Shown here: positions 1-45,460 of the stretch, one piece after another
Numbering within the stretch: the stretch's first letter is position 1
How the letters are laid out: each line of letters opens with the position of its first letter
NCBI GenBank assembly: GCA_944327085.1
Contig: CALVGG010000008.1
Location: forward strand, 1-45,460
Direction: 5' to 3'
Length of the DNA: 45,460 nucleotides
Source: an uncultured Elusimicrobiales bacterium
GTDB lineage: Bacteria; Elusimicrobiota; Elusimicrobia; Elusimicrobiales; Elusimicrobiaceae
Program-made: the position numbers and the translations under genes
The notes under the pieces: generated by a model
Told to the model about the DNA's origin: nothing
Databases searched by the model: none
The model's input: only the letters and a program-made list of their open reading frames with translations

Positions 1-13
1 TATTAATTTTCAC
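1..13 (-). CDS. Possible start of a gene leaving the window (GTG start)
   Basis: On the minus strand an AAGGAGG Shine-Dalgarno-like sequence (plus-strand 18-24) is followed four bases later by GTG (11-13), then AAA ATT AAT. This looks like the first codons of a gene that continues beyond the left edge. Only four codons are visible, so nothing can be said about the product. The hairpin at 45-71 lies just upstream of it and would insulate it from thiN. Confidence 0.3.
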
Positions 14-44
14 GAGACCTCCTTGCTTTACTATGCAAAGAGGA

Positions 45-71
45 AACGGCCTCCCCAAAAGGGGGGCCGTT
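45..71. terminator. Hairpin, probable terminator after thiN
   Basis: A 12-bp stem (45-56 with 61-71, one G-U pair and an AAAA loop), GC-rich at the loop side. On the minus strand it is followed by a moderately T-rich stretch, so it probably ends the SSF-thiN transcript about 120 bases after the thiN stop. Confidence 0.55.
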
Positions 72-193
72 CTCGTTATATAAAGATTCAAAATTCCAAG
101 GGATAGTTTATGGTATTGCGTTCATCATAAATCCCAGGGTATAAATCGGAAAGTGTGAAATTTAAAAGCGGCAATATAGGTGTAACAGGGTGT

Positions 194-820
194 TTAATCC
201 TCTATATACAGCAGTAAATACCCGGCCGCAAATTGGACGGATATTTTTTCCTGCGCGGCGCAATTGCTTAAGGTTCGGCCCGTGTGCCCCAGCTCCAGCC
301 GGGCATTTTGCAGCGGGTATTGCAGGCCTTTTAAGGTTACGTTTTGGCAGGCGGTAACGGGGATCAGGCTTACGCGTGCGCCGGGGCGGACGGTTTTTTC
401 TGCCGGTTTAATAAGGGGGTAAATTTTCCAGCCGTCGGCCGCAAAGCAAATATCCATTTGGAGCAAATAGGGGTATACGGAAAGGAAATTACCTATAGAA
501 AAATCCCACCGGCCGCCGGTTCCGCCGGCTATGGTTACGTGGGTAAAATGATTGTCTTGCAGGTAGTCCAGCGCTTTTTCCAGGTCGGTATTATCCTGGC
601 GGGGAATGCGCAGCAGTTTTTCCTTGGGCCAGGCGTGGCGGGTGGAAAGAGAGTCAAAATCCCCTATAATTTTATCTGGCATTATGCCGGCCGCGGCCGC
701 TTTTTGGGCGCCGCCGTCCGCCGCCAGTATAAAGTTTACCTGGGCGGCTAATTGCTGCAGCAGCGTGGGGGAGGGGCACTCCCCGTTACCTATAAGTAAT
801 GCGTTTAACGGGTGTTTCAT
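194..820 (-). CDS. thiN: Thiamine pyrophosphokinase
   Basis: A 208-residue protein that transfers pyrophosphate from ATP to thiamine, making thiamine diphosphate in the cytoplasm. Family signatures are visible: an AADGGA segment near residue 34, GDFDS near residue 53 (metal/ATP site), DNTDLEKAL near residue 76, and the glycine-rich IAGGTGGRWDF block near residue 98. The length is normal. It starts inside the end of the upstream symporter gene (35-base overlap), so the two are very likely co-translated. That overlap makes a thiamine or thiamine-precursor substrate for the symporter an attractive but unproven idea. No TPP riboswitch was recognised upstream. Confidence 0.9.
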   Translation of the reverse strand: MKHPLNALLIGNGECPSPTLLQQLAAQVNFILAADGGAQKAAAAGIMPDKIIGDFDSLSTRHAWPKEKLLRIPRQDNTDLEKALDYLQDNHFTHVTIAGGTGGRWDFSIGNFLSVYPYLLQMDICFAADGWKIYPLIKPAEKTVRPGARVSLIPVTACQNVTLKGLQYPLQNARLELGHTGRTLSNCAAQEKISVQFAAGYLLLYIED

Positions 821-2246
821 TTTTTTGCCGTAAACATATTATAAATAAAATCATTAAACCAAAAGACAGGCCAATGTAAAAAGGGTCCAGCATTTGGGCT
901 GCCCCGCCCAGCCCGGCCTGCCAGTTATCTACCTGGCCGGCAAACCAGCGCGGTAAAAAGCGCCAAATTGTCATGGCGGCGGCGCTGGTTAAAGAGGCCA
1001 GTACAAATTGATTGTCCGAAATCCGCCCCGGGAAAATGTATCCCATCAGTATCGGCGCCAGCAGACAGGCGGAAAAATAAGAGCCCAGCGTAAGCCAAAT
1101 TTCTTTAAAACTTCCGTTAAATACAGAGGCCATATATACGGCCAAAGCCCCCACTGCAAACAGGGATATCCGGTTGGACAGCACCACGTCTTTAAAGCGG
1201 TTTCTAAGCAGGTCAAAACTTAAAGTATTGGAAGCGATAAATAAAAAAGAATTTAAGGTGGATAAAATAATGGCCAAAATCCCCGCTACAAAAAAGCCTT
1301 TTAGCCCGGTGGGAAGCAGCTGTATGGCGTAAAAAAAGTACGCTTCCCCCGGCTGGGCCTGCGGCAAAAGGGCGCGGGCATATAAAGAGCCGGTAGTGGT
1401 GCATAAATCAAAACAAAACCAAATGCAGGTGGAAATGATAATCCCTTTTTTTACTACAGCGGGGGATTGGGCCGCAAAACAGCGCTGGTAAAAGCTGGGG
1501 TCAATAAGGGCGGAAAGCGCAATAAACCCCCAAATAAGCGTGTTCATAACACCGTTCCCGCCGGTGATGGAAAAATGGCTTGCGGGCAGATTGGCTTTTA
1601 AAAAGCTTAGCCCCCCAAATGCATGTACGGAAAACATCACCACCAGCAGTACGGATAAACACATCACAAAAAATTGCACCAGGTCCGAAAATACCACACT
1701 TTTAAACCCGCCCCAAACGGAATACAAACATGCAAACAGCGTGCCGTAAATCATCCCGTTTAATATGCTTATGCCAAATACCATATTTAAAAACATCCCT
1801 AAGCTAAGCGCATAAGCAATGGGGGTAATGTAAAAAAAAGTAAACACGGCGGCCACTTTGCTGGCCTTGGGGCCAAACATATTGCCGGCCAGGTCCGGCA
1901 GGGTAAGGGATTGGTATTTTGCAATTTTGTCTGCAATAAAAAAGGCAAAAACCAGGTAAGCAATATACCAAAACGCGCCCTGCGTAACAAAGTTGTAAAT
2001 GCCGTAATTAAAGGTAATTTCATTTACGCCAAAAATACCGCCGTACCACGTGGCCACCAGCGTGGCCACAAACAGCGGCAGGGTAAGCCGGCGGCCCATT
2101 AATAAATAATCCAGCGCTTTGTTCCCGCCTTTTTTAAGGCGTAAATTCCCGTAAACGGCGGCACCGGCCGTAAGCGCCAAAATGGCAAAAAACACGGCCC
2201 AGTCCGCGGCGGAAAGATAGGTAAGCGTGGTAAGTTTGGGTAACAT
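786..2246 (-). CDS. Sodium:solute symporter (SSF) family transporter
   Basis: A 486-residue, highly hydrophobic protein with about 13 membrane segments. It resembles the SSF (PutP/PanF/SGLT) family: an N-terminal helix, then the DYLLMGRRL segment and a GGIFGVNE region in the second helix where the sodium site lies in this family, and a YSVWGGFKSVVFSDLVQ segment typical of the family around residue 180. The substrate cannot be read from sequence. Its end overlaps thiN by 35 bases, which hints at thiamine or a pyrimidine precursor, but pantothenate, proline, urea or sugars remain possible. The ribosome site is weak (AGG about 9 bases before ATG). Confidence 0.85.
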   Translation of the reverse strand: MLPKLTTLTYLSAADWAVFFAILALTAGAAVYGNLRLKKGGNKALDYLLMGRRLTLPLFVATLVATWYGGIFGVNEITFNYGIYNFVTQGAFWYIAYLVFAFFIADKIAKYQSLTLPDLAGNMFGPKASKVAAVFTFFYITPIAYALSLGMFLNMVFGISILNGMIYGTLFACLYSVWGGFKSVVFSDLVQFFVMCLSVLLVVMFSVHAFGGLSFLKANLPASHFSITGGNGVMNTLIWGFIALSALIDPSFYQRCFAAQSPAVVKKGIIISTCIWFCFDLCTTTGSLYARALLPQAQPGEAYFFYAIQLLPTGLKGFFVAGILAIILSTLNSFLFIASNTLSFDLLRNRFKDVVLSNRISLFAVGALAVYMASVFNGSFKEIWLTLGSYFSACLLAPILMGYIFPGRISDNQFVLASLTSAAAMTIWRFLPRWFAGQVDNWQAGLGGAAQMLDPFYIGLSFGLMILFIICLRQKNETPVKRITYR

Positions 2247-2271
2247 TTATTTGCCTGACGGATAAAAAATA

Positions 2272-2289
2272 GGGTCCCTTGCGGGACCC
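2272..2289 (-). terminator. Rho-independent terminator of first YfcC gene
   Basis: A GGGTCCC/GGGACCC stem with a 4-base loop, followed on the minus strand by CTATTTTTTA. It lies 8 bases past the stop of the gene at 2297-3688 and separates it from the symporter-thiN pair. Confidence 0.8.
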
Positions 2290-2296
2290 CATTATT

Positions 2297-3688
2297 TTAC
2301 CAAATATAATATGCGGGTATAAGTACCAGCATGGAAAGAACAATCAGTATAATTTCCAGTTTGCAGAACCATTTTACCCATTGGGTGTAGGATATCCCCG
2401 CCAATGCCAATGCGCCCATGGTAACGGGTGCGGTGGGGATAATGGGGTTACCCCAGCCTTCCCCAAACTGGTAGGCCAAAATAACCACCTGGCGGGATAC
2501 TCCCACCAAATCCCCCAGCGGGATCATAATGGGCATAGTCAGCACGGCCTGGCCGGAACCGGACGCAATAAAAAAGTTCAGCACCGTTTGTATTAAAAAC
2601 ATAGCCTGCGGCGCCAGAACGGACGGGAGAGAGCCTATCCCTTTGGTCATTGCATGCAGGAAAGTATCCAAAATATACCCGTTGGTGGCTACAATTACAA
2701 TAGAACGCGCCAGCGCCATTAAAATACACACGCTGACCATGGACTGCGCCCCCGCGATAATGGCATCCGTTGCTTGGTTAACGTTTAGTTTTCCAAAGTA
2801 AGCCGCGGCAATGGTAACGCCTAAAAATACGGCGGCAATTTCCGTCATATACCATTGGTATTTGATGATGCCAAAAAACAGCACCCCCATACCCAAGGCA
2901 AAAGAGGCCAGCACCATTTTGTGCGCGCGCGTTAAGCGGAAGGAATCATCCACCACCACATCATTAATTACCTGCAGTTCGGCGCGTTTTTCCAAGTCCA
3001 TTTTATAGGTTAAGCTTTTGGTGGGGTTTTTGCGCACGCGTTCCCCGTATATGGTAAAAAATGCTGCCACTACGGACGTAAAAAAGAACCAAATGCAAAC
3101 GCGCAGCTCCCAGCCGGAGTACATAGGCAGTTCGGCAATGGTTTGTGCAATACCTACGGTAAACGGGTTTACAAACGCGGAAGAAAAGCCCGTAAACGCC
3201 CCAATGAACGGGATGGACATCCCCACCACCGTATCATACCCCAAAGAAATAGCCAGCGGGATGAAAATGGGAATAAATATTAAGGTTTCCTCTTCCATAC
3301 CAAACAAGGCCCCGCAAAGCGAAAACATAAACATACAGGAGGGGATAAAAAACTTCCTGTACTGGGGATGTGTGGAAAAGAAATAACTGATTTTTTTAAT
3401 AAGCGTATTAATGGCGCCGGTGCGGTCAATTACGGTAAACAAAGCCCCTACTACCAAAATAAAGGCAATAATTTCCGCACATTGGGTGAAGCCTTCCACC
3501 GGGGCTTTTAACACGCCCCAGCCTTGCGGGTCTGGCGCTACCTGGTGGTAGGACCCGGCCTCCACATAGGTTTTACCGTCTACTTCCACGCGGTTATATT
3601 GGCCGGTGGGTACAACCCAGGTTAAAGCCGCCACAAACAGCATGATGGCAAAAACCAGAAAGTATGTATTGCACAGCAGTTTTTTCAT
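2297..3688 (-). CDS. YfcC-family inner-membrane carrier (copy 1)
   Basis: A 463-residue polytopic membrane protein of the YfcC/DcuC-like carrier group (C4-dicarboxylate anaerobic carrier superfamily, with amino-acid carriers among its relatives). I start it at the ATG at 3688 because the protein then begins MKKLLCNTYFLVFAIM, matching the start of copy 2. An in-frame ATG at 3766 would add 26 charged residues absent from the paralogue. Conserved blocks shared with copy 2 include TWVVPTGQY, SLCGALFGMEEE, PFIGAFTGFSSAFVNPFTVGIAQ and the C-terminal ASGSGQAVLTMPI loop, which probably forms part of the substrate path. The substrate is unknown. It is followed by its own terminator. Confidence 0.85.
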   Translation of the reverse strand: MKKLLCNTYFLVFAIMLFVAALTWVVPTGQYNRVEVDGKTYVEAGSYHQVAPDPQGWGVLKAPVEGFTQCAEIIAFILVVGALFTVIDRTGAINTLIKKISYFFSTHPQYRKFFIPSCMFMFSLCGALFGMEEETLIFIPIFIPLAISLGYDTVVGMSIPFIGAFTGFSSAFVNPFTVGIAQTIAELPMYSGWELRVCIWFFFTSVVAAFFTIYGERVRKNPTKSLTYKMDLEKRAELQVINDVVVDDSFRLTRAHKMVLASFALGMGVLFFGIIKYQWYMTEIAAVFLGVTIAAAYFGKLNVNQATDAIIAGAQSMVSVCILMALARSIVIVATNGYILDTFLHAMTKGIGSLPSVLAPQAMFLIQTVLNFFIASGSGQAVLTMPIMIPLGDLVGVSRQVVILAYQFGEGWGNPIIPTAPVTMGALALAGISYTQWVKWFCKLEIILIVLSMLVLIPAYYIW

Positions 3689-3734
3689 TTTTTTCTTTGT
3701 TTTCCTCTTTTGATACTTCGTTTTTACGTAAAAA

Positions 3735-3782
3735 TATCCCGCCGGCTCAAACAAGGGTTTCCCCAAAAATTGCGGCGGGATA
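3735..3782 (-). terminator. Hairpin terminator of second YfcC gene
   Basis: A 9-bp stem (TATCCCGCC at 3735-3743 with GGCGGGATA at 3774-3782) around a 30-base loop, followed on the minus strand by ATTTTTAC. It lies just past the stop at 3791. The long loop makes it less certain than the other terminators here. Confidence 0.5.
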
Positions 3783-3790
3783 TAAAAACA

Positions 3791-5257
3791 TTATTGCCAT
3801 TTCATTAAATACGGCGGCACTAAGAATATAAAAGACAATATATACATTAACAGTAACAGCGGCAACATCCATTTTAACCATTTGCCGTAAGCAATGCGGG
3901 CAAAACCGATGGCGGCAATGGTTACCGGGTCTGTAGGGATGACCATATTCATCCAGCTGCCGCCTAATTGGAACGCCAACACCATGGTTTGGCGGGTAAT
4001 GCCAATCAAATCGGCCAACGGGGCCAAAATGGGCATGGTCAACACGGCCTTGCCGGACCCGGAGGGAATAAAAAAGTCAATCACCGTTTGCAGCATCATG
4101 GCCGCCCAAGAGGCACACACCGGGTGCAAATGTTTAATGCCGCTGGACATCCAGTTTAACATCGTATCCAAAATGTGTCCGTTATTGGCAATGATTACAA
4201 TGGCCTGCGCAAAACAAAGCAGCACGGCAATTTCCGCCATGCCGCGCACGCCGTCAAAGAAGGCATCGTTAAACTGGCTCATTTTCATGCGGCCCAAAAT
4301 ACCGCACAGGAAACCCACCCCCAAAAACAGGGCGGCAATTTCGGTAATATACCAGCCGGAAGCTTCCAAATGCAGCATTTGCATTAAATCAATGCCCCAC
4401 ATGCCTTTAATAAAAGAGCATATTTGCGGCTTCAGTACCCCAATTACCAAACCCACCATGCCCAGCCCAAAGGCTAAAAGCACCCATTTCTGGCGGCGGG
4501 TGATGTGGGTTTCTTCTTTATTTAGTTTGAGTTCTTTGCGTTTTTCTATATCAAACTCATAGGTTAAGCTGGCCTGCGGATTCTTGCGTATTTTGCGCGC
4601 ATAGAAAGACAGCCAGGTAATGACCACAATGGTGCAGATAATCCAAATAATAAAGCGGTACCCGATGCCGGAGTACAGCGGCACCTGGGCAATGCCTTGG
4701 GCAATACCCACGGTAAAAGGGTTGGTAAATGCGGCCGCAAAACCCACGCCCGCACCAATGAAAGGAATGGCGGTTCCCAGGGCGGAGTCATACCCCAAAG
4801 AAAGCGCCAAGGGGATAAAGATGGGGATAAAAATTAAGGCTTCCTCGCACATGCCAAACGTGGCCCCGCAGAGGGAGAACGTAATAATTCCCAGCGGAAT
4901 GAACAGAAACCGCAAATTCGGCCGGCGCTGAAAAAACGCACTGGCCGCCTGAATACCTGCTGCAATAGCGCCCGTTTTTTCCACCACGGAAAGCACCCCG
5001 CCGATAAACAGCAAAAACACAATTACTTCCGCCGTGTTGGAAAACCCCTGCACCGGGGCTTTTAATACATCAAACAAACCTTGGGGGTTGGCGGGAACCG
5101 GGTGATACGTGCCGGCTACCACTACTTCGCGGCCGTCCACGTCTGTTTTATCATAAGCCCCGCTGGGCACAATCCACGTCATTACGGCCACTACGCCTAC
5201 AATTGCCAAAATAATGGCAAAGGTATTCAGTTTTATTTTGGACAGAATTCTGGACAT
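3791..5257 (-). CDS. YfcC-family inner-membrane carrier (copy 2)
   Basis: A 488-residue paralogue of the gene at 2297-3688, in tandem and on the same strand. The same architecture is visible: TWIVPSGAY after the first helix, SLCGATFGMCEEALIFIPIFIPLA, PFIGAGVGFAAAFTNPFTVGIAQ, and a C-terminal PSGSGKAVLTMPILAPLADLIG loop. It differs from copy 1 by an insertion of about 20 residues between the middle helices (around residue 285), and PSGSGK replaces ASGSGQ. Families of this type move dicarboxylates or amino acids; the substrate cannot be assigned. The start ATG at 5257 is preceded by a purine-rich AGAAAAGAA stretch. Confidence 0.85.
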   Translation of the reverse strand: MSRILSKIKLNTFAIILAIVGVVAVMTWIVPSGAYDKTDVDGREVVVAGTYHPVPANPQGLFDVLKAPVQGFSNTAEVIVFLLFIGGVLSVVEKTGAIAAGIQAASAFFQRRPNLRFLFIPLGIITFSLCGATFGMCEEALIFIPIFIPLALSLGYDSALGTAIPFIGAGVGFAAAFTNPFTVGIAQGIAQVPLYSGIGYRFIIWIICTIVVITWLSFYARKIRKNPQASLTYEFDIEKRKELKLNKEETHITRRQKWVLLAFGLGMVGLVIGVLKPQICSFIKGMWGIDLMQMLHLEASGWYITEIAALFLGVGFLCGILGRMKMSQFNDAFFDGVRGMAEIAVLLCFAQAIVIIANNGHILDTMLNWMSSGIKHLHPVCASWAAMMLQTVIDFFIPSGSGKAVLTMPILAPLADLIGITRQTMVLAFQLGGSWMNMVIPTDPVTIAAIGFARIAYGKWLKWMLPLLLLMYILSFIFLVPPYLMKWQ

Positions 5258-5386
5258 TTCTTTTCTGGGTTAACCTCAATTTTTATAGATAAAACAACAC
5301 GTAAATATTTTACAAAATAACAAAGTATAAACGCTTAAAAATTTTGGTTTTTTAAGGGCTTTTCTGCCGCGGTTGATTATATTTTA

Positions 5387-5392
5387 TATACT
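5387..5392 (+). promoter_or_regulatory. TATACT box directly before rsmI (leaderless-type promoter)
   Basis: TATACT ends 6 bases before the rsmI ATG and there is no Shine-Dalgarno. This is the same arrangement seen before rnhA, plsY, hflX, miaA and the HxlR gene. If it is a -10 element, transcription would begin at or near the start codon. No -35 box is evident. Confidence 0.45.
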
Positions 5393-5398
5393 AAATAT

Positions 5399-6097
5399 AT
5401 GCTTTATATCGTGCCCACCCCTATCGGGAATTTGCAGGATATTACCTTGCGCGCGTTAGACGTATTAAAAACTTGCGACGCCGTACTTTGCGAAGACACC
5501 CGCCGCACGCAGATTTTGCTGTCCCATTTTTCCATATCCAAGCCGCTTTTTAGATATAATGAAAATGACGATTTTTCCATCCGCCGCTGTGTGGAGCATT
5601 TGCAGGCGGGCAAAAACTGTGCTTTAGTGTCCGACTGCGGTACCCCGTGTATATCGGACCCGGGTTGGAAACTGGTTAAAGAGGCTGTAGCACGCGGGGT
5701 AAAAGTTACTTCTTTGCCGGGGCCCAGCGCCGTGGCGTGCGCGTTGGCCGGGGCCGGCATTACGGGCGGTGCGTTTAGTTTTTTGGGGTTTTTGCCACGC
5801 AAACCGGGCCGCGCGGCCAAGTTAATTGGCCAGGCCTATGGGGTGGGCAACCCGGTGGTGATTTACGAGTCCCCTTACCGCGTGGTGAAAATGCTGGGGC
5901 TGATTGCCAAAACCTTGGGGCCGGATACGCCCGTTATTTTGGCCCGGGAATTAAGTAAGGTATACGAAGAATGGCTCAGAGGTACCGCGGCGGAATTGGA
6001 AGCCCAGCTGGCCAAGAAAAATAAAGTGCAGGGGGAATTTGTAATGATTATAGACCGCCCCCACAAGGAAGAACCAAATGAAAACGCAGATTTTTAA
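5399..6097 (+). CDS. rsmI: 16S rRNA (cytidine-1402-2'-O)-methyltransferase
   Basis: A 232-residue SAM-dependent enzyme that 2'-O-methylates C1402 in the decoding centre of 16S rRNA. Tetrapyrrole-methylase-fold signatures are clear: IVPTPIGNLQDITLRA at the N terminus, CEDTRRT near residue 31, VSDCGTPCISDPG near residue 78 (Cys replaces the more usual Ala), and PGPSAVACALAGAG near residue 106. It is the first gene of a plus-strand run with tsaC and a histidine kinase, and overlaps tsaC by 20 bases. There is no Shine-Dalgarno before ATG. Confidence 0.93.
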   Translation: MLYIVPTPIGNLQDITLRALDVLKTCDAVLCEDTRRTQILLSHFSISKPLFRYNENDDFSIRRCVEHLQAGKNCALVSDCGTPCISDPGWKLVKEAVARGVKVTSLPGPSAVACALAGAGITGGAFSFLGFLPRKPGRAAKLIGQAYGVGNPVVIYESPYRVVKMLGLIAKTLGPDTPVILARELSKVYEEWLRGTAAELEAQLAKKNKVQGEFVMIIDRPHKEEPNENADF

Positions 6098-6710
6098 AAT
6101 TTCCCAAATGACGGGGGATTTGCTCTCTCAGGCCGCCCAAGCCGTTACCGCGGGCGCGGTGGTCGTATTCCCTACCGACACGGTATACGGCATCGGCACC
6201 AATGCGTTTAATGAAAGTTCCATTTCCCGTATTTACGATATTAAAAACCGCCCGCCGGTAAGCGCTTTGCAAATTCTTACGGGCACCATTCCCCAAGCCA
6301 AAGAAGTGGTGCAATGGGGGGATAAAGCCCAAAAACTGGCCGAGGCTTTTTGGCCCGGCGCTTTAACCGTTATTTTGCCGCCCAGCGCCAAAGGGGAGTC
6401 CTTGCGCCGCGGTTTTGCAGCTTTGGGCCTGCGGGTGCCGGGGAACGAATTTTTGGTGAAGCTTTTATCCCTTATGGGTGCACCGATGGCCTCCACCAGC
6501 GCCAACTTACACGGCCAGCCCACCCTGACTAAGGAAGAAGACCTTCTTAATACGTTTGACGGAAAAACCGATTTTATTTTTCTGGGGGGAACTTTATCCC
6601 CCGTGGCCTCCAGCGTGATTACGCTGGCAGAAGAAAAACCCCGCCTGCTGCGTGAGGCGGCTGTATCCCGCGCCCGGCTGGAACAGGTGCTGGGGGAAAA
6701 GGTATACTAG
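6078..6710 (+). CDS. tsaC: Threonylcarbamoyl-AMP synthase (TsaC/Sua5)
   Basis: A 210-residue YrdC-domain enzyme. It makes L-threonylcarbamoyladenylate from threonine, bicarbonate and ATP, the first step of t6A37 modification in ANN-decoding tRNAs. Visible family marks are VVVFPTDTVYGIGTNAF near residue 29, the basic IKNRP motif near residue 54, and ASTSANLHGQPT near residue 136. It has the short single-domain (TsaC) form without the extra Sua5 domain. AAGGAAG lies 9 bases before ATG, inside the end of rsmI. It is one of several tRNA-A37-directed genes here, with miaA and miaB. Confidence 0.93.
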   Translation: MKTQIFKISQMTGDLLSQAAQAVTAGAVVVFPTDTVYGIGTNAFNESSISRIYDIKNRPPVSALQILTGTIPQAKEVVQWGDKAQKLAEAFWPGALTVILPPSAKGESLRRGFAALGLRVPGNEFLVKLLSLMGAPMASTSANLHGQPTLTKEEDLLNTFDGKTDFIFLGGTLSPVASSVITLAEEKPRLLREAAVSRARLEQVLGEKVY

Positions 6711-6718
6711 GGGGTGTT

Positions 6719-7702
6719 ATGAATACATTTGAAATGTTTGTTTCTTATTCTTTGCTGGTAGCGTCCACCCTGTCTTTATTTACTTACTGGATTACCAAAA
6801 AGTTCATTTTAAAGAAAATGAACCGCACCATTATGAAGGCGGAGCATAACTACCAGCAGCAAATTGCCACTTTGCAGCAGCAGCTTTCCGGCAAGGTGGG
6901 GATATTGGAAGGCATGGTGGAAAAACTGCGCCTTTCCAACCAGGAATTAAGCCGCTTAAACGAAATACGCAGCAAGTTTATGTCTATCGTGGCGCACGAT
7001 TTGCGCCAGCCGCTTTCGTCTATTCAGGGCTTTACGTCCGTGCTGATGATGGACAACCCGCAGGGCGGCGGCAATAATGACCAGATTGCCTTAAACAATA
7101 TTATCAAAGCCACCGATAATATGAACCTGCTGATGGCGGATTTAATGGATATTTCCATGATAGAATCCGGCAAGTTTAAAATGGATTTTAAAAATTTTAT
7201 TTTTAATTCTTTGGTAACCGATGTGGTAACCCTGCAAACGGTAAACGCACAGAAAAAAGGCATTTTTCTTATCACTTACGATTATCCCACCGATATCTGT
7301 TTATATGCGGACCGGTTCCGCATTTCCCAGGCTATAAACAACTTGCTGGGCAACTCCATTAAGTTTGCCCCGCAGGGCGGCCGGGTGGAAGTGCGTTATT
7401 TTGTACTGGGTGATAAGCTGCGTTTTTGCGTGTCTGACAACGGGCCCGGCATTTCCCACGGAGAGAAGGACAAAATCTTCCAAAAATTTCACCAGGCCGA
7501 TAATGACCGCAACGTAAAAAAACAAGGCTGGGGTTTGGGGCTTTCCATTGCGCAGGAAATTATTAACGCCCATAATGGCATTATTGGGGTGGAAAGCGCC
7601 GGCCTGGGCCAAGGCGCCACGTTTTGGTTTGAGGTCCCCCTGGGGCCCGAAGGAAAGGCTGCGCCCTGCGCGGCCGAGGCTACAGCCCCCGCCAAAGCCT
7701 GA
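6719..7702 (+). CDS. Membrane-bound sensor histidine kinase (orphan)
   Basis: A 327-residue histidine kinase with a single N-terminal membrane helix (about residues 7-25) and a short coiled-coil linker (about 40-85) with no recognisable sensor domain. It has a HisKA domain with His93 in the motif VAHDLRQPLSS, and a HATPase_c domain with an N box around Asn207-Asn212, the G1 box DNGPGI at 240-245 and the G2 box GWGLGLSIA at 270-278. All catalytic motifs look intact. An Ala/Pro-rich tail follows. No response regulator gene is adjacent, so the partner is unknown. It starts 8 bases after tsaC with GGGGG just before ATG. Confidence 0.88.
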   Translation: MNTFEMFVSYSLLVASTLSLFTYWITKKFILKKMNRTIMKAEHNYQQQIATLQQQLSGKVGILEGMVEKLRLSNQELSRLNEIRSKFMSIVAHDLRQPLSSIQGFTSVLMMDNPQGGGNNDQIALNNIIKATDNMNLLMADLMDISMIESGKFKMDFKNFIFNSLVTDVVTLQTVNAQKKGIFLITYDYPTDICLYADRFRISQAINNLLGNSIKFAPQGGRVEVRYFVLGDKLRFCVSDNGPGISHGEKDKIFQKFHQADNDRNVKKQGWGLGLSIAQEIINAHNGIIGVESAGLGQGATFWFEVPLGPEGKAAPCAAEATAPAKA

Positions 7703-7730
7703 TTTTACAGCGTGTTAAACAGCCAAACAA

Positions 7731-7758
7731 AAACCGCCGTGCATAAGCATGGCGGTTT
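7731..7758. terminator. Bidirectional terminator between kinase gene and rnpB
   Basis: A 12-bp stem with one G-U pair and an ATAA loop, flanked by A-run and T-run on the two sides. It sits between the convergent histidine kinase gene and rnpB, and can end transcripts from both. Confidence 0.88.
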
Positions 7759-7761
7759 TTT

Positions 7762-8097
7762 AACAGCCGATACCCCGGATTCTGTCGGCCCTTGCGGGCC
7801 GGGATAGCCATTACTCTAAGCGGCCTACTTGGTCACGAACGCGGGCAGCGTATGGACCGGCTTGGCCTTGCTCCGTGCGGGGTTTACCGTGCCGTTTGCG
7901 TTGCCGCAAACGCGGTGGGCTCTTACCCCACCATTTCACCCTTACCCTTGCGGGCGGTTTGTTTTCTGTTGCACTTTCCGTCCAACGGGGTGATATGGCC
8001 CCGTCGTCCCGCTCTTTCGGGCGGCGCACTGCCTTGCGGAGTCCGGAAGTTCCTCCCCCTGCGCCTAAAACGGCCGGGAGCGGCTATCTGGGCTGTT
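7762..8097 (-). ncRNA. rnpB: RNase P RNA (bacterial type A)
   Basis: The catalytic RNA of RNase P, which trims the 5' leader of pre-tRNAs. Read on the minus strand it shows the universal marks in order: GGAGGAACTTCCGGACTCC near the 5' end (P4 strand), CAGAAA, GGTAAGGGTGAAA, AGAGCCCACCGC, and GACAGAATCCGG near the 3' end. AACAGCC (5') and GGCTGTT (3') pair to form helix P1 and set the approximate ends. About 336 nt is a normal size. It lies 72 bases downstream of rnhA on the same strand; no clear promoter of its own was seen. Confidence 0.95.
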
Positions 8098-8169
8098 GTA
8101 AATAGTTTCGGCTTTTTTTATCAAAAAGCAAGCGCTTGGCGCTTTAAAACCAGCGCGTAAAGGGCGCGG

Positions 8170-8775
8170 TTAAAACCCGTCAAATAAGTTTAACTGTTGG
8201 GGCCCTTTTTTAGGTTTGGACGTCTTTTTTGCCGTCTTTTTGACTGCTTTGGGTGCAGGTTGCTCTGCGGGCTGGGCCGGTGTTTGCGGTGCGGGGGCAG
8301 CGGGTTTAGCGGATGAAGCAGGTACAGGGGTGCCCGGGGCCGGTTGAGGTTTTGCAGCGGGCGGGCAGCCTACATCGTGTTTGGCGTCCATGGCTTTGTT
8401 GGCCAATGCGTCCGCTTCTTTGTTTTGTTCGCGCGGCACGTGTTGGATGTGTACCGCTTTGAAATTTTCCGTAATTTGGCGGATTTGGCCAATCAAGTCT
8501 TTTAAGTTCTGATTCTTGATTTTATATTCTCCTAAGTATTGCTTTACCAAAAGTAAAGAGTCCGAGCGTATATCCAGCTCAGTAGCGCCCATTTCCAGGC
8601 AGGCCTGGGCCGCGCGTTTAAGGGCGGTAAATTCGGCATGGTTGTTGGTGCAATGTGCCAAAAAATGCCCTTCCTGGGCCAGCAGTTTGCCTTCCGGCGT
8701 TTTGATGACGTAAGCCGACGCCCCCGGCCCGGGGTTGCCGCGGCTTCCGCCGTCTATATTTATCTTTACTTTCAT
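8170..8775 (-). CDS. rnhA: Ribonuclease HI with a C-terminal clamp-binding-like tail
   Basis: A 201-residue protein; residues 1-130 form an RNase H domain that cuts the RNA strand of RNA-DNA hybrids. The catalytic acids are visible: Asp8 in DGGSRGNPGPG, Glu48 in NNHAEF, Asp72 in RSDS and Asp122 in KEADALAN. Residues 135-190 are a Pro/Ala- then Lys-rich linker, probably disordered. The last nine residues are QQLNLFDGF, and QLNLF (194-198) matches the bacterial beta-sliding-clamp consensus QL(S/D)LF. That suggests tethering to the replisome (inference). The gene lies upstream of rnpB. A TAAAAT box lies 6 bases before ATG and there is no Shine-Dalgarno. Confidence 0.88.
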   Translation of the reverse strand: MKVKINIDGGSRGNPGPGASAYVIKTPEGKLLAQEGHFLAHCTNNHAEFTALKRAAQACLEMGATELDIRSDSLLLVKQYLGEYKIKNQNLKDLIGQIRQITENFKAVHIQHVPREQNKEADALANKAMDAKHDVGCPPAAKPQPAPGTPVPASSAKPAAPAPQTPAQPAEQPAPKAVKKTAKKTSKPKKGPQQLNLFDGF

Positions 8776-8781
8776 ATATTT

Positions 8782-8787
8782 ATTTTA
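8782..8787 (-). promoter_or_regulatory. TAAAAT box directly before rnhA (leaderless-type promoter)
   Basis: TAAAAT on the minus strand ends 6 bases before the rnhA start codon, with AAATAT between, identical to the spacer before rsmI. No Shine-Dalgarno is present. Confidence 0.45.
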
Positions 8788-8844
8788 GCAAATATCGCCG
8801 TTGGTCCGCCCGCGGCCCCGATAAAAAACAAGCCGCGGGGGTGG

Positions 8845-8858
8845 ATATTTCGTATAAT
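8845..8858 (+). promoter_or_regulatory. Extended -10 promoter for the DAACS symporter gene
   Basis: ATATTTCGTATAAT, with a perfect TATAAT at 8853-8858, lies 34 bases before the ATG at 8892. The identical 14 bases occur at 12101-12114 before ileS. No good -35 box is visible at 16-18 bp spacing. Confidence 0.55.
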
Positions 8859-8891
8859 AAAAAAGTTATTTTACTAATTAAAGAGAAATGT

Positions 8892-10151
8892 ATGTTTAAA
8901 TTCAAAAAAAGAAAACTGCTTAAACTGCGGCTTAAATGGGGGCTGCTCCCCGCGGTGATTATTGCCATTATAGCGGGGCTTGCGTGCGGGGTGTTTTTCC
9001 CCGATTGGTTAACGCGCGTGTTTGTTACCATTAACGGTATTTTTGGTAATTTTTTAGGGTTTATTATTCCTTTGCTTATTATCGGCCTGGTGGCCCCCGG
9101 CATTGCCGAATTGGGGCGCAGTGCGGGTAAACTGTTATTTATTACCACGGCTTTGGCTTACGGGTTTACGCTGGCTTCCGGCTTTTTCAGCTATGCGGTG
9201 GCCGATGTTACCTACCCGTGGTTAATTACCGCGGCGGACCGGGTAACCGCTTTTGGCGAGGCGGTAGCCTTAAAACCTTATTTTACTATTCCCATGCCGC
9301 CCATGATGGACGTAATGACGGCTTTGGTGCTGGCTTTTACGCTGGGGCTGGGAATGGCCGCTATACCCGGCACGCGCTTAAAAGGCGCCATGCAGGATTT
9401 TAGAGACATTATTGACCGGGTGATTGTGTCAGTCATCATCCCGGTATTGCCGCTTTATATTTTTGGCATTTTTTTAAATATGACGGTAAGCGGGCAAGTG
9501 GTGCCTGTATTGAAAGTATTTGCCAAAATTATTGTGCTTATTTTTGCCATTACGGCCGTTATGTTGTTTTTGCAGTTTTTGGTGGCGGGCATTGTGGGGG
9601 GCAAAAACCCTTTTGCCATGCTTAAAACCATGATGGTGTCTTATATGACGGCGTTGGGCACGCAGTCTTCCGCCGCTACCATACCCGTTAATTTAAAACA
9701 GGTGGAAAAACTGGGCGTTAAAAAAGAAATAGCCGGTTTTGTGGTGCCGTTGTGTGCCACCATTCATTTGTCCGGCAGTACCATGAAGATTGTTGCCTGC
9801 TCTATGGCTATTTTTTTAATGACGGGCCACTCCATTCACTTTACCCAATACGCGGGCTTTATTTTTATGCTGGGTATTACCATGGTGGCCGCCCCGGGTG
9901 TGCCGGGCGGAGCCATTATGGCGGCCTTGGGCATTTTGCAAAGTATGCTGGGCTTTGGCGAGGCCGAACTGGGGCTGATGATTGCTTTGTACATTGCCAT
10001 GGACTCTTTTGGCACTGCCTGCAATGTAACGGGGGACGGCGCCATTGCGGTGATTGTGGACAAACTTTATTCCCGCCGCCCCGTGGTGCCGGCGGCCGTT
10101 CCGCCCGCGCCTACGCAGCCCAGCAACCCGCAGGGCATACGCATAGGCTAG
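8892..10151 (+). CDS. Dicarboxylate/amino acid:cation symporter (DAACS family)
   Basis: A 419-residue secondary transporter of the GltP/DctA/SstT type, driving uptake of glutamate, aspartate, serine/threonine or C4-dicarboxylates with sodium or protons. I start at 8892 because the in-frame ATG at 8841 lies upstream of the TATAAT box. Seen in the sequence: multiple helices from residue 15, a serine-rich TQSSAATIP re-entrant loop, the PLCATIHLSGSTMK segment, GVPGGAIMAALGI, and MDSFGTACNVTGDGAIAVIV in the last core helix, where the substrate-binding Asp/Asn residues lie in this family. It faces gdhA across a shared terminator; a glutamate link is possible but not shown. Confidence 0.9.
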   Translation: MFKFKKRKLLKLRLKWGLLPAVIIAIIAGLACGVFFPDWLTRVFVTINGIFGNFLGFIIPLLIIGLVAPGIAELGRSAGKLLFITTALAYGFTLASGFFSYAVADVTYPWLITAADRVTAFGEAVALKPYFTIPMPPMMDVMTALVLAFTLGLGMAAIPGTRLKGAMQDFRDIIDRVIVSVIIPVLPLYIFGIFLNMTVSGQVVPVLKVFAKIIVLIFAITAVMLFLQFLVAGIVGGKNPFAMLKTMMVSYMTALGTQSSAATIPVNLKQVEKLGVKKEIAGFVVPLCATIHLSGSTMKIVACSMAIFLMTGHSIHFTQYAGFIFMLGITMVAAPGVPGGAIMAALGILQSMLGFGEAELGLMIALYIAMDSFGTACNVTGDGAIAVIVDKLYSRRPVVPAAVPPAPTQPSNPQGIRIG

Positions 10152-10171
10152 TTGTTTTAAAAAGTGTAAAT

Positions 10172-10201
10172 AAAACCCCCGTTCATTTGAACGGGGGTTT
10201 T
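10172..10201. terminator. Bidirectional terminator between symporter gene and gdhA
   Basis: A perfect 14-bp stem (10172-10185 with 10188-10201) with a two-base loop as drawn (larger in practice), A-run on one side and T-run on the other. It serves both convergent genes. Confidence 0.92.
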
Positions 10202-10216
10202 GTTTTTAAACTTTGT

Positions 10217-11566
10217 TTATACCAGGCCTTGGTCAATCATTGCATCGGCCACTTTTTTAAAGCCGAAGATGTTGGCCCCGGCCATATAATCACCGGGCAT
10301 ACCGTATTGCGCGGCAGCTTCCAGGCAGTTGGTGTGAATACTGGTCATAATACGCTGGAGGTATTGGTCCACCTCTTCGCGCGTCCAGTATACGCGCATA
10401 CTGTTTTGGGTCATTTCCAGGCCGGACACGGCCACCCCGCCCGCGTTGGATGCTTTACCGGGGGAGTAAAGCATTTTGGCTTCTTTAATCAGGTCAATAG
10501 CCTGCGGGGTGCAGGGCATGTTGGAGCCTTCACACACGCCTTTGCAGCCGTTTAGGGCCAGGGTTTTGGCGTCTTCTTCCAACAGTTCGTTTTCACACGC
10601 GGTGGGGAAGGCTAAGTCGCAGGGGATGTCCCACGTTTTTTTGCCGGAGCGGAAATGGCTGTGTTTAAATTTCTCCCCGTATTCTTTTAAACTGCCGCGG
10701 CGCACGAATACCAGGTCTTTTAAGAAGGCCAGCTTTTCGGCGTCTATGCCGTCTGGGTCATACACGCTGCCGTCATAATCCATAAAGCCTACCACTTTGG
10801 CTCCCAGCAGGGTCAGTTTTTCCATGGCGTAAATACCCACATTGCCCGTGCCGGATATAATGCAGGTTTTTCCTTCCAGGCTGTCTCCTTTGTTCTTGAG
10901 CATATTTTGGGCAAAATAGGCCACGCCGTAACCGGTGGCTTCCGGGCGCAGCAAGCTGCCGCCCCAGTTGGGTTTTTTGCCGGTAAAGGCGCCGGTAAAA
11001 TCGTTGGTTAATTTTTTGTACTGGCCAAACATATAGCCAATTTCCCGCGCGCCGCAGCCCAGGTCTCCGGCGGGGATGTCTGTATGGTAACCGATATGGT
11101 GGTAAAGTTCGTTAATAAAAGAGTGGCAAAAACGCATCACTTCACTGTCGGACTTGCCGCGGGTGTCAAAATCGCTCCCGCCTTTGCCGCCTCCCAGGGG
11201 AAGGGTGGTTAAACTGTTTTTAAAAACTTGTTCAAAACCTAAAAATTTTAATACGTCCTGGTTTACTGTGTTGTGAAAGCGCATGCCGCCTTTATACGGC
11301 CCCAAGGCGCTGTTGTATTGCACGCGAAAGCCGCGGTTTACGTGTATTTCGCCTTTGTCGTCCTGCCAAGGCACACGGAAGATGATGGTGCGTTCCGGTT
11401 CCACAATGCGCTCTAAAATGCGTTCTTTAATATATAAGAGGTGTTGCTGTAAAACGGGGGTAAGGCTGGAAACCACTTCTTTAACGGCTTGGTGAAAGAC
11501 TTTTTGGGCCGGGTCTTTTTTGGCGACATAATCCAAAAAATCGGCGGCGTAGGTTTTGCTGTCCAT
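10217..11566 (-). CDS. gdhA: NADP-type glutamate dehydrogenase
   Basis: A 449-residue hexameric-type glutamate dehydrogenase, interconverting 2-oxoglutarate plus ammonium and glutamate; the main ammonia-assimilation step in many gut anaerobes. Clear family marks: YKGGMRFH near residue 92, PLGGGKGGSDFD near residue 122 (substrate-binding Lys), PAGDLGCGAREIGYM near residue 164 (catalytic Asp), and the Rossmann motif SGTGNVGIYA near residue 240. Length and sequence fit the bacterial GdhA class, usually NADP(H)-linked. It is a single-gene unit with a good sigma-70 promoter (11594-11621), AGGAGG 5 bases before ATG, and a terminator after it. Confidence 0.95.
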   Translation of the reverse strand: MDSKTYAADFLDYVAKKDPAQKVFHQAVKEVVSSLTPVLQQHLLYIKERILERIVEPERTIIFRVPWQDDKGEIHVNRGFRVQYNSALGPYKGGMRFHNTVNQDVLKFLGFEQVFKNSLTTLPLGGGKGGSDFDTRGKSDSEVMRFCHSFINELYHHIGYHTDIPAGDLGCGAREIGYMFGQYKKLTNDFTGAFTGKKPNWGGSLLRPEATGYGVAYFAQNMLKNKGDSLEGKTCIISGTGNVGIYAMEKLTLLGAKVVGFMDYDGSVYDPDGIDAEKLAFLKDLVFVRRGSLKEYGEKFKHSHFRSGKKTWDIPCDLAFPTACENELLEEDAKTLALNGCKGVCEGSNMPCTPQAIDLIKEAKMLYSPGKASNAGGVAVSGLEMTQNSMRVYWTREEVDQYLQRIMTSIHTNCLEAAAQYGMPGDYMAGANIFGFKKVADAMIDQGLV

Positions 11567-11593
11567 AGTTCCCTCCTGTTGGCTGATACCTTT

Positions 11594-11621
11594 ATTATAA
11601 CATCATTTTTTCTTTGTGCAA
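11594..11621 (-). promoter_or_regulatory. Sigma-70-type promoter of gdhA
   Basis: On the minus strand TTGCAC (11616-11621) and TATAAT (11594-11599) are separated by 16 bp and lie 28 bases before the gdhA start. This is the best consensus promoter in the window, and shows that the organism also uses ordinary leadered promoters. Confidence 0.75.
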
Positions 11622-11686
11622 GCACTTGCGGGGCGGCGTGTTTTATGCTATAACAAAAGTTAGATAAACTAATATCAGGGAGCATT

Positions 11687-12073
11687 ATGGCAGGCAAATT
11701 ATCATCAAATATGGAAGACTATCTGGAGGCCATCTCTCTGGCGGCTGACGAAAACGGCCGTGCCCGCATTACCGACGTGCGCGATATGCTGGGCGTAAAA
11801 ACCCCCAGCGTAACGGGTGCGGTAAACGCCTTGGCCAAAGCCGGGTATTTGATACACGAGCCTTACCAGGGGGTGGAACTTACCGCCAAAGGCCGCCGCG
11901 CGGCCGAAGACGTAAAAAAACGCCATGCCATTTTAAGCCGCTTTTTAACCCAGGTCATTGGCGTAAGCCCCAAAACGGCCGATATTGACGCCTGCAAAAT
12001 GGAACATACCGTCAGCCGGGAAACCATAGAAAAACTGCACGCTTACCTGCACAAACAAACCGGCAAAAAATAA
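11687..12073 (+). CDS. DtxR/MntR-family metal-dependent regulator
   Basis: A 128-residue winged-helix repressor of the iron/manganese-responsive DtxR-MntR family. The N terminus (residues 7-70) has the typical MEDYLEAISLA start and a recognition helix in VKTPSVTGAVNALAKAGYL. The dimerisation half carries KRHAILSRFL and DACKMEHTVS, which hold the Cys/Glu/His metal ligands in MntR-like members. It lacks the SH3-like third domain of long DtxR proteins. GGGAG lies 6 bases before ATG. No metal transporter is adjacent, so its targets are unknown; the P-type ATPase 4.4 kb downstream is a candidate only by proximity. Confidence 0.85.
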   Translation: MAGKLSSNMEDYLEAISLAADENGRARITDVRDMLGVKTPSVTGAVNALAKAGYLIHEPYQGVELTAKGRRAAEDVKKRHAILSRFLTQVIGVSPKTADIDACKMEHTVSRETIEKLHAYLHKQTGKK

Positions 12074-12087
12074 CCTGCCGGGGCGTG

Positions 12088-12114
12088 TTGTACCCTCTTA
12101 ATATTTCGTATAAT
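12088..12114 (+). promoter_or_regulatory. Promoter of the ileS operon
   Basis: TATAAT at 12109-12114 inside the 14-base block ATATTTCGTATAAT (also at 8845-8858). A TTGTAC at 12088-12093 gives a short 15-bp spacing. The leader to the ileS ATG is about 30 bases, too short for a T-box riboswitch. Confidence 0.5.
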
Positions 12115-12150
12115 GAAAATATATCCTTAATTTAGAGGGAGTGTACTCTC

Positions 12151-14979
12151 ATGGCAAAAAACAGTAAAAATAAATATTCCCACACCGTTCTGCTTCCGCA
12201 GACCGAGTTCCCCATGCGTGCCGGGCTTACGCAAAAAGAGCCTAAAATTTTAGAGTTTTGGCAAAAAATGAACCTTTATGAAGCCATGCTTAAAAAGAAT
12301 GAAGCCGGCAAACATTTTATTCTGCACGACGGGCCTCCCTACGCCAACGGCAAAATACACATTGGCCACGCGTTGGACAAAACGATTAAGGATATTATTT
12401 TAAAAAGCCGCGCAATGACGGGGCATTATACGCCTTATGTTCCTGGGTGGGACTGCCATGGCCTGCCTATTGAACAAGCCCTGCTGAAAGAATTAAAACA
12501 AGACAAAAAACACATTACCGATGTGCCCGCCTTCCGCAAAAAAGCGCGCGAATTTGCCGCCAAATTTATTGATATCCAGCGCCAGGGCTTTAAACGCCTG
12601 GGCGTGCAGGGTGATTGGGACAACCCGTACCTCACCATGGCCCCGCGCTATGAAGGCATTACCATCGGTGTGTTTTTGGATTTGATTGAAAAAGGCTACG
12701 TATACAAAGGTCAAAAAACCATTACCTGGTGCTCCCACTGCGAAACGGCCCTGGCCGACGCGGAAACCGAATACAAGGATGTGGAATCCACTTCTATTTA
12801 TTTGCGTTTTAAACTGGCGCACCCCACGGCCGAAATTTTTGGCGATTTGGACTTTTCCAAACCCGTCTCTTTAGCCATTTGGACCACCACCCCGTGGACC
12901 ATCCCTTCCAATATGGCGGCTGCCGTGTCCAATACGGAAGATTACGCCATTTTGAAAGACGCTAAAACCGGTGAGTATTATATTGTGGCCGAAAAACTGG
13001 CCGAAGAATTTATCAAAAATACCGGCTTGGAAGCTGCCCAAGAGGGCAAAGTGCCCGGGGAAAAACTGGTGGGTCTTAAATACATCCACCCGCTTAGCGG
13101 AAAAGAAAACCCCGTCATTTGGACGGACTTTGTAACCATGGACGCCGGTGTGGGTATTGTGCACATCGCCCCCGGCCACGGCGAGGACGACTTCCGCGCC
13201 GGCAAACAATGGGGCTTGGACGTGTTCTGCCCTGTGGACGAAAAAGGCTGCTACACCAAAGACGCCGGCATTTTTGAAGGCATGCACGTTTTTGAAGCCA
13301 ACCCCTTAATGGTAAAAAAATTGGACGAGCTGGGCGCTTTAATTAAAGAACAAAAAATCACCCACAGCTATCCGCACTGCTGGCGCTGCCATAACCCCAT
13401 CATCTTCCGCGCTACGGAACAGTGGTTTATGAGCATTGATAAAGACGGCCTGCGCGAAAAACTGCAGGACGGACTCAAAAATGTAAAATTCTACCCTGCC
13501 GGCGGCGAAGAACGCATGCGCGCCATGATCGGCCTGCGGCCGGATTGGTGTTTATCCCGCCAGCGCTTCTGGGGTACGCCGGTTACCATTTTATATTGTA
13601 AAAAATGCGGCAAACCGCAAATCAATCACGAGCTGTTCTCTTTCATTAAAGAACGCGCGATGAAGGAAGGGTCCGATTTCTGGTTCATTGACCCGGTGGA
13701 AAAATTAATGCCGCAAGGGTATCAGTGTGAATGCGGCTCGCACGAGTTTCGCAAAGAAACGGATATTTTGGACGTATGGTTGGATTCGGGCGTGTCCTGG
13801 GCGGCCGTACTGAAAGACCGCGGGTTGGATTTCCCGGCGGATGTATATTCCGAAGGGTCCGACCAGCACCGGGGCTGGTTCCAAAGCTCTTATATTCCTT
13901 CTTTTACGCTGGAAGGCGTGCCGCCGTTTAAAACCATTGTAACCCACGGCATGGTGCTGGACCAGCAAGGCCGCCCGATGCATAAATCCCTGGGCAACAG
14001 CGTGGCGCCGGAAGATGTGATTAATAAATACGGGGCGGACATTTTGCGCCTGTGGGTAGCCTTTTCGGACTATCAGGAAGACGTGCGTATTTCCGACGAA
14101 ATTTTAGGCGGCCCGGTGGATACTTACCGCAAACTGCGCAATACCATACGCTATGCACTGGGCAATTTGTTTGACTATGACCCTGCCAAACACGCCGTGG
14201 ACGCGGCCGATTTAACGGAAATGGACCAGTACATGCTGGGCCGGCTGGACGCGTTAATACAGGACGTGCATAAAGGTTACGACAGCTTTAACTTCCGTTA
14301 CGCCATGCGCAGCATTGCCAATTTCTGCATATTGGATTTGTCCTCTTTTATGTTGGACGCCTCCAAAGACCGCTTGTACACGCTGGGGGCGTCTTCCCAC
14401 GCCCGCCGCAGTGCGCAGACGGTGCTGGCGGAAATTGTAAAAGCACTTTTACAGTTGATGGCGCCGGTGCTTTCCTTTACGGCGGAAGAAGCGTGGCAGG
14501 TATTGCGCTCTATCCCGGCCGGTGCGGGCTTGCCGGAAAGCATCTTCCTGTCTGATATGCCGCGCAACGCCTCTATGGTGCCGGACGTAAAGCTGGAAGA
14601 AAAATGGAACAAAATCCGCGATATACGCGATTTGGTCCAAAAAGAATTGGAAGACGCCCGCCAAAAAGGCGTGATTGGCGCCTCGCTGGAAGCTAAAATC
14701 ATTTTCAAAACCGATAACCCGGAAATGAAAGCCTTCTTGGAAGAAACCAAATCCCTCTGGCCGGAAATTGCCATTGTGTCTGCGGTGGACGTGCAGGACG
14801 GCGCAAGCGAACTGGATATTGAAGCCGTGCACGCCCCGGGCCAAAAATGCCCCCGCTGCTGGCAGTGGAAAGAGGACGTAGGCTCCAACCCCAAACATGC
14901 GGACTTGTGCGCCCGCTGTGCGGCCGTGTTGGAAAAAGAAGGCTTAAGCGTGCAGGAAGAGGAGCCGGCCGGTGTCTAA
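12151..14979 (+). CDS. ileS: Isoleucyl-tRNA synthetase
   Basis: A 942-residue class I aminoacyl-tRNA synthetase charging tRNA-Ile. It has the HIGH-type motif PPYANGKIHIGHALD near residue 62, CP1 editing-domain sequence (TTTPWTIPSN near residue 250), and WLDSGVSW and SDQHRGWFQSS in the catalytic core. A C-terminal zinc-finger module has Cys pairs in CPRCW and CARC. The signature usually read as KMSKS appears as GRPMHKSLGN near residue 610, so the first Lys is Pro and the first Ser is His, while the second Lys is kept. The length is normal for a bacterial enzyme. It heads a six-gene operon and overlaps lspA by 8 bases. GAGGGAG precedes ATG. Confidence 0.96.
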   Translation: MAKNSKNKYSHTVLLPQTEFPMRAGLTQKEPKILEFWQKMNLYEAMLKKNEAGKHFILHDGPPYANGKIHIGHALDKTIKDIILKSRAMTGHYTPYVPGWDCHGLPIEQALLKELKQDKKHITDVPAFRKKAREFAAKFIDIQRQGFKRLGVQGDWDNPYLTMAPRYEGITIGVFLDLIEKGYVYKGQKTITWCSHCETALADAETEYKDVESTSIYLRFKLAHPTAEIFGDLDFSKPVSLAIWTTTPWTIPSNMAAAVSNTEDYAILKDAKTGEYYIVAEKLAEEFIKNTGLEAAQEGKVPGEKLVGLKYIHPLSGKENPVIWTDFVTMDAGVGIVHIAPGHGEDDFRAGKQWGLDVFCPVDEKGCYTKDAGIFEGMHVFEANPLMVKKLDELGALIKEQKITHSYPHCWRCHNPIIFRATEQWFMSIDKDGLREKLQDGLKNVKFYPAGGEERMRAMIGLRPDWCLSRQRFWGTPVTILYCKKCGKPQINHELFSFIKERAMKEGSDFWFIDPVEKLMPQGYQCECGSHEFRKETDILDVWLDSGVSWAAVLKDRGLDFPADVYSEGSDQHRGWFQSSYIPSFTLEGVPPFKTIVTHGMVLDQQGRPMHKSLGNSVAPEDVINKYGADILRLWVAFSDYQEDVRISDEILGGPVDTYRKLRNTIRYALGNLFDYDPAKHAVDAADLTEMDQYMLGRLDALIQDVHKGYDSFNFRYAMRSIANFCILDLSSFMLDASKDRLYTLGASSHARRSAQTVLAEIVKALLQLMAPVLSFTAEEAWQVLRSIPAGAGLPESIFLSDMPRNASMVPDVKLEEKWNKIRDIRDLVQKELEDARQKGVIGASLEAKIIFKTDNPEMKAFLEETKSLWPEIAIVSAVDVQDGASELDIEAVHAPGQKCPRCWQWKEDVGSNPKHADLCARCAAVLEKEGLSVQEEEPAGV

Positions 14980-15457
14980 CGCCTGGCTGCGCCTGAAAAC
15001 CTGGTTGGCGCACAACAAATCCGTTTGGGTTTGGGGTGCGCTGATCGTGGCGGCGGACCGTGCCAGCAAAAACTGGGCGCTTGGTTATTTGCAGGATAAA
15101 GACGTAAATATTTTTGCCTATTTCCGCCTGCATTATGTGGAAAATACCGGCATGGCTTTTGGTCTCATGCAAAACGGCAATATGCTTTTAATTTGGATTA
15201 TGCTGGCCGTTTTGGCTTATTTGGCTTATAGCTGGAAGGAGCTGGTTGCAGCCGGGCCTTTGGCCAAGTGGGGGGCCGTGTTCATTTTTGCGGGTGCGGT
15301 GGGTAATCTTTATGATAGAATAAAATTAGGTTTTGTAGTAGATTTTTTGGATTTTAGGGTTTGGCCGGTATTTAATATAGCGGACTCTTTTATCACAGTG
15401 GGCGGGGTGTTACTGGCAGCTTCTTTGCTGTTTTGGCGCCCCCGGGAGGCAAAATGA
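14972..15457 (+). CDS. lspA: Lipoprotein signal peptidase (signal peptidase II)
   Basis: A 161-residue inner-membrane aspartyl protease that removes the signal peptide of diacylglyceryl-modified prolipoproteins. Four hydrophobic segments are visible. The catalytic aspartates are Asp124 in VVDFLDF and Asp138 in FNIADSFI; the upstream DRASKNWA, ENTGMAFG and GNLYDRI motifs are also present. The start is GTG at 14972, with GAAGAGGAG upstream, and lies 8 bases inside ileS. Its stop overlaps the ATG of the next gene, which encodes a lipoprotein and so a likely substrate. Confidence 0.94.
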   Translation: MSNAWLRLKTWLAHNKSVWVWGALIVAADRASKNWALGYLQDKDVNIFAYFRLHYVENTGMAFGLMQNGNMLLIWIMLAVLAYLAYSWKELVAAGPLAKWGAVFIFAGAVGNLYDRIKLGFVVDFLDFRVWPVFNIADSFITVGGVLLAASLLFWRPREAK

Positions 15458-16440
15458 AAAAGTGTTTACTGCTGGTAATGTCTTTACTGATGTTAGTAGC
15501 CTGTTCTTCTAAGGAAGACCGCCTTTTCCAACAAGCACAGCTGGCTACGGATAAAGGAGATTTTACCAAAGCCATCCGCCTATATACCACCTTGCTTAAA
15601 CAAGACCCAGATAACATTGCCGCCCATACCAACCGGGGTATTTTGTTTGAACGCCTGCCCGTAAAAAATGATCAGGAACGCCGCAAAAACCAAGCCCTGG
15701 CCGAGCAGGATTACGTAGCCGCCATTAAAGGGGCCCCCAACGTGGCGGAGGTATACAATAACCTGGGTGCTTTGCTTTTAGATACGGGCCGCTATTCGGA
15801 CGCCGTTTACTATTTGCAACGTGCCACCAACATACGCCCCCAATATTTTTTGGCCTGGATGAACTTGGGCATTGCTTATTATCAGCAAGGAAAAGTAACC
15901 GAGGCCTTAAGCAGTTTTGCCCGGGCTTATAATATCCGGCAGGATTACCCCAATTTATATTTAAACCGCGGGTTGGCGTATTTTTCTATGGGGGATTACG
16001 AGTCCGCCCTGAACGATTACACCACCTTGCTGCGTTTAAAAGGGCCGGATGCCCGCGCTTTGTTGGAACGCGGCCGCGCATTTATGAAACTGAAATATTA
16101 TGCCAACGCCATGGACGATTTTGAAATGGCAGCCCAGTTGCAGCCTTCTTATGCGCTGGCTTATTATTATATGGGGGAATTGCTGTTCTTGCAGGGGGAA
16201 ACAAACGAGGCCTTGGGTATGATTTCCAAAACCAAAGAACTTGCCAGCCGTTATGTGCCCGCTTATGAATTAATGGGCGATATGCTGGCGCTGGAAGACC
16301 CGCCCTCCGCCGTGGCTAACTATTTGGTTGCCCGCAAGCTGGACCCGGCCAACGCCGCCAAATATAATTATAAAATGAGAATGATGAGCACCGAAGCCGG
16401 ACGCAAAAACGTGGTGGCGCGGCGATTTTTAACAAAATAA
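15454..16440 (+). CDS. TPR-repeat lipoprotein
   Basis: A 328-residue exported protein with a type II signal peptide: MKKCLLLVMSLLMLVAC, lipobox LVAC with Cys17 as the expected lipidated residue. The mature part is built of about seven tetratricopeptide repeats from residue 22 on (motifs such as NLGALLLDTGRYSDAVYY, NLGIAYYQQGKVTEAL and NRGLAYFSMGDYESAL), which form a protein-binding superhelix. I start at 15454 because it gives the signal peptide, has GGGAGG just upstream and makes an ATGA overlap with lspA. It could be an envelope assembly or scaffolding factor like other TPR lipoproteins; the partner is unknown. Confidence 0.85.
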   Translation: MKKCLLLVMSLLMLVACSSKEDRLFQQAQLATDKGDFTKAIRLYTTLLKQDPDNIAAHTNRGILFERLPVKNDQERRKNQALAEQDYVAAIKGAPNVAEVYNNLGALLLDTGRYSDAVYYLQRATNIRPQYFLAWMNLGIAYYQQGKVTEALSSFARAYNIRQDYPNLYLNRGLAYFSMGDYESALNDYTTLLRLKGPDARALLERGRAFMKLKYYANAMDDFEMAAQLQPSYALAYYYMGELLFLQGETNEALGMISKTKELASRYVPAYELMGDMLALEDPPSAVANYLVARKLDPANAAKYNYKMRMMSTEAGRKNVVARRFLTK

Positions 16441-16449
16441 AAGGAAAAA

Positions 16450-18399
16450 ATGTCTTCTACCGTAAATCAATTTTCCGGGCGCACGGCCGCATTTGGTTTT
16501 GGCTCCCGGTCATATACATACCGTTTGGTATTGGCCTTTGTTTTTACTTGTTTTATTTTATTCTCCGTCGTGTTTGACCATTCCCGTACCGGTATTTTTA
16601 TTCTGGCGCTTAGTGTATACCTGTTCTGTACGGATGTATTCCACCGTGCCGCATTAAAAGATTTGCTGGCTGGCCGCCTGTCTTTTGCCGTAATGGTAAG
16701 CCTGAGTGTAACGGCGGCTTTTTTATATTCTGTCTTTAAAACTTTCTTTACTTCCCCATTGTTTGGTTTGCCGGGTGATTTATATTTGGAAGGTTCCCTG
16801 CTGGCGGTATTGGCCCTGTGGATTATGCGCCGGGAAGTGCAGCGCCGGGAACAAACCAAGGTGTTTATCAAAAAATTGGACGATTTCCTACCTAAAGCGG
16901 CCCGCATTTGCCGCAACCGCCGCACATTTAAAGTTTTTGCCCATGAATTAAAACTGGGGGACATTATTTTAGTTAAACCGGGCGAGCGTATCCCCTGTGA
17001 CGGCGTTGTTGTCAAAGGGGCCAGCGCGGTGGATGAAAGCATTATTACGGGTAATATGCTGCCTACCTCCAAAAAGAAAGGCAGTGTTATTTTTGCCGGT
17101 ACTTTAAACAAAGCCGATGAAATTTATATAGAGGTAACCGGCTTGCTTTCTTCTTCCGTAGTGATGGATATTATCAACGCCATTAAAAATAGCGAAATTA
17201 ACCGCGCCCCCGGCGCCTGCCTGTTGGACCGCGCCGCTAAATTTTACATTCCGCTTGCGCTTCTGGCGGCCGCGGGGGTGTTTGTTTGGCTGGCTCATGC
17301 CAACGGATACCAAAATTTATTTTACTATTCCGGTGCGTTTTGGCTGGTGTTGGCGCTGGCCTGCACGCCGGGGTTTGTGTTTGCCGCCTGGATGGGGTAT
17401 TCGTTTGCTTATGCCGGTGCGGCTTCCCATAAAATTATTTTGCAGAATGTAGACGCTTTAAACCAACTGGCCCAGGCCGATACGGTATTTTTTGATAAAA
17501 CCGGCACACTGACACACGGGGAGCTGCGCGTGGAGGGCGTATTTGCCGAAACGGCCGCCCAATTAAAACAAATGTTGGAAAGCGTAGCCTCGGCCGAGCA
17601 AATGGTAGACGGCCCCTTTGCCAAAGCCGTTAATTTGTATGCCAAGCAACACAATGTTAAATTGCGCAAAGTGGTTTCTTTTGACGTATTGCCCGGGTTA
17701 GGGGTGGTGGCCAACTGCGGGCGGGACAAAATTGTTTGCGGGCGCGAAACCTGGCTTAGGGAAATGGGTATAGAAACGCAGGTGGAGATGTTCTCGGGCG
17801 ATAAACCGCTTATTTGCGTGGCCAAAAACGGTAAATTTTTGGGGCATTTAACTTTGTCTGACACGCTTCGCCCGGGCGCGGCGGATGCGGTGCGCTTTTT
17901 GCAGCATAAGGATAAAGAATTGGTGCTTATATCGGGCGACAATGAGCTTTCCGTTTCTTCCATTGCCAAGCAAGTAGGTATTGAAAAAATGAGCTATAAC
18001 GTGCTTCCCCAAACTAAGGCGGAAATTATCAATAATATGCGCGGCGCCGGGCACAAGGTGGTAATGGTGGGGGACGGGTTTAACGATATTATTGCTTTGC
18101 TTCGGTCTGACGCCAGCCTGGTGTTTTTCTCCGGCCGTAACTTATACAATAACTGGGTGGACATTATTATTAAACGTAATGACTTGTACGCCCTGATTGA
18201 TTTATTTAAAATAAATAAAAAGCTTAAGCGGGTAATCCGCTGGAATTTTTTACTGGCTTTTGTGGCCGGGGTGGGTTTGGCTTTTTACGTGCTTTTTGGC
18301 GTACAGGGCCGGCTTGCGTGGTATATGGTTCCGGGCGGGTTGGCGTTAGGGCTTGGAATAGTTTTTTTAAATTCAGCGAGGTTACTTAGAATACGATGA
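16450..18399 (+). CDS. Divergent P1B-type (heavy-metal-like) P-type ATPase
   Basis: A 649-residue P-type ATPase most like the P1B heavy-metal group but without an N-terminal metal-binding domain. Kept: the phosphorylation motif DKTGTLT (Asp349), the actuator segment PGERIPCDGVVV (178-188), a SGDN motif at 495-498, and GDGFND at 541-546. Altered: the dephosphorylation loop TGE reads TGN (200-202); the membrane metal site CPC reads C305-T306-P307; the HP motif of the nucleotide domain reads GP (388-389). It may transport a different ion or lipid, or be a regulatory relative. It overlaps queF by 4 bases. Confidence 0.8.
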   Translation: MSSTVNQFSGRTAAFGFGSRSYTYRLVLAFVFTCFILFSVVFDHSRTGIFILALSVYLFCTDVFHRAALKDLLAGRLSFAVMVSLSVTAAFLYSVFKTFFTSPLFGLPGDLYLEGSLLAVLALWIMRREVQRREQTKVFIKKLDDFLPKAARICRNRRTFKVFAHELKLGDIILVKPGERIPCDGVVVKGASAVDESIITGNMLPTSKKKGSVIFAGTLNKADEIYIEVTGLLSSSVVMDIINAIKNSEINRAPGACLLDRAAKFYIPLALLAAAGVFVWLAHANGYQNLFYYSGAFWLVLALACTPGFVFAAWMGYSFAYAGAASHKIILQNVDALNQLAQADTVFFDKTGTLTHGELRVEGVFAETAAQLKQMLESVASAEQMVDGPFAKAVNLYAKQHNVKLRKVVSFDVLPGLGVVANCGRDKIVCGRETWLREMGIETQVEMFSGDKPLICVAKNGKFLGHLTLSDTLRPGAADAVRFLQHKDKELVLISGDNELSVSSIAKQVGIEKMSYNVLPQTKAEIINNMRGAGHKVVMVGDGFNDIIALLRSDASLVFFSGRNLYNNWVDIIIKRNDLYALIDLFKINKKLKRVIRWNFLLAFVAGVGLAFYVLFGVQGRLAWYMVPGGLALGLGIVFLNSARLLRIR

Positions 18400-18797
18400 C
18401 ACACGATATTGATTTTGGTTATACTTCCGCCCACGCGCGGAAAAATGCAGATGCCGTTCTGCCGGATATACAATGCTGGCCCAACCAGTATAAACGGGAT
18501 TATGATATTAAAATAGAACTGCCGGAGTTTACCTCCGTCTGCCCGAAAACCGGCCTGCCGGATTTTGGCGTGATTACCATTGAATACATACCGGATGAGC
18601 TGTGCCTGGAGTTAAAATCCCTTAAATATTATCTGTTGGAATACCGCGATATGGGTATTTTTATGGAAAATATTGCCAATAAAATTTTGGATGATGTGGT
18701 AAAAGCCTGCCACCCCAAAAAAGCCACGGTAACCGGTACGTTTACCCCGCGCGGCGGTTTGCGTTCGGTTATTGTAGCCAAGTACGAGAAAAAATAA
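18396..18797 (+). CDS. queF: NADPH-dependent preQ0 (7-cyano-7-deazaguanine) reductase
   Basis: A 133-residue unimodular QueF that reduces the nitrile preQ0 to preQ1 in queuosine synthesis. Its signatures are the catalytic Cys49 in SVCPKTGLPDFG with Asp56, the QueF box ELKSLKYYLLEYR, and the C-terminal RGGLRSVI. The start ATGA overlaps the stop of the ATPase gene, so the two are translationally linked although no functional link is known. No preQ1 riboswitch can sit directly upstream because of the overlap. Confidence 0.93.
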   Translation: MTHDIDFGYTSAHARKNADAVLPDIQCWPNQYKRDYDIKIELPEFTSVCPKTGLPDFGVITIEYIPDELCLELKSLKYYLLEYRDMGIFMENIANKILDDVVKACHPKKATVTGTFTPRGGLRSVIVAKYEKK

Positions 18798-18798
18798 A

Positions 18799-19596
18799 AT
18801 GACTAAAAAACCATTTCTTGCGGTATTAGCTGTGTTGTTGGCGTTGGCGGCGGGTGCGGGCGCATTTTACGTGTTGTTTCCGTCTTCTTACCCGGAACCG
18901 GCGGAAGAGCTTGCTGCTGCTTCAACTCCCCGGCAGGAGGAAGATGGTGGCTCCCAGCCACCTGCCCCGTTAAGCCCCAGCATTTCCACCGCAGATATGG
19001 AAAAAGCCTCTTTAGTGGAAGGCATTACCGAAGCGGACGCCAAAAAAAATGAAGTGTTGGACGCTGCCAGTGTGCCTTCCCAGCTTTCCAAAATTAAAGT
19101 AGAGGGTATGGTGGGTATAGCCTCTGCCTCCGCCCAGGAAGACCCTTCCTCTCAGCAAGAACCCCAAACAGAGGAAGCGATTATTTTAAATAATTTGCAG
19201 GACCGCGCCCTTTCCGCCCCCCGGCTGGAAGATATTGTAGCGCAGGACCCTACTGCTAACCTGCCCGAGGATACACAGCCTACCAGCATTACCATGTTGT
19301 CCGCTCCGGTAAAAGTACGTTTAATTAAAAGTACGGATGAATACAAAGAGTTTAAAAAAATTGCCCGCGGCAAATACCCGCAGGTGGATTTTAATAAACA
19401 AATGGTGGTGGTGCTGGAGTCTGACAGCAACCTGCCCGATAAAGTGTTTGAAATCCAAGACGTGCAGGCCAAAGACGGTAAACTCTTGATTACCTACCGT
19501 GTAAATATTTTTGATTTGGACAGCAAATTAAACACCCACACGGCCAAAGCGGTTGCCAAATCCAGCCTGTCGGTGGAATTAAAACAAGTTTTATAA
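18799..19596 (+). CDS. Membrane-anchored or secreted protein with PrcB-like C-terminal domain
   Basis: A 265-residue protein with an N-terminal hydrophobic segment (residues 5-27; signal peptide or anchor). A long low-complexity acidic, Pro/Ser/Gln-rich region follows (about 30-165), then a compact C-terminal domain (about 170-260). The C-terminal pattern YPQVDFNKQMVVVLE followed by KDGKLLITYRV resembles the PrcB C-terminal domain of a spirochaete protease complex subunit. This is a pattern-level resemblance only. It is the last gene of the ileS operon, one base after queF. Function unknown; probably envelope-located. Confidence 0.6.
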   Translation: MTKKPFLAVLAVLLALAAGAGAFYVLFPSSYPEPAEELAAASTPRQEEDGGSQPPAPLSPSISTADMEKASLVEGITEADAKKNEVLDAASVPSQLSKIKVEGMVGIASASAQEDPSSQQEPQTEEAIILNNLQDRALSAPRLEDIVAQDPTANLPEDTQPTSITMLSAPVKVRLIKSTDEYKEFKKIARGKYPQVDFNKQMVVVLESDSNLPDKVFEIQDVQAKDGKLLITYRVNIFDLDSKLNTHTAKAVAKSSLSVELKQVL

Positions 19597-19715
19597 TAAT
19601 TAAAAGGTTGGTAAAAAATATATTGTTTGTTGAATACAAAAATATTTTTTAAAATGGATTTTGTAGGGAAAAATATCTGAAAAATCATTGTATCCGTATT
19701 TGGGGAATTGAATTT

Positions 19716-20105
19716 ATGTTTCTTAACAAGGTAGGTCTTTGGATTTGGAAAGCCATCAGCTTTCCTTGGACATTGCATCAATGGCTAACAAAGAGTTTTG
19801 TTTCTGGTACTCTTCCTTTATTGGATTCTATTGGATTAATTATTGTAGAAATCACTCTATTTTGTTTTTGCAGTTTTTGTTTAGGGCTTTTATTAAGGGT
19901 AATTGGGCCTGTTTCAGATGCTGTTCTTATGACAATAGGGATATTGTGGGGGGTATTTTTGCTCGTGGTTGTTATCTATTTGTGGATTATTCCCCCGTAT
20001 AGGTTGTTAAATGTTTTCATAAGAATCGGTTGGACATGGGTTCTGTTTGTGTGTGGAGTATTTCAGTATTTAATGATTGTGATGATTGGGTATAAGGGCA
20101 ATTAG
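19716..20105 (+). CDS. Small hypothetical membrane protein, AT-rich
   Basis: A 129-residue protein of unknown function with about three hydrophobic segments (near residues 35-62, 68-92 and 104-124) and no recognised domain. Base composition is clearly more AT-rich than its neighbours, and 120 AT-rich bases precede it, suggesting a recent arrival or a weakly constrained gene. GGGG sits 10 bases before ATG. The leader GGGGAATTGAATT also occurs directly before cas9. A strong terminator follows. Coding status is likely but not certain. Confidence 0.55.
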   Translation: MFLNKVGLWIWKAISFPWTLHQWLTKSFVSGTLPLLDSIGLIIVEITLFCFCSFCLGLLLRVIGPVSDAVLMTIGILWGVFLLVVVIYLWIIPPYRLLNVFIRIGWTWVLFVCGVFQYLMIVMIGYKGN

Positions 20106-20116
20106 TTTTTTCAATA

Positions 20117-20148
20117 AAACGCCCCGGGTGTAAAAACCCGGGGCGTTT
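20117..20148. terminator. Bidirectional terminator between small membrane gene and HU gene
   Basis: A perfect 13-bp GC-rich stem (20117-20129 with 20136-20148), loop GTAAAA, flanked by T-rich and A-rich stretches that serve both convergent genes. Confidence 0.92.
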
Positions 20149-20164
20149 ATTTTAAAAAGCGGGG

Positions 20165-20425
20165 TTATTTAAGCAGATTTTCCGACGGTTTAAACCGCAC
20201 TTTTTGTTTGGCGGGCACGTGTACCTTTTCGCCCGTTTTGGGGTTGCGGCGCGTAACAGGGCGGGCCGTTTTTAAATGAAAAGAGCCAAAATTGCTGATG
20301 ACCACCTTGCCGTCCCTCTTCAGGCCGTGTTTAATAATTTCAAACACTTTGTCTACCGAGGTTTTGGCTTGTTTCTTGTCTAATACATGGCGGGTAAGAT
20401 GGCGGATAACGTCGTCTTTATTCAT
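20165..20425 (-). CDS. HU/IHF-family DNA-binding protein
   Basis: An 86-residue histone-like protein that bends and compacts DNA as a dimer. It has the family pattern: an N-terminal helix pair, then DGKVVISNFGSFHLKTA, the beta-arm ARPVTRRNPKTGEKVHVPAKQKVRF with the intercalating proline in RNPKTGE, and a C-terminal helix. HU and IHF cannot be separated by eye; one gene of this kind is usual in small genomes. It is the last gene of the plsY-gpsA operon, 29 bases after gpsA, with AAGGA/AGAAG before ATG. Confidence 0.92.
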   Translation of the reverse strand: MNKDDVIRHLTRHVLDKKQAKTSVDKVFEIIKHGLKRDGKVVISNFGSFHLKTARPVTRRNPKTGEKVHVPAKQKVRFKPSENLLK

Positions 20426-20454
20426 AATTCTTCTTTCCTTATTTCCTTATATAC

Positions 20455-21459
20455 TTATTTGTTTCCACGGTTTACAAACCCCATGGCATGCAGCAGCACA
20501 TGCGGTTTTTCCCCTTTGCATACAATTTGCCAAATGGCGTCAATAATGGGGGTGTTTAAATGGTTTTTGCGGGCAATGTCATACACGCTTTGTACGGTAT
20601 TTACGCCCTCGGCAATGGTGCCTACTTCTTTTTTGGCCTCTTCCAGCGAAAGGCCGGAGCCCAATTTTTCGCCCAGTCTGCGGTTGCGGGAAATGGCGGA
20701 CATACCGGTTAAAATAGCGTCCCCAAACCCGGCCAGGCTGTAAACGGTGTTTGCCTCGCCGCCCTGGCTTACGATAATGTCGTTCATTTCGGCCAAAGCT
20801 TGGGTAATTAAGGCCGCTTTGGCGTTGGCGCCGTCTCCAATGCCGTCAATTACGCCGCAGCCGATAGCCAGCACGTTCTTAATCCCGCCGCCGTATTCCA
20901 CGCCGCGGCGGTCCTGCGCGGGCACCACAATAATGGGGTCTGCGTTGAACACTTCGGCAATTTGGGCGGTTAAATCCGGGTCTTTGCCGGCCAGCATAAT
21001 TTTGGTGGGCACCCCTTGTGCTACTTCCAGCGCAAAGCTGGGGCCGCTGAAGGCCAGGGCTTTGCCCTGTATTTGCGGAAGTTCTTCTTCCACAATTTCA
21101 CAAATGGTTTTGAAGGTTTTGTCTTCAATGCCTTTGGATGCGCTTACCACCGGCACGGACTTGCCGGCCAAAAGCGGTTTTAACTGTTCCCGGCAGAAGG
21201 CGCGTATGGCTTTGGAAGAGATAACAAAAACAATCAAGTCGGTATCTTTTACGGCCTCGGCCACGCTGCCGGTAAGGCGGATATTGTCGTGCAGTTTAAA
21301 ATTAGGGATATTGGGGTGCGTGCCGCTGGTTTTAAGTACATTTAAAAGCGGTTCGGAATATTCCCACAAAGCTACGCGGTAGCCTTTTTTTGCCAGGTGT
21401 TGGGCAATTACGCTGCCCCAAATACCAGCCCCAAAAACGGTGATGTTATTTATTTTCAT
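20455..21459 (-). CDS. gpsA: NAD(P)-dependent glycerol-3-phosphate dehydrogenase
   Basis: A 334-residue enzyme reducing dihydroxyacetone phosphate to sn-glycerol 3-phosphate, the backbone for phospholipids. Marks: the Rossmann motif VFGAGIWGSVIAQHLA at the N terminus, SASKGIE, FSGPSFALEVAQG, and the catalytic Lys region GGGIKNVLAIGCGVIDG. I start at the ATG at 21459, which puts the Rossmann motif at residues 6-12 as is normal for GpsA; an in-frame ATG 30 bases upstream is less likely. It overlaps the end of plsY by 14 bases, and its product is PlsY's substrate acceptor, so the pair forms a pathway unit. Confidence 0.94.
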   Translation of the reverse strand: MKINNITVFGAGIWGSVIAQHLAKKGYRVALWEYSEPLLNVLKTSGTHPNIPNFKLHDNIRLTGSVAEAVKDTDLIVFVISSKAIRAFCREQLKPLLAGKSVPVVSASKGIEDKTFKTICEIVEEELPQIQGKALAFSGPSFALEVAQGVPTKIMLAGKDPDLTAQIAEVFNADPIIVVPAQDRRGVEYGGGIKNVLAIGCGVIDGIGDGANAKAALITQALAEMNDIIVSQGGEANTVYSLAGFGDAILTGMSAISRNRRLGEKLGSGLSLEEAKKEVGTIAEGVNTVQSVYDIARKNHLNTPIIDAIWQIVCKGEKPHVLLHAMGFVNRGNK

Positions 21460-22084
21460 TTTCGTGTCTCTTTTTGGCGCCGTCTTCAAATTTTAATTCT
21501 TTGTGTGCCAGCAGGCGTTTGATGTTGGGCACATGTTTATAAATAACCAGCAAAGCAATGGCCGTTACCATTATATTGACGGACATGGGATGATTACCAA
21601 TTAAAAAGCTGGCAATAGGCAATACAATGCAGGCAAAGATGGAGCCGATGGAAATGCGCCCCCACAAAGCCACGCAGATAACAAACACGCCAAAAGCAAT
21701 GGCGGTGGGAATGGGCAAAAGCGCCGCAAACACGCCGGCGGAAGTAGCCACGCCCTTGCCGCCGCGGAATTTAAGGTAAATCGTCCACATATGGCCCAAG
21801 ATGGCAATGGTGCCGCAGGCAATGGCTACCCAATATTTGTGCGGATAATCGGCGCATAAATACAAAGCGGCCGAAACAGGGATAAACCCTTTTAAAGCGT
21901 CCACCAAAAACGTGCTTACGCCGGCCCATTTGCCAACGGTGCGGTATACGTTAGCCGCGCCGGGGTTGCCCGATCCGTGCTCCCGTATATCAATACCCAT
22001 TACTTTTTTGGCAATCAGGTAGCCGGTGGGAATGGCTCCCAGGAAATAACTTACTAAAATCAAAACGATAACGGTAGTGGTCAT
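21446..22084 (-). CDS. plsY: Acyl-phosphate:glycerol-3-phosphate acyltransferase
   Basis: A 212-residue inner-membrane enzyme that moves an acyl group from acyl phosphate to glycerol 3-phosphate, making lysophosphatidate. The three PlsY signatures are visible: GSGNPGAANVYR near residue 37, KFRGGKGVATSAG near residue 107, and a C-terminal GNHP...YKHVPNIKRL segment. Five or so membrane helices. It is the first gene of a plsY-gpsA-HU operon. A TATAAT box ends 7 bases before ATG and no Shine-Dalgarno is present. Confidence 0.94.
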   Translation of the reverse strand: MTTTVIVLILVSYFLGAIPTGYLIAKKVMGIDIREHGSGNPGAANVYRTVGKWAGVSTFLVDALKGFIPVSAALYLCADYPHKYWVAIACGTIAILGHMWTIYLKFRGGKGVATSAGVFAALLPIPTAIAFGVFVICVALWGRISIGSIFACIVLPIASFLIGNHPMSVNIMVTAIALLVIYKHVPNIKRLLAHKELKFEDGAKKRHENENK

Positions 22085-22091
22085 ATATTCT

Positions 22092-22097
22092 ATTATA
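22092..22097 (-). promoter_or_regulatory. TATAAT box directly before plsY (leaderless-type promoter)
   Basis: A perfect TATAAT on the minus strand ends 7 bases before the plsY ATG. There is no Shine-Dalgarno and no clear -35 box. Confidence 0.5.
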
Positions 22098-22160
22098 TTA
22101 AATTTTATTACAGGGGTTTTATGTGGCTTTTTGAATGTTTTTTATATACACTTAATATAT

Positions 22161-23162
22161 ATGAAATATTTTACCTATTTTTTAGCCTTTTTGTGTTGTT
22201 TGCCCGGTTTTGCCTATGGGCAGGAGGAAGACGCGGCCCCGCAAATTAATGCGGATGCGTTTTTAGCCCAGAAGGCTTTTACCGTATGGCCTGACGAGCG
22301 CACCCCGGACGGGACCGTTCCCGCGGCCCATTGCCAGGCTGTGCGTTTAAATAAGGACTGGTTTCTTACTGCGGCCCATTGTGTGTACGACTTTTGCGGC
22401 GGCAACCGCGCCTGCGTGTTGGAGTTTGACTTGGCCCAATCGCCGGACCCGCTTTCCGCCCAAGCCCGCGTGCGCAGCAATTCCACCCAGCGCAATGTGT
22501 TTATTTACCCCGGATATAACCCCAACCAAAACCGCAGCAGCAGTTTTGACGTGGCGCTCATTCGCTTTGCACCGGGGAAAGACGGCTATTTGTTTATGGA
22601 CACCGCTGCCCAAAAAGAAATTTCCCGTGCCGAGTTTGAAAAGAAGCTCCCCTTTTACCCGGAGACCCAAGCCCAGTGGAACCCTTCCACCCCGCGCCTG
22701 GCCACGTTTGACGCGGCCGTATCGGCGCGCATCACCCAGCCCATTGCCGTCCCTCGGGCGGAAAACGGAAGTATTTCCTGGCTGTATAACGCCGGCGGGC
22801 AGGCATTTTTTGTAAGCGAGCTGCAGCACTGCATTTCCACCGCGTTTGGCGTGCAGCAGGGTAACAGCGGCGGCGGCGTGTTTACGGCGGACGGGGATTT
22901 GATTGGCATTGTGTCTATGTCTGTGCAAAACAAAAACGGCGCGGCCGTGTTTAAAGACGCGGACGGCAAACCCTTGCCCACCCTGCAAAATGCGGATGCT
23001 TATTTTATTTTTACCGGTTTTTCCAGCGGGGTGTTGTCTTTTATTCGCAATTATGTGCCCCGGGTGCGTTTTGTGGGGGCGGTGCCGCGTTCTGCCCAGC
23101 TGACCAACGAGAAATTTAACCGCATTATTTCCGTGTTGGACCGCGCCATGCAGGCCAGTTAA
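22161..23162 (+). CDS. Secreted trypsin-like serine protease
   Basis: A 333-residue exported S1-family (chymotrypsin-fold) protease. The signal peptide MKYFTYFLAFLCCLPGFAYG fits cleavage after residue 20; I use the ATG at 22161 because the longer in-frame start would bury it. The catalytic triad is readable: His73 in LTAAHC, Asp130 in SFDVALI and Ser236 in GNSGGGV. Extra Cys residues (58, 74, 79, 85, 224) suggest disulfides and a periplasmic or extracellular site. It is not a DegP type, having no PDZ domain. Its stop overlaps the convergent hflX stop by 4 bases. No Shine-Dalgarno; TACACT lies 8 bases before ATG. Confidence 0.87.
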   Translation: MKYFTYFLAFLCCLPGFAYGQEEDAAPQINADAFLAQKAFTVWPDERTPDGTVPAAHCQAVRLNKDWFLTAAHCVYDFCGGNRACVLEFDLAQSPDPLSAQARVRSNSTQRNVFIYPGYNPNQNRSSSFDVALIRFAPGKDGYLFMDTAAQKEISRAEFEKKLPFYPETQAQWNPSTPRLATFDAAVSARITQPIAVPRAENGSISWLYNAGGQAFFVSELQHCISTAFGVQQGNSGGGVFTADGDLIGIVSMSVQNKNGAAVFKDADGKPLPTLQNADAYFIFTGFSSGVLSFIRNYVPRVRFVGAVPRSAQLTNEKFNRIISVLDRAMQAS

Positions 23163-24394
23163 CCCAAGCGGTGTTGAAGGCTTTTAAAATTACCCTCCGT
23201 GGCCATAAAAGTAAGCGTTAGGCCGCGGGGGGTTTCTTTTCTGTCTATTACCAGGGATTTTTCGTAAAACAGACCCAAAAGGTGCAGCTGGTCCAGCCGC
23301 AGGGAAAGGGTGTGCACTTGCCACTTGTAAGAGGCGGCCTGTTCCACCCGCCTTAAAAGGGCGGTCAGGTTGGCTTCTTCCAGCGCGCTTACAAAAACTG
23401 CCTGCGGGTATTGCGTGCGCAAAAGCGCCAACTGGCCGGGGGAAAGCAGGTCTGCCTTGTTAAAAACGGTAATGAGGGGGATGTTTTGCGCCTTTAAATC
23501 CGTAATAATTTGCAGCACGGTGGCTTCCTGCTCCCGGCGGTTGGGGGCGGCCGCGTCCTGCACATGCAGGATGACATCGGCAAAGGAAGTTTCCTCCAGC
23601 GTGGCCCTAAAGGAGGTTACCAAACTGTGCGGCAGTTTTTGTATAAAACCCACCGTGTCCGTAAACAGCATTTCACCTCCGCTGGGCATGCGCACGCGGC
23701 GGGTGGTAGGGTCCAAGGTGGCAAAAAGTTTGTCATCGGCGTATACGCTTTGGGTTTGGGTAAGCGCGTTTAAAAGGGTGCTTTTGCCGGCGTTGGTGTA
23801 GCCCACCAGCGCTATTTGCGGCAGAGGAATCTGGGCGCGGCGTTGGCGGCGCAGGCTGCGGCCGGCTTTTACGGCTTCTATTTCTTTTTCCAGGCGGCTG
23901 ATGCGCAGGCGCAGGCGGCGGCGGTCATACTCCAGCTTGCGTTCCCCCGGGCCGCGCATACCAATGCCGCCTTTTTGCTGCATCATGGCCGCCCCGCGGC
24001 CGGACAAGCGGGGTAAAAGATATTTTAACTGCGCCAGTTCCACCTGTAATTTGCCTTCCTGCGTGCGTGCGCGTTGGGCAAAAATGTCTAAAATAAGGCG
24101 GGTGCGGTCCAACACTTTGGCGGGGAGGATTTCCTCCAAATTATTTTGCTGGGCGGGGGAAATTTCATCGTCAAAAATAACGCTGTCCGCCCGCAGTATT
24201 TGCGCTTGGGCGGCAATTTCCTGCAGTTTGCCTTTGCCAATTAAGGTGGCCGCGTTAAAGGCTTCCACCTTTACGCGGAAAGATTCCACCACTTCCGCTC
24301 CGGCGGTATGGGTTAAGCGGTGCAATTCTTGCAGGGTTTCTTCGTTTTGGGGTTGGGTTTTAAGGCTGGCACTTACCAGAATCACGCGTTCCAT
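23159..24394 (-). CDS. hflX: Ribosome-associated GTPase HflX
   Basis: A 411-residue GTPase that binds the 50S subunit and rescues or splits stalled ribosomes. Family marks: the N-terminal HflX domain with IGKGKLQEIA and VIFDDEISPAQQNNLE, the glycine-rich segment QQKGGIGMRGPGE near residue 140, a Lys/Arg-rich coiled coil, then the G domain with G1 GYTNAGKST near residue 198, G3 DTVGF and G4 NKAD. It ends in convergent overlap with the protease gene. A TAAAAT box lies 6 bases before ATG and no Shine-Dalgarno is present. Confidence 0.94.
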   Translation of the reverse strand: MERVILVSASLKTQPQNEETLQELHRLTHTAGAEVVESFRVKVEAFNAATLIGKGKLQEIAAQAQILRADSVIFDDEISPAQQNNLEEILPAKVLDRTRLILDIFAQRARTQEGKLQVELAQLKYLLPRLSGRGAAMMQQKGGIGMRGPGERKLEYDRRRLRLRISRLEKEIEAVKAGRSLRRQRRAQIPLPQIALVGYTNAGKSTLLNALTQTQSVYADDKLFATLDPTTRRVRMPSGGEMLFTDTVGFIQKLPHSLVTSFRATLEETSFADVILHVQDAAAPNRREQEATVLQIITDLKAQNIPLITVFNKADLLSPGQLALLRTQYPQAVFVSALEEANLTALLRRVEQAASYKWQVHTLSLRLDQLHLLGLFYEKSLVIDRKETPRGLTLTFMATEGNFKSLQHRLG

Positions 24395-24400
24395 AATTTT

Positions 24401-24406
24401 ATTTTA
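24401..24406 (-). promoter_or_regulatory. TAAAAT box directly before hflX (leaderless-type promoter)
   Basis: TAAAAT on the minus strand, extended to TATAAAAT, ends 6 bases before the hflX ATG, with no Shine-Dalgarno. Confidence 0.45.
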
Positions 24407-24491
24407 TAAAAGTTTATTGCAGGGGGGCTTGCTTTGTTTTTTTTTTTTGATACAGTGGGTTTTGGGCTTAGCATATGGAGGGGTATAGATC

Positions 24492-24974
24492 ATGAGTAAA
24501 AAAGGCGGATTTACGCTTATAGAGTTGTTAGTGGTAGTTTTAATAATTGGGATTTTAGCTTCTGTGGCTTTGCCTCAATATGAAAAAGCAGTGATGAAAG
24601 CGCGTGCAATCAATGCCATACAAGTGATGGAGAGCATTGCCAAAGCCAGCGAAGCGTATTATTTAGCGAATGGGAGTTATACGGAGCGAGTGGAAAACTT
24701 GGATATTGAATTTCCGCAGTGTGGTACGGGTTCCGTCGTTAGTTGCGACGACTATTTTATGATAGATTTGTTAAGTCAAGACTCTGCCAAGGCCACAAAA
24801 GGAAATGTTTATATGTCTTACTGCCCGGGTATTACAGTTTGGGAAGAATGTCAAACAAAAGGAGATTTTTCCTACTTTATTAATTTTAATGTACATCCAA
24901 CAGCTCCGGGGGAGCGTACTTGCATTGGTAAAACAGATAAAGGAAAAGCGTTTTGCAAGACAATGAGTTTTTAA
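24492..24974 (+). CDS. Type IV pilin-like (prepilin) protein
   Basis: A 160-residue protein with a class III signal peptide. The short basic leader MSKKGG ends at the prepilin peptidase site G6/F7, followed by FTLIELLVVVLIIGILASVALPQYEKAV, where the +5 Glu (E11) is conserved. The globular part has six Cys residues (near 77, 85, 112, 119, 139 and 155), so disulfides are likely, and a C-terminal Cys pair region as in major pilins. It could be a type IV pilus subunit or a type II secretion pseudopilin; no assembly genes lie nearby. GGAGGGG 8-9 bases before ATG is a strong ribosome site. Confidence 0.88.
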   Translation: MSKKGGFTLIELLVVVLIIGILASVALPQYEKAVMKARAINAIQVMESIAKASEAYYLANGSYTERVENLDIEFPQCGTGSVVSCDDYFMIDLLSQDSAKATKGNVYMSYCPGITVWEECQTKGDFSYFINFNVHPTAPGERTCIGKTDKGKAFCKTMSF

Positions 24975-24977
24975 ACT

Positions 24978-24998
24978 TCACCCGCATATTGCGGGTGA
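24978..24998. terminator. Terminator between pilin gene and miaA
   Basis: A perfect 9-bp stem TCACCCGCA/TGCGGGTGA with a TAT loop, followed by TTTTAT on the plus strand. It lies between the convergent pilin gene and miaA stops, three bases from each. Confidence 0.85.
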
Positions 24999-25000
24999 TT

Positions 25001-25942
25001 TTATATTGAGGCAGAAAAACGTAAAATATCTTTTGTTATGTTTTTCAAGTCAAAATTCTGCGGGGTTTGTAACTCCAGCACCAGGGCTTGCGTGTAACGG
25101 TTGAACCAGGTGCGCTGGCGTTTGGCGTACTGGCGGGTGAGCAGAGCAATCTGTTCTACGGCTTGCGTGCGGGTTAACTGCCCCTGTAAATAGGCCACTG
25201 CCTGCGGATAGCCCAAACTTTTTAGGGCGGGTACATCGGCGGGGGTGCCTTGGTTTAAAAGGGTTTGGGTTTCGGCGCACATAGGGTCAAAAATATTTTC
25301 CGTGCGGGTTTGTATGCGGGCGTTTAGGGCGGTTCTATCCCAGTTTAAATATACAAAAGCGCTTTGGGCCGGGTTTGGCAGGGTGTGAAATACGCCCGTG
25401 CGAAGCTGGCTGGCCGGTTTGCCCGTAAGCAGGCAAAGCTCCAAGGCGCGCATGGTGCGCTGTACGTTTCCTGCGGGGATAGCGGCGGCGGAGGCTGGGT
25501 CCTTTTCGGCCAGGCGGGCGTGCAGGCCTTCTTTGCCTTCTTTCTCCAGCAGGCGGGTGAGGAGTTCTCTCGTTTGAGGGGTGGAAGCGGGCAGCGTGTC
25601 CATCCCCACAAAATAGGCGTGTAAATACATGCCGGTTCCGCCGGCAAAAATAATCTGCCGGCCCGGGTATTGGGCCGTTATCTCCAGCGCGCGCGCCACA
25701 AAAGCGCCTGCGTTAAAAGTATCGGTTACATTTAAGAAATCTACTAAATGGTATGGAATCCCTTCCACCCAATACGCGCCGTTTTGCCAAACGCCTTGCG
25801 GCTTGGCCGTGCCGGCGGTTAAATGGGTGTATACCTGGCGGGAATCGGCCGAGATAATGATCCCGTCCGTCCGTTTAGCCAGTGCCAGGGCCAGCTCCGT
25901 CTTGCCGGAGGCGGTGGGCCCGCAAATAACAATGGGTTTCAT
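25001..25942 (-). CDS. miaA: tRNA dimethylallyltransferase
   Basis: A 313-residue enzyme that puts a dimethylallyl group on N6 of A37 in UNN-decoding tRNAs. Marks: P-loop GPTASGKTELALALA near residue 8, SADSRQVYTHL near residue 30, and FAGGTGMYLHAY near residue 99. The C-terminal region RQYAKRQRTWFNR is also diagnostic. The product i6A37 is the substrate of MiaB, encoded 570 bases upstream on the same strand. A separate promoter is suggested by a TAAAAT box 6 bases before ATG and a terminator between PilZ and miaA. Confidence 0.95.
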   Translation of the reverse strand: MKPIVICGPTASGKTELALALAKRTDGIIISADSRQVYTHLTAGTAKPQGVWQNGAYWVEGIPYHLVDFLNVTDTFNAGAFVARALEITAQYPGRQIIFAGGTGMYLHAYFVGMDTLPASTPQTRELLTRLLEKEGKEGLHARLAEKDPASAAAIPAGNVQRTMRALELCLLTGKPASQLRTGVFHTLPNPAQSAFVYLNWDRTALNARIQTRTENIFDPMCAETQTLLNQGTPADVPALKSLGYPQAVAYLQGQLTRTQAVEQIALLTRQYAKRQRTWFNRYTQALVLELQTPQNFDLKNITKDILRFSASI

Positions 25943-25948
25943 TTTTAT

Positions 25949-25954
25949 ATTTTA
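25949..25954 (-). promoter_or_regulatory. TAAAAT box directly before miaA (leaderless-type promoter)
   Basis: TAAAAT on the minus strand ends 6 bases before the miaA ATG. There is no Shine-Dalgarno. Confidence 0.45.
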
Positions 25955-25992
25955 GTAAATTTGCCGCCCCGATATGCCGGGGCATAAAAAAG

Positions 25993-26018
25993 CCCGGGGC
26001 CAAAACAAAAGCCCCGGG
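25993..26018 (-). terminator. Rho-independent terminator after miaB-PilZ
   Basis: An 8-bp CCCGGGGC/GCCCCGGG stem, followed on the minus strand by CTTTTTTATG. A second smaller hairpin (25966-25983) lies next to it. It ends the miaB-PilZ transcript 27 bases after the PilZ stop. Confidence 0.85.
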
Positions 26019-26044
26019 TTTGGTATTTATTATTTGCGTGAGAG

Positions 26045-26509
26045 TTAATTTTCAAACAGGCTGTCGTCTTTTTGTATTTTATTGCATATGCGCCAGCACT
26101 TGCAGGTGGGTACGCACACATCCGGCAGTTTTAATAAAATGCGGGTGTCGCAATCATTAAAATCGTCGGCCATTTCGCTGATGGCTTTGGCGTCTTTTTC
26201 TTTGATGTTGGTAAATTCAATACCGATGGTATACACGTTTTCCCGCTGTTTTACCCAGGCCATTCTGGCGCCGATTTCCATTTTCCCCGTGCCGGGCAGC
26301 TGCAGACTGATGGAAAATTTATCGGCCAGCGGCGCGCCCAAAAAGCTGATCATGCGCATGCCGGAGGCGGACAAATCCGCCAATATGGCTACCAGGCTGG
26401 TTTCTTTACCGTCTTGGGTTTTATAAAAAAGGTTGACGGGTTCAATTAAATTGCTGATGACGGGCATGCGGGGGTGCCGTCTTTTTTCAGGTATATTTTT
26501 CTTGGTCAT
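26045..26509 (-). CDS. PilZ-domain protein with C-terminal cysteine cluster
   Basis: A 154-residue protein with a PilZ (cyclic di-GMP binding) domain. The RxxxR motif is Arg10-Arg14 in KRRHPRM and the second motif DLSASG is at 45-50, so both ligand motifs are present. After the domain (about residue 118) comes a short tail with Cys120, Cys132, Cys136, Cys138 and Cys142, spaced CX3CXCX3C, which could bind a metal or form disulfides. No function can be assigned beyond probable c-di-GMP sensing. It has AAGGAG 6 bases before ATG, immediately after miaB. Confidence 0.8.
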   Translation of the reverse strand: MTKKNIPEKRRHPRMPVISNLIEPVNLFYKTQDGKETSLVAILADLSASGMRMISFLGAPLADKFSISLQLPGTGKMEIGARMAWVKQRENVYTIGIEFTNIKEKDAKAISEMADDFNDCDTRILLKLPDVCVPTCKCWRICNKIQKDDSLFEN

Positions 26510-26511
26510 AA

Positions 26512-27744
26512 CTACTCCTTGGCAAATAATAAAGTACCGTCTGAACGGATTATTTCTACGTCAACTATACTGCCTATTTTATAATTTTTGGAGGTCTTTA
26601 CCCAAAAATTATTGGAAGAGCGCCCTTTGTTTTCTTCTTCCATCAGCACTTGCTGGCGCGTGCCTACTTGCGCCGCATACGCGCGGGTGCTTAAATCTCT
26701 TACCTTATTTAACAAAATATCCAGGCGTTGTTCCAGTACTTCATCCGGCAAAAGCTCCATTTGGGCGGCGGGGGTGCCTTGCCTGGGGGAATATTTAAAG
26801 CAATAAGCGGCAAAAAATTGCGCCTGGTCCACCAGGGAAAGGGTATCTTCAAAATCCTGTTCGGTTTCCGTAGGGAAACCCACAATAATATCGGTGGATA
26901 CCGTCATTTGGCACTCGGCCAGGGCGGCCAGTTTTTCCAACAGCATTTCCCGCGTGTAGCCGCGTTTCATGTCCTTAAGCACTTTGGTGGAGCCGCTTTG
27001 TATAGGTAAATGAATATGCTTGGCTATTTTGGGGTTATGGCGCACCGCAGCCAAAAAATCCGGCGTGATGTAGGCCGGGTGCGGGCTCATAAAGCGCACG
27101 CGCTGCACGCCGGGCACTTCGCTTACGCGGTTTAACAAATCGGCAAATGAGGTCTGCCCGTCTTTATAAGCGTTTACCGTTTGGCCCAAAAGCATAATTT
27201 CTTTGGCGCCTTGTGCGGCTTTTTGGGCGGTTTCCTGCAAAATGTGCTGCACAGGCAGGCATTTTACCGGGCCGCGCACATAAGGCACAATGCAGTAAGC
27301 GCATCTAAAATCACACCCGCGCATAATGGTTACGTAACCGGTAAGGCCTTCCTGTTCGAGGGCCAGGGTTTCCTGCACGGGGGGGAAAAGGCCGCTTTTA
27401 TCCAATAATTGGGGGAAAGTGTCTATACTTTTAGCCCCGGCTACCATATCTAAAAACGGGAATTCCTTTTTCAGTGCGTCCCCCAGCCGCTGGGCCGCAC
27501 AGCCTGCAAAAATAATGCGGCGGCCTGGCTTTTCTTTTTTCCATTTGGCCAGGCGCCCCAAAAAGGAGACGGCGCGGTGTTCGGCATGTTCCCGCACGGT
27601 GCAGGTGTTTACCAGAATCACGTCGGCCTCCTCGGGCGTGAGGGCGCGCTGTGCACCCCGTGCCTGCAGGTGGGTGAACATTTCCTGAGAGTCGGCCAAG
27701 TTCATTTGGCAGCCGAAGGTTTGCAAAAAAACTTTCATACTCAT
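26512..27744 (-). CDS. miaB: tRNA-2-methylthio-N6-dimethylallyladenosine synthase
   Basis: A 410-residue radical-SAM methylthiotransferase converting i6A37 to ms2i6A37 in tRNA. The N-terminal UPF0004 domain holds Cys12, Cys48 and Cys82 for one iron-sulfur cluster. The radical-SAM motif CX3CX2C is Cys144-Cys148-Cys151 (GCDFRCAYC). A C-terminal TRAM-like segment is present. Sequence markers IVPYVRGPVK and NAYKDG favour MiaB over its paralogues MtaB and RimO. It acts directly after MiaA. The second Met (MSMKV) is an alternative start two codons later. Confidence 0.93.
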   Translation of the reverse strand: MSMKVFLQTFGCQMNLADSQEMFTHLQARGAQRALTPEEADVILVNTCTVREHAEHRAVSFLGRLAKWKKEKPGRRIIFAGCAAQRLGDALKKEFPFLDMVAGAKSIDTFPQLLDKSGLFPPVQETLALEQEGLTGYVTIMRGCDFRCAYCIVPYVRGPVKCLPVQHILQETAQKAAQGAKEIMLLGQTVNAYKDGQTSFADLLNRVSEVPGVQRVRFMSPHPAYITPDFLAAVRHNPKIAKHIHLPIQSGSTKVLKDMKRGYTREMLLEKLAALAECQMTVSTDIIVGFPTETEQDFEDTLSLVDQAQFFAAYCFKYSPRQGTPAAQMELLPDEVLEQRLDILLNKVRDLSTRAYAAQVGTRQQVLMEEENKGRSSNNFWVKTSKNYKIGSIVDVEIIRSDGTLLFAKE

Positions 27745-27754
27745 ATAAAAAAAT

Positions 27755-27782
27755 AAAAGGCGGCCCGTAAAGACCGCCTTTT
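27755..27782 (-). terminator. Terminator at the end of the moxR-bat-pgi run
   Basis: A perfect 9-bp stem AAAAGGCGG/CCGCCTTTT with a 10-base loop, followed on the minus strand by ATTTTTTTAT. It lies 14 bases after the pgi stop and is the first clear terminator downstream of moxR, so the whole 11-gene run may be one unit. Confidence 0.88.
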
Positions 27783-27795
27783 AAACTGCAGTTAA

Positions 27796-29463
27796 TTAGA
27801 ACTTATCGCTCAAGTTTTTAATAGCCTGCAAGATAGGCTGCGTAAGGTGAATTTTAATTACGCGGCGGCCTTTTTCTTCCAAGGCTTGGAAATCACCCAA
27901 GGCTTGTGCGGCGCACAGCTGGCCAAAGGTGTAATGCTGGCCGGGGATTTGAATATCGTGTTCGGCATCGGCGGATAAAATGATAAATACGCCGTTGTTG
28001 CCGTCCCCTTTGTGCAGCTGGCCGGTGGAGTGCAGATAGCGCGGGCCGTAACCAAACAATACGGCGCGTTTGGTGCGGGTGAGGATTTTGTCGCGCAGGG
28101 CCAGGAGGGCCTTGGCTACCTCTTCAGACGGGTACACATAAGCCAACAGGGCAATATAATCATTGCTTTCCAAGAGGGAGTACACGTCCTGCGCCAAATT
28201 ATCCATTTTTACCTCATCGGCAATGTCTTTGGCTACCATGAAGGGTTTGTTTAACTCTTCCGGGGTGATTTCGTTCTTTTCCAATTTGCCCAAAATTTGT
28301 TTGGTAAGCGTTTTGGCGGCTTGCACGTTGGGTTGGTCAAACGGGTCAATAGCCAAAATGGCGCCGGCGGCGGCGGTGGCAATTTCCCACAGCAGGAACT
28401 GGGCGCCCAGCTCGTAAGGGTTATGCATGGAGATGGTCATTACCGGGTAGCCGCGTTCTTCCAAATCGTCCATAATGGCGGTTACGTGTTTGTCATCTTC
28501 GGACCCGTTGGAAATATGCACAAAAATGCGGTCTTCGCGGTAGTCAAAGTTTTTAAACAAGCCTTCCCCAACCACGGGCACAATGCCTTTGCCTTCTTTA
28601 CCGGTGGATTCGGCCACCAGCTGTTCGGCCCATAAGCCGAAAGAGGCCAATTCTTTGGGGGTAATGATGGTCAGTTTGTCTTTGCTGTGGTTGGCATAGC
28701 TGGCACCCATAAAAGCGCCCAGTTTAACGGCGGCGTTGGTTTTAAAATCCGCTTCCGGGCCGAAGGTTTGGGCTTCTTTTTTGGCAATTTCCAGCAGTTT
28801 TACAATATCCACACCCATTAAAGCGGCCGGCACCATGCCAAACATAGACAGGGCGGAAAAACGCCCGCCGATATCAGCCGGGTTGAGGAAAATTTTGCGG
28901 AATTTGTTTTTCTTGGCCAAGGTTTCCAGGCCGGTGCCCGGATCCGTAATGGCGCAGAAATTTTGCCCCGGGTCTTTTACGCCGGCTTTTTTTACCTCTT
29001 CGTGGAAATAGGCATATTGGGAGGACGGCTCCACCGTGCCGCCGGATTTGCTGGCAAAAATGAAAAGGGTTTTTGCCGGGTCAATGCGGTTTCTGGCGGC
29101 GGTTACCCAATCGGCATTGGTGGTATCCAATACAATCAGTTCCGGGTATCCGGCCTGCGGGCCGAATACGGTGCGGATTACTTCCGGCGCTAAGGAAGAC
29201 CCGCCCATCCCCATTACCACTACATGGTTAAAATTTTGTTTTACGTCAGCGGCAAAAGCAAGAACATCATCCACGCGTTCCAGCGTCCAGTCATACACTT
29301 TTTGCCAACCCAAGAATTTTACGATAAATTCTTTATGTTCTTTGTCCTGCTTCCAAAGGGTGGGGTCTTTAGCCCAAAATTTGGTGTTAAATTCCAGCCC
29401 TTCCAGTTTAATCAGGCCTTCGCGAATGATGCCTTCGGCCATGGGAGTTTCGTGTGTGTTCAT
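27796..29463 (-). CDS. pgi: Glucose-6-phosphate isomerase
   Basis: A 555-residue enzyme interconverting glucose 6-phosphate and fructose 6-phosphate. Two SIS domains are visible: VVVMGMGGSSLAPEV near residue 82 and FASKSGGTVEPSS near residue 137 bind the sugar phosphate, with GGRFSALSMFG near residue 200 and the C-terminal HSTGQLHKGD segment carrying catalytic residues. The sequence style resembles the isomerase half of transaldolase-Pgi fusion proteins, but here there is no transaldolase domain. It follows rpiB by 35 bases in what may be a continuous transcript. AAGGAA lies about 13 bases before ATG. Confidence 0.94.
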   Translation of the reverse strand: MNTHETPMAEGIIREGLIKLEGLEFNTKFWAKDPTLWKQDKEHKEFIVKFLGWQKVYDWTLERVDDVLAFAADVKQNFNHVVVMGMGGSSLAPEVIRTVFGPQAGYPELIVLDTTNADWVTAARNRIDPAKTLFIFASKSGGTVEPSSQYAYFHEEVKKAGVKDPGQNFCAITDPGTGLETLAKKNKFRKIFLNPADIGGRFSALSMFGMVPAALMGVDIVKLLEIAKKEAQTFGPEADFKTNAAVKLGAFMGASYANHSKDKLTIITPKELASFGLWAEQLVAESTGKEGKGIVPVVGEGLFKNFDYREDRIFVHISNGSEDDKHVTAIMDDLEERGYPVMTISMHNPYELGAQFLLWEIATAAAGAILAIDPFDQPNVQAAKTLTKQILGKLEKNEITPEELNKPFMVAKDIADEVKMDNLAQDVYSLLESNDYIALLAYVYPSEEVAKALLALRDKILTRTKRAVLFGYGPRYLHSTGQLHKGDGNNGVFIILSADAEHDIQIPGQHYTFGQLCAAQALGDFQALEEKGRRVIKIHLTQPILQAIKNLSDKF

Positions 29464-29498
29464 ATTAATCGCATTCCTTTTTTAAAGACCTTGCGGCC

Positions 29499-29951
29499 TT
29501 ATTTAAAATTTTTTGCTTCGGCTTGGAGAACCTTCCCCAAGCGCTCTTCGTGGCGGGTACCCGTCAAAAAAGAGGCGTTTAAAAAATTTTCCAGTACGCT
29601 TTGCGCGGTGCTGGGGCCTATTACCCTGGCCCCTAAGCAAAGCACGTTTAGATTATCGTGCTGTACCCCTTGCGCGGCGGAGTATGCATCGTGGCACACA
29701 CAGGCGCGTATACCCTTTATTTTATTGGCGCTTATGCACATGCCTATGCCGCTGCCGCAAATCAATACGGCCCGGTCCGCCTTGCCCTCGGCCACCAAAC
29801 CGGCAGCTTTGAAGGCATAATCCGGGTAATCCACCCGTTCGGGGCTGTTGGTGCCGCAGTCCAGCACTTCATGCCCCATTTCTTTTATTTTTTCCACCAC
29901 CGTTTCTTTTAAAGGGAAACCGGCGTGGTCACATCCTACAGCTATTTTCAT
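29499..29951 (-). CDS. rpiB: Ribose-5-phosphate isomerase B
   Basis: A 150-residue RpiB/LacAB-family isomerase converting ribose 5-phosphate to ribulose 5-phosphate. Marks: VGCDHAGFPLKE at the N terminus (Asp/His substrate site), the CGSGIGMCISANKIKGIRA loop near residue 65 with the catalytic Cys, and CHDAYSA near residue 85. The length is typical. It stands between gmhA and pgi, so three sugar-phosphate isomerases are clustered. GGAG lies 7 bases before ATG. Confidence 0.94.
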   Translation of the reverse strand: MKIAVGCDHAGFPLKETVVEKIKEMGHEVLDCGTNSPERVDYPDYAFKAAGLVAEGKADRAVLICGSGIGMCISANKIKGIRACVCHDAYSAAQGVQHDNLNVLCLGARVIGPSTAQSVLENFLNASFLTGTRHEERLGKVLQAEAKNFK

Positions 29952-29960
29952 AATGCTCCG

Positions 29961-30518
29961 TTAAAAGGCCTGGTCTACCAGGTCACACACGCTGTGCCCC
30001 AGGAAAATATGGCATTCCTGCACGCGCGGCGTGTTGGGCCATTTAACCACTAAAGGCAGGTCTACAATGTCTTTAATGGTGCCGCCGTCTTTACCTAACA
30101 AGGCGGCTGTAAAACAGCCTTTTTGTTTGGCCAAAGCCAGCGCCAAATATACATTGCGGCTGTTGCCGGAAGTGGAAATGCCAATTACCACATCCCCCGG
30201 TTTGGCAAACCCGTCTATCTGGCGGGAAAATACCACATCGTAAGAATAATCATTCCCCACCGCAGTAAGGGTGGAGGTGTTGGTATTTAAGGCCAAAGCC
30301 GGCATGGAGGGGCGTTCTTTTTTAAAGCGGCCCACAAATTCCGCGGCGATGTGCTGCGCGTCGCCCGCGCTGCCGCCGTTGCCCATTAAAATAACCTTTC
30401 CGCCGTTTTTAAAACATTTAATAATTTGGGCGGCTAAATCTTCGGTTTGTTGGGCTAAATTTTCTTTTACGTAAGTAAGCGCTTGTATCAATTCGTCGGC
30501 TTCTTTTTCAATAAACAT
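29961..30518 (-). CDS. gmhA: Phosphoheptose isomerase (SIS domain)
   Basis: A 185-residue SIS-domain isomerase converting sedoheptulose 7-phosphate to D-glycero-D-manno-heptose 7-phosphate, the first step of heptose synthesis for lipopolysaccharide core or S-layer glycans. Marks: LMGNGGSAGDAQHIAAEFVGRF near residue 44, the GISTSGNSRNV loop near residue 113, and a C-terminal QECHIFLGHSVCDLVD with catalytic His. No other heptose genes are in the window. It supports a Gram-negative envelope. GAGG lies 6 bases before ATG, 19 bases after batE with no terminator between. Confidence 0.9.
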   Translation of the reverse strand: MFIEKEADELIQALTYVKENLAQQTEDLAAQIIKCFKNGGKVILMGNGGSAGDAQHIAAEFVGRFKKERPSMPALALNTNTSTLTAVGNDYSYDVVFSRQIDGFAKPGDVVIGISTSGNSRNVYLALALAKQKGCFTAALLGKDGGTIKDIVDLPLVVKWPNTPRVQECHIFLGHSVCDLVDQAF

Positions 30519-30537
30519 ACATAACCTCGTTAATGTG

Positions 30538-31260
30538 TTAAATTTTTTCTATGCTTTCGCTTTTTATCCAGCCCTGTATCCCCTGGGATTTTACTACCAC
30601 TTCATTCCAGTTGTTGCGGCTGTCCTGCAGGATAACCAGGTGCCCGTGGGTTAAATTGGCACTGGCTGGGAAGTTGGTTCCCGGCCCGCTGCGCAGCTCC
30701 GCCGTGGGGGTTGCCACAACGGCTAAGGACTGCATTTCCTGCCCGCGGCGCAAATACAACCACGCACCGCTTATTACAAAAGCCAATAACCCAATCCACA
30801 CGGCTTTTGCCCAGCGGCGTTGGATAAGCCATACGCATAACAAAAGGGAAAATATCCCCAGGCACACCATGGCTACGCCTTTTAATTCACTGTATGACAG
30901 TAAAAAGAACAATTTGTGCAGCACTTCCGGCATGCCGCGCGGCACCAAATGTTCCCCGGCATTTTCCAGCGCCAGGTTTAAATTATGGCGTATGTCCGCA
31001 TCGCGCGGGGCCAGCTTAAAAGCACGGTAATAATTGGCTACTGCCAGCCCCATGCTGCCCATTTTAAAATAGCAGTTACCTATATTGTAGTAAACATAGG
31101 GGTTGTTTGGGGCGGTTTTCAGTTCGTCTTCGTATAAATTAAGCGCGGCGGAAAATTTGCCCTGGCTGTAGTATTGCTCCGCCTGGGAAGCCGCCGGCTG
31201 GGCGTTTACCCCCGCGGCAAATACGGCCAGCAGCGCAAATATGCAAAAGAGTTTCTTCAT
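30538..31260 (-). CDS. batE: BatE-like TPR and SH3-domain protein
   Basis: A 240-residue exported protein: signal peptide MKKLFCIFALLAVFAAGVNA, tetratricopeptide repeats (about residues 25-95: EQYYSQGKFSAALNLYE, YYNIGNCYFKMGSMGLAV), two membrane helices (about 130-175), and a C-terminal bacterial SH3 domain (AELRSGPGTNF...GWIKSESIE). This is the BatE architecture of Bacteroides aerotolerance operons. I start at 31260, where ATGA overlaps the batD stop; the open frame extends upstream without a signal peptide. Its role in envelope stress or oxygen tolerance is known only loosely. Confidence 0.83.
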   Translation of the reverse strand: MKKLFCIFALLAVFAAGVNAQPAASQAEQYYSQGKFSAALNLYEDELKTAPNNPYVYYNIGNCYFKMGSMGLAVANYYRAFKLAPRDADIRHNLNLALENAGEHLVPRGMPEVLHKLFFLLSYSELKGVAMVCLGIFSLLLCVWLIQRRWAKAVWIGLLAFVISGAWLYLRRGQEMQSLAVVATPTAELRSGPGTNFPASANLTHGHLVILQDSRNNWNEVVVKSQGIQGWIKSESIEKI

Positions 31261-33080
31261 AAACGGCCCTCCGTATCTAGGCGTTTTAAAATGGCCAGTG
31301 CCTGTTCGGCCAGGGCCCGCCCGTCGGCCGCGGCTAAATTTTCGGGCGCAAAGCGGGCGGCGTCCAGCCGCTGCCACAAAGTACTAAAAGCTTTTAAGGT
31401 GTCGGGGTGAACGCCTTTTTGTTTTAATTGTTCCAGCCCGTCACGCAGCTGCAGGCTGCCCATATTGATGTGAAAACGTTTAAGCAGAAACTCTTCCACC
31501 GCGTCGGCCACTTGTTCTTCAATAACGGCTTTTTTGAGTTGGTTTTTGGCGGCCAACAGCGGGGCTTTTGCCCGCAGAGAGCCGGCCCCCAGCCTCATAC
31601 CCAACCCGCATACAATGGGCAAAATAAGCAATATCCACGCCAGTACCTGCAGGCTCCCTACCGATACCAACCAGCCAATATCACCGGGGTAGGGGTCCGT
31701 TTTTACGTAACGGATATCATTGGTCAGGCGCCGCACGCCCGGGTTTTGCCCGCCACCGGTAAAGCTAACGCCGCTGTCTACCTTAGTAGAGGGGGTTACT
31801 TCCACCGTAATGGGATTGGTGGTTAAGGTTACATAGCGCTTGGCCGACGGGTTAAAATAAGACCAGGCCAGCGCCGGTATGGTGTACGTGCCGGATGCAG
31901 TGGGCACCAACACCGTTTTGAATGTTTTGGTGGTCTGCGTGCCGTTGCCGGTGGGCAGGGTGATAGAGTCGGACGCGACATCATAAACCCTAAACCCGGG
32001 TATTTGGGGTATTTTTAAATCAGCCGTGGGTTTTAGGTTTCCGCTTCCTTTTACGGTAATGGTTAAATTAATGCTTTCGCCGGCTTCCACGCGGGTTCTG
32101 TCCGCCTGGGCCTGAATGGTATATTTGTTGCCCACGGCACCGTAAAAACTGGCCGGGCGCCCGGCAGCCGGGGTGGGCTGAATGTTTAAGGTAATGGAAT
32201 TACTTTTTACCAATTGCTCGGGTTCGGCCGCCATGCCGCCAAAAAGCCGGTCAAAGGCGGAGAAAATGTCATTATTTCCCGGTTGAAACTGCACCATGGC
32301 AGGCCCGATGGTAGCTTTGCCCGCCTGTACGCCGGACAGGGCGTAGCGTTGCTCTATATAGCGGAACATTTTGCCTTTTAAAATTTGGCTGCCTTCCGTA
32401 TTTAGTTTAAGCGGCTCCATAAAAATATTGGTTACCGTGGGCGGCGTATAGGGCGGTTGCCCCGCAAACGGGCGGGAATAATAAAAACGCACAATAAGCT
32501 CCACCTGTTGGTTTACATAGGGGGAAGTATTGTTTACGGCGGCCGTCATAAAAAAGCTTTTTTCGCGGTTGTTTTCGGCCAGGGCATCGGTAGCGGACAG
32601 TTCCTGCGGAATATTGCCTGCGGAGCGGGCCGCGGAAACGGACGAATCGTAATTCCCTCCGCTGGAAGCCGTGGCTTGCTGTACGGCCCCGCCCGGGCCG
32701 CGCCCGGCCGGCACGCGGCGGTAAATATTTACCTGTATAGGCTGCGTGGTATAAACGCGGCCGTTATAGGTAAAGCGGATTTCCCCAATGGTGGCTTTCG
32801 TGGGAAAGCGCGGCAGCATTACATAGCGAAACACGGTGGACGTCTGCCCGTTTATGTTCATGGAAGAAACTTCGCGCGAATATACGTTAAATGCCGGCAG
32901 GCTGGGCAGCTGCGGCATAAGTACATTGCCCGAAGCGCCGGTAATTTGCACCGTAAGCGTGAGCTCATCATCTAAAGACAGGTTGGTTTTGTCCACGCTG
33001 GCGGTCATGGTTATTTGGGCGTGCGCCGCCAACGCCGATACAAACAAAACCAGTGTTAACAAAAAATTACGTATACGCAT
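31257..33080 (-). CDS. batD: BatD-like membrane-anchored protein
   Basis: A 607-residue exported protein of the BatD (oxygen tolerance) family. It has a signal peptide (MRIRNFLLTLVLFVSALAAHA), then repeated immunoglobulin-like beta domains (about residues 22-440, with segments such as SVDKTNLSLDDELTLTVQI and QADRTRVEAGESINLTITV that repeat the same pattern). A single membrane helix lies near residues 470-490, followed by a cytoplasmic helical tail of about 110 residues. It lies 4 bases after batC and overlaps batE by 4 bases. It is likely to form a complex in the inner membrane with the VWA proteins BatA and BatB. Confidence 0.87.
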   Translation of the reverse strand: MRIRNFLLTLVLFVSALAAHAQITMTASVDKTNLSLDDELTLTVQITGASGNVLMPQLPSLPAFNVYSREVSSMNINGQTSTVFRYVMLPRFPTKATIGEIRFTYNGRVYTTQPIQVNIYRRVPAGRGPGGAVQQATASSGGNYDSSVSAARSAGNIPQELSATDALAENNREKSFFMTAAVNNTSPYVNQQVELIVRFYYSRPFAGQPPYTPPTVTNIFMEPLKLNTEGSQILKGKMFRYIEQRYALSGVQAGKATIGPAMVQFQPGNNDIFSAFDRLFGGMAAEPEQLVKSNSITLNIQPTPAAGRPASFYGAVGNKYTIQAQADRTRVEAGESINLTITVKGSGNLKPTADLKIPQIPGFRVYDVASDSITLPTGNGTQTTKTFKTVLVPTASGTYTIPALAWSYFNPSAKRYVTLTTNPITVEVTPSTKVDSGVSFTGGGQNPGVRRLTNDIRYVKTDPYPGDIGWLVSVGSLQVLAWILLILPIVCGLGMRLGAGSLRAKAPLLAAKNQLKKAVIEEQVADAVEEFLLKRFHINMGSLQLRDGLEQLKQKGVHPDTLKAFSTLWQRLDAARFAPENLAAADGRALAEQALAILKRLDTEGRL

Positions 33081-33084
33081 AAAA

Positions 33085-33759
33085 TTACCAATCCTTTTCT
33101 ATACCGGAGGCCTCACTGTCCCCCTGGTTAGAGGCATAAGAGGGGCGGTATTCGTTTTCTTTGGCCATTTGGGCTACCCGCTGGGCTTCTTCCTTACTCA
33201 TAGAAGAAGAGTTTGCCTTATCCTGCTGCTGTTGTTTTTGTTGTTGTTGTTGTTCCTGCTGGTTGTTTTGCCCGCCGCCCTGGTTATTTTTGTTTTGTTG
33301 CGGGTCTCCCTTATTGTTTTGGCTGGTGGAATCCTGCTGGTTTTTTTCTTTTTGTTCCAGCACAATTTGCAAATTATGTATAGCCTCTTTGTCCTGCGGG
33401 TTTTGCAAAATGGCTTTGCGGTAAGCGGCTATAGCGGAGTCTAAATCCTGCGCGCGGTAAAAAGCGTTGCCCATATTATACAGCGCATCTTGGCTGCGCT
33501 TGCCCTGTTTTTGGGAGGCGTTTTCCCATGCTTGTTGGGCTTCTTTATATTCTTTTAAGCGGTAATGCGCCGCACCTATGTTAAAAAGCGTTTCCTGGTT
33601 ATACGGGTCTTTTTGCAAAGCCTGCTGATAAGTGCTTAAGGCCTGGCCGAATTTCTGTTCCTTATATAAACGGCTGCCTTTGGCCAAATCGCTCCCCACC
33701 CCGGCTGTTGCCGCGGGGCCTAAGGAGCAAAGCAATAAAATAAGCACCCATTTTTTCAT
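33085..33759 (-). CDS. batC: BatC-like TPR protein with glutamine-rich linker
   Basis: A 224-residue exported protein: signal peptide (MKKWVLILLLCSLGPAATA), three tetratricopeptide repeats (about residues 22-130, e.g. AYRKAILQNPQDKEAIHNL), then an Asn/Gln-rich low-complexity stretch (about 140-185) with runs of Gln encoded by both CAA and CAG. A short charged tail ends EKDW. This is the usual BatC layout, where TPRs come before a disordered tail. It sits 6 bases after batB. The Gln run is a possible site for length variation between strains. Confidence 0.82.
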   Translation of the reverse strand: MKKWVLILLLCSLGPAATAGVGSDLAKGSRLYKEQKFGQALSTYQQALQKDPYNQETLFNIGAAHYRLKEYKEAQQAWENASQKQGKRSQDALYNMGNAFYRAQDLDSAIAAYRKAILQNPQDKEAIHNLQIVLEQKEKNQQDSTSQNNKGDPQQNKNNQGGGQNNQQEQQQQQKQQQQDKANSSSMSKEEAQRVAQMAKENEYRPSYASNQGDSEASGIEKDW

Positions 33760-33765
33760 CTTCTT

Positions 33766-34800
33766 TTATTTTACCTTTTTTGCCGGGTTTGCCGCGGCCG
33801 TTTTGCGGGCGGGCCATAAAAGCCATAAGCACAAAAATACCAATGCCAACCCCAGCGGGATTTGGTAACGATCTTTATAACGCGCATGGGAGCCGGAAGC
33901 GGAATAGCTGCGGTCCAACTCTTTTAGGCTGTTTTCCACTTTGGCGGCTACCTGGGCGGGCGTGGTATAGTGAATGTAGGCCCCGTTGGTGGCTTTTGCC
34001 AGCTCCACCAGGGATTGTTCGTCCAGCTTGGTTACCACGGTGTTGCCGTTTTTGTCTTTTTTATATTCGGCCACTTTGCCTGAGGCGTCTATTTTTTGCG
34101 GTATCAGTTCCCCTTCCTGGGTGCCGATACCCACCGCAATCACACGCAGGCCGTTTTCCAGCGCGGTTTTAATGGATTTTTTTAATTGGTCAGGCTCGTG
34201 GTCTTCGCCGTCTGTCAGCAAAATAAGCGCTTTTTGCCCCGGATATTTGGACAGCATGCGGGCCGCCAATTCTACCGGTGCAGCCAAGGCCGTACCCGGA
34301 ACGGGCAGCATGTCCGCCTTTAAGCTGGAGAGGAAATATTTCAGGGCGGATTCATCGGTAGTAATGGGGCATTGAATATAGGCCTTGGAGGTGAAGGCAA
34401 TAATGCCTATGCGTTCGTCCTGCAGGTTGGAAATCAGCATAGAAAGCATGGTTTTGGCGTTGGCCAGGCGGTCCGGCTTTAAGTCGCGTGCTTTCATGGA
34501 GGAGGACACATCCACCGCTATAACGGTTTGGGCAAATTTGCCCTCCGCCTGGATGACTTCCATTCCCCACTGCGGGCGCGCCAAAGCCGTAAATAAAAAG
34601 AATAACCCCACAAAAAAGAAAACCGTATTCAGCGTATGGTTTAAACGTAAATTTTGGGTTAATTTGGCATAGGCCTGCGGGCCAAAAAAGGCATTAATGG
34701 CCCGGTTTTTTAATTTGTTTCCGGTTGCCCATATGGCGCCAGCCGCCAAGGCGGCAACTAAAAAATATATAAAAAATATAGGTTTTCCAAATAATTCCAT
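33766..34800 (-). CDS. batB: BatB-like von Willebrand factor A membrane protein
   Basis: A 344-residue membrane protein with a periplasm- or cytoplasm-facing VWA domain between N-terminal helices (about 7-28 and 55-75) and a C-terminal helix (about 310-330). The metal-ion-dependent adhesion site is complete: DVSSSMKARD near residue 97, a Thr-containing loop, and LLTDGEDHE near residue 197. The pair BatA/BatB with a MoxR ATPase is a common chaperone-like arrangement. It follows batA by 3 bases. Confidence 0.88.
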   Translation of the reverse strand: MELFGKPIFFIYFLVAALAAGAIWATGNKLKNRAINAFFGPQAYAKLTQNLRLNHTLNTVFFFVGLFFLFTALARPQWGMEVIQAEGKFAQTVIAVDVSSSMKARDLKPDRLANAKTMLSMLISNLQDERIGIIAFTSKAYIQCPITTDESALKYFLSSLKADMLPVPGTALAAPVELAARMLSKYPGQKALILLTDGEDHEPDQLKKSIKTALENGLRVIAVGIGTQEGELIPQKIDASGKVAEYKKDKNGNTVVTKLDEQSLVELAKATNGAYIHYTTPAQVAAKVENSLKELDRSYSASGSHARYKDRYQIPLGLALVFLCLWLLWPARKTAAANPAKKVK

Positions 34801-34803
34801 ATT

Positions 34804-35931
34804 TTAGGGTATCCGTATTAAAAATAGTTTTTCCAGTAACAGCCCGGCCGCCAGCAACGCCAAACCCGCCAAAATGAACGGGAAATAAAAATCGCTCTGG
34901 TTGGTGCGGATGTTATAGGTAAAAGTGGTTTTTTCCAGCTCGTTAATCGTGTCATAAATTTTGGCCAGTTCCAGTTCGTTTTTTGCGCGGTAGAATTGCC
35001 CGCCTGCCGTTTGGGCCATTTCCATCAGCAGGCCTTCGTTAATTTCTTCTTCCTGGCTGGAATAAGCCCCGCTGCCCGGCGGGCTGGCCGTGGCAATGGT
35101 GTATAATTTAATGCCGTAAGAGGCCGCCGCTTGGGCCGCCAGCAGCGGGTCTATGGTGCCGGCATTGGAGTATCCGTCCGTAAGCAAGATGATAATTTTA
35201 CTTTTTGCCTGGCTGTCTTTTAAGTGCGAGATAGCCACACCCACCGCGTCCCCAATGGCGGTATAGTTAGGGTCTATAATGCCCAGGTACAAAGCGCCTA
35301 ACAGGTCCCGCACGGCGTCATGGTCCAGCGTAAGCGGGGCCTGCAGCATGGCCTGGCGGGAAAACACCACCAGTCCAATGCGGTCATTAATGCGTTTTTG
35401 AATAAAATTATCTGCCGTTTTTAAAGCGGCGGCAAAGCGGTTGGGGTAAAAATCCTGCCGTTGCATAGAGGCGGAAGCGTCCATCACCAGCATAATATCC
35501 ACCCCTTGCGTGGGGGGAATGGTGGTGCGCCGCAAGAGCACCGGGCGCGCCAATGCCAGCACAAACAGTATCAACGCAACGGTGTATAAAGCCACGGGCA
35601 GCCATTGGGTAAAGGAGCCGGCGGCTGAAGCGCTTTGCGCCGCCTGATGGGTGCGGGAGTAAGCCAGGTGGGGAAAATAGGTCTTTTTCCAAATATTTTT
35701 TACCGCCGCTACAGCGGCCGGCAATATTAATAACAGCAATGCCCAAGGGTTGGCAAAAGCCGCTTTGGTACTAAGCAGCCGCTGCACAATCAACGCGGCC
35801 AGTAGAAACAAGGTAAGGGCACCCAACCCCCACAACGCGGCGGAAAAAACTTTTTCGTTTATTTTGACAAATAACGAAGCAATCAGCACCACTATCAGCA
35901 ATGCACAGGAAATTAAAAAAGCGCTCATCAT
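34804..35931 (-). CDS. batA: BatA-like von Willebrand factor A membrane protein
   Basis: A 375-residue paralogue of BatB with several N-terminal helices (three before the VWA domain), one C-terminal helix, and a VWA domain with MIDAS motif DASASMQRQD near residue 149 and LLTDGYSNAG near residue 247. The first ATG (35931) makes an ATGA overlap with the upstream gene; the second Met follows immediately. BatA and BatB probably form a membrane complex driven by the MoxR ATPase. Not to be confused with BapA-type adhesins; no repeats or sorting signals are present. Confidence 0.88.
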   Translation of the reverse strand: MMSAFLISCALLIVVLIASLFVKINEKVFSAALWGLGALTLFLLAALIVQRLLSTKAAFANPWALLLLILPAAVAAVKNIWKKTYFPHLAYSRTHQAAQSASAAGSFTQWLPVALYTVALILFVLALARPVLLRRTTIPPTQGVDIMLVMDASASMQRQDFYPNRFAAALKTADNFIQKRINDRIGLVVFSRQAMLQAPLTLDHDAVRDLLGALYLGIIDPNYTAIGDAVGVAISHLKDSQAKSKIIILLTDGYSNAGTIDPLLAAQAAASYGIKLYTIATASPPGSGAYSSQEEEINEGLLMEMAQTAGGQFYRAKNELELAKIYDTINELEKTTFTYNIRTNQSDFYFPFILAGLALLAAGLLLEKLFLIRIP

Positions 35932-36950
35932 TTGGCGGCCTCCTTACGGGCGGGGGTGTCTTTGACCAGCTCCTGCCCTTTGGGGGTGGTGGTGTCTATC
36001 AGCAGGCGTAAAATGTCTATATCCCGGTTGCGGTATGTTTCCGGCGGAACGGCGCGGGCGAATTTTACCAAATCGCTGGAATTTAAAAATACGCGCAGTT
36101 TGGGCAGCAGCGGGGTGAGCAGTTCTTCCCCGTTGGCTTTTAAGCGGCGCAGCATTTCGGCCGAAGTGTCGGCCGTGGTGTCTATATTAAAACGGCGCAG
36201 GAGGTATTCGCGCAAAATATCCGTAAGCGTGAGGTAAAACAGTTTGTATTCTTGCCGCTCCCACAAGCCGCTTTGTATAAGGGCTTCTATTTTGGAGAGG
36301 GCTACCTCATCACACGGGCGGTTATCTATCGGGGCCCCACCCAGGGCGCGCGCGGCGTTTTGGCGGCGTTTCCAATAATACCGGGCCGCGTAAACGGCGC
36401 CGGCCGTTATCAGTAATATAAGAAGCCACTTAAACCAGGCAAAGGGGAGGAACGGGTCCCGTATTTCGCGGAAGTTATTGTCTTTAAAAGTTTGCGCCTT
36501 GGAAACGGAAATTTTGGTTTCCTGGGTGGAAAAGCTGTTTACCGTCTGCCCGTTTGCATTTTTAAGTAAGAATGTCAGCGGGGTGAGTTTGGCTTCTTTA
36601 AGCGCAAAGGGATAAGCCGTAATGGTATAAGTAAACGTACCGGGGGAATTGGGTTGGGCCTGTATGTCTGAAAATTCAAAATCGGCCGGCAGGTTTTTGT
36701 TGTCTAACTCCACTTTATACCCGGGTTCGTGCGCAAAAGAATACACCAGCGTAACAGGCTGCGCAAACACGGCCGAGGTGGGCACTTTTGCTTCTATTAA
36801 CTCCAGCGCCGATTTGTTGGCGGCGGGGGCCGCGGCGTTTGCGGGTGCCGCAGCAGCGGTGCGCGGTGCAGGTGCCGTGCGGGTGCGCGCCTGCTGGGCA
36901 CACAGCGGCAAGGCAAACAAACACGTAAACAAAATAACAAAAGCTTTCAT
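35928..36950 (-). CDS. Bat-operon membrane protein of unknown function (DUF4381-like)
   Basis: A 340-residue exported protein lying between the DUF58 gene and batA, the position usually held by a DUF4381-type protein. It has a signal peptide (cleavage expected around LPLCAQQ), an Ala/Pro-rich linker (20-48), a beta-rich periplasmic region (50-160), a single membrane helix (about 170-190), and a cytoplasmic helical domain (210-330) with FYLTLTDILREYLLRRFNID, a pattern shared with the C-terminal part of BatD. Function is inferred only from position. It overlaps batA by 4 bases. Confidence 0.68.
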   Translation of the reverse strand: MKAFVILFTCLFALPLCAQQARTRTAPAPRTAAAAPANAAAPAANKSALELIEAKVPTSAVFAQPVTLVYSFAHEPGYKVELDNKNLPADFEFSDIQAQPNSPGTFTYTITAYPFALKEAKLTPLTFLLKNANGQTVNSFSTQETKISVSKAQTFKDNNFREIRDPFLPFAWFKWLLILLITAGAVYAARYYWKRRQNAARALGGAPIDNRPCDEVALSKIEALIQSGLWERQEYKLFYLTLTDILREYLLRRFNIDTTADTSAEMLRRLKANGEELLTPLLPKLRVFLNSSDLVKFARAVPPETYRNRDIDILRLLIDTTTPKGQELVKDTPARKEAAK

Positions 36951-36951
36951 A

Positions 36952-37839
36952 TTACCTCTTTAATTTTTTGGCGCGGCGTTTAAAAAACGCGATGACCGGG
37001 TCCGCCGCCGGTTGGGCCGTGTCTACGGAGATAGGCTCTATTTTTAACGGGTTAAAAAGCTGGGTTAATGCCTGTTGGCGGGTTTGGGCGTCTTGCTCCA
37101 CGGCGCGGGAAGCCGCACCGGATAGGTTAATAAAAGCCTCTTCTGCGCTTTCCGGGTCCTGCACGGCCAGGCAAACAGGCAGGCGGGGGAGGATTCTCTC
37201 CCGCCGGTCCGAAATAATAACGGGTATTAAATCAAATTTTTTGGCTGCCAGGCGAAAGGGTTTTGAAAATTGCTCCACGGGGGATAAAAAGTCCGACAAT
37301 AAAACCAATATGCCCTGGCGGCGGATTACCTTGGTAAGCGTTTTGAGGGCAAGGGCAATATCCGTCCCGCGCGAAGAGGGCTCAAAGGCCAGCAATTCAC
37401 GGATTAAACGCAAAATGTGTTTTTTGCCTTTTTTGGGGGGGACGAATAGTTCTATCTTGTCCGAAAATAACAAAAGGCCCACTTTGTCGTTATTGGTCAT
37501 GGCGCTGAAAGCAAACAGGGCGGCCAGTTCGGCGGCGGTTTCCTGTTTTAGTTTGTCTAATGAGCCGAAGCGTTGGGAGGCGGACACGTCACACGCGATC
37601 ATCAGCGTCAGTTCGCGCGTTTCGTTGTATTTTTTAATATAAGGTACGCCGGTGCGGGCGGTTACGTTCCAGTCAATAGAGCGTATATCGTCTCCCGGGA
37701 TGTATTCGCGCACTTCGGCAAATTCTATCCCTTGCCCTTTAAAGACGCTTAAATACTCGCCGGAGAAGGTTTCCGATACCAACTTCCCGGTTTGTATTTC
37801 TATTTGGCGTACTTTTTTTAAAATTTCCGCGGTATCCAT
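36952..37839 (-). CDS. DUF58 (VWA-like) protein of the MoxR-Bat operon
   Basis: A 295-residue cytoplasmic protein of the DUF58 family, the standard partner of MoxR ATPases. The diagnostic block is FAEVREYIPGDDIRSIDWNVTAR near residue 42, followed by a degenerate VWA-like fold starting IACDVSAS near residue 80. I start at 37839 (MDTAEILKKVRQIEIQ), the common start of the family, with a G-rich stretch upstream; an in-frame ATG 45 bases earlier overlaps the moxR end. It lies 22 bases after moxR. Confidence 0.87.
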   Translation of the reverse strand: MDTAEILKKVRQIEIQTGKLVSETFSGEYLSVFKGQGIEFAEVREYIPGDDIRSIDWNVTARTGVPYIKKYNETRELTLMIACDVSASQRFGSLDKLKQETAAELAALFAFSAMTNNDKVGLLLFSDKIELFVPPKKGKKHILRLIRELLAFEPSSRGTDIALALKTLTKVIRRQGILVLLSDFLSPVEQFSKPFRLAAKKFDLIPVIISDRRERILPRLPVCLAVQDPESAEEAFINLSGAASRAVEQDAQTRQQALTQLFNPLKIEPISVDTAQPAADPVIAFFKRRAKKLKR

Positions 37840-37861
37840 ACGGCCAGCCCCCAAAGCGCGG

Positions 37862-38845
37862 TTACGGTACGTCCACGGCGTCAAAAATTTGTTTGACGAT
37901 TTGGTCCGACGTTACGTTCTCCGCCTCGGCTTCGTACGTTAACAGTACGCGGTGGCGCAGCACGTCCAGGCCGATGGCTTTGATGTCTTCCGGCGTTACA
38001 TAGCCGCGCCCGTTTAAAAAGGCATACGCCTTGGCCGCCTGCGTAAGGAAGATGGTGGCACGCGGGCTGGCGCCGTATGCAATAAAGGAGGCCAGTTTTT
38101 CCAGCCCGGCGGCCTTCGGGTCACGCGTGGCAAAAACCAGGCTTACAATGTAGTTTTTAATTTTTTCGTCCACGTAAATGCCGTCGGTCACCTGGCGGGC
38201 TTTTAAAATCATTTCCGGGGTAACCTGCGTGTTTAGCTGTACTTTTTGGTGGGTGGACATGCGTTCCAAAATCTGTTTTTCTTCTTCCCGGGTGGGGTAG
38301 GTTACCAGCACTTTAAGCATAAAGCGGTCCACCTGCGCTTCCGGCAGGGGGTAGGTGCCTTCCTGTTCCACGGGGTTTTGGGTGGCCAGCACCATAAAGG
38401 GGGTGGGCAGCTGGTAGGTCTTTTCGCCAATGGTTACTTGGCGTTCCTGCATGGCTTCCAGCAGGGCGCTTTGCACTTTGGCGGGGGAACGGTTGATTTC
38501 GTCCGCCAGCACAAAGTTGGAAAACACCGGCCCGCGTTTGGGGTAGAAAAGGCCTTCTTTGGGGTTAAAAATTAAGGTACCGGTAATATCGGCGGGCAGC
38601 AAATCCGGTGTGAATTGTATGCGCTGGAACTGCGCGTGTATGGCCTGCGCCAGGGTTTTTACGGCCAGGGTTTTGGCCAGGCCGGGCACGCCTTCTATCA
38701 AAATGTGCCCGTCAGCCAGTAAGGCCACCAGCATTTTTTCAAGCAGGTCTTCCTGCCCAACAATCACTTTGCTTACTTCGCGCTTTAAATCTTGCAGGAA
38801 AAGGCTTTCCGCCTGTACTTGTTTATTTAAGGTATTAATATCCAT
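37862..38845 (-). CDS. moxR: MoxR-family AAA+ ATPase
   Basis: A 327-residue AAA+ ATPase that heads the Bat operon and probably acts as a chaperone assembling or remodelling the VWA protein complex. Walker A is GVPGLAKT near residue 53, Walker B is VLADEINR near residue 112, sensor 1 is VLATQNPVEQEGTYPLPEAQVDRF near residue 152, and GASPRA is the sensor 2 region. The length is standard. AAGGGGG lies 6 bases before ATG. The promoter is suggested by a TATAAT box at 38894-38899. Confidence 0.93.
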   Translation of the reverse strand: MDINTLNKQVQAESLFLQDLKREVSKVIVGQEDLLEKMLVALLADGHILIEGVPGLAKTLAVKTLAQAIHAQFQRIQFTPDLLPADITGTLIFNPKEGLFYPKRGPVFSNFVLADEINRSPAKVQSALLEAMQERQVTIGEKTYQLPTPFMVLATQNPVEQEGTYPLPEAQVDRFMLKVLVTYPTREEEKQILERMSTHQKVQLNTQVTPEMILKARQVTDGIYVDEKIKNYIVSLVFATRDPKAAGLEKLASFIAYGASPRATIFLTQAAKAYAFLNGRGYVTPEDIKAIGLDVLRHRVLLTYEAEAENVTSDQIVKQIFDAVDVP

Positions 38846-38893
38846 AGTAACCCCCTTTTACGCGGTGTATGCCAAAAGGCATTTCCTACCTAT

Positions 38894-38899
38894 ATTATA
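38894..38899 (-). promoter_or_regulatory. -10 box of the moxR-bat operon
   Basis: A perfect TATAAT on the minus strand 48 bases before the moxR ATG, with TTATTT 17 bp further upstream as a weak -35. This operon has a normal leader with a Shine-Dalgarno. Confidence 0.5.
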
Positions 38900-38965
38900 A
38901 ATAAAGGCGGAAAAGAAAATAAAGCGTTTTTTGGGTTATTTTTAAAGTTGAACGGTATAGCAAAA

Positions 38966-38987
38966 CGCCCCGGGGAAACCCGGGGCG
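38966..38987 (-). terminator. Terminator of the cupin gene
   Basis: A perfect 9-bp stem CGCCCCGGG/CCCGGGGCG with a GAAA tetraloop, followed on the minus strand by TTTTGC. It lies 6 bases after the cupin stop and isolates it from moxR. Confidence 0.85.
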
Positions 38988-38993
38988 AAGATG

Positions 38994-39438
38994 TTATTTG
39001 TTGGGTTGGGAAACCATAGCTTGCGTATAGGGTGCCAAAATAAGCATTTGTTTGCTTTGCGGGAAGTGGGCAATTTCAAGCGAGTGATCAGCCCCAAAAT
39101 CTAAATAAACCAGTGGTTCGCTGTCAGACGCGTTGCGTATGCAATGGGCGCCTTTTGGCCCGGCAGGAAAGGTGATGGCATCTGCCTGGGAAAGATGAAT
39201 TTCTTTGTCTTGCGTAGTTACGATGGCTTGCCCGGAAAGGATAAAAAATACTTCTTCGTTCTTTTCGTGCCAATGGTAACTGTAAGAAGTTTGGCCGGGC
39301 TGTACTTCAACCACATTGGCATGCAGAGCCGAAAACCTCTGCCTGCGGAATAAGCTCTTTTACAATAAAGTCTGCCCCCGTTATATTAAGGGTGTGCCCT
39401 TTTAAAGTGCGGTAATTCTTTACTTCAATATTTTTCAT
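38994..39438 (-). pseudogene. Cupin-domain protein gene interrupted by a frameshift
   Basis: On the minus strand an ATG at 39438 with AAGGAGAT nearby opens a frame of 43 codons (MKNIEVKNYRTLKGH...) that stops at 39307-39309. A second frame, shifted by one base, continues without a break from about codon 38: HANVVEVQPGQTSYSYHWHE, then a typical single-domain cupin with EEVFFILSGQAIV and GPKGAHCIRN, to 38994. Removing one base near 39318-39326 joins them into a protein of about 147 residues. The second part alone has no ribosome site. Either a recent pseudogene, a +1 programmed shift, or a sequencing error. It is divergent from an HxlR regulator. Confidence 0.75.
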
Positions 39439-39574
39439 ACAATATCTCCTTTTTATTAAGGCTGGTATAAGCCAGCTTAAAGCAGATATATCTTTGCATT
39501 TGAAAGTATGTTTTGTAAAGTAGGCACTTTTTTATAATGTAGTATTAAAAAAGAAACTAAACCAGATAAAAAGC

Positions 39575-39580
39575 TATAAT
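39575..39580 (+). promoter_or_regulatory. TATAAT box directly before the HxlR gene (leaderless-type promoter)
   Basis: A perfect TATAAT ends 6 bases before the ATG at 39587, with no Shine-Dalgarno. A second TATAAT lies near 39533-39538 in the same intergenic region. Confidence 0.5.
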
Positions 39581-39586
39581 AAACTT

Positions 39587-39916
39587 ATGATAAATATTCA
39601 ACAAATGCCGGCTTGCCCGGTTGCACTTTTTTTAAAACTGGTGGGAAATAAATGGAAAGTATTGATTATACGCGATTTGTTAACCGCCACGAAACGTTTC
39701 GGGGAATTGAAAAGAAGCGTGGGCTGCTCTCAAAAAGTACTTACGGATAATTTACGGGCTTTGGAAGAAGACGGCTTTATAACACGTAAAATATATGCGG
39801 AAATACCCCCAAGGGTAGAATATTCTTTAACAGAAACAGGTTTTTCCTTGCAGCCTGTATTAAATGCTATTGCGGTATGGGGAAGCGCATACCGCCAAAA
39901 ACGCACTGGGAAGTAG
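39587..39916 (+). CDS. HxlR-family winged-helix regulator
   Basis: A 109-residue MarR/HxlR-type transcription factor. The family start CPVALFLKLVGNKWKVLIIRDLL is visible near residue 10, with Cys10 at the position used by many HxlR proteins as a redox or electrophile sensor. The helix-turn-helix is in FGELKRSVGCSQKVLTDNLRALEEDGFITRK and the wing in PPRVEYSLTETG. It is divergent from the cupin gene, 148 bases apart, which it probably controls (inference from arrangement). It is followed by about 110 bases with nothing recognised. Confidence 0.87.
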   Translation: MINIQQMPACPVALFLKLVGNKWKVLIIRDLLTATKRFGELKRSVGCSQKVLTDNLRALEEDGFITRKIYAEIPPRVEYSLTETGFSLQPVLNAIAVWGSAYRQKRTGK

Positions 39917-40026
39917 TGTTGTCAGGTGTAATATTTGCTATGGGCAAAAAGAAGTTGTACATTCTGCTGCCCAAACTGGTTAATAAACAGCATATATACC
40001 CTGAACAAGACCAACTAAACGGAGCT

Positions 40027-40956
40027 TTACTTGTTTAATTTTTTAGCGCAGGCGCGTTCTTTCTTCCATTTGTTAAATAAATATATACCAATGGATAGAA
40101 ATAATAAGCCTGCCGCCGGAAAGAGGGCAGCCGTTACCCGGTGATTTTGGCTAAAAGCGGGGGAAGAACAAACAAGCCAAAAATAGGCCGCCAAGGCCAT
40201 CAGGCCCCCAGCGCTGTCCAAAATGGCTGTAAGCAGTAAGTCCACGCGCCACTCGGGCAGATATTCAAGCATAAGGCCCTTTTTGCGGTAGTTATTTAAT
40301 TGCTTTTGTAGGAAGGAAATATAAATGTTTTCCGTATAGGCAGGCTTTTTCCCTTCCGCTTGCACTTGTAAAGTAAAAGAGCGGAATTTTTTGCCATTTT
40401 CTATTATTTTCCTTACCCCCGCAAAACCCGTGTGGTGAGGAATGGTGAAGGTGTTTTGTTCGGTTTGAAAAATAAGTGTTATTTTTTTTATAAAAGGCAC
40501 CGTAAGCGTTTTAAAGGGCAGCAGCCCGGGGCATACGGTAAGGGTAAAACGGGTATTGCGAAAGGGACAGACGACGCTTTCTTTTGGGTTGGCTGTTTTT
40601 AATAACACTTCGTGCGGGTAAAAAGATAATTGTTTAAACGCGTGAGCGGGCAAATGTTTTTGGCGTGCTTTTATAAAATTAAAAACCACAAAAATAATCA
40701 TTCCGCCCGTGGCCCAAGGCAGCGTATAAAACAAGAAGGCAAAAAATGGCTGAGAGAGTATTTGCTGTTTGAATATTACCCAAAATTCCACCCAAGAGGA
40801 GGCGTTTATTCCCGCCCCCAAGCCCAGCCAAAATAGTAACCCCAAATATAGTAAAACAAACAGCAGTATCTGAACCCCTAATATAAAGTAAGAGTAGGGG
40901 GAGCGGATGGACAAGGAAAGATTATCGGTTTCGGAAACATTTTGTTTCGTGTGCAT
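40027..40956 (-). CDS. Hypothetical membrane protein, paralogue A
   Basis: A 309-residue protein I do not recognise. It has two N-terminal membrane helices (about residues 24-48 and 70-95), a central soluble region of about 130 residues with beta-rich character, then two C-terminal helices (about 245-265 and 275-295) and a Lys-rich tail. The segment NGKKFRSFTLQVQ...YISFLQKQLNNYRKKGLMLEYLP is shared with the next gene, so the two are paralogues. The layout resembles membrane-embedded PH-like (YcxB-type) proteins, but that is only a guess. Composition is more AT-rich than the surroundings. No Shine-Dalgarno is visible. Confidence 0.7.
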   Translation of the reverse strand: MHTKQNVSETDNLSLSIRSPYSYFILGVQILLFVLLYLGLLFWLGLGAGINASSWVEFWVIFKQQILSQPFFAFLFYTLPWATGGMIIFVVFNFIKARQKHLPAHAFKQLSFYPHEVLLKTANPKESVVCPFRNTRFTLTVCPGLLPFKTLTVPFIKKITLIFQTEQNTFTIPHHTGFAGVRKIIENGKKFRSFTLQVQAEGKKPAYTENIYISFLQKQLNNYRKKGLMLEYLPEWRVDLLLTAILDSAGGLMALAAYFWLVCSSPAFSQNHRVTAALFPAAGLLFLSIGIYLFNKWKKERACAKKLNK

Positions 40957-40990
40957 ATATATTAAGGGGAAAAGCCAAATTTCCCTGCAA

Positions 40991-41953
40991 TTACTTTTTT
41001 TCTTGTTTTAATCTTTCCAGCTTGCGGGTTGTGCGCTTATATCCTATATATTTGCTGAAACAAAACACGCTTATCGCAAGCATTATCAGCCATAACACGC
41101 AGAGGATTTTCGATAGAAAGAGACTGGAGTTCTGAACAATGGGGGCTAGCACGGCAATCAACATAAGCGGTATGATAAGGGTGGTTGCCCCTAGTATTAA
41201 AAAGCCGGTGCTTTGTTGGGGGGAGACCGTTAACATAACCCCGTAGTGCAGATAGTTATTCATTTGGTCTTGTAGAAAGGAGATAAAGTCCTTTTCTTCT
41301 TGCCTGGTAGGATTGTCAGGGCAGGCCGTCTTTGTGTTTACCGAGCAGGAACGGAACTTTTTCCCTTCGTTTAATATTTTAGGTATTATGGGAATTCCCG
41401 CCCGGTGTTGAGCGGAAAATTTGCCGTTGGGGGAGGCAAAAATCATTTCCACATAAGCTAAGTGGCATATAGGCTGATGATATTTATTGTAAGAAAGAAT
41501 GGTTCTTGCGCAGAGGGTAAAGTCCGTCTGATTATAAGGCAAAAATATGGCCGGGCGGGAGAGACTATATTCCAACACGGCGCCCTTTTCTTCAAACGAA
41601 ACACTAACCAAACGTGGCTTGCGGGCATTGAGCCTAAGTTTCTGTATAAACGCCCATATCATGCCGCCTACCATTAGTAAAAGCGCCCACGGAAAAATGC
41701 TAAGTAAAAGAAAATTAAACAGACTCTCTTGGCGTGTTTCCTGCAGAAACTGTTGCCATGCTTCCCATCTGGAAATTCCAAATGTGCTTTGGGCTCTCGT
41801 TAAACAGCCCCATATAATAAGTAAATAAACCCCTAAAATCAGGTTAAACCGTATAGCATTGCTTTCTTTTAATTTTATTTTCATAGCCATAGTGTAGCAA
41901 AATAATATAAAGCCTGCTGTTAGCTTGTGAGGGTTGTGTTCATATTTAAACAC
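40991..41953 (-). CDS. Hypothetical membrane protein, paralogue B
   Basis: A 320-residue paralogue of the downstream neighbour. Layout: helices near residues 35-52 and 80-102, a soluble middle region with EEKGAVLEYSLSRPAIFLPYNQTDF, the shared block EGKKFRSCSVNT...DFISFLQDQMNNYLHYGVMLTV, two C-terminal helices (about 250-300) and a basic tail. The GTG at 41953 is chosen as start because AAGGAG (41962-41967) lies 8 bases upstream of it, whereas the internal ATGs at 41890 and 41884 have no ribosome site. The function is unknown. The pair may act together. Confidence 0.68.
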   Translation of the reverse strand: MFKYEHNPHKLTAGFILFCYTMAMKIKLKESNAIRFNLILGVYLLIIWGCLTRAQSTFGISRWEAWQQFLQETRQESLFNFLLLSIFPWALLLMVGGMIWAFIQKLRLNARKPRLVSVSFEEKGAVLEYSLSRPAIFLPYNQTDFTLCARTILSYNKYHQPICHLAYVEMIFASPNGKFSAQHRAGIPIIPKILNEGKKFRSCSVNTKTACPDNPTRQEEKDFISFLQDQMNNYLHYGVMLTVSPQQSTGFLILGATTLIIPLMLIAVLAPIVQNSSLFLSKILCVLWLIMLAISVFCFSKYIGYKRTTRKLERLKQEKK

Positions 41954-42048
41954 ACAGCTATCTCCTTACCGTTTTATTACACCCGGTTGCAATATAAGTG
42001 GTGTTTTGTCGGTAATGTCGGATAAATAATTGTAAAATAAATTATCTT

Positions 42049-43290
42049 ATGACTTTGCCGCAAGAATTTACTGAATATACCTCCCAATTATTTGGTGCTG
42101 CGCGCTGGGAGCGTTTTGTGCAGGCCTTTATGCAAGAAACGCCTGTAAGCGTGCGGCTAAACCCGTGGAAAGTGACGGAAAACCCCTTTCCAAACGCCGC
42201 GCCTGTGCCATGGTGCCGGCAGGGTTTTTGGCTTACAGACCGGCCCCGCTTTACGGCTGACCCGCTGTTTCACGCGGGGGTGTATTATGTACAGGAGGCC
42301 GCCTCTTTATTTTTGGATTATGTTTTGCGGCAAGCGGTTAATGCGCCAGTCAGCGCGCTGGATTTGTGTGCGGCCCCGGGGGGAAAGTCCACCCTTATGC
42401 GCGCCGCTTTGCCGGAGGGCTCTGTGCTGGTTAGCAACGAGATTGACCGCCGCCGCGCAAATATTTTACTAGAAAATATTTTAAAACAAGGCCACCCGGG
42501 CGTATTGGTTACGCATAATGCGCCGAAAGACTTTGCCAAAACCAACCTGATATTTGATGTGATTTTGACGGATGTGCCGTGTTCGGGCGAGGGTCTTTTC
42601 CGGCGGGAACCTGCCGCCGTTAACGAGTGGAGCCCGCAAAACGTGCGTTTTTGTGCCGAACGCCAGCGGCAAATTTTGCGTGATATTTGGCCGTGCCTAA
42701 AAGCCGGCGGTTTATTGATTTACAGCACCTGCACGTTTAATACATACGAAAATGAGGAAAATGTCCGCTGGATTGCCGAGGAACTGGGGGCGGATATCTT
42801 GTGTGTACCCGTTCCCCCGGATTGGCAAATTACGGGAAGTTTACTTACTGATTGGAACCAACCGGTATATCGTTTTATCCCGGGGACGACGAGAAGTGAG
42901 GGCCTTTTTATGGTAATTTTGCGTAAAAAAGGGGGAGACAATGCTTTTGCTACATTGCCGTCTTCTTTGCGTACCCAAGTAAAAAAATATCCGTTTTTGC
43001 ATTTGCTTTCTGACGGACTCCCCCAACCGGAAACCAAGGGGAAGGAACAAATCCCGTCGGTAGCGCAGGCGCTCTCTCTAACCACACAGGCAGGAGACTT
43101 CCCTCGGGCGGAACTATCCCCGGATGAGGCTTTGCGCTATTTACACCGGGAAGTGCTTAAGCTGCCCGGCAACACACCGCGGGGGTTTGTGTTGGTAACG
43201 TATCAAGGCCATCCCCTGGGATTTGTAAAAAACTTGGGGGACCGTGCCAACAACCTCTATCCCAAACCTTGGGCTATCCGCAATTTGTAG
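42049..43290 (+). CDS. RsmF-like rRNA (cytosine-C5) methyltransferase
   Basis: A 413-residue NOL1/NOP2/Sun-family RNA m5C methyltransferase. SAM-binding motif I is DLCAAPGGKSTLMRA near residue 103. The two catalytic cysteines lie in TDVPCSGEG (motif IV, about residue 180) and YSTCTFN (motif VI, about residue 227). The C-terminal third (about 310-413) with HREVLKLPGNTPRGFVLVTYQGHPLGFVKNLGDRANNLYP is the extra domain found in RsmF/YebU-type enzymes, so 16S rRNA is the probable target. No Shine-Dalgarno; TAAAAT lies 10 bases before ATG. A terminator-like hairpin is only found 140 bases downstream. Confidence 0.88.
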   Translation: MTLPQEFTEYTSQLFGAARWERFVQAFMQETPVSVRLNPWKVTENPFPNAAPVPWCRQGFWLTDRPRFTADPLFHAGVYYVQEAASLFLDYVLRQAVNAPVSALDLCAAPGGKSTLMRAALPEGSVLVSNEIDRRRANILLENILKQGHPGVLVTHNAPKDFAKTNLIFDVILTDVPCSGEGLFRREPAAVNEWSPQNVRFCAERQRQILRDIWPCLKAGGLLIYSTCTFNTYENEENVRWIAEELGADILCVPVPPDWQITGSLLTDWNQPVYRFIPGTTRSEGLFMVILRKKGGDNAFATLPSSLRTQVKKYPFLHLLSDGLPQPETKGKEQIPSVAQALSLTTQAGDFPRAELSPDEALRYLHREVLKLPGNTPRGFVLVTYQGHPLGFVKNLGDRANNLYPKPWAIRNL

Positions 43291-43339
43291 CGCTTGCGAT
43301 CCTGCGTTTTTACCCGCCAGAGAAAAAGGTCTTTGGCAG

Positions 43340-43462
43340 GTCTTTTTACGCTCTACCAAAAGTGCTCTAAAACTGGAATGGATAAAAAATGGCAGATTTT
43401 ACAAAGATGAATTTGCCAACAGGGCAATAAAAAAGCCGCTTATGTAAAAGCGGCTTTTTAAA
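43340..43462 (+). ncRNA. Candidate tracrRNA upstream of cas9 (anti-repeat-like segment plus hairpins)
   Basis: A non-coding stretch between the methyltransferase gene and cas9. AGTGCTCTAAAAC at 43361-43373 is the reverse complement of a sequence beginning GTTTTAGAG, a common start of type II CRISPR repeats. Downstream are an 8-bp stem (43391-43398 with 43410-43417), a competing small hairpin (43413-43417 with 43423-43427), and a strong terminator (43430-43459). That order, anti-repeat, hairpin, terminator, is the tracrRNA plan. The CRISPR array is outside the window, so the repeat cannot be compared, and no promoter is convincing. Chance resemblance is possible. Confidence 0.3.
43430..43459. 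terminator. Strong terminator hairpin upstream of cas9
   Basis: A perfect 12-bp stem AAAAAGCCGCTT/AAGCGGCTTTTT with loop ATGTAA, T-run on either strand. It could end the rsmF-like gene transcript, a small RNA on the plus strand, or one on the minus strand. Confidence 0.88.
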
Positions 43463-43509
43463 TGGTCGGGCACGGCGTGCGGACTGCCAATGGCGGTAAG
43501 AGCGGGGAA

Positions 43510-43678
43510 GCAAAATCCCTGTTTATCAGGAAAAATACAGGGAATTTTGCCTCATTTTAAGCTGATTTTACGGATTTTAATGCTTTGCGGTTAGTAAACT
43601 TTCGTCTGAAAAATCCATTCCGACTAATTCAATTCCCTAAAATAAATAACAGGGAATTTTTCTAGAATAGCAGGGAAT
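43510..43678. repeat. Repeated CAGGGAAT hairpin elements upstream of cas9
   Basis: CAGGGAAT occurs three times (43538, 43650, 43671) with inverted partners AAAATCCCTG (43512-43521) and AATTCCCT (43631-43638), giving two hairpins: 43510-43521 with 43538-43550, and 43631-43638 with 43651-43658. The spacing is irregular and there are no spacers, so this is not a CRISPR array. It may be a regulatory or small-RNA locus for cas9. Confidence 0.6.
43631..43658 (+). terminator. Hairpin followed by T-run upstream of cas9
   Basis: A perfect 8-bp stem AATTCCCT/AGGGAATT with a 12-base loop, followed on the plus strand by TTTCT. It could terminate a small RNA read towards cas9, ending 165 bases before its start codon. 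Confidence 0.45.
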
Positions 43679-43757
43679 GAATCGTGTATTTAACTTAATG
43701 AGTAGAAAATGGCGAATAGTAAAAATATTAAATTAGGTGCTGTATGACACAAGCAAG

Positions 43758-43785
43758 TTATCAAGCTAAATTATGCTAATATAAA
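43758..43785 (+). promoter_or_regulatory. Possible promoter of cas9
   Basis: TTATCA (43758-43763) and TATAAA (43780-43785) are separated by 16 bp and lie about 40 bases before the cas9 ATG. The surrounding 100 bases are very AT-rich, so the match carries limited weight. Confidence 0.4.
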
Positions 43786-43826
43786 ATAAATATTATTTTA
43801 TGGCTATTTATAGGGGGAATTGAATT

Positions 43827-45460
43827 ATGGCAATCAGCAAAAGTCTGGCGGGAAAATCCTACCGCTTAGGTATAGATTTGGGAACATCTTCCATTGGTAC
43901 GGCCGTATATGAATTGGACGAAGATAAAAATATCACGCGTTTACTCCATTTAGATAGTTATATCTTTGGCGAACCCATCGCACCCAAAGAAATGGTTACC
44001 CTCAATACGGCCCGCCGCGCTGCACGTCTCATGCGCAAGCAAATTGAGCGTAAAGCGGCCCGCTTGCGCAAAATCAAATATATGGCCGAGTCGTTGGGTG
44101 TTACACGGGATGATTTATTGGCTGATAAAGAGGACGTAATTGCCTTGCGCGCCAAAGCGGTGGAAGAAGAACTTACCTTGCCGCAGCTGATGAAAGTGTT
44201 TTGCCATATCGTTAAAAACCGCGGCTACAAAGGCACGTTAAGTGCGGAGGAGCGGGGCGCCATCGGCAAAAAATTAAGCCAAACGTCGGCCCAGCTGGCT
44301 AACGGCAAAACGCTGGGGCAGCTGCTCTATGAACGCAAACAAGCCAGCGCCGGGAATCCTTGGCGCAAAATAGAAGAAGACGGCACCTTTATTTATCGCC
44401 AAATGGTGGAAGAAGAATTTAACCGCATTTACGACAAACAAAGTTCTTACCACCCGCAGCTGCGCGGTACTTACGCCGTGTGGGGGGAAAATATGTTCCC
44501 CGATTTCCCCGGCCAAAAAGAAATTCCGCTTAAAGACGCCTTCCACTCCGCCCTGTTTTACCAACGCCCCATTAAATGGGAGCTGGAAAACGTAGGTGCC
44601 TGCCCGCTCTTCCCGCAGGAAAAGCGCGCCGCCTGCTCCCAGGTAGCCTATCAGCATTACCGGTTGGCCAAAGATATTGCCAACTTGCGGCTTGCCAAAA
44701 AAGGCGAAAAAGAATCCTATCCGCTTACCTTGGCCCAGCAAACGCAGCTCTTTAACTATGTGGACAGTTCCACTAGCGATTATACGGCGGACAGTGCGGT
44801 AATTCCGTTTGCCAAAATTTATCAAGCCTTGTCGCTGCCTGCCGATGTTTCGTTTACCATTGACCGCAAAAACGGCACCAAACAAGGGTTAAAAGGCAAC
44901 GCCACACTGTTTGCTTTTGAACGGGCCGGCGTGCTGAACGAGTGGGCGAATTTGACGGATAAAGTGCAGGAGCTGGTGATAGAATTTTTGGCCAACATTA
45001 CCACATTTTCGGATATTGAGGACAATACGGACGAATATATCGGCCACAGTTTTGTAGAGTTAACCCGCAATATCTCGGCCGACGAATCCGAGCGGCAGCG
45101 CGGGATAGACTTTATTTGCGCATTGAAAAAGAAGCAAGTCTTTTTGTCCTTCACGTTGGAGAAGGGCAGGGCTTCTTACAGCGTAAAAGCTTTGCGTTTG
45201 CTGACTGACGGCATATTGCAAGGGCAGGACGAAACCGATTTGTTGGCCCATATCCAGCCGCCGCAAGCGGCTTTACGGGGAAAGTTGCGTTCGGTAGAGG
45301 CTATTAAAAAGCAGGAATCTATCAATGACCCGGTGATGAGCCGCGCCCTGGCCGAATTTTACCGCGTGCTGAATTACATCGTTCACAAGTACGGCCAACC
45401 GGACGAAATCGTGGTAGAACTTTCGCGGGAAATCAAAAACTCCCTGCGCCGACGCCAGTG
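43827..45460 (+). CDS. cas9: Cas9 endonuclease, N-terminal 544 codons (runs off the window)
   Basis: RNA-guided DNA endonuclease of a type II CRISPR system. RuvC-I is YRLGIDLGTSSIGTAVYE with catalytic Asp17. The arginine-rich bridge helix follows (about residues 60-85, TARRAARLMRKQIERKAARL), then a KNRGYKG segment near 132, an all-alpha REC region, the conserved NDPVMSRALAEFYRVLNYIVHKYG block, and RuvC-II EIVVELSREIKN with Glu531. No stop occurs before the edge. RuvC-II near 531 compares with about 500 in compact type II-C Cas9 proteins and about 760 in SpCas9, so a compact II-C-like enzyme is likely. AGGGGG lies 9 bases before ATG. HNH, PAM domain, cas1, cas2 and array lie beyond the window. 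Confidence 0.93.
   Translation, partial: MAISKSLAGKSYRLGIDLGTSSIGTAVYELDEDKNITRLLHLDSYIFGEPIAPKEMVTLNTARRAARLMRKQIERKAARLRKIKYMAESLGVTRDDLLADKEDVIALRAKAVEEELTLPQLMKVFCHIVKNRGYKGTLSAEERGAIGKKLSQTSAQLANGKTLGQLLYERKQASAGNPWRKIEEDGTFIYRQMVEEEFNRIYDKQSSYHPQLRGTYAVWGENMFPDFPGQKEIPLKDAFHSALFYQRPIKWELENVGACPLFPQEKRAACSQVAYQHYRLAKDIANLRLAKKGEKESYPLTLAQQTQLFNYVDSSTSDYTADSAVIPFAKIYQALSLPADVSFTIDRKNGTKQGLKGNATLFAFERAGVLNEWANLTDKVQELVIEFLANITTFSDIEDNTDEYIGHSFVELTRNISADESERQRGIDFICALKKKQVFLSFTLEKGRASYSVKALRLLTDGILQGQDETDLLAHIQPPQAALRGKLRSVEAIKKQESINDPVMSRALAEFYRVLNYIVHKYGQPDEIVVELSREIKNSLRRRQ

Follow-up and report, generated by a model that had tools for sequence, protein, structure and literature searches.

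A candidate beta-clamp-binding tail on the type 1 RNase H of Elusimicrobiales bacteria

Type 2 RNases H can be directed by a sliding clamp: PIP boxes are reported to mediate recruitment through PCNA for Archaeoglobus RNase HII, human RNASEH2B and yeast Rnh202 (PMC4176331). A type 1 enzyme, Escherichia coli RNase HI, also reaches the replisome through a protein contact, but according to the accessible part of its description (PMC11253446) that contact is the C-terminus of SSB and not the clamp. Bacterial clamp motifs in general follow QxxLF, in which positions 1, 4 and 5 are critical (PMC12309361), a recent consensus asks in addition for an aliphatic residue at position 2 (PMC13254535), and the clamp motif of E. 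coli UmuC, crystallised with the clamp, is QLNLF at residues 357–361 (PMC3716654), each as given in the available portion of the source. The accessible text of a 2024 Bacillus subtilis study of RNases at forks discusses recruitment and not clamp contact (PMC11352351), the word RNase is absent from the accessible parts of two papers on clamp partners (PMC13254535, PMC9690074), and searches of open-access full text, judged by title or abstract start, turned up no paper describing a bacterial RNase HI bound to the clamp.

The window (the whole stretch analysed, 45,460 nucleotides of contig CALVGG010000008.1 from an uncultured Elusimicrobiales bacterium) contains an RNase HI gene whose product ends in QQLNLFDGF. 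The features discussed below are:

7755..8100, minus strand: RNase P RNA gene (class A), directly downstream of rnhA; a conserved neighbour, separate from the tail
8170..8775, minus strand: RNase HI gene, stop codon included (ORF translation, Pfam; product 201 aa)
8173..8181, minus strand: DGF, the final three residues after QLNLF (different or missing in many orthologues)
8182..8196, minus strand: QLNLF, residues 194–198, proposed beta-clamp-binding motif (translation, orthologues, UmuC match)
8197..8382, minus strand: variable Pro/Ala/Lys linker, predicted to be disordered, residues 132–193 (orthologue tails, AlphaFold2)
8383..8775, minus strand: RNase H domain, residues 1–131 (Pfam, AlphaFold2 model, alignment)

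Fold and sequence family both place the product among the type 1 RNases H (RVT_3-type RNase HI). Pfam RVT_3 matches residues 6–128 (E 2.6e-23) and Pfam RNase_H matches as well (E 1.7e-10); D8, E48, D72 and D122, the four acidic active-site residues of the family, are invariant in both alignments (A1 and A2), and by family membership the protein should cleave RNA in RNA-DNA hybrids. The AlphaFold2 model has a mean pLDDT of about 98 over residues 1–130; its secondary structure ends at residue 137, with none beyond, and pLDDT lies at 58–77 in blocks from residue 141 onward. In this prediction the motif sits on a flexible, terminal segment and hence should be accessible. The initial annotation had described a complete RNase H domain, a 55-residue Pro/Ala/Lys linker and QQLNLFDGF at the very end. 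Both Pfam matches and the model confidence agree with a complete domain, and translation of the minus-strand ORF gives exactly those last residues; the linker is there and is predicted to be disordered, but it is slightly longer than had been stated (about 62 aa, residues 132–193), since the last residue of the domain is about 131. Of 20 related loci searched, 19 have an RNase P RNA next to rnhA, with both families represented and with a gap that is sometimes only a few bases.

The conservation of the tail was followed in 150 related genomes, 123 of which gave a match. The orthologue set comprises 108 strong places; 19 weak matches (E 5e-7 to 6e-4) were left out, 18 of which span part of the domain only and resemble a different RNase H type, and one of which (G050) aligns to the linker only. 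Setting aside one place whose ORF runs past the contig end (L071) leaves 107 complete orthologues from the Elusimicrobiales, mostly metagenome genomes of gut and groundwater bacteria. Of these 107, 103 bear Q-x-x-[LI]-F no more than 8 residues from the stop; they come from two families and, by a hand tally, include every one of the 17 genera for which an orthologue could be read. The tail after the domain is 17–118 aa long and its sequence is unrecognisable from genus to genus; the motif stands 0–5 residues from the end, and 28 tails end exactly at its F. Thus the inner spacing of the motif is fixed and its surroundings are not, which is the pattern expected of a peptide ligand. It had been suggested at the outset that the tail should persist in orthologues while the linker varies, and that a missing or scrambled tail in close orthologues would speak against the clamp-binding reading; the former is what close and distant orthologues display, and the latter did not occur. 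When the tails were shuffled the motif appeared in a mean of 0.33 and a maximum of 4 of 107 over 2000 rounds, and elsewhere in the orthologue proteins it occurs once in 19,586 residues. The conserved tail is not a product of chance. Invariance of Q, L and F in alignment A1 is partly selection, because its 26 rows were picked from tailed sequences; the unselected figure is 103/107.

The four orthologues that lack the motif are L016, which has PPSLF (Gln to Pro), and L088, L093 and L108, which have none; the last three belong to one genus of the second family, and their genomes (G103, G124 and G128) each have a second RNase H match. Many genomes of that family have a further RNase H that belongs to another type and measures 241 aa in L288.

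The kept residues Q, L and F are the clamp-critical positions 1, 4 and 5; the window's QLNLF fits both QxxLF and the narrower QL[SD]LF-type pentapeptide that the initial annotation had invoked, and it matches the UmuC motif in all five letters. The organism's own DnaN is 31% identical to that of E. coli (113/364) and its peptide pocket is conserved: it keeps seven of the eight clamp residues named for the UmuC complex (R152, G174, L177, P242, V247, V360 and M362), and the eighth, R246, which contacts UmuC Phe-361, is Gln. DnaE is a sure clamp client, and at its aligned internal site all 20 genomes have xxxLF, with QxxLF in 12 of them. The motif in the organism's own DnaE is TASLF, without Gln, so the local pocket rules may differ. 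A QxxLF end is found in none of 49 RNase HII tails from the clade and its near relatives, so the motif is not merely a habit of nucleases in this clade. On the strength of these sequence comparisons, we put at roughly 0.8 the probability that RNase HI docks on the beta clamp by its C-terminal tail.

The chief alternative is that a look-alike peptide binds some other partner (for example, a part of the clamp loader, a polymerase or a chaperone) instead of DnaN. Its main attraction lies in position 2, which is Leu in the window's protein, an aliphatic residue as the recent consensus asks, but Pro in 66 of the 103 motif-bearing relatives (QPxLF 66, QLxLF 27), and Pro is unusual there for textbook clamp motifs. 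However, the residues that are kept are those important for clamps, the peptide is identical to that of UmuC and the DnaN pocket is conserved; moreover, two genomes of this class have DinB proteins with SPSLF and TPSLF, so Pro at position 2 may be tolerated in this clade. DinB was found in 8 of 20 genomes, with ends judged by eye and some in the wrong frame, and none was found in the organism's own genome. Another partner is thus rather unlikely, and docking on DnaN remains the favored reading.

That the tail mimics the SSB tip, or otherwise acts by the SSB route, is very improbable, even though E. coli RNase HI provides a precedent for an SSB contact, the organism's own SSB ends in EDDVPF and DGF or DDF closes several RNase HI tails. 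What is conserved is QxxLF and not an acidic-Pro-Phe tip, 28 tails have nothing after the motif F, the window's own tail ends in LFDGF and no conserved PF end after acidic residues is present among the 107 tails; furthermore, a contact of SSB with the nuclease domain would come in addition to the tail and would not explain it. A C-terminal degradation or quality-control signal, which might be suggested by the short, hydrophobic terminus of a disordered segment, is scarcely credible, since such degrons usually require a fixed free end, and this motif is followed by anything from 0 to 5 residues and keeps its Gln at a fixed spacing.

Several other candidates were considered and set aside. QLNLFDGF has no FF and does not match the PIP box (Qxx[IL]xxFF). 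RNase HII was rejected as a second clamp client on the 49 tails mentioned above; ends in LFP or LLP (L348, L353 and L426) are frequent in that family and may be a weak clamp-like end or nothing. The MutS C-termini inspected have no clear common motif; one ends in QLSLLE (L289), and for some rows (L302 and L310) the ORF read was wrong or longer. A DNA-pattern scan for QxxLF in the organism's own genome, with 257 matches against 115 for the reversed pattern as control, had too much noise to be useful.

Outside the order the tail is sparse. A QxxLF end is present in 3 of 40 places fetched from the rest of the phylum (L255, L263 and L270), a lower bound in that several places (L278, L280 and L286 among them) were poorly read or off the contig; another (L259) has the end QLMLKF, and most of the 40 RNase HI proteins terminate a few residues past the domain. 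Among 80 loci from a species collection the tail is confined to Elusimicrobia records and is absent from those of Planctomycetota, Acidobacteria, Rokubacteria and Bacillota. Thus the tail is not a general feature of RNase HI. Searches of plasmid, phage and virus sequences brought up nothing closer than distant RNase HI proteins, and the tail is in none of the seven ends read (L400–L404, some of them partial or poorly read, L405 and L406). In a tree of 83 domains the order forms one clade (100/99), and tailed rows also lie in two further branches; the tree, which is rough as it has few columns, requires six changes of tail label, at least four of them forced by well-supported branches, so gain or loss of the tail happened repeatedly.

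RNase HI proteins of other groups carry extensions of other kinds. In Phycisphaerae and other Planctomycetota (L203, L206, L211 and L213) the domain is apparently fused to a formyltransferase domain, confirmed by Pfam in L206, the only one of the four scanned. Other planctomycetotal proteins (L189, L191 and L200) have a C-terminal extension with several Cys, which gave no additional Pfam match in L191 and L200. In Acidobacteria (L207, L214 and L216, also L202) the protein ends in a small extension, which in L207 matches the Pfam family AF2212-like, an antitoxin-like family.

If the tail docks on DnaN, then QLNLF at the C-terminus would serve as the bacterial clamp-binding motif of a type 1 RNase H. 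The folded nuclease would be suspended from a flexible tether whose end occupies the hydrophobic pocket on the sliding clamp, DnaN, and it would thus be held on freshly replicated DNA, either moving with the fork or staying behind it, where RNA-DNA hybrids occur; in this way RNase HI is probably carried along with replication. We infer the DnaN binding, the recruitment to forks and the substrate, which might be Okazaki primers, R-loops or single ribonucleotides. Clamps remain on finished Okazaki fragments, so primer or ribonucleotide clean-up is plausible. The genome also encodes RNase HII and a PolA-type 5′ nuclease, along with the SSB whose tip is intact, so primer removal does not rest on RNase HI alone. 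The clamp-binding reading of the initial annotation is favored by the UmuC-identical motif, the DnaN pocket and the DnaE motif of the same class; its companion proposal, Okazaki primer removal, names one of several conceivable jobs and is a guess, and removal of R-loops is just as possible.

The solved folds closest to this protein are those of Halobacterium RNase HI (4e19) and of the Rv2228c RNase H domain (3hst), at 37–39% identity and an rmsd of about 1 Å, and the match spans the nuclease domain only. E. coli UmuC shares the identical motif (PMC3716654, in its accessible part), but UmuC and Pol II (QLGLF) are DNA polymerases and the UmuC motif is internal. The likeness to the PCNA-directed enzymes, as far as the available text describes them, is that an RNase H bears a sliding-clamp peptide for recruitment to replication sites; the difference is that those are type 2 enzymes with a PIP box, whereas the Elusimicrobiales protein is a type 1 enzyme with a QxxLF motif suited to DnaN, so the arrangement would be convergent. 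The accessible part of a report on Halobacterium RNase HI states that it cuts the RNA-DNA junction and could remove primers completely (PMC9719913), and since this enzyme is a near solved relative, clearance of whole primers by a single clamp-delivered enzyme could occur here as well. The fuller proposal, that the Elusimicrobiales convergently evolved a clamp-tethered type 1 RNase H that processes RNA on nascent DNA, as archaea and eukaryotes have done with RNase HII/H2 and PCNA, and that clamp delivery could let one enzyme clear entire Okazaki primers, is tentative and on balance doubtful. Docking of the tail on the clamp, if it holds, would place RNase HI among the proteins for which the bacterial clamp serves as a tool-belt, and tethering of RNase H to a sliding clamp would have arisen separately in bacteria; the tail also offers a direct handle on whether bacteria bring RNA-removing enzymes to forks by the clamp, by SSB or by diffusion.
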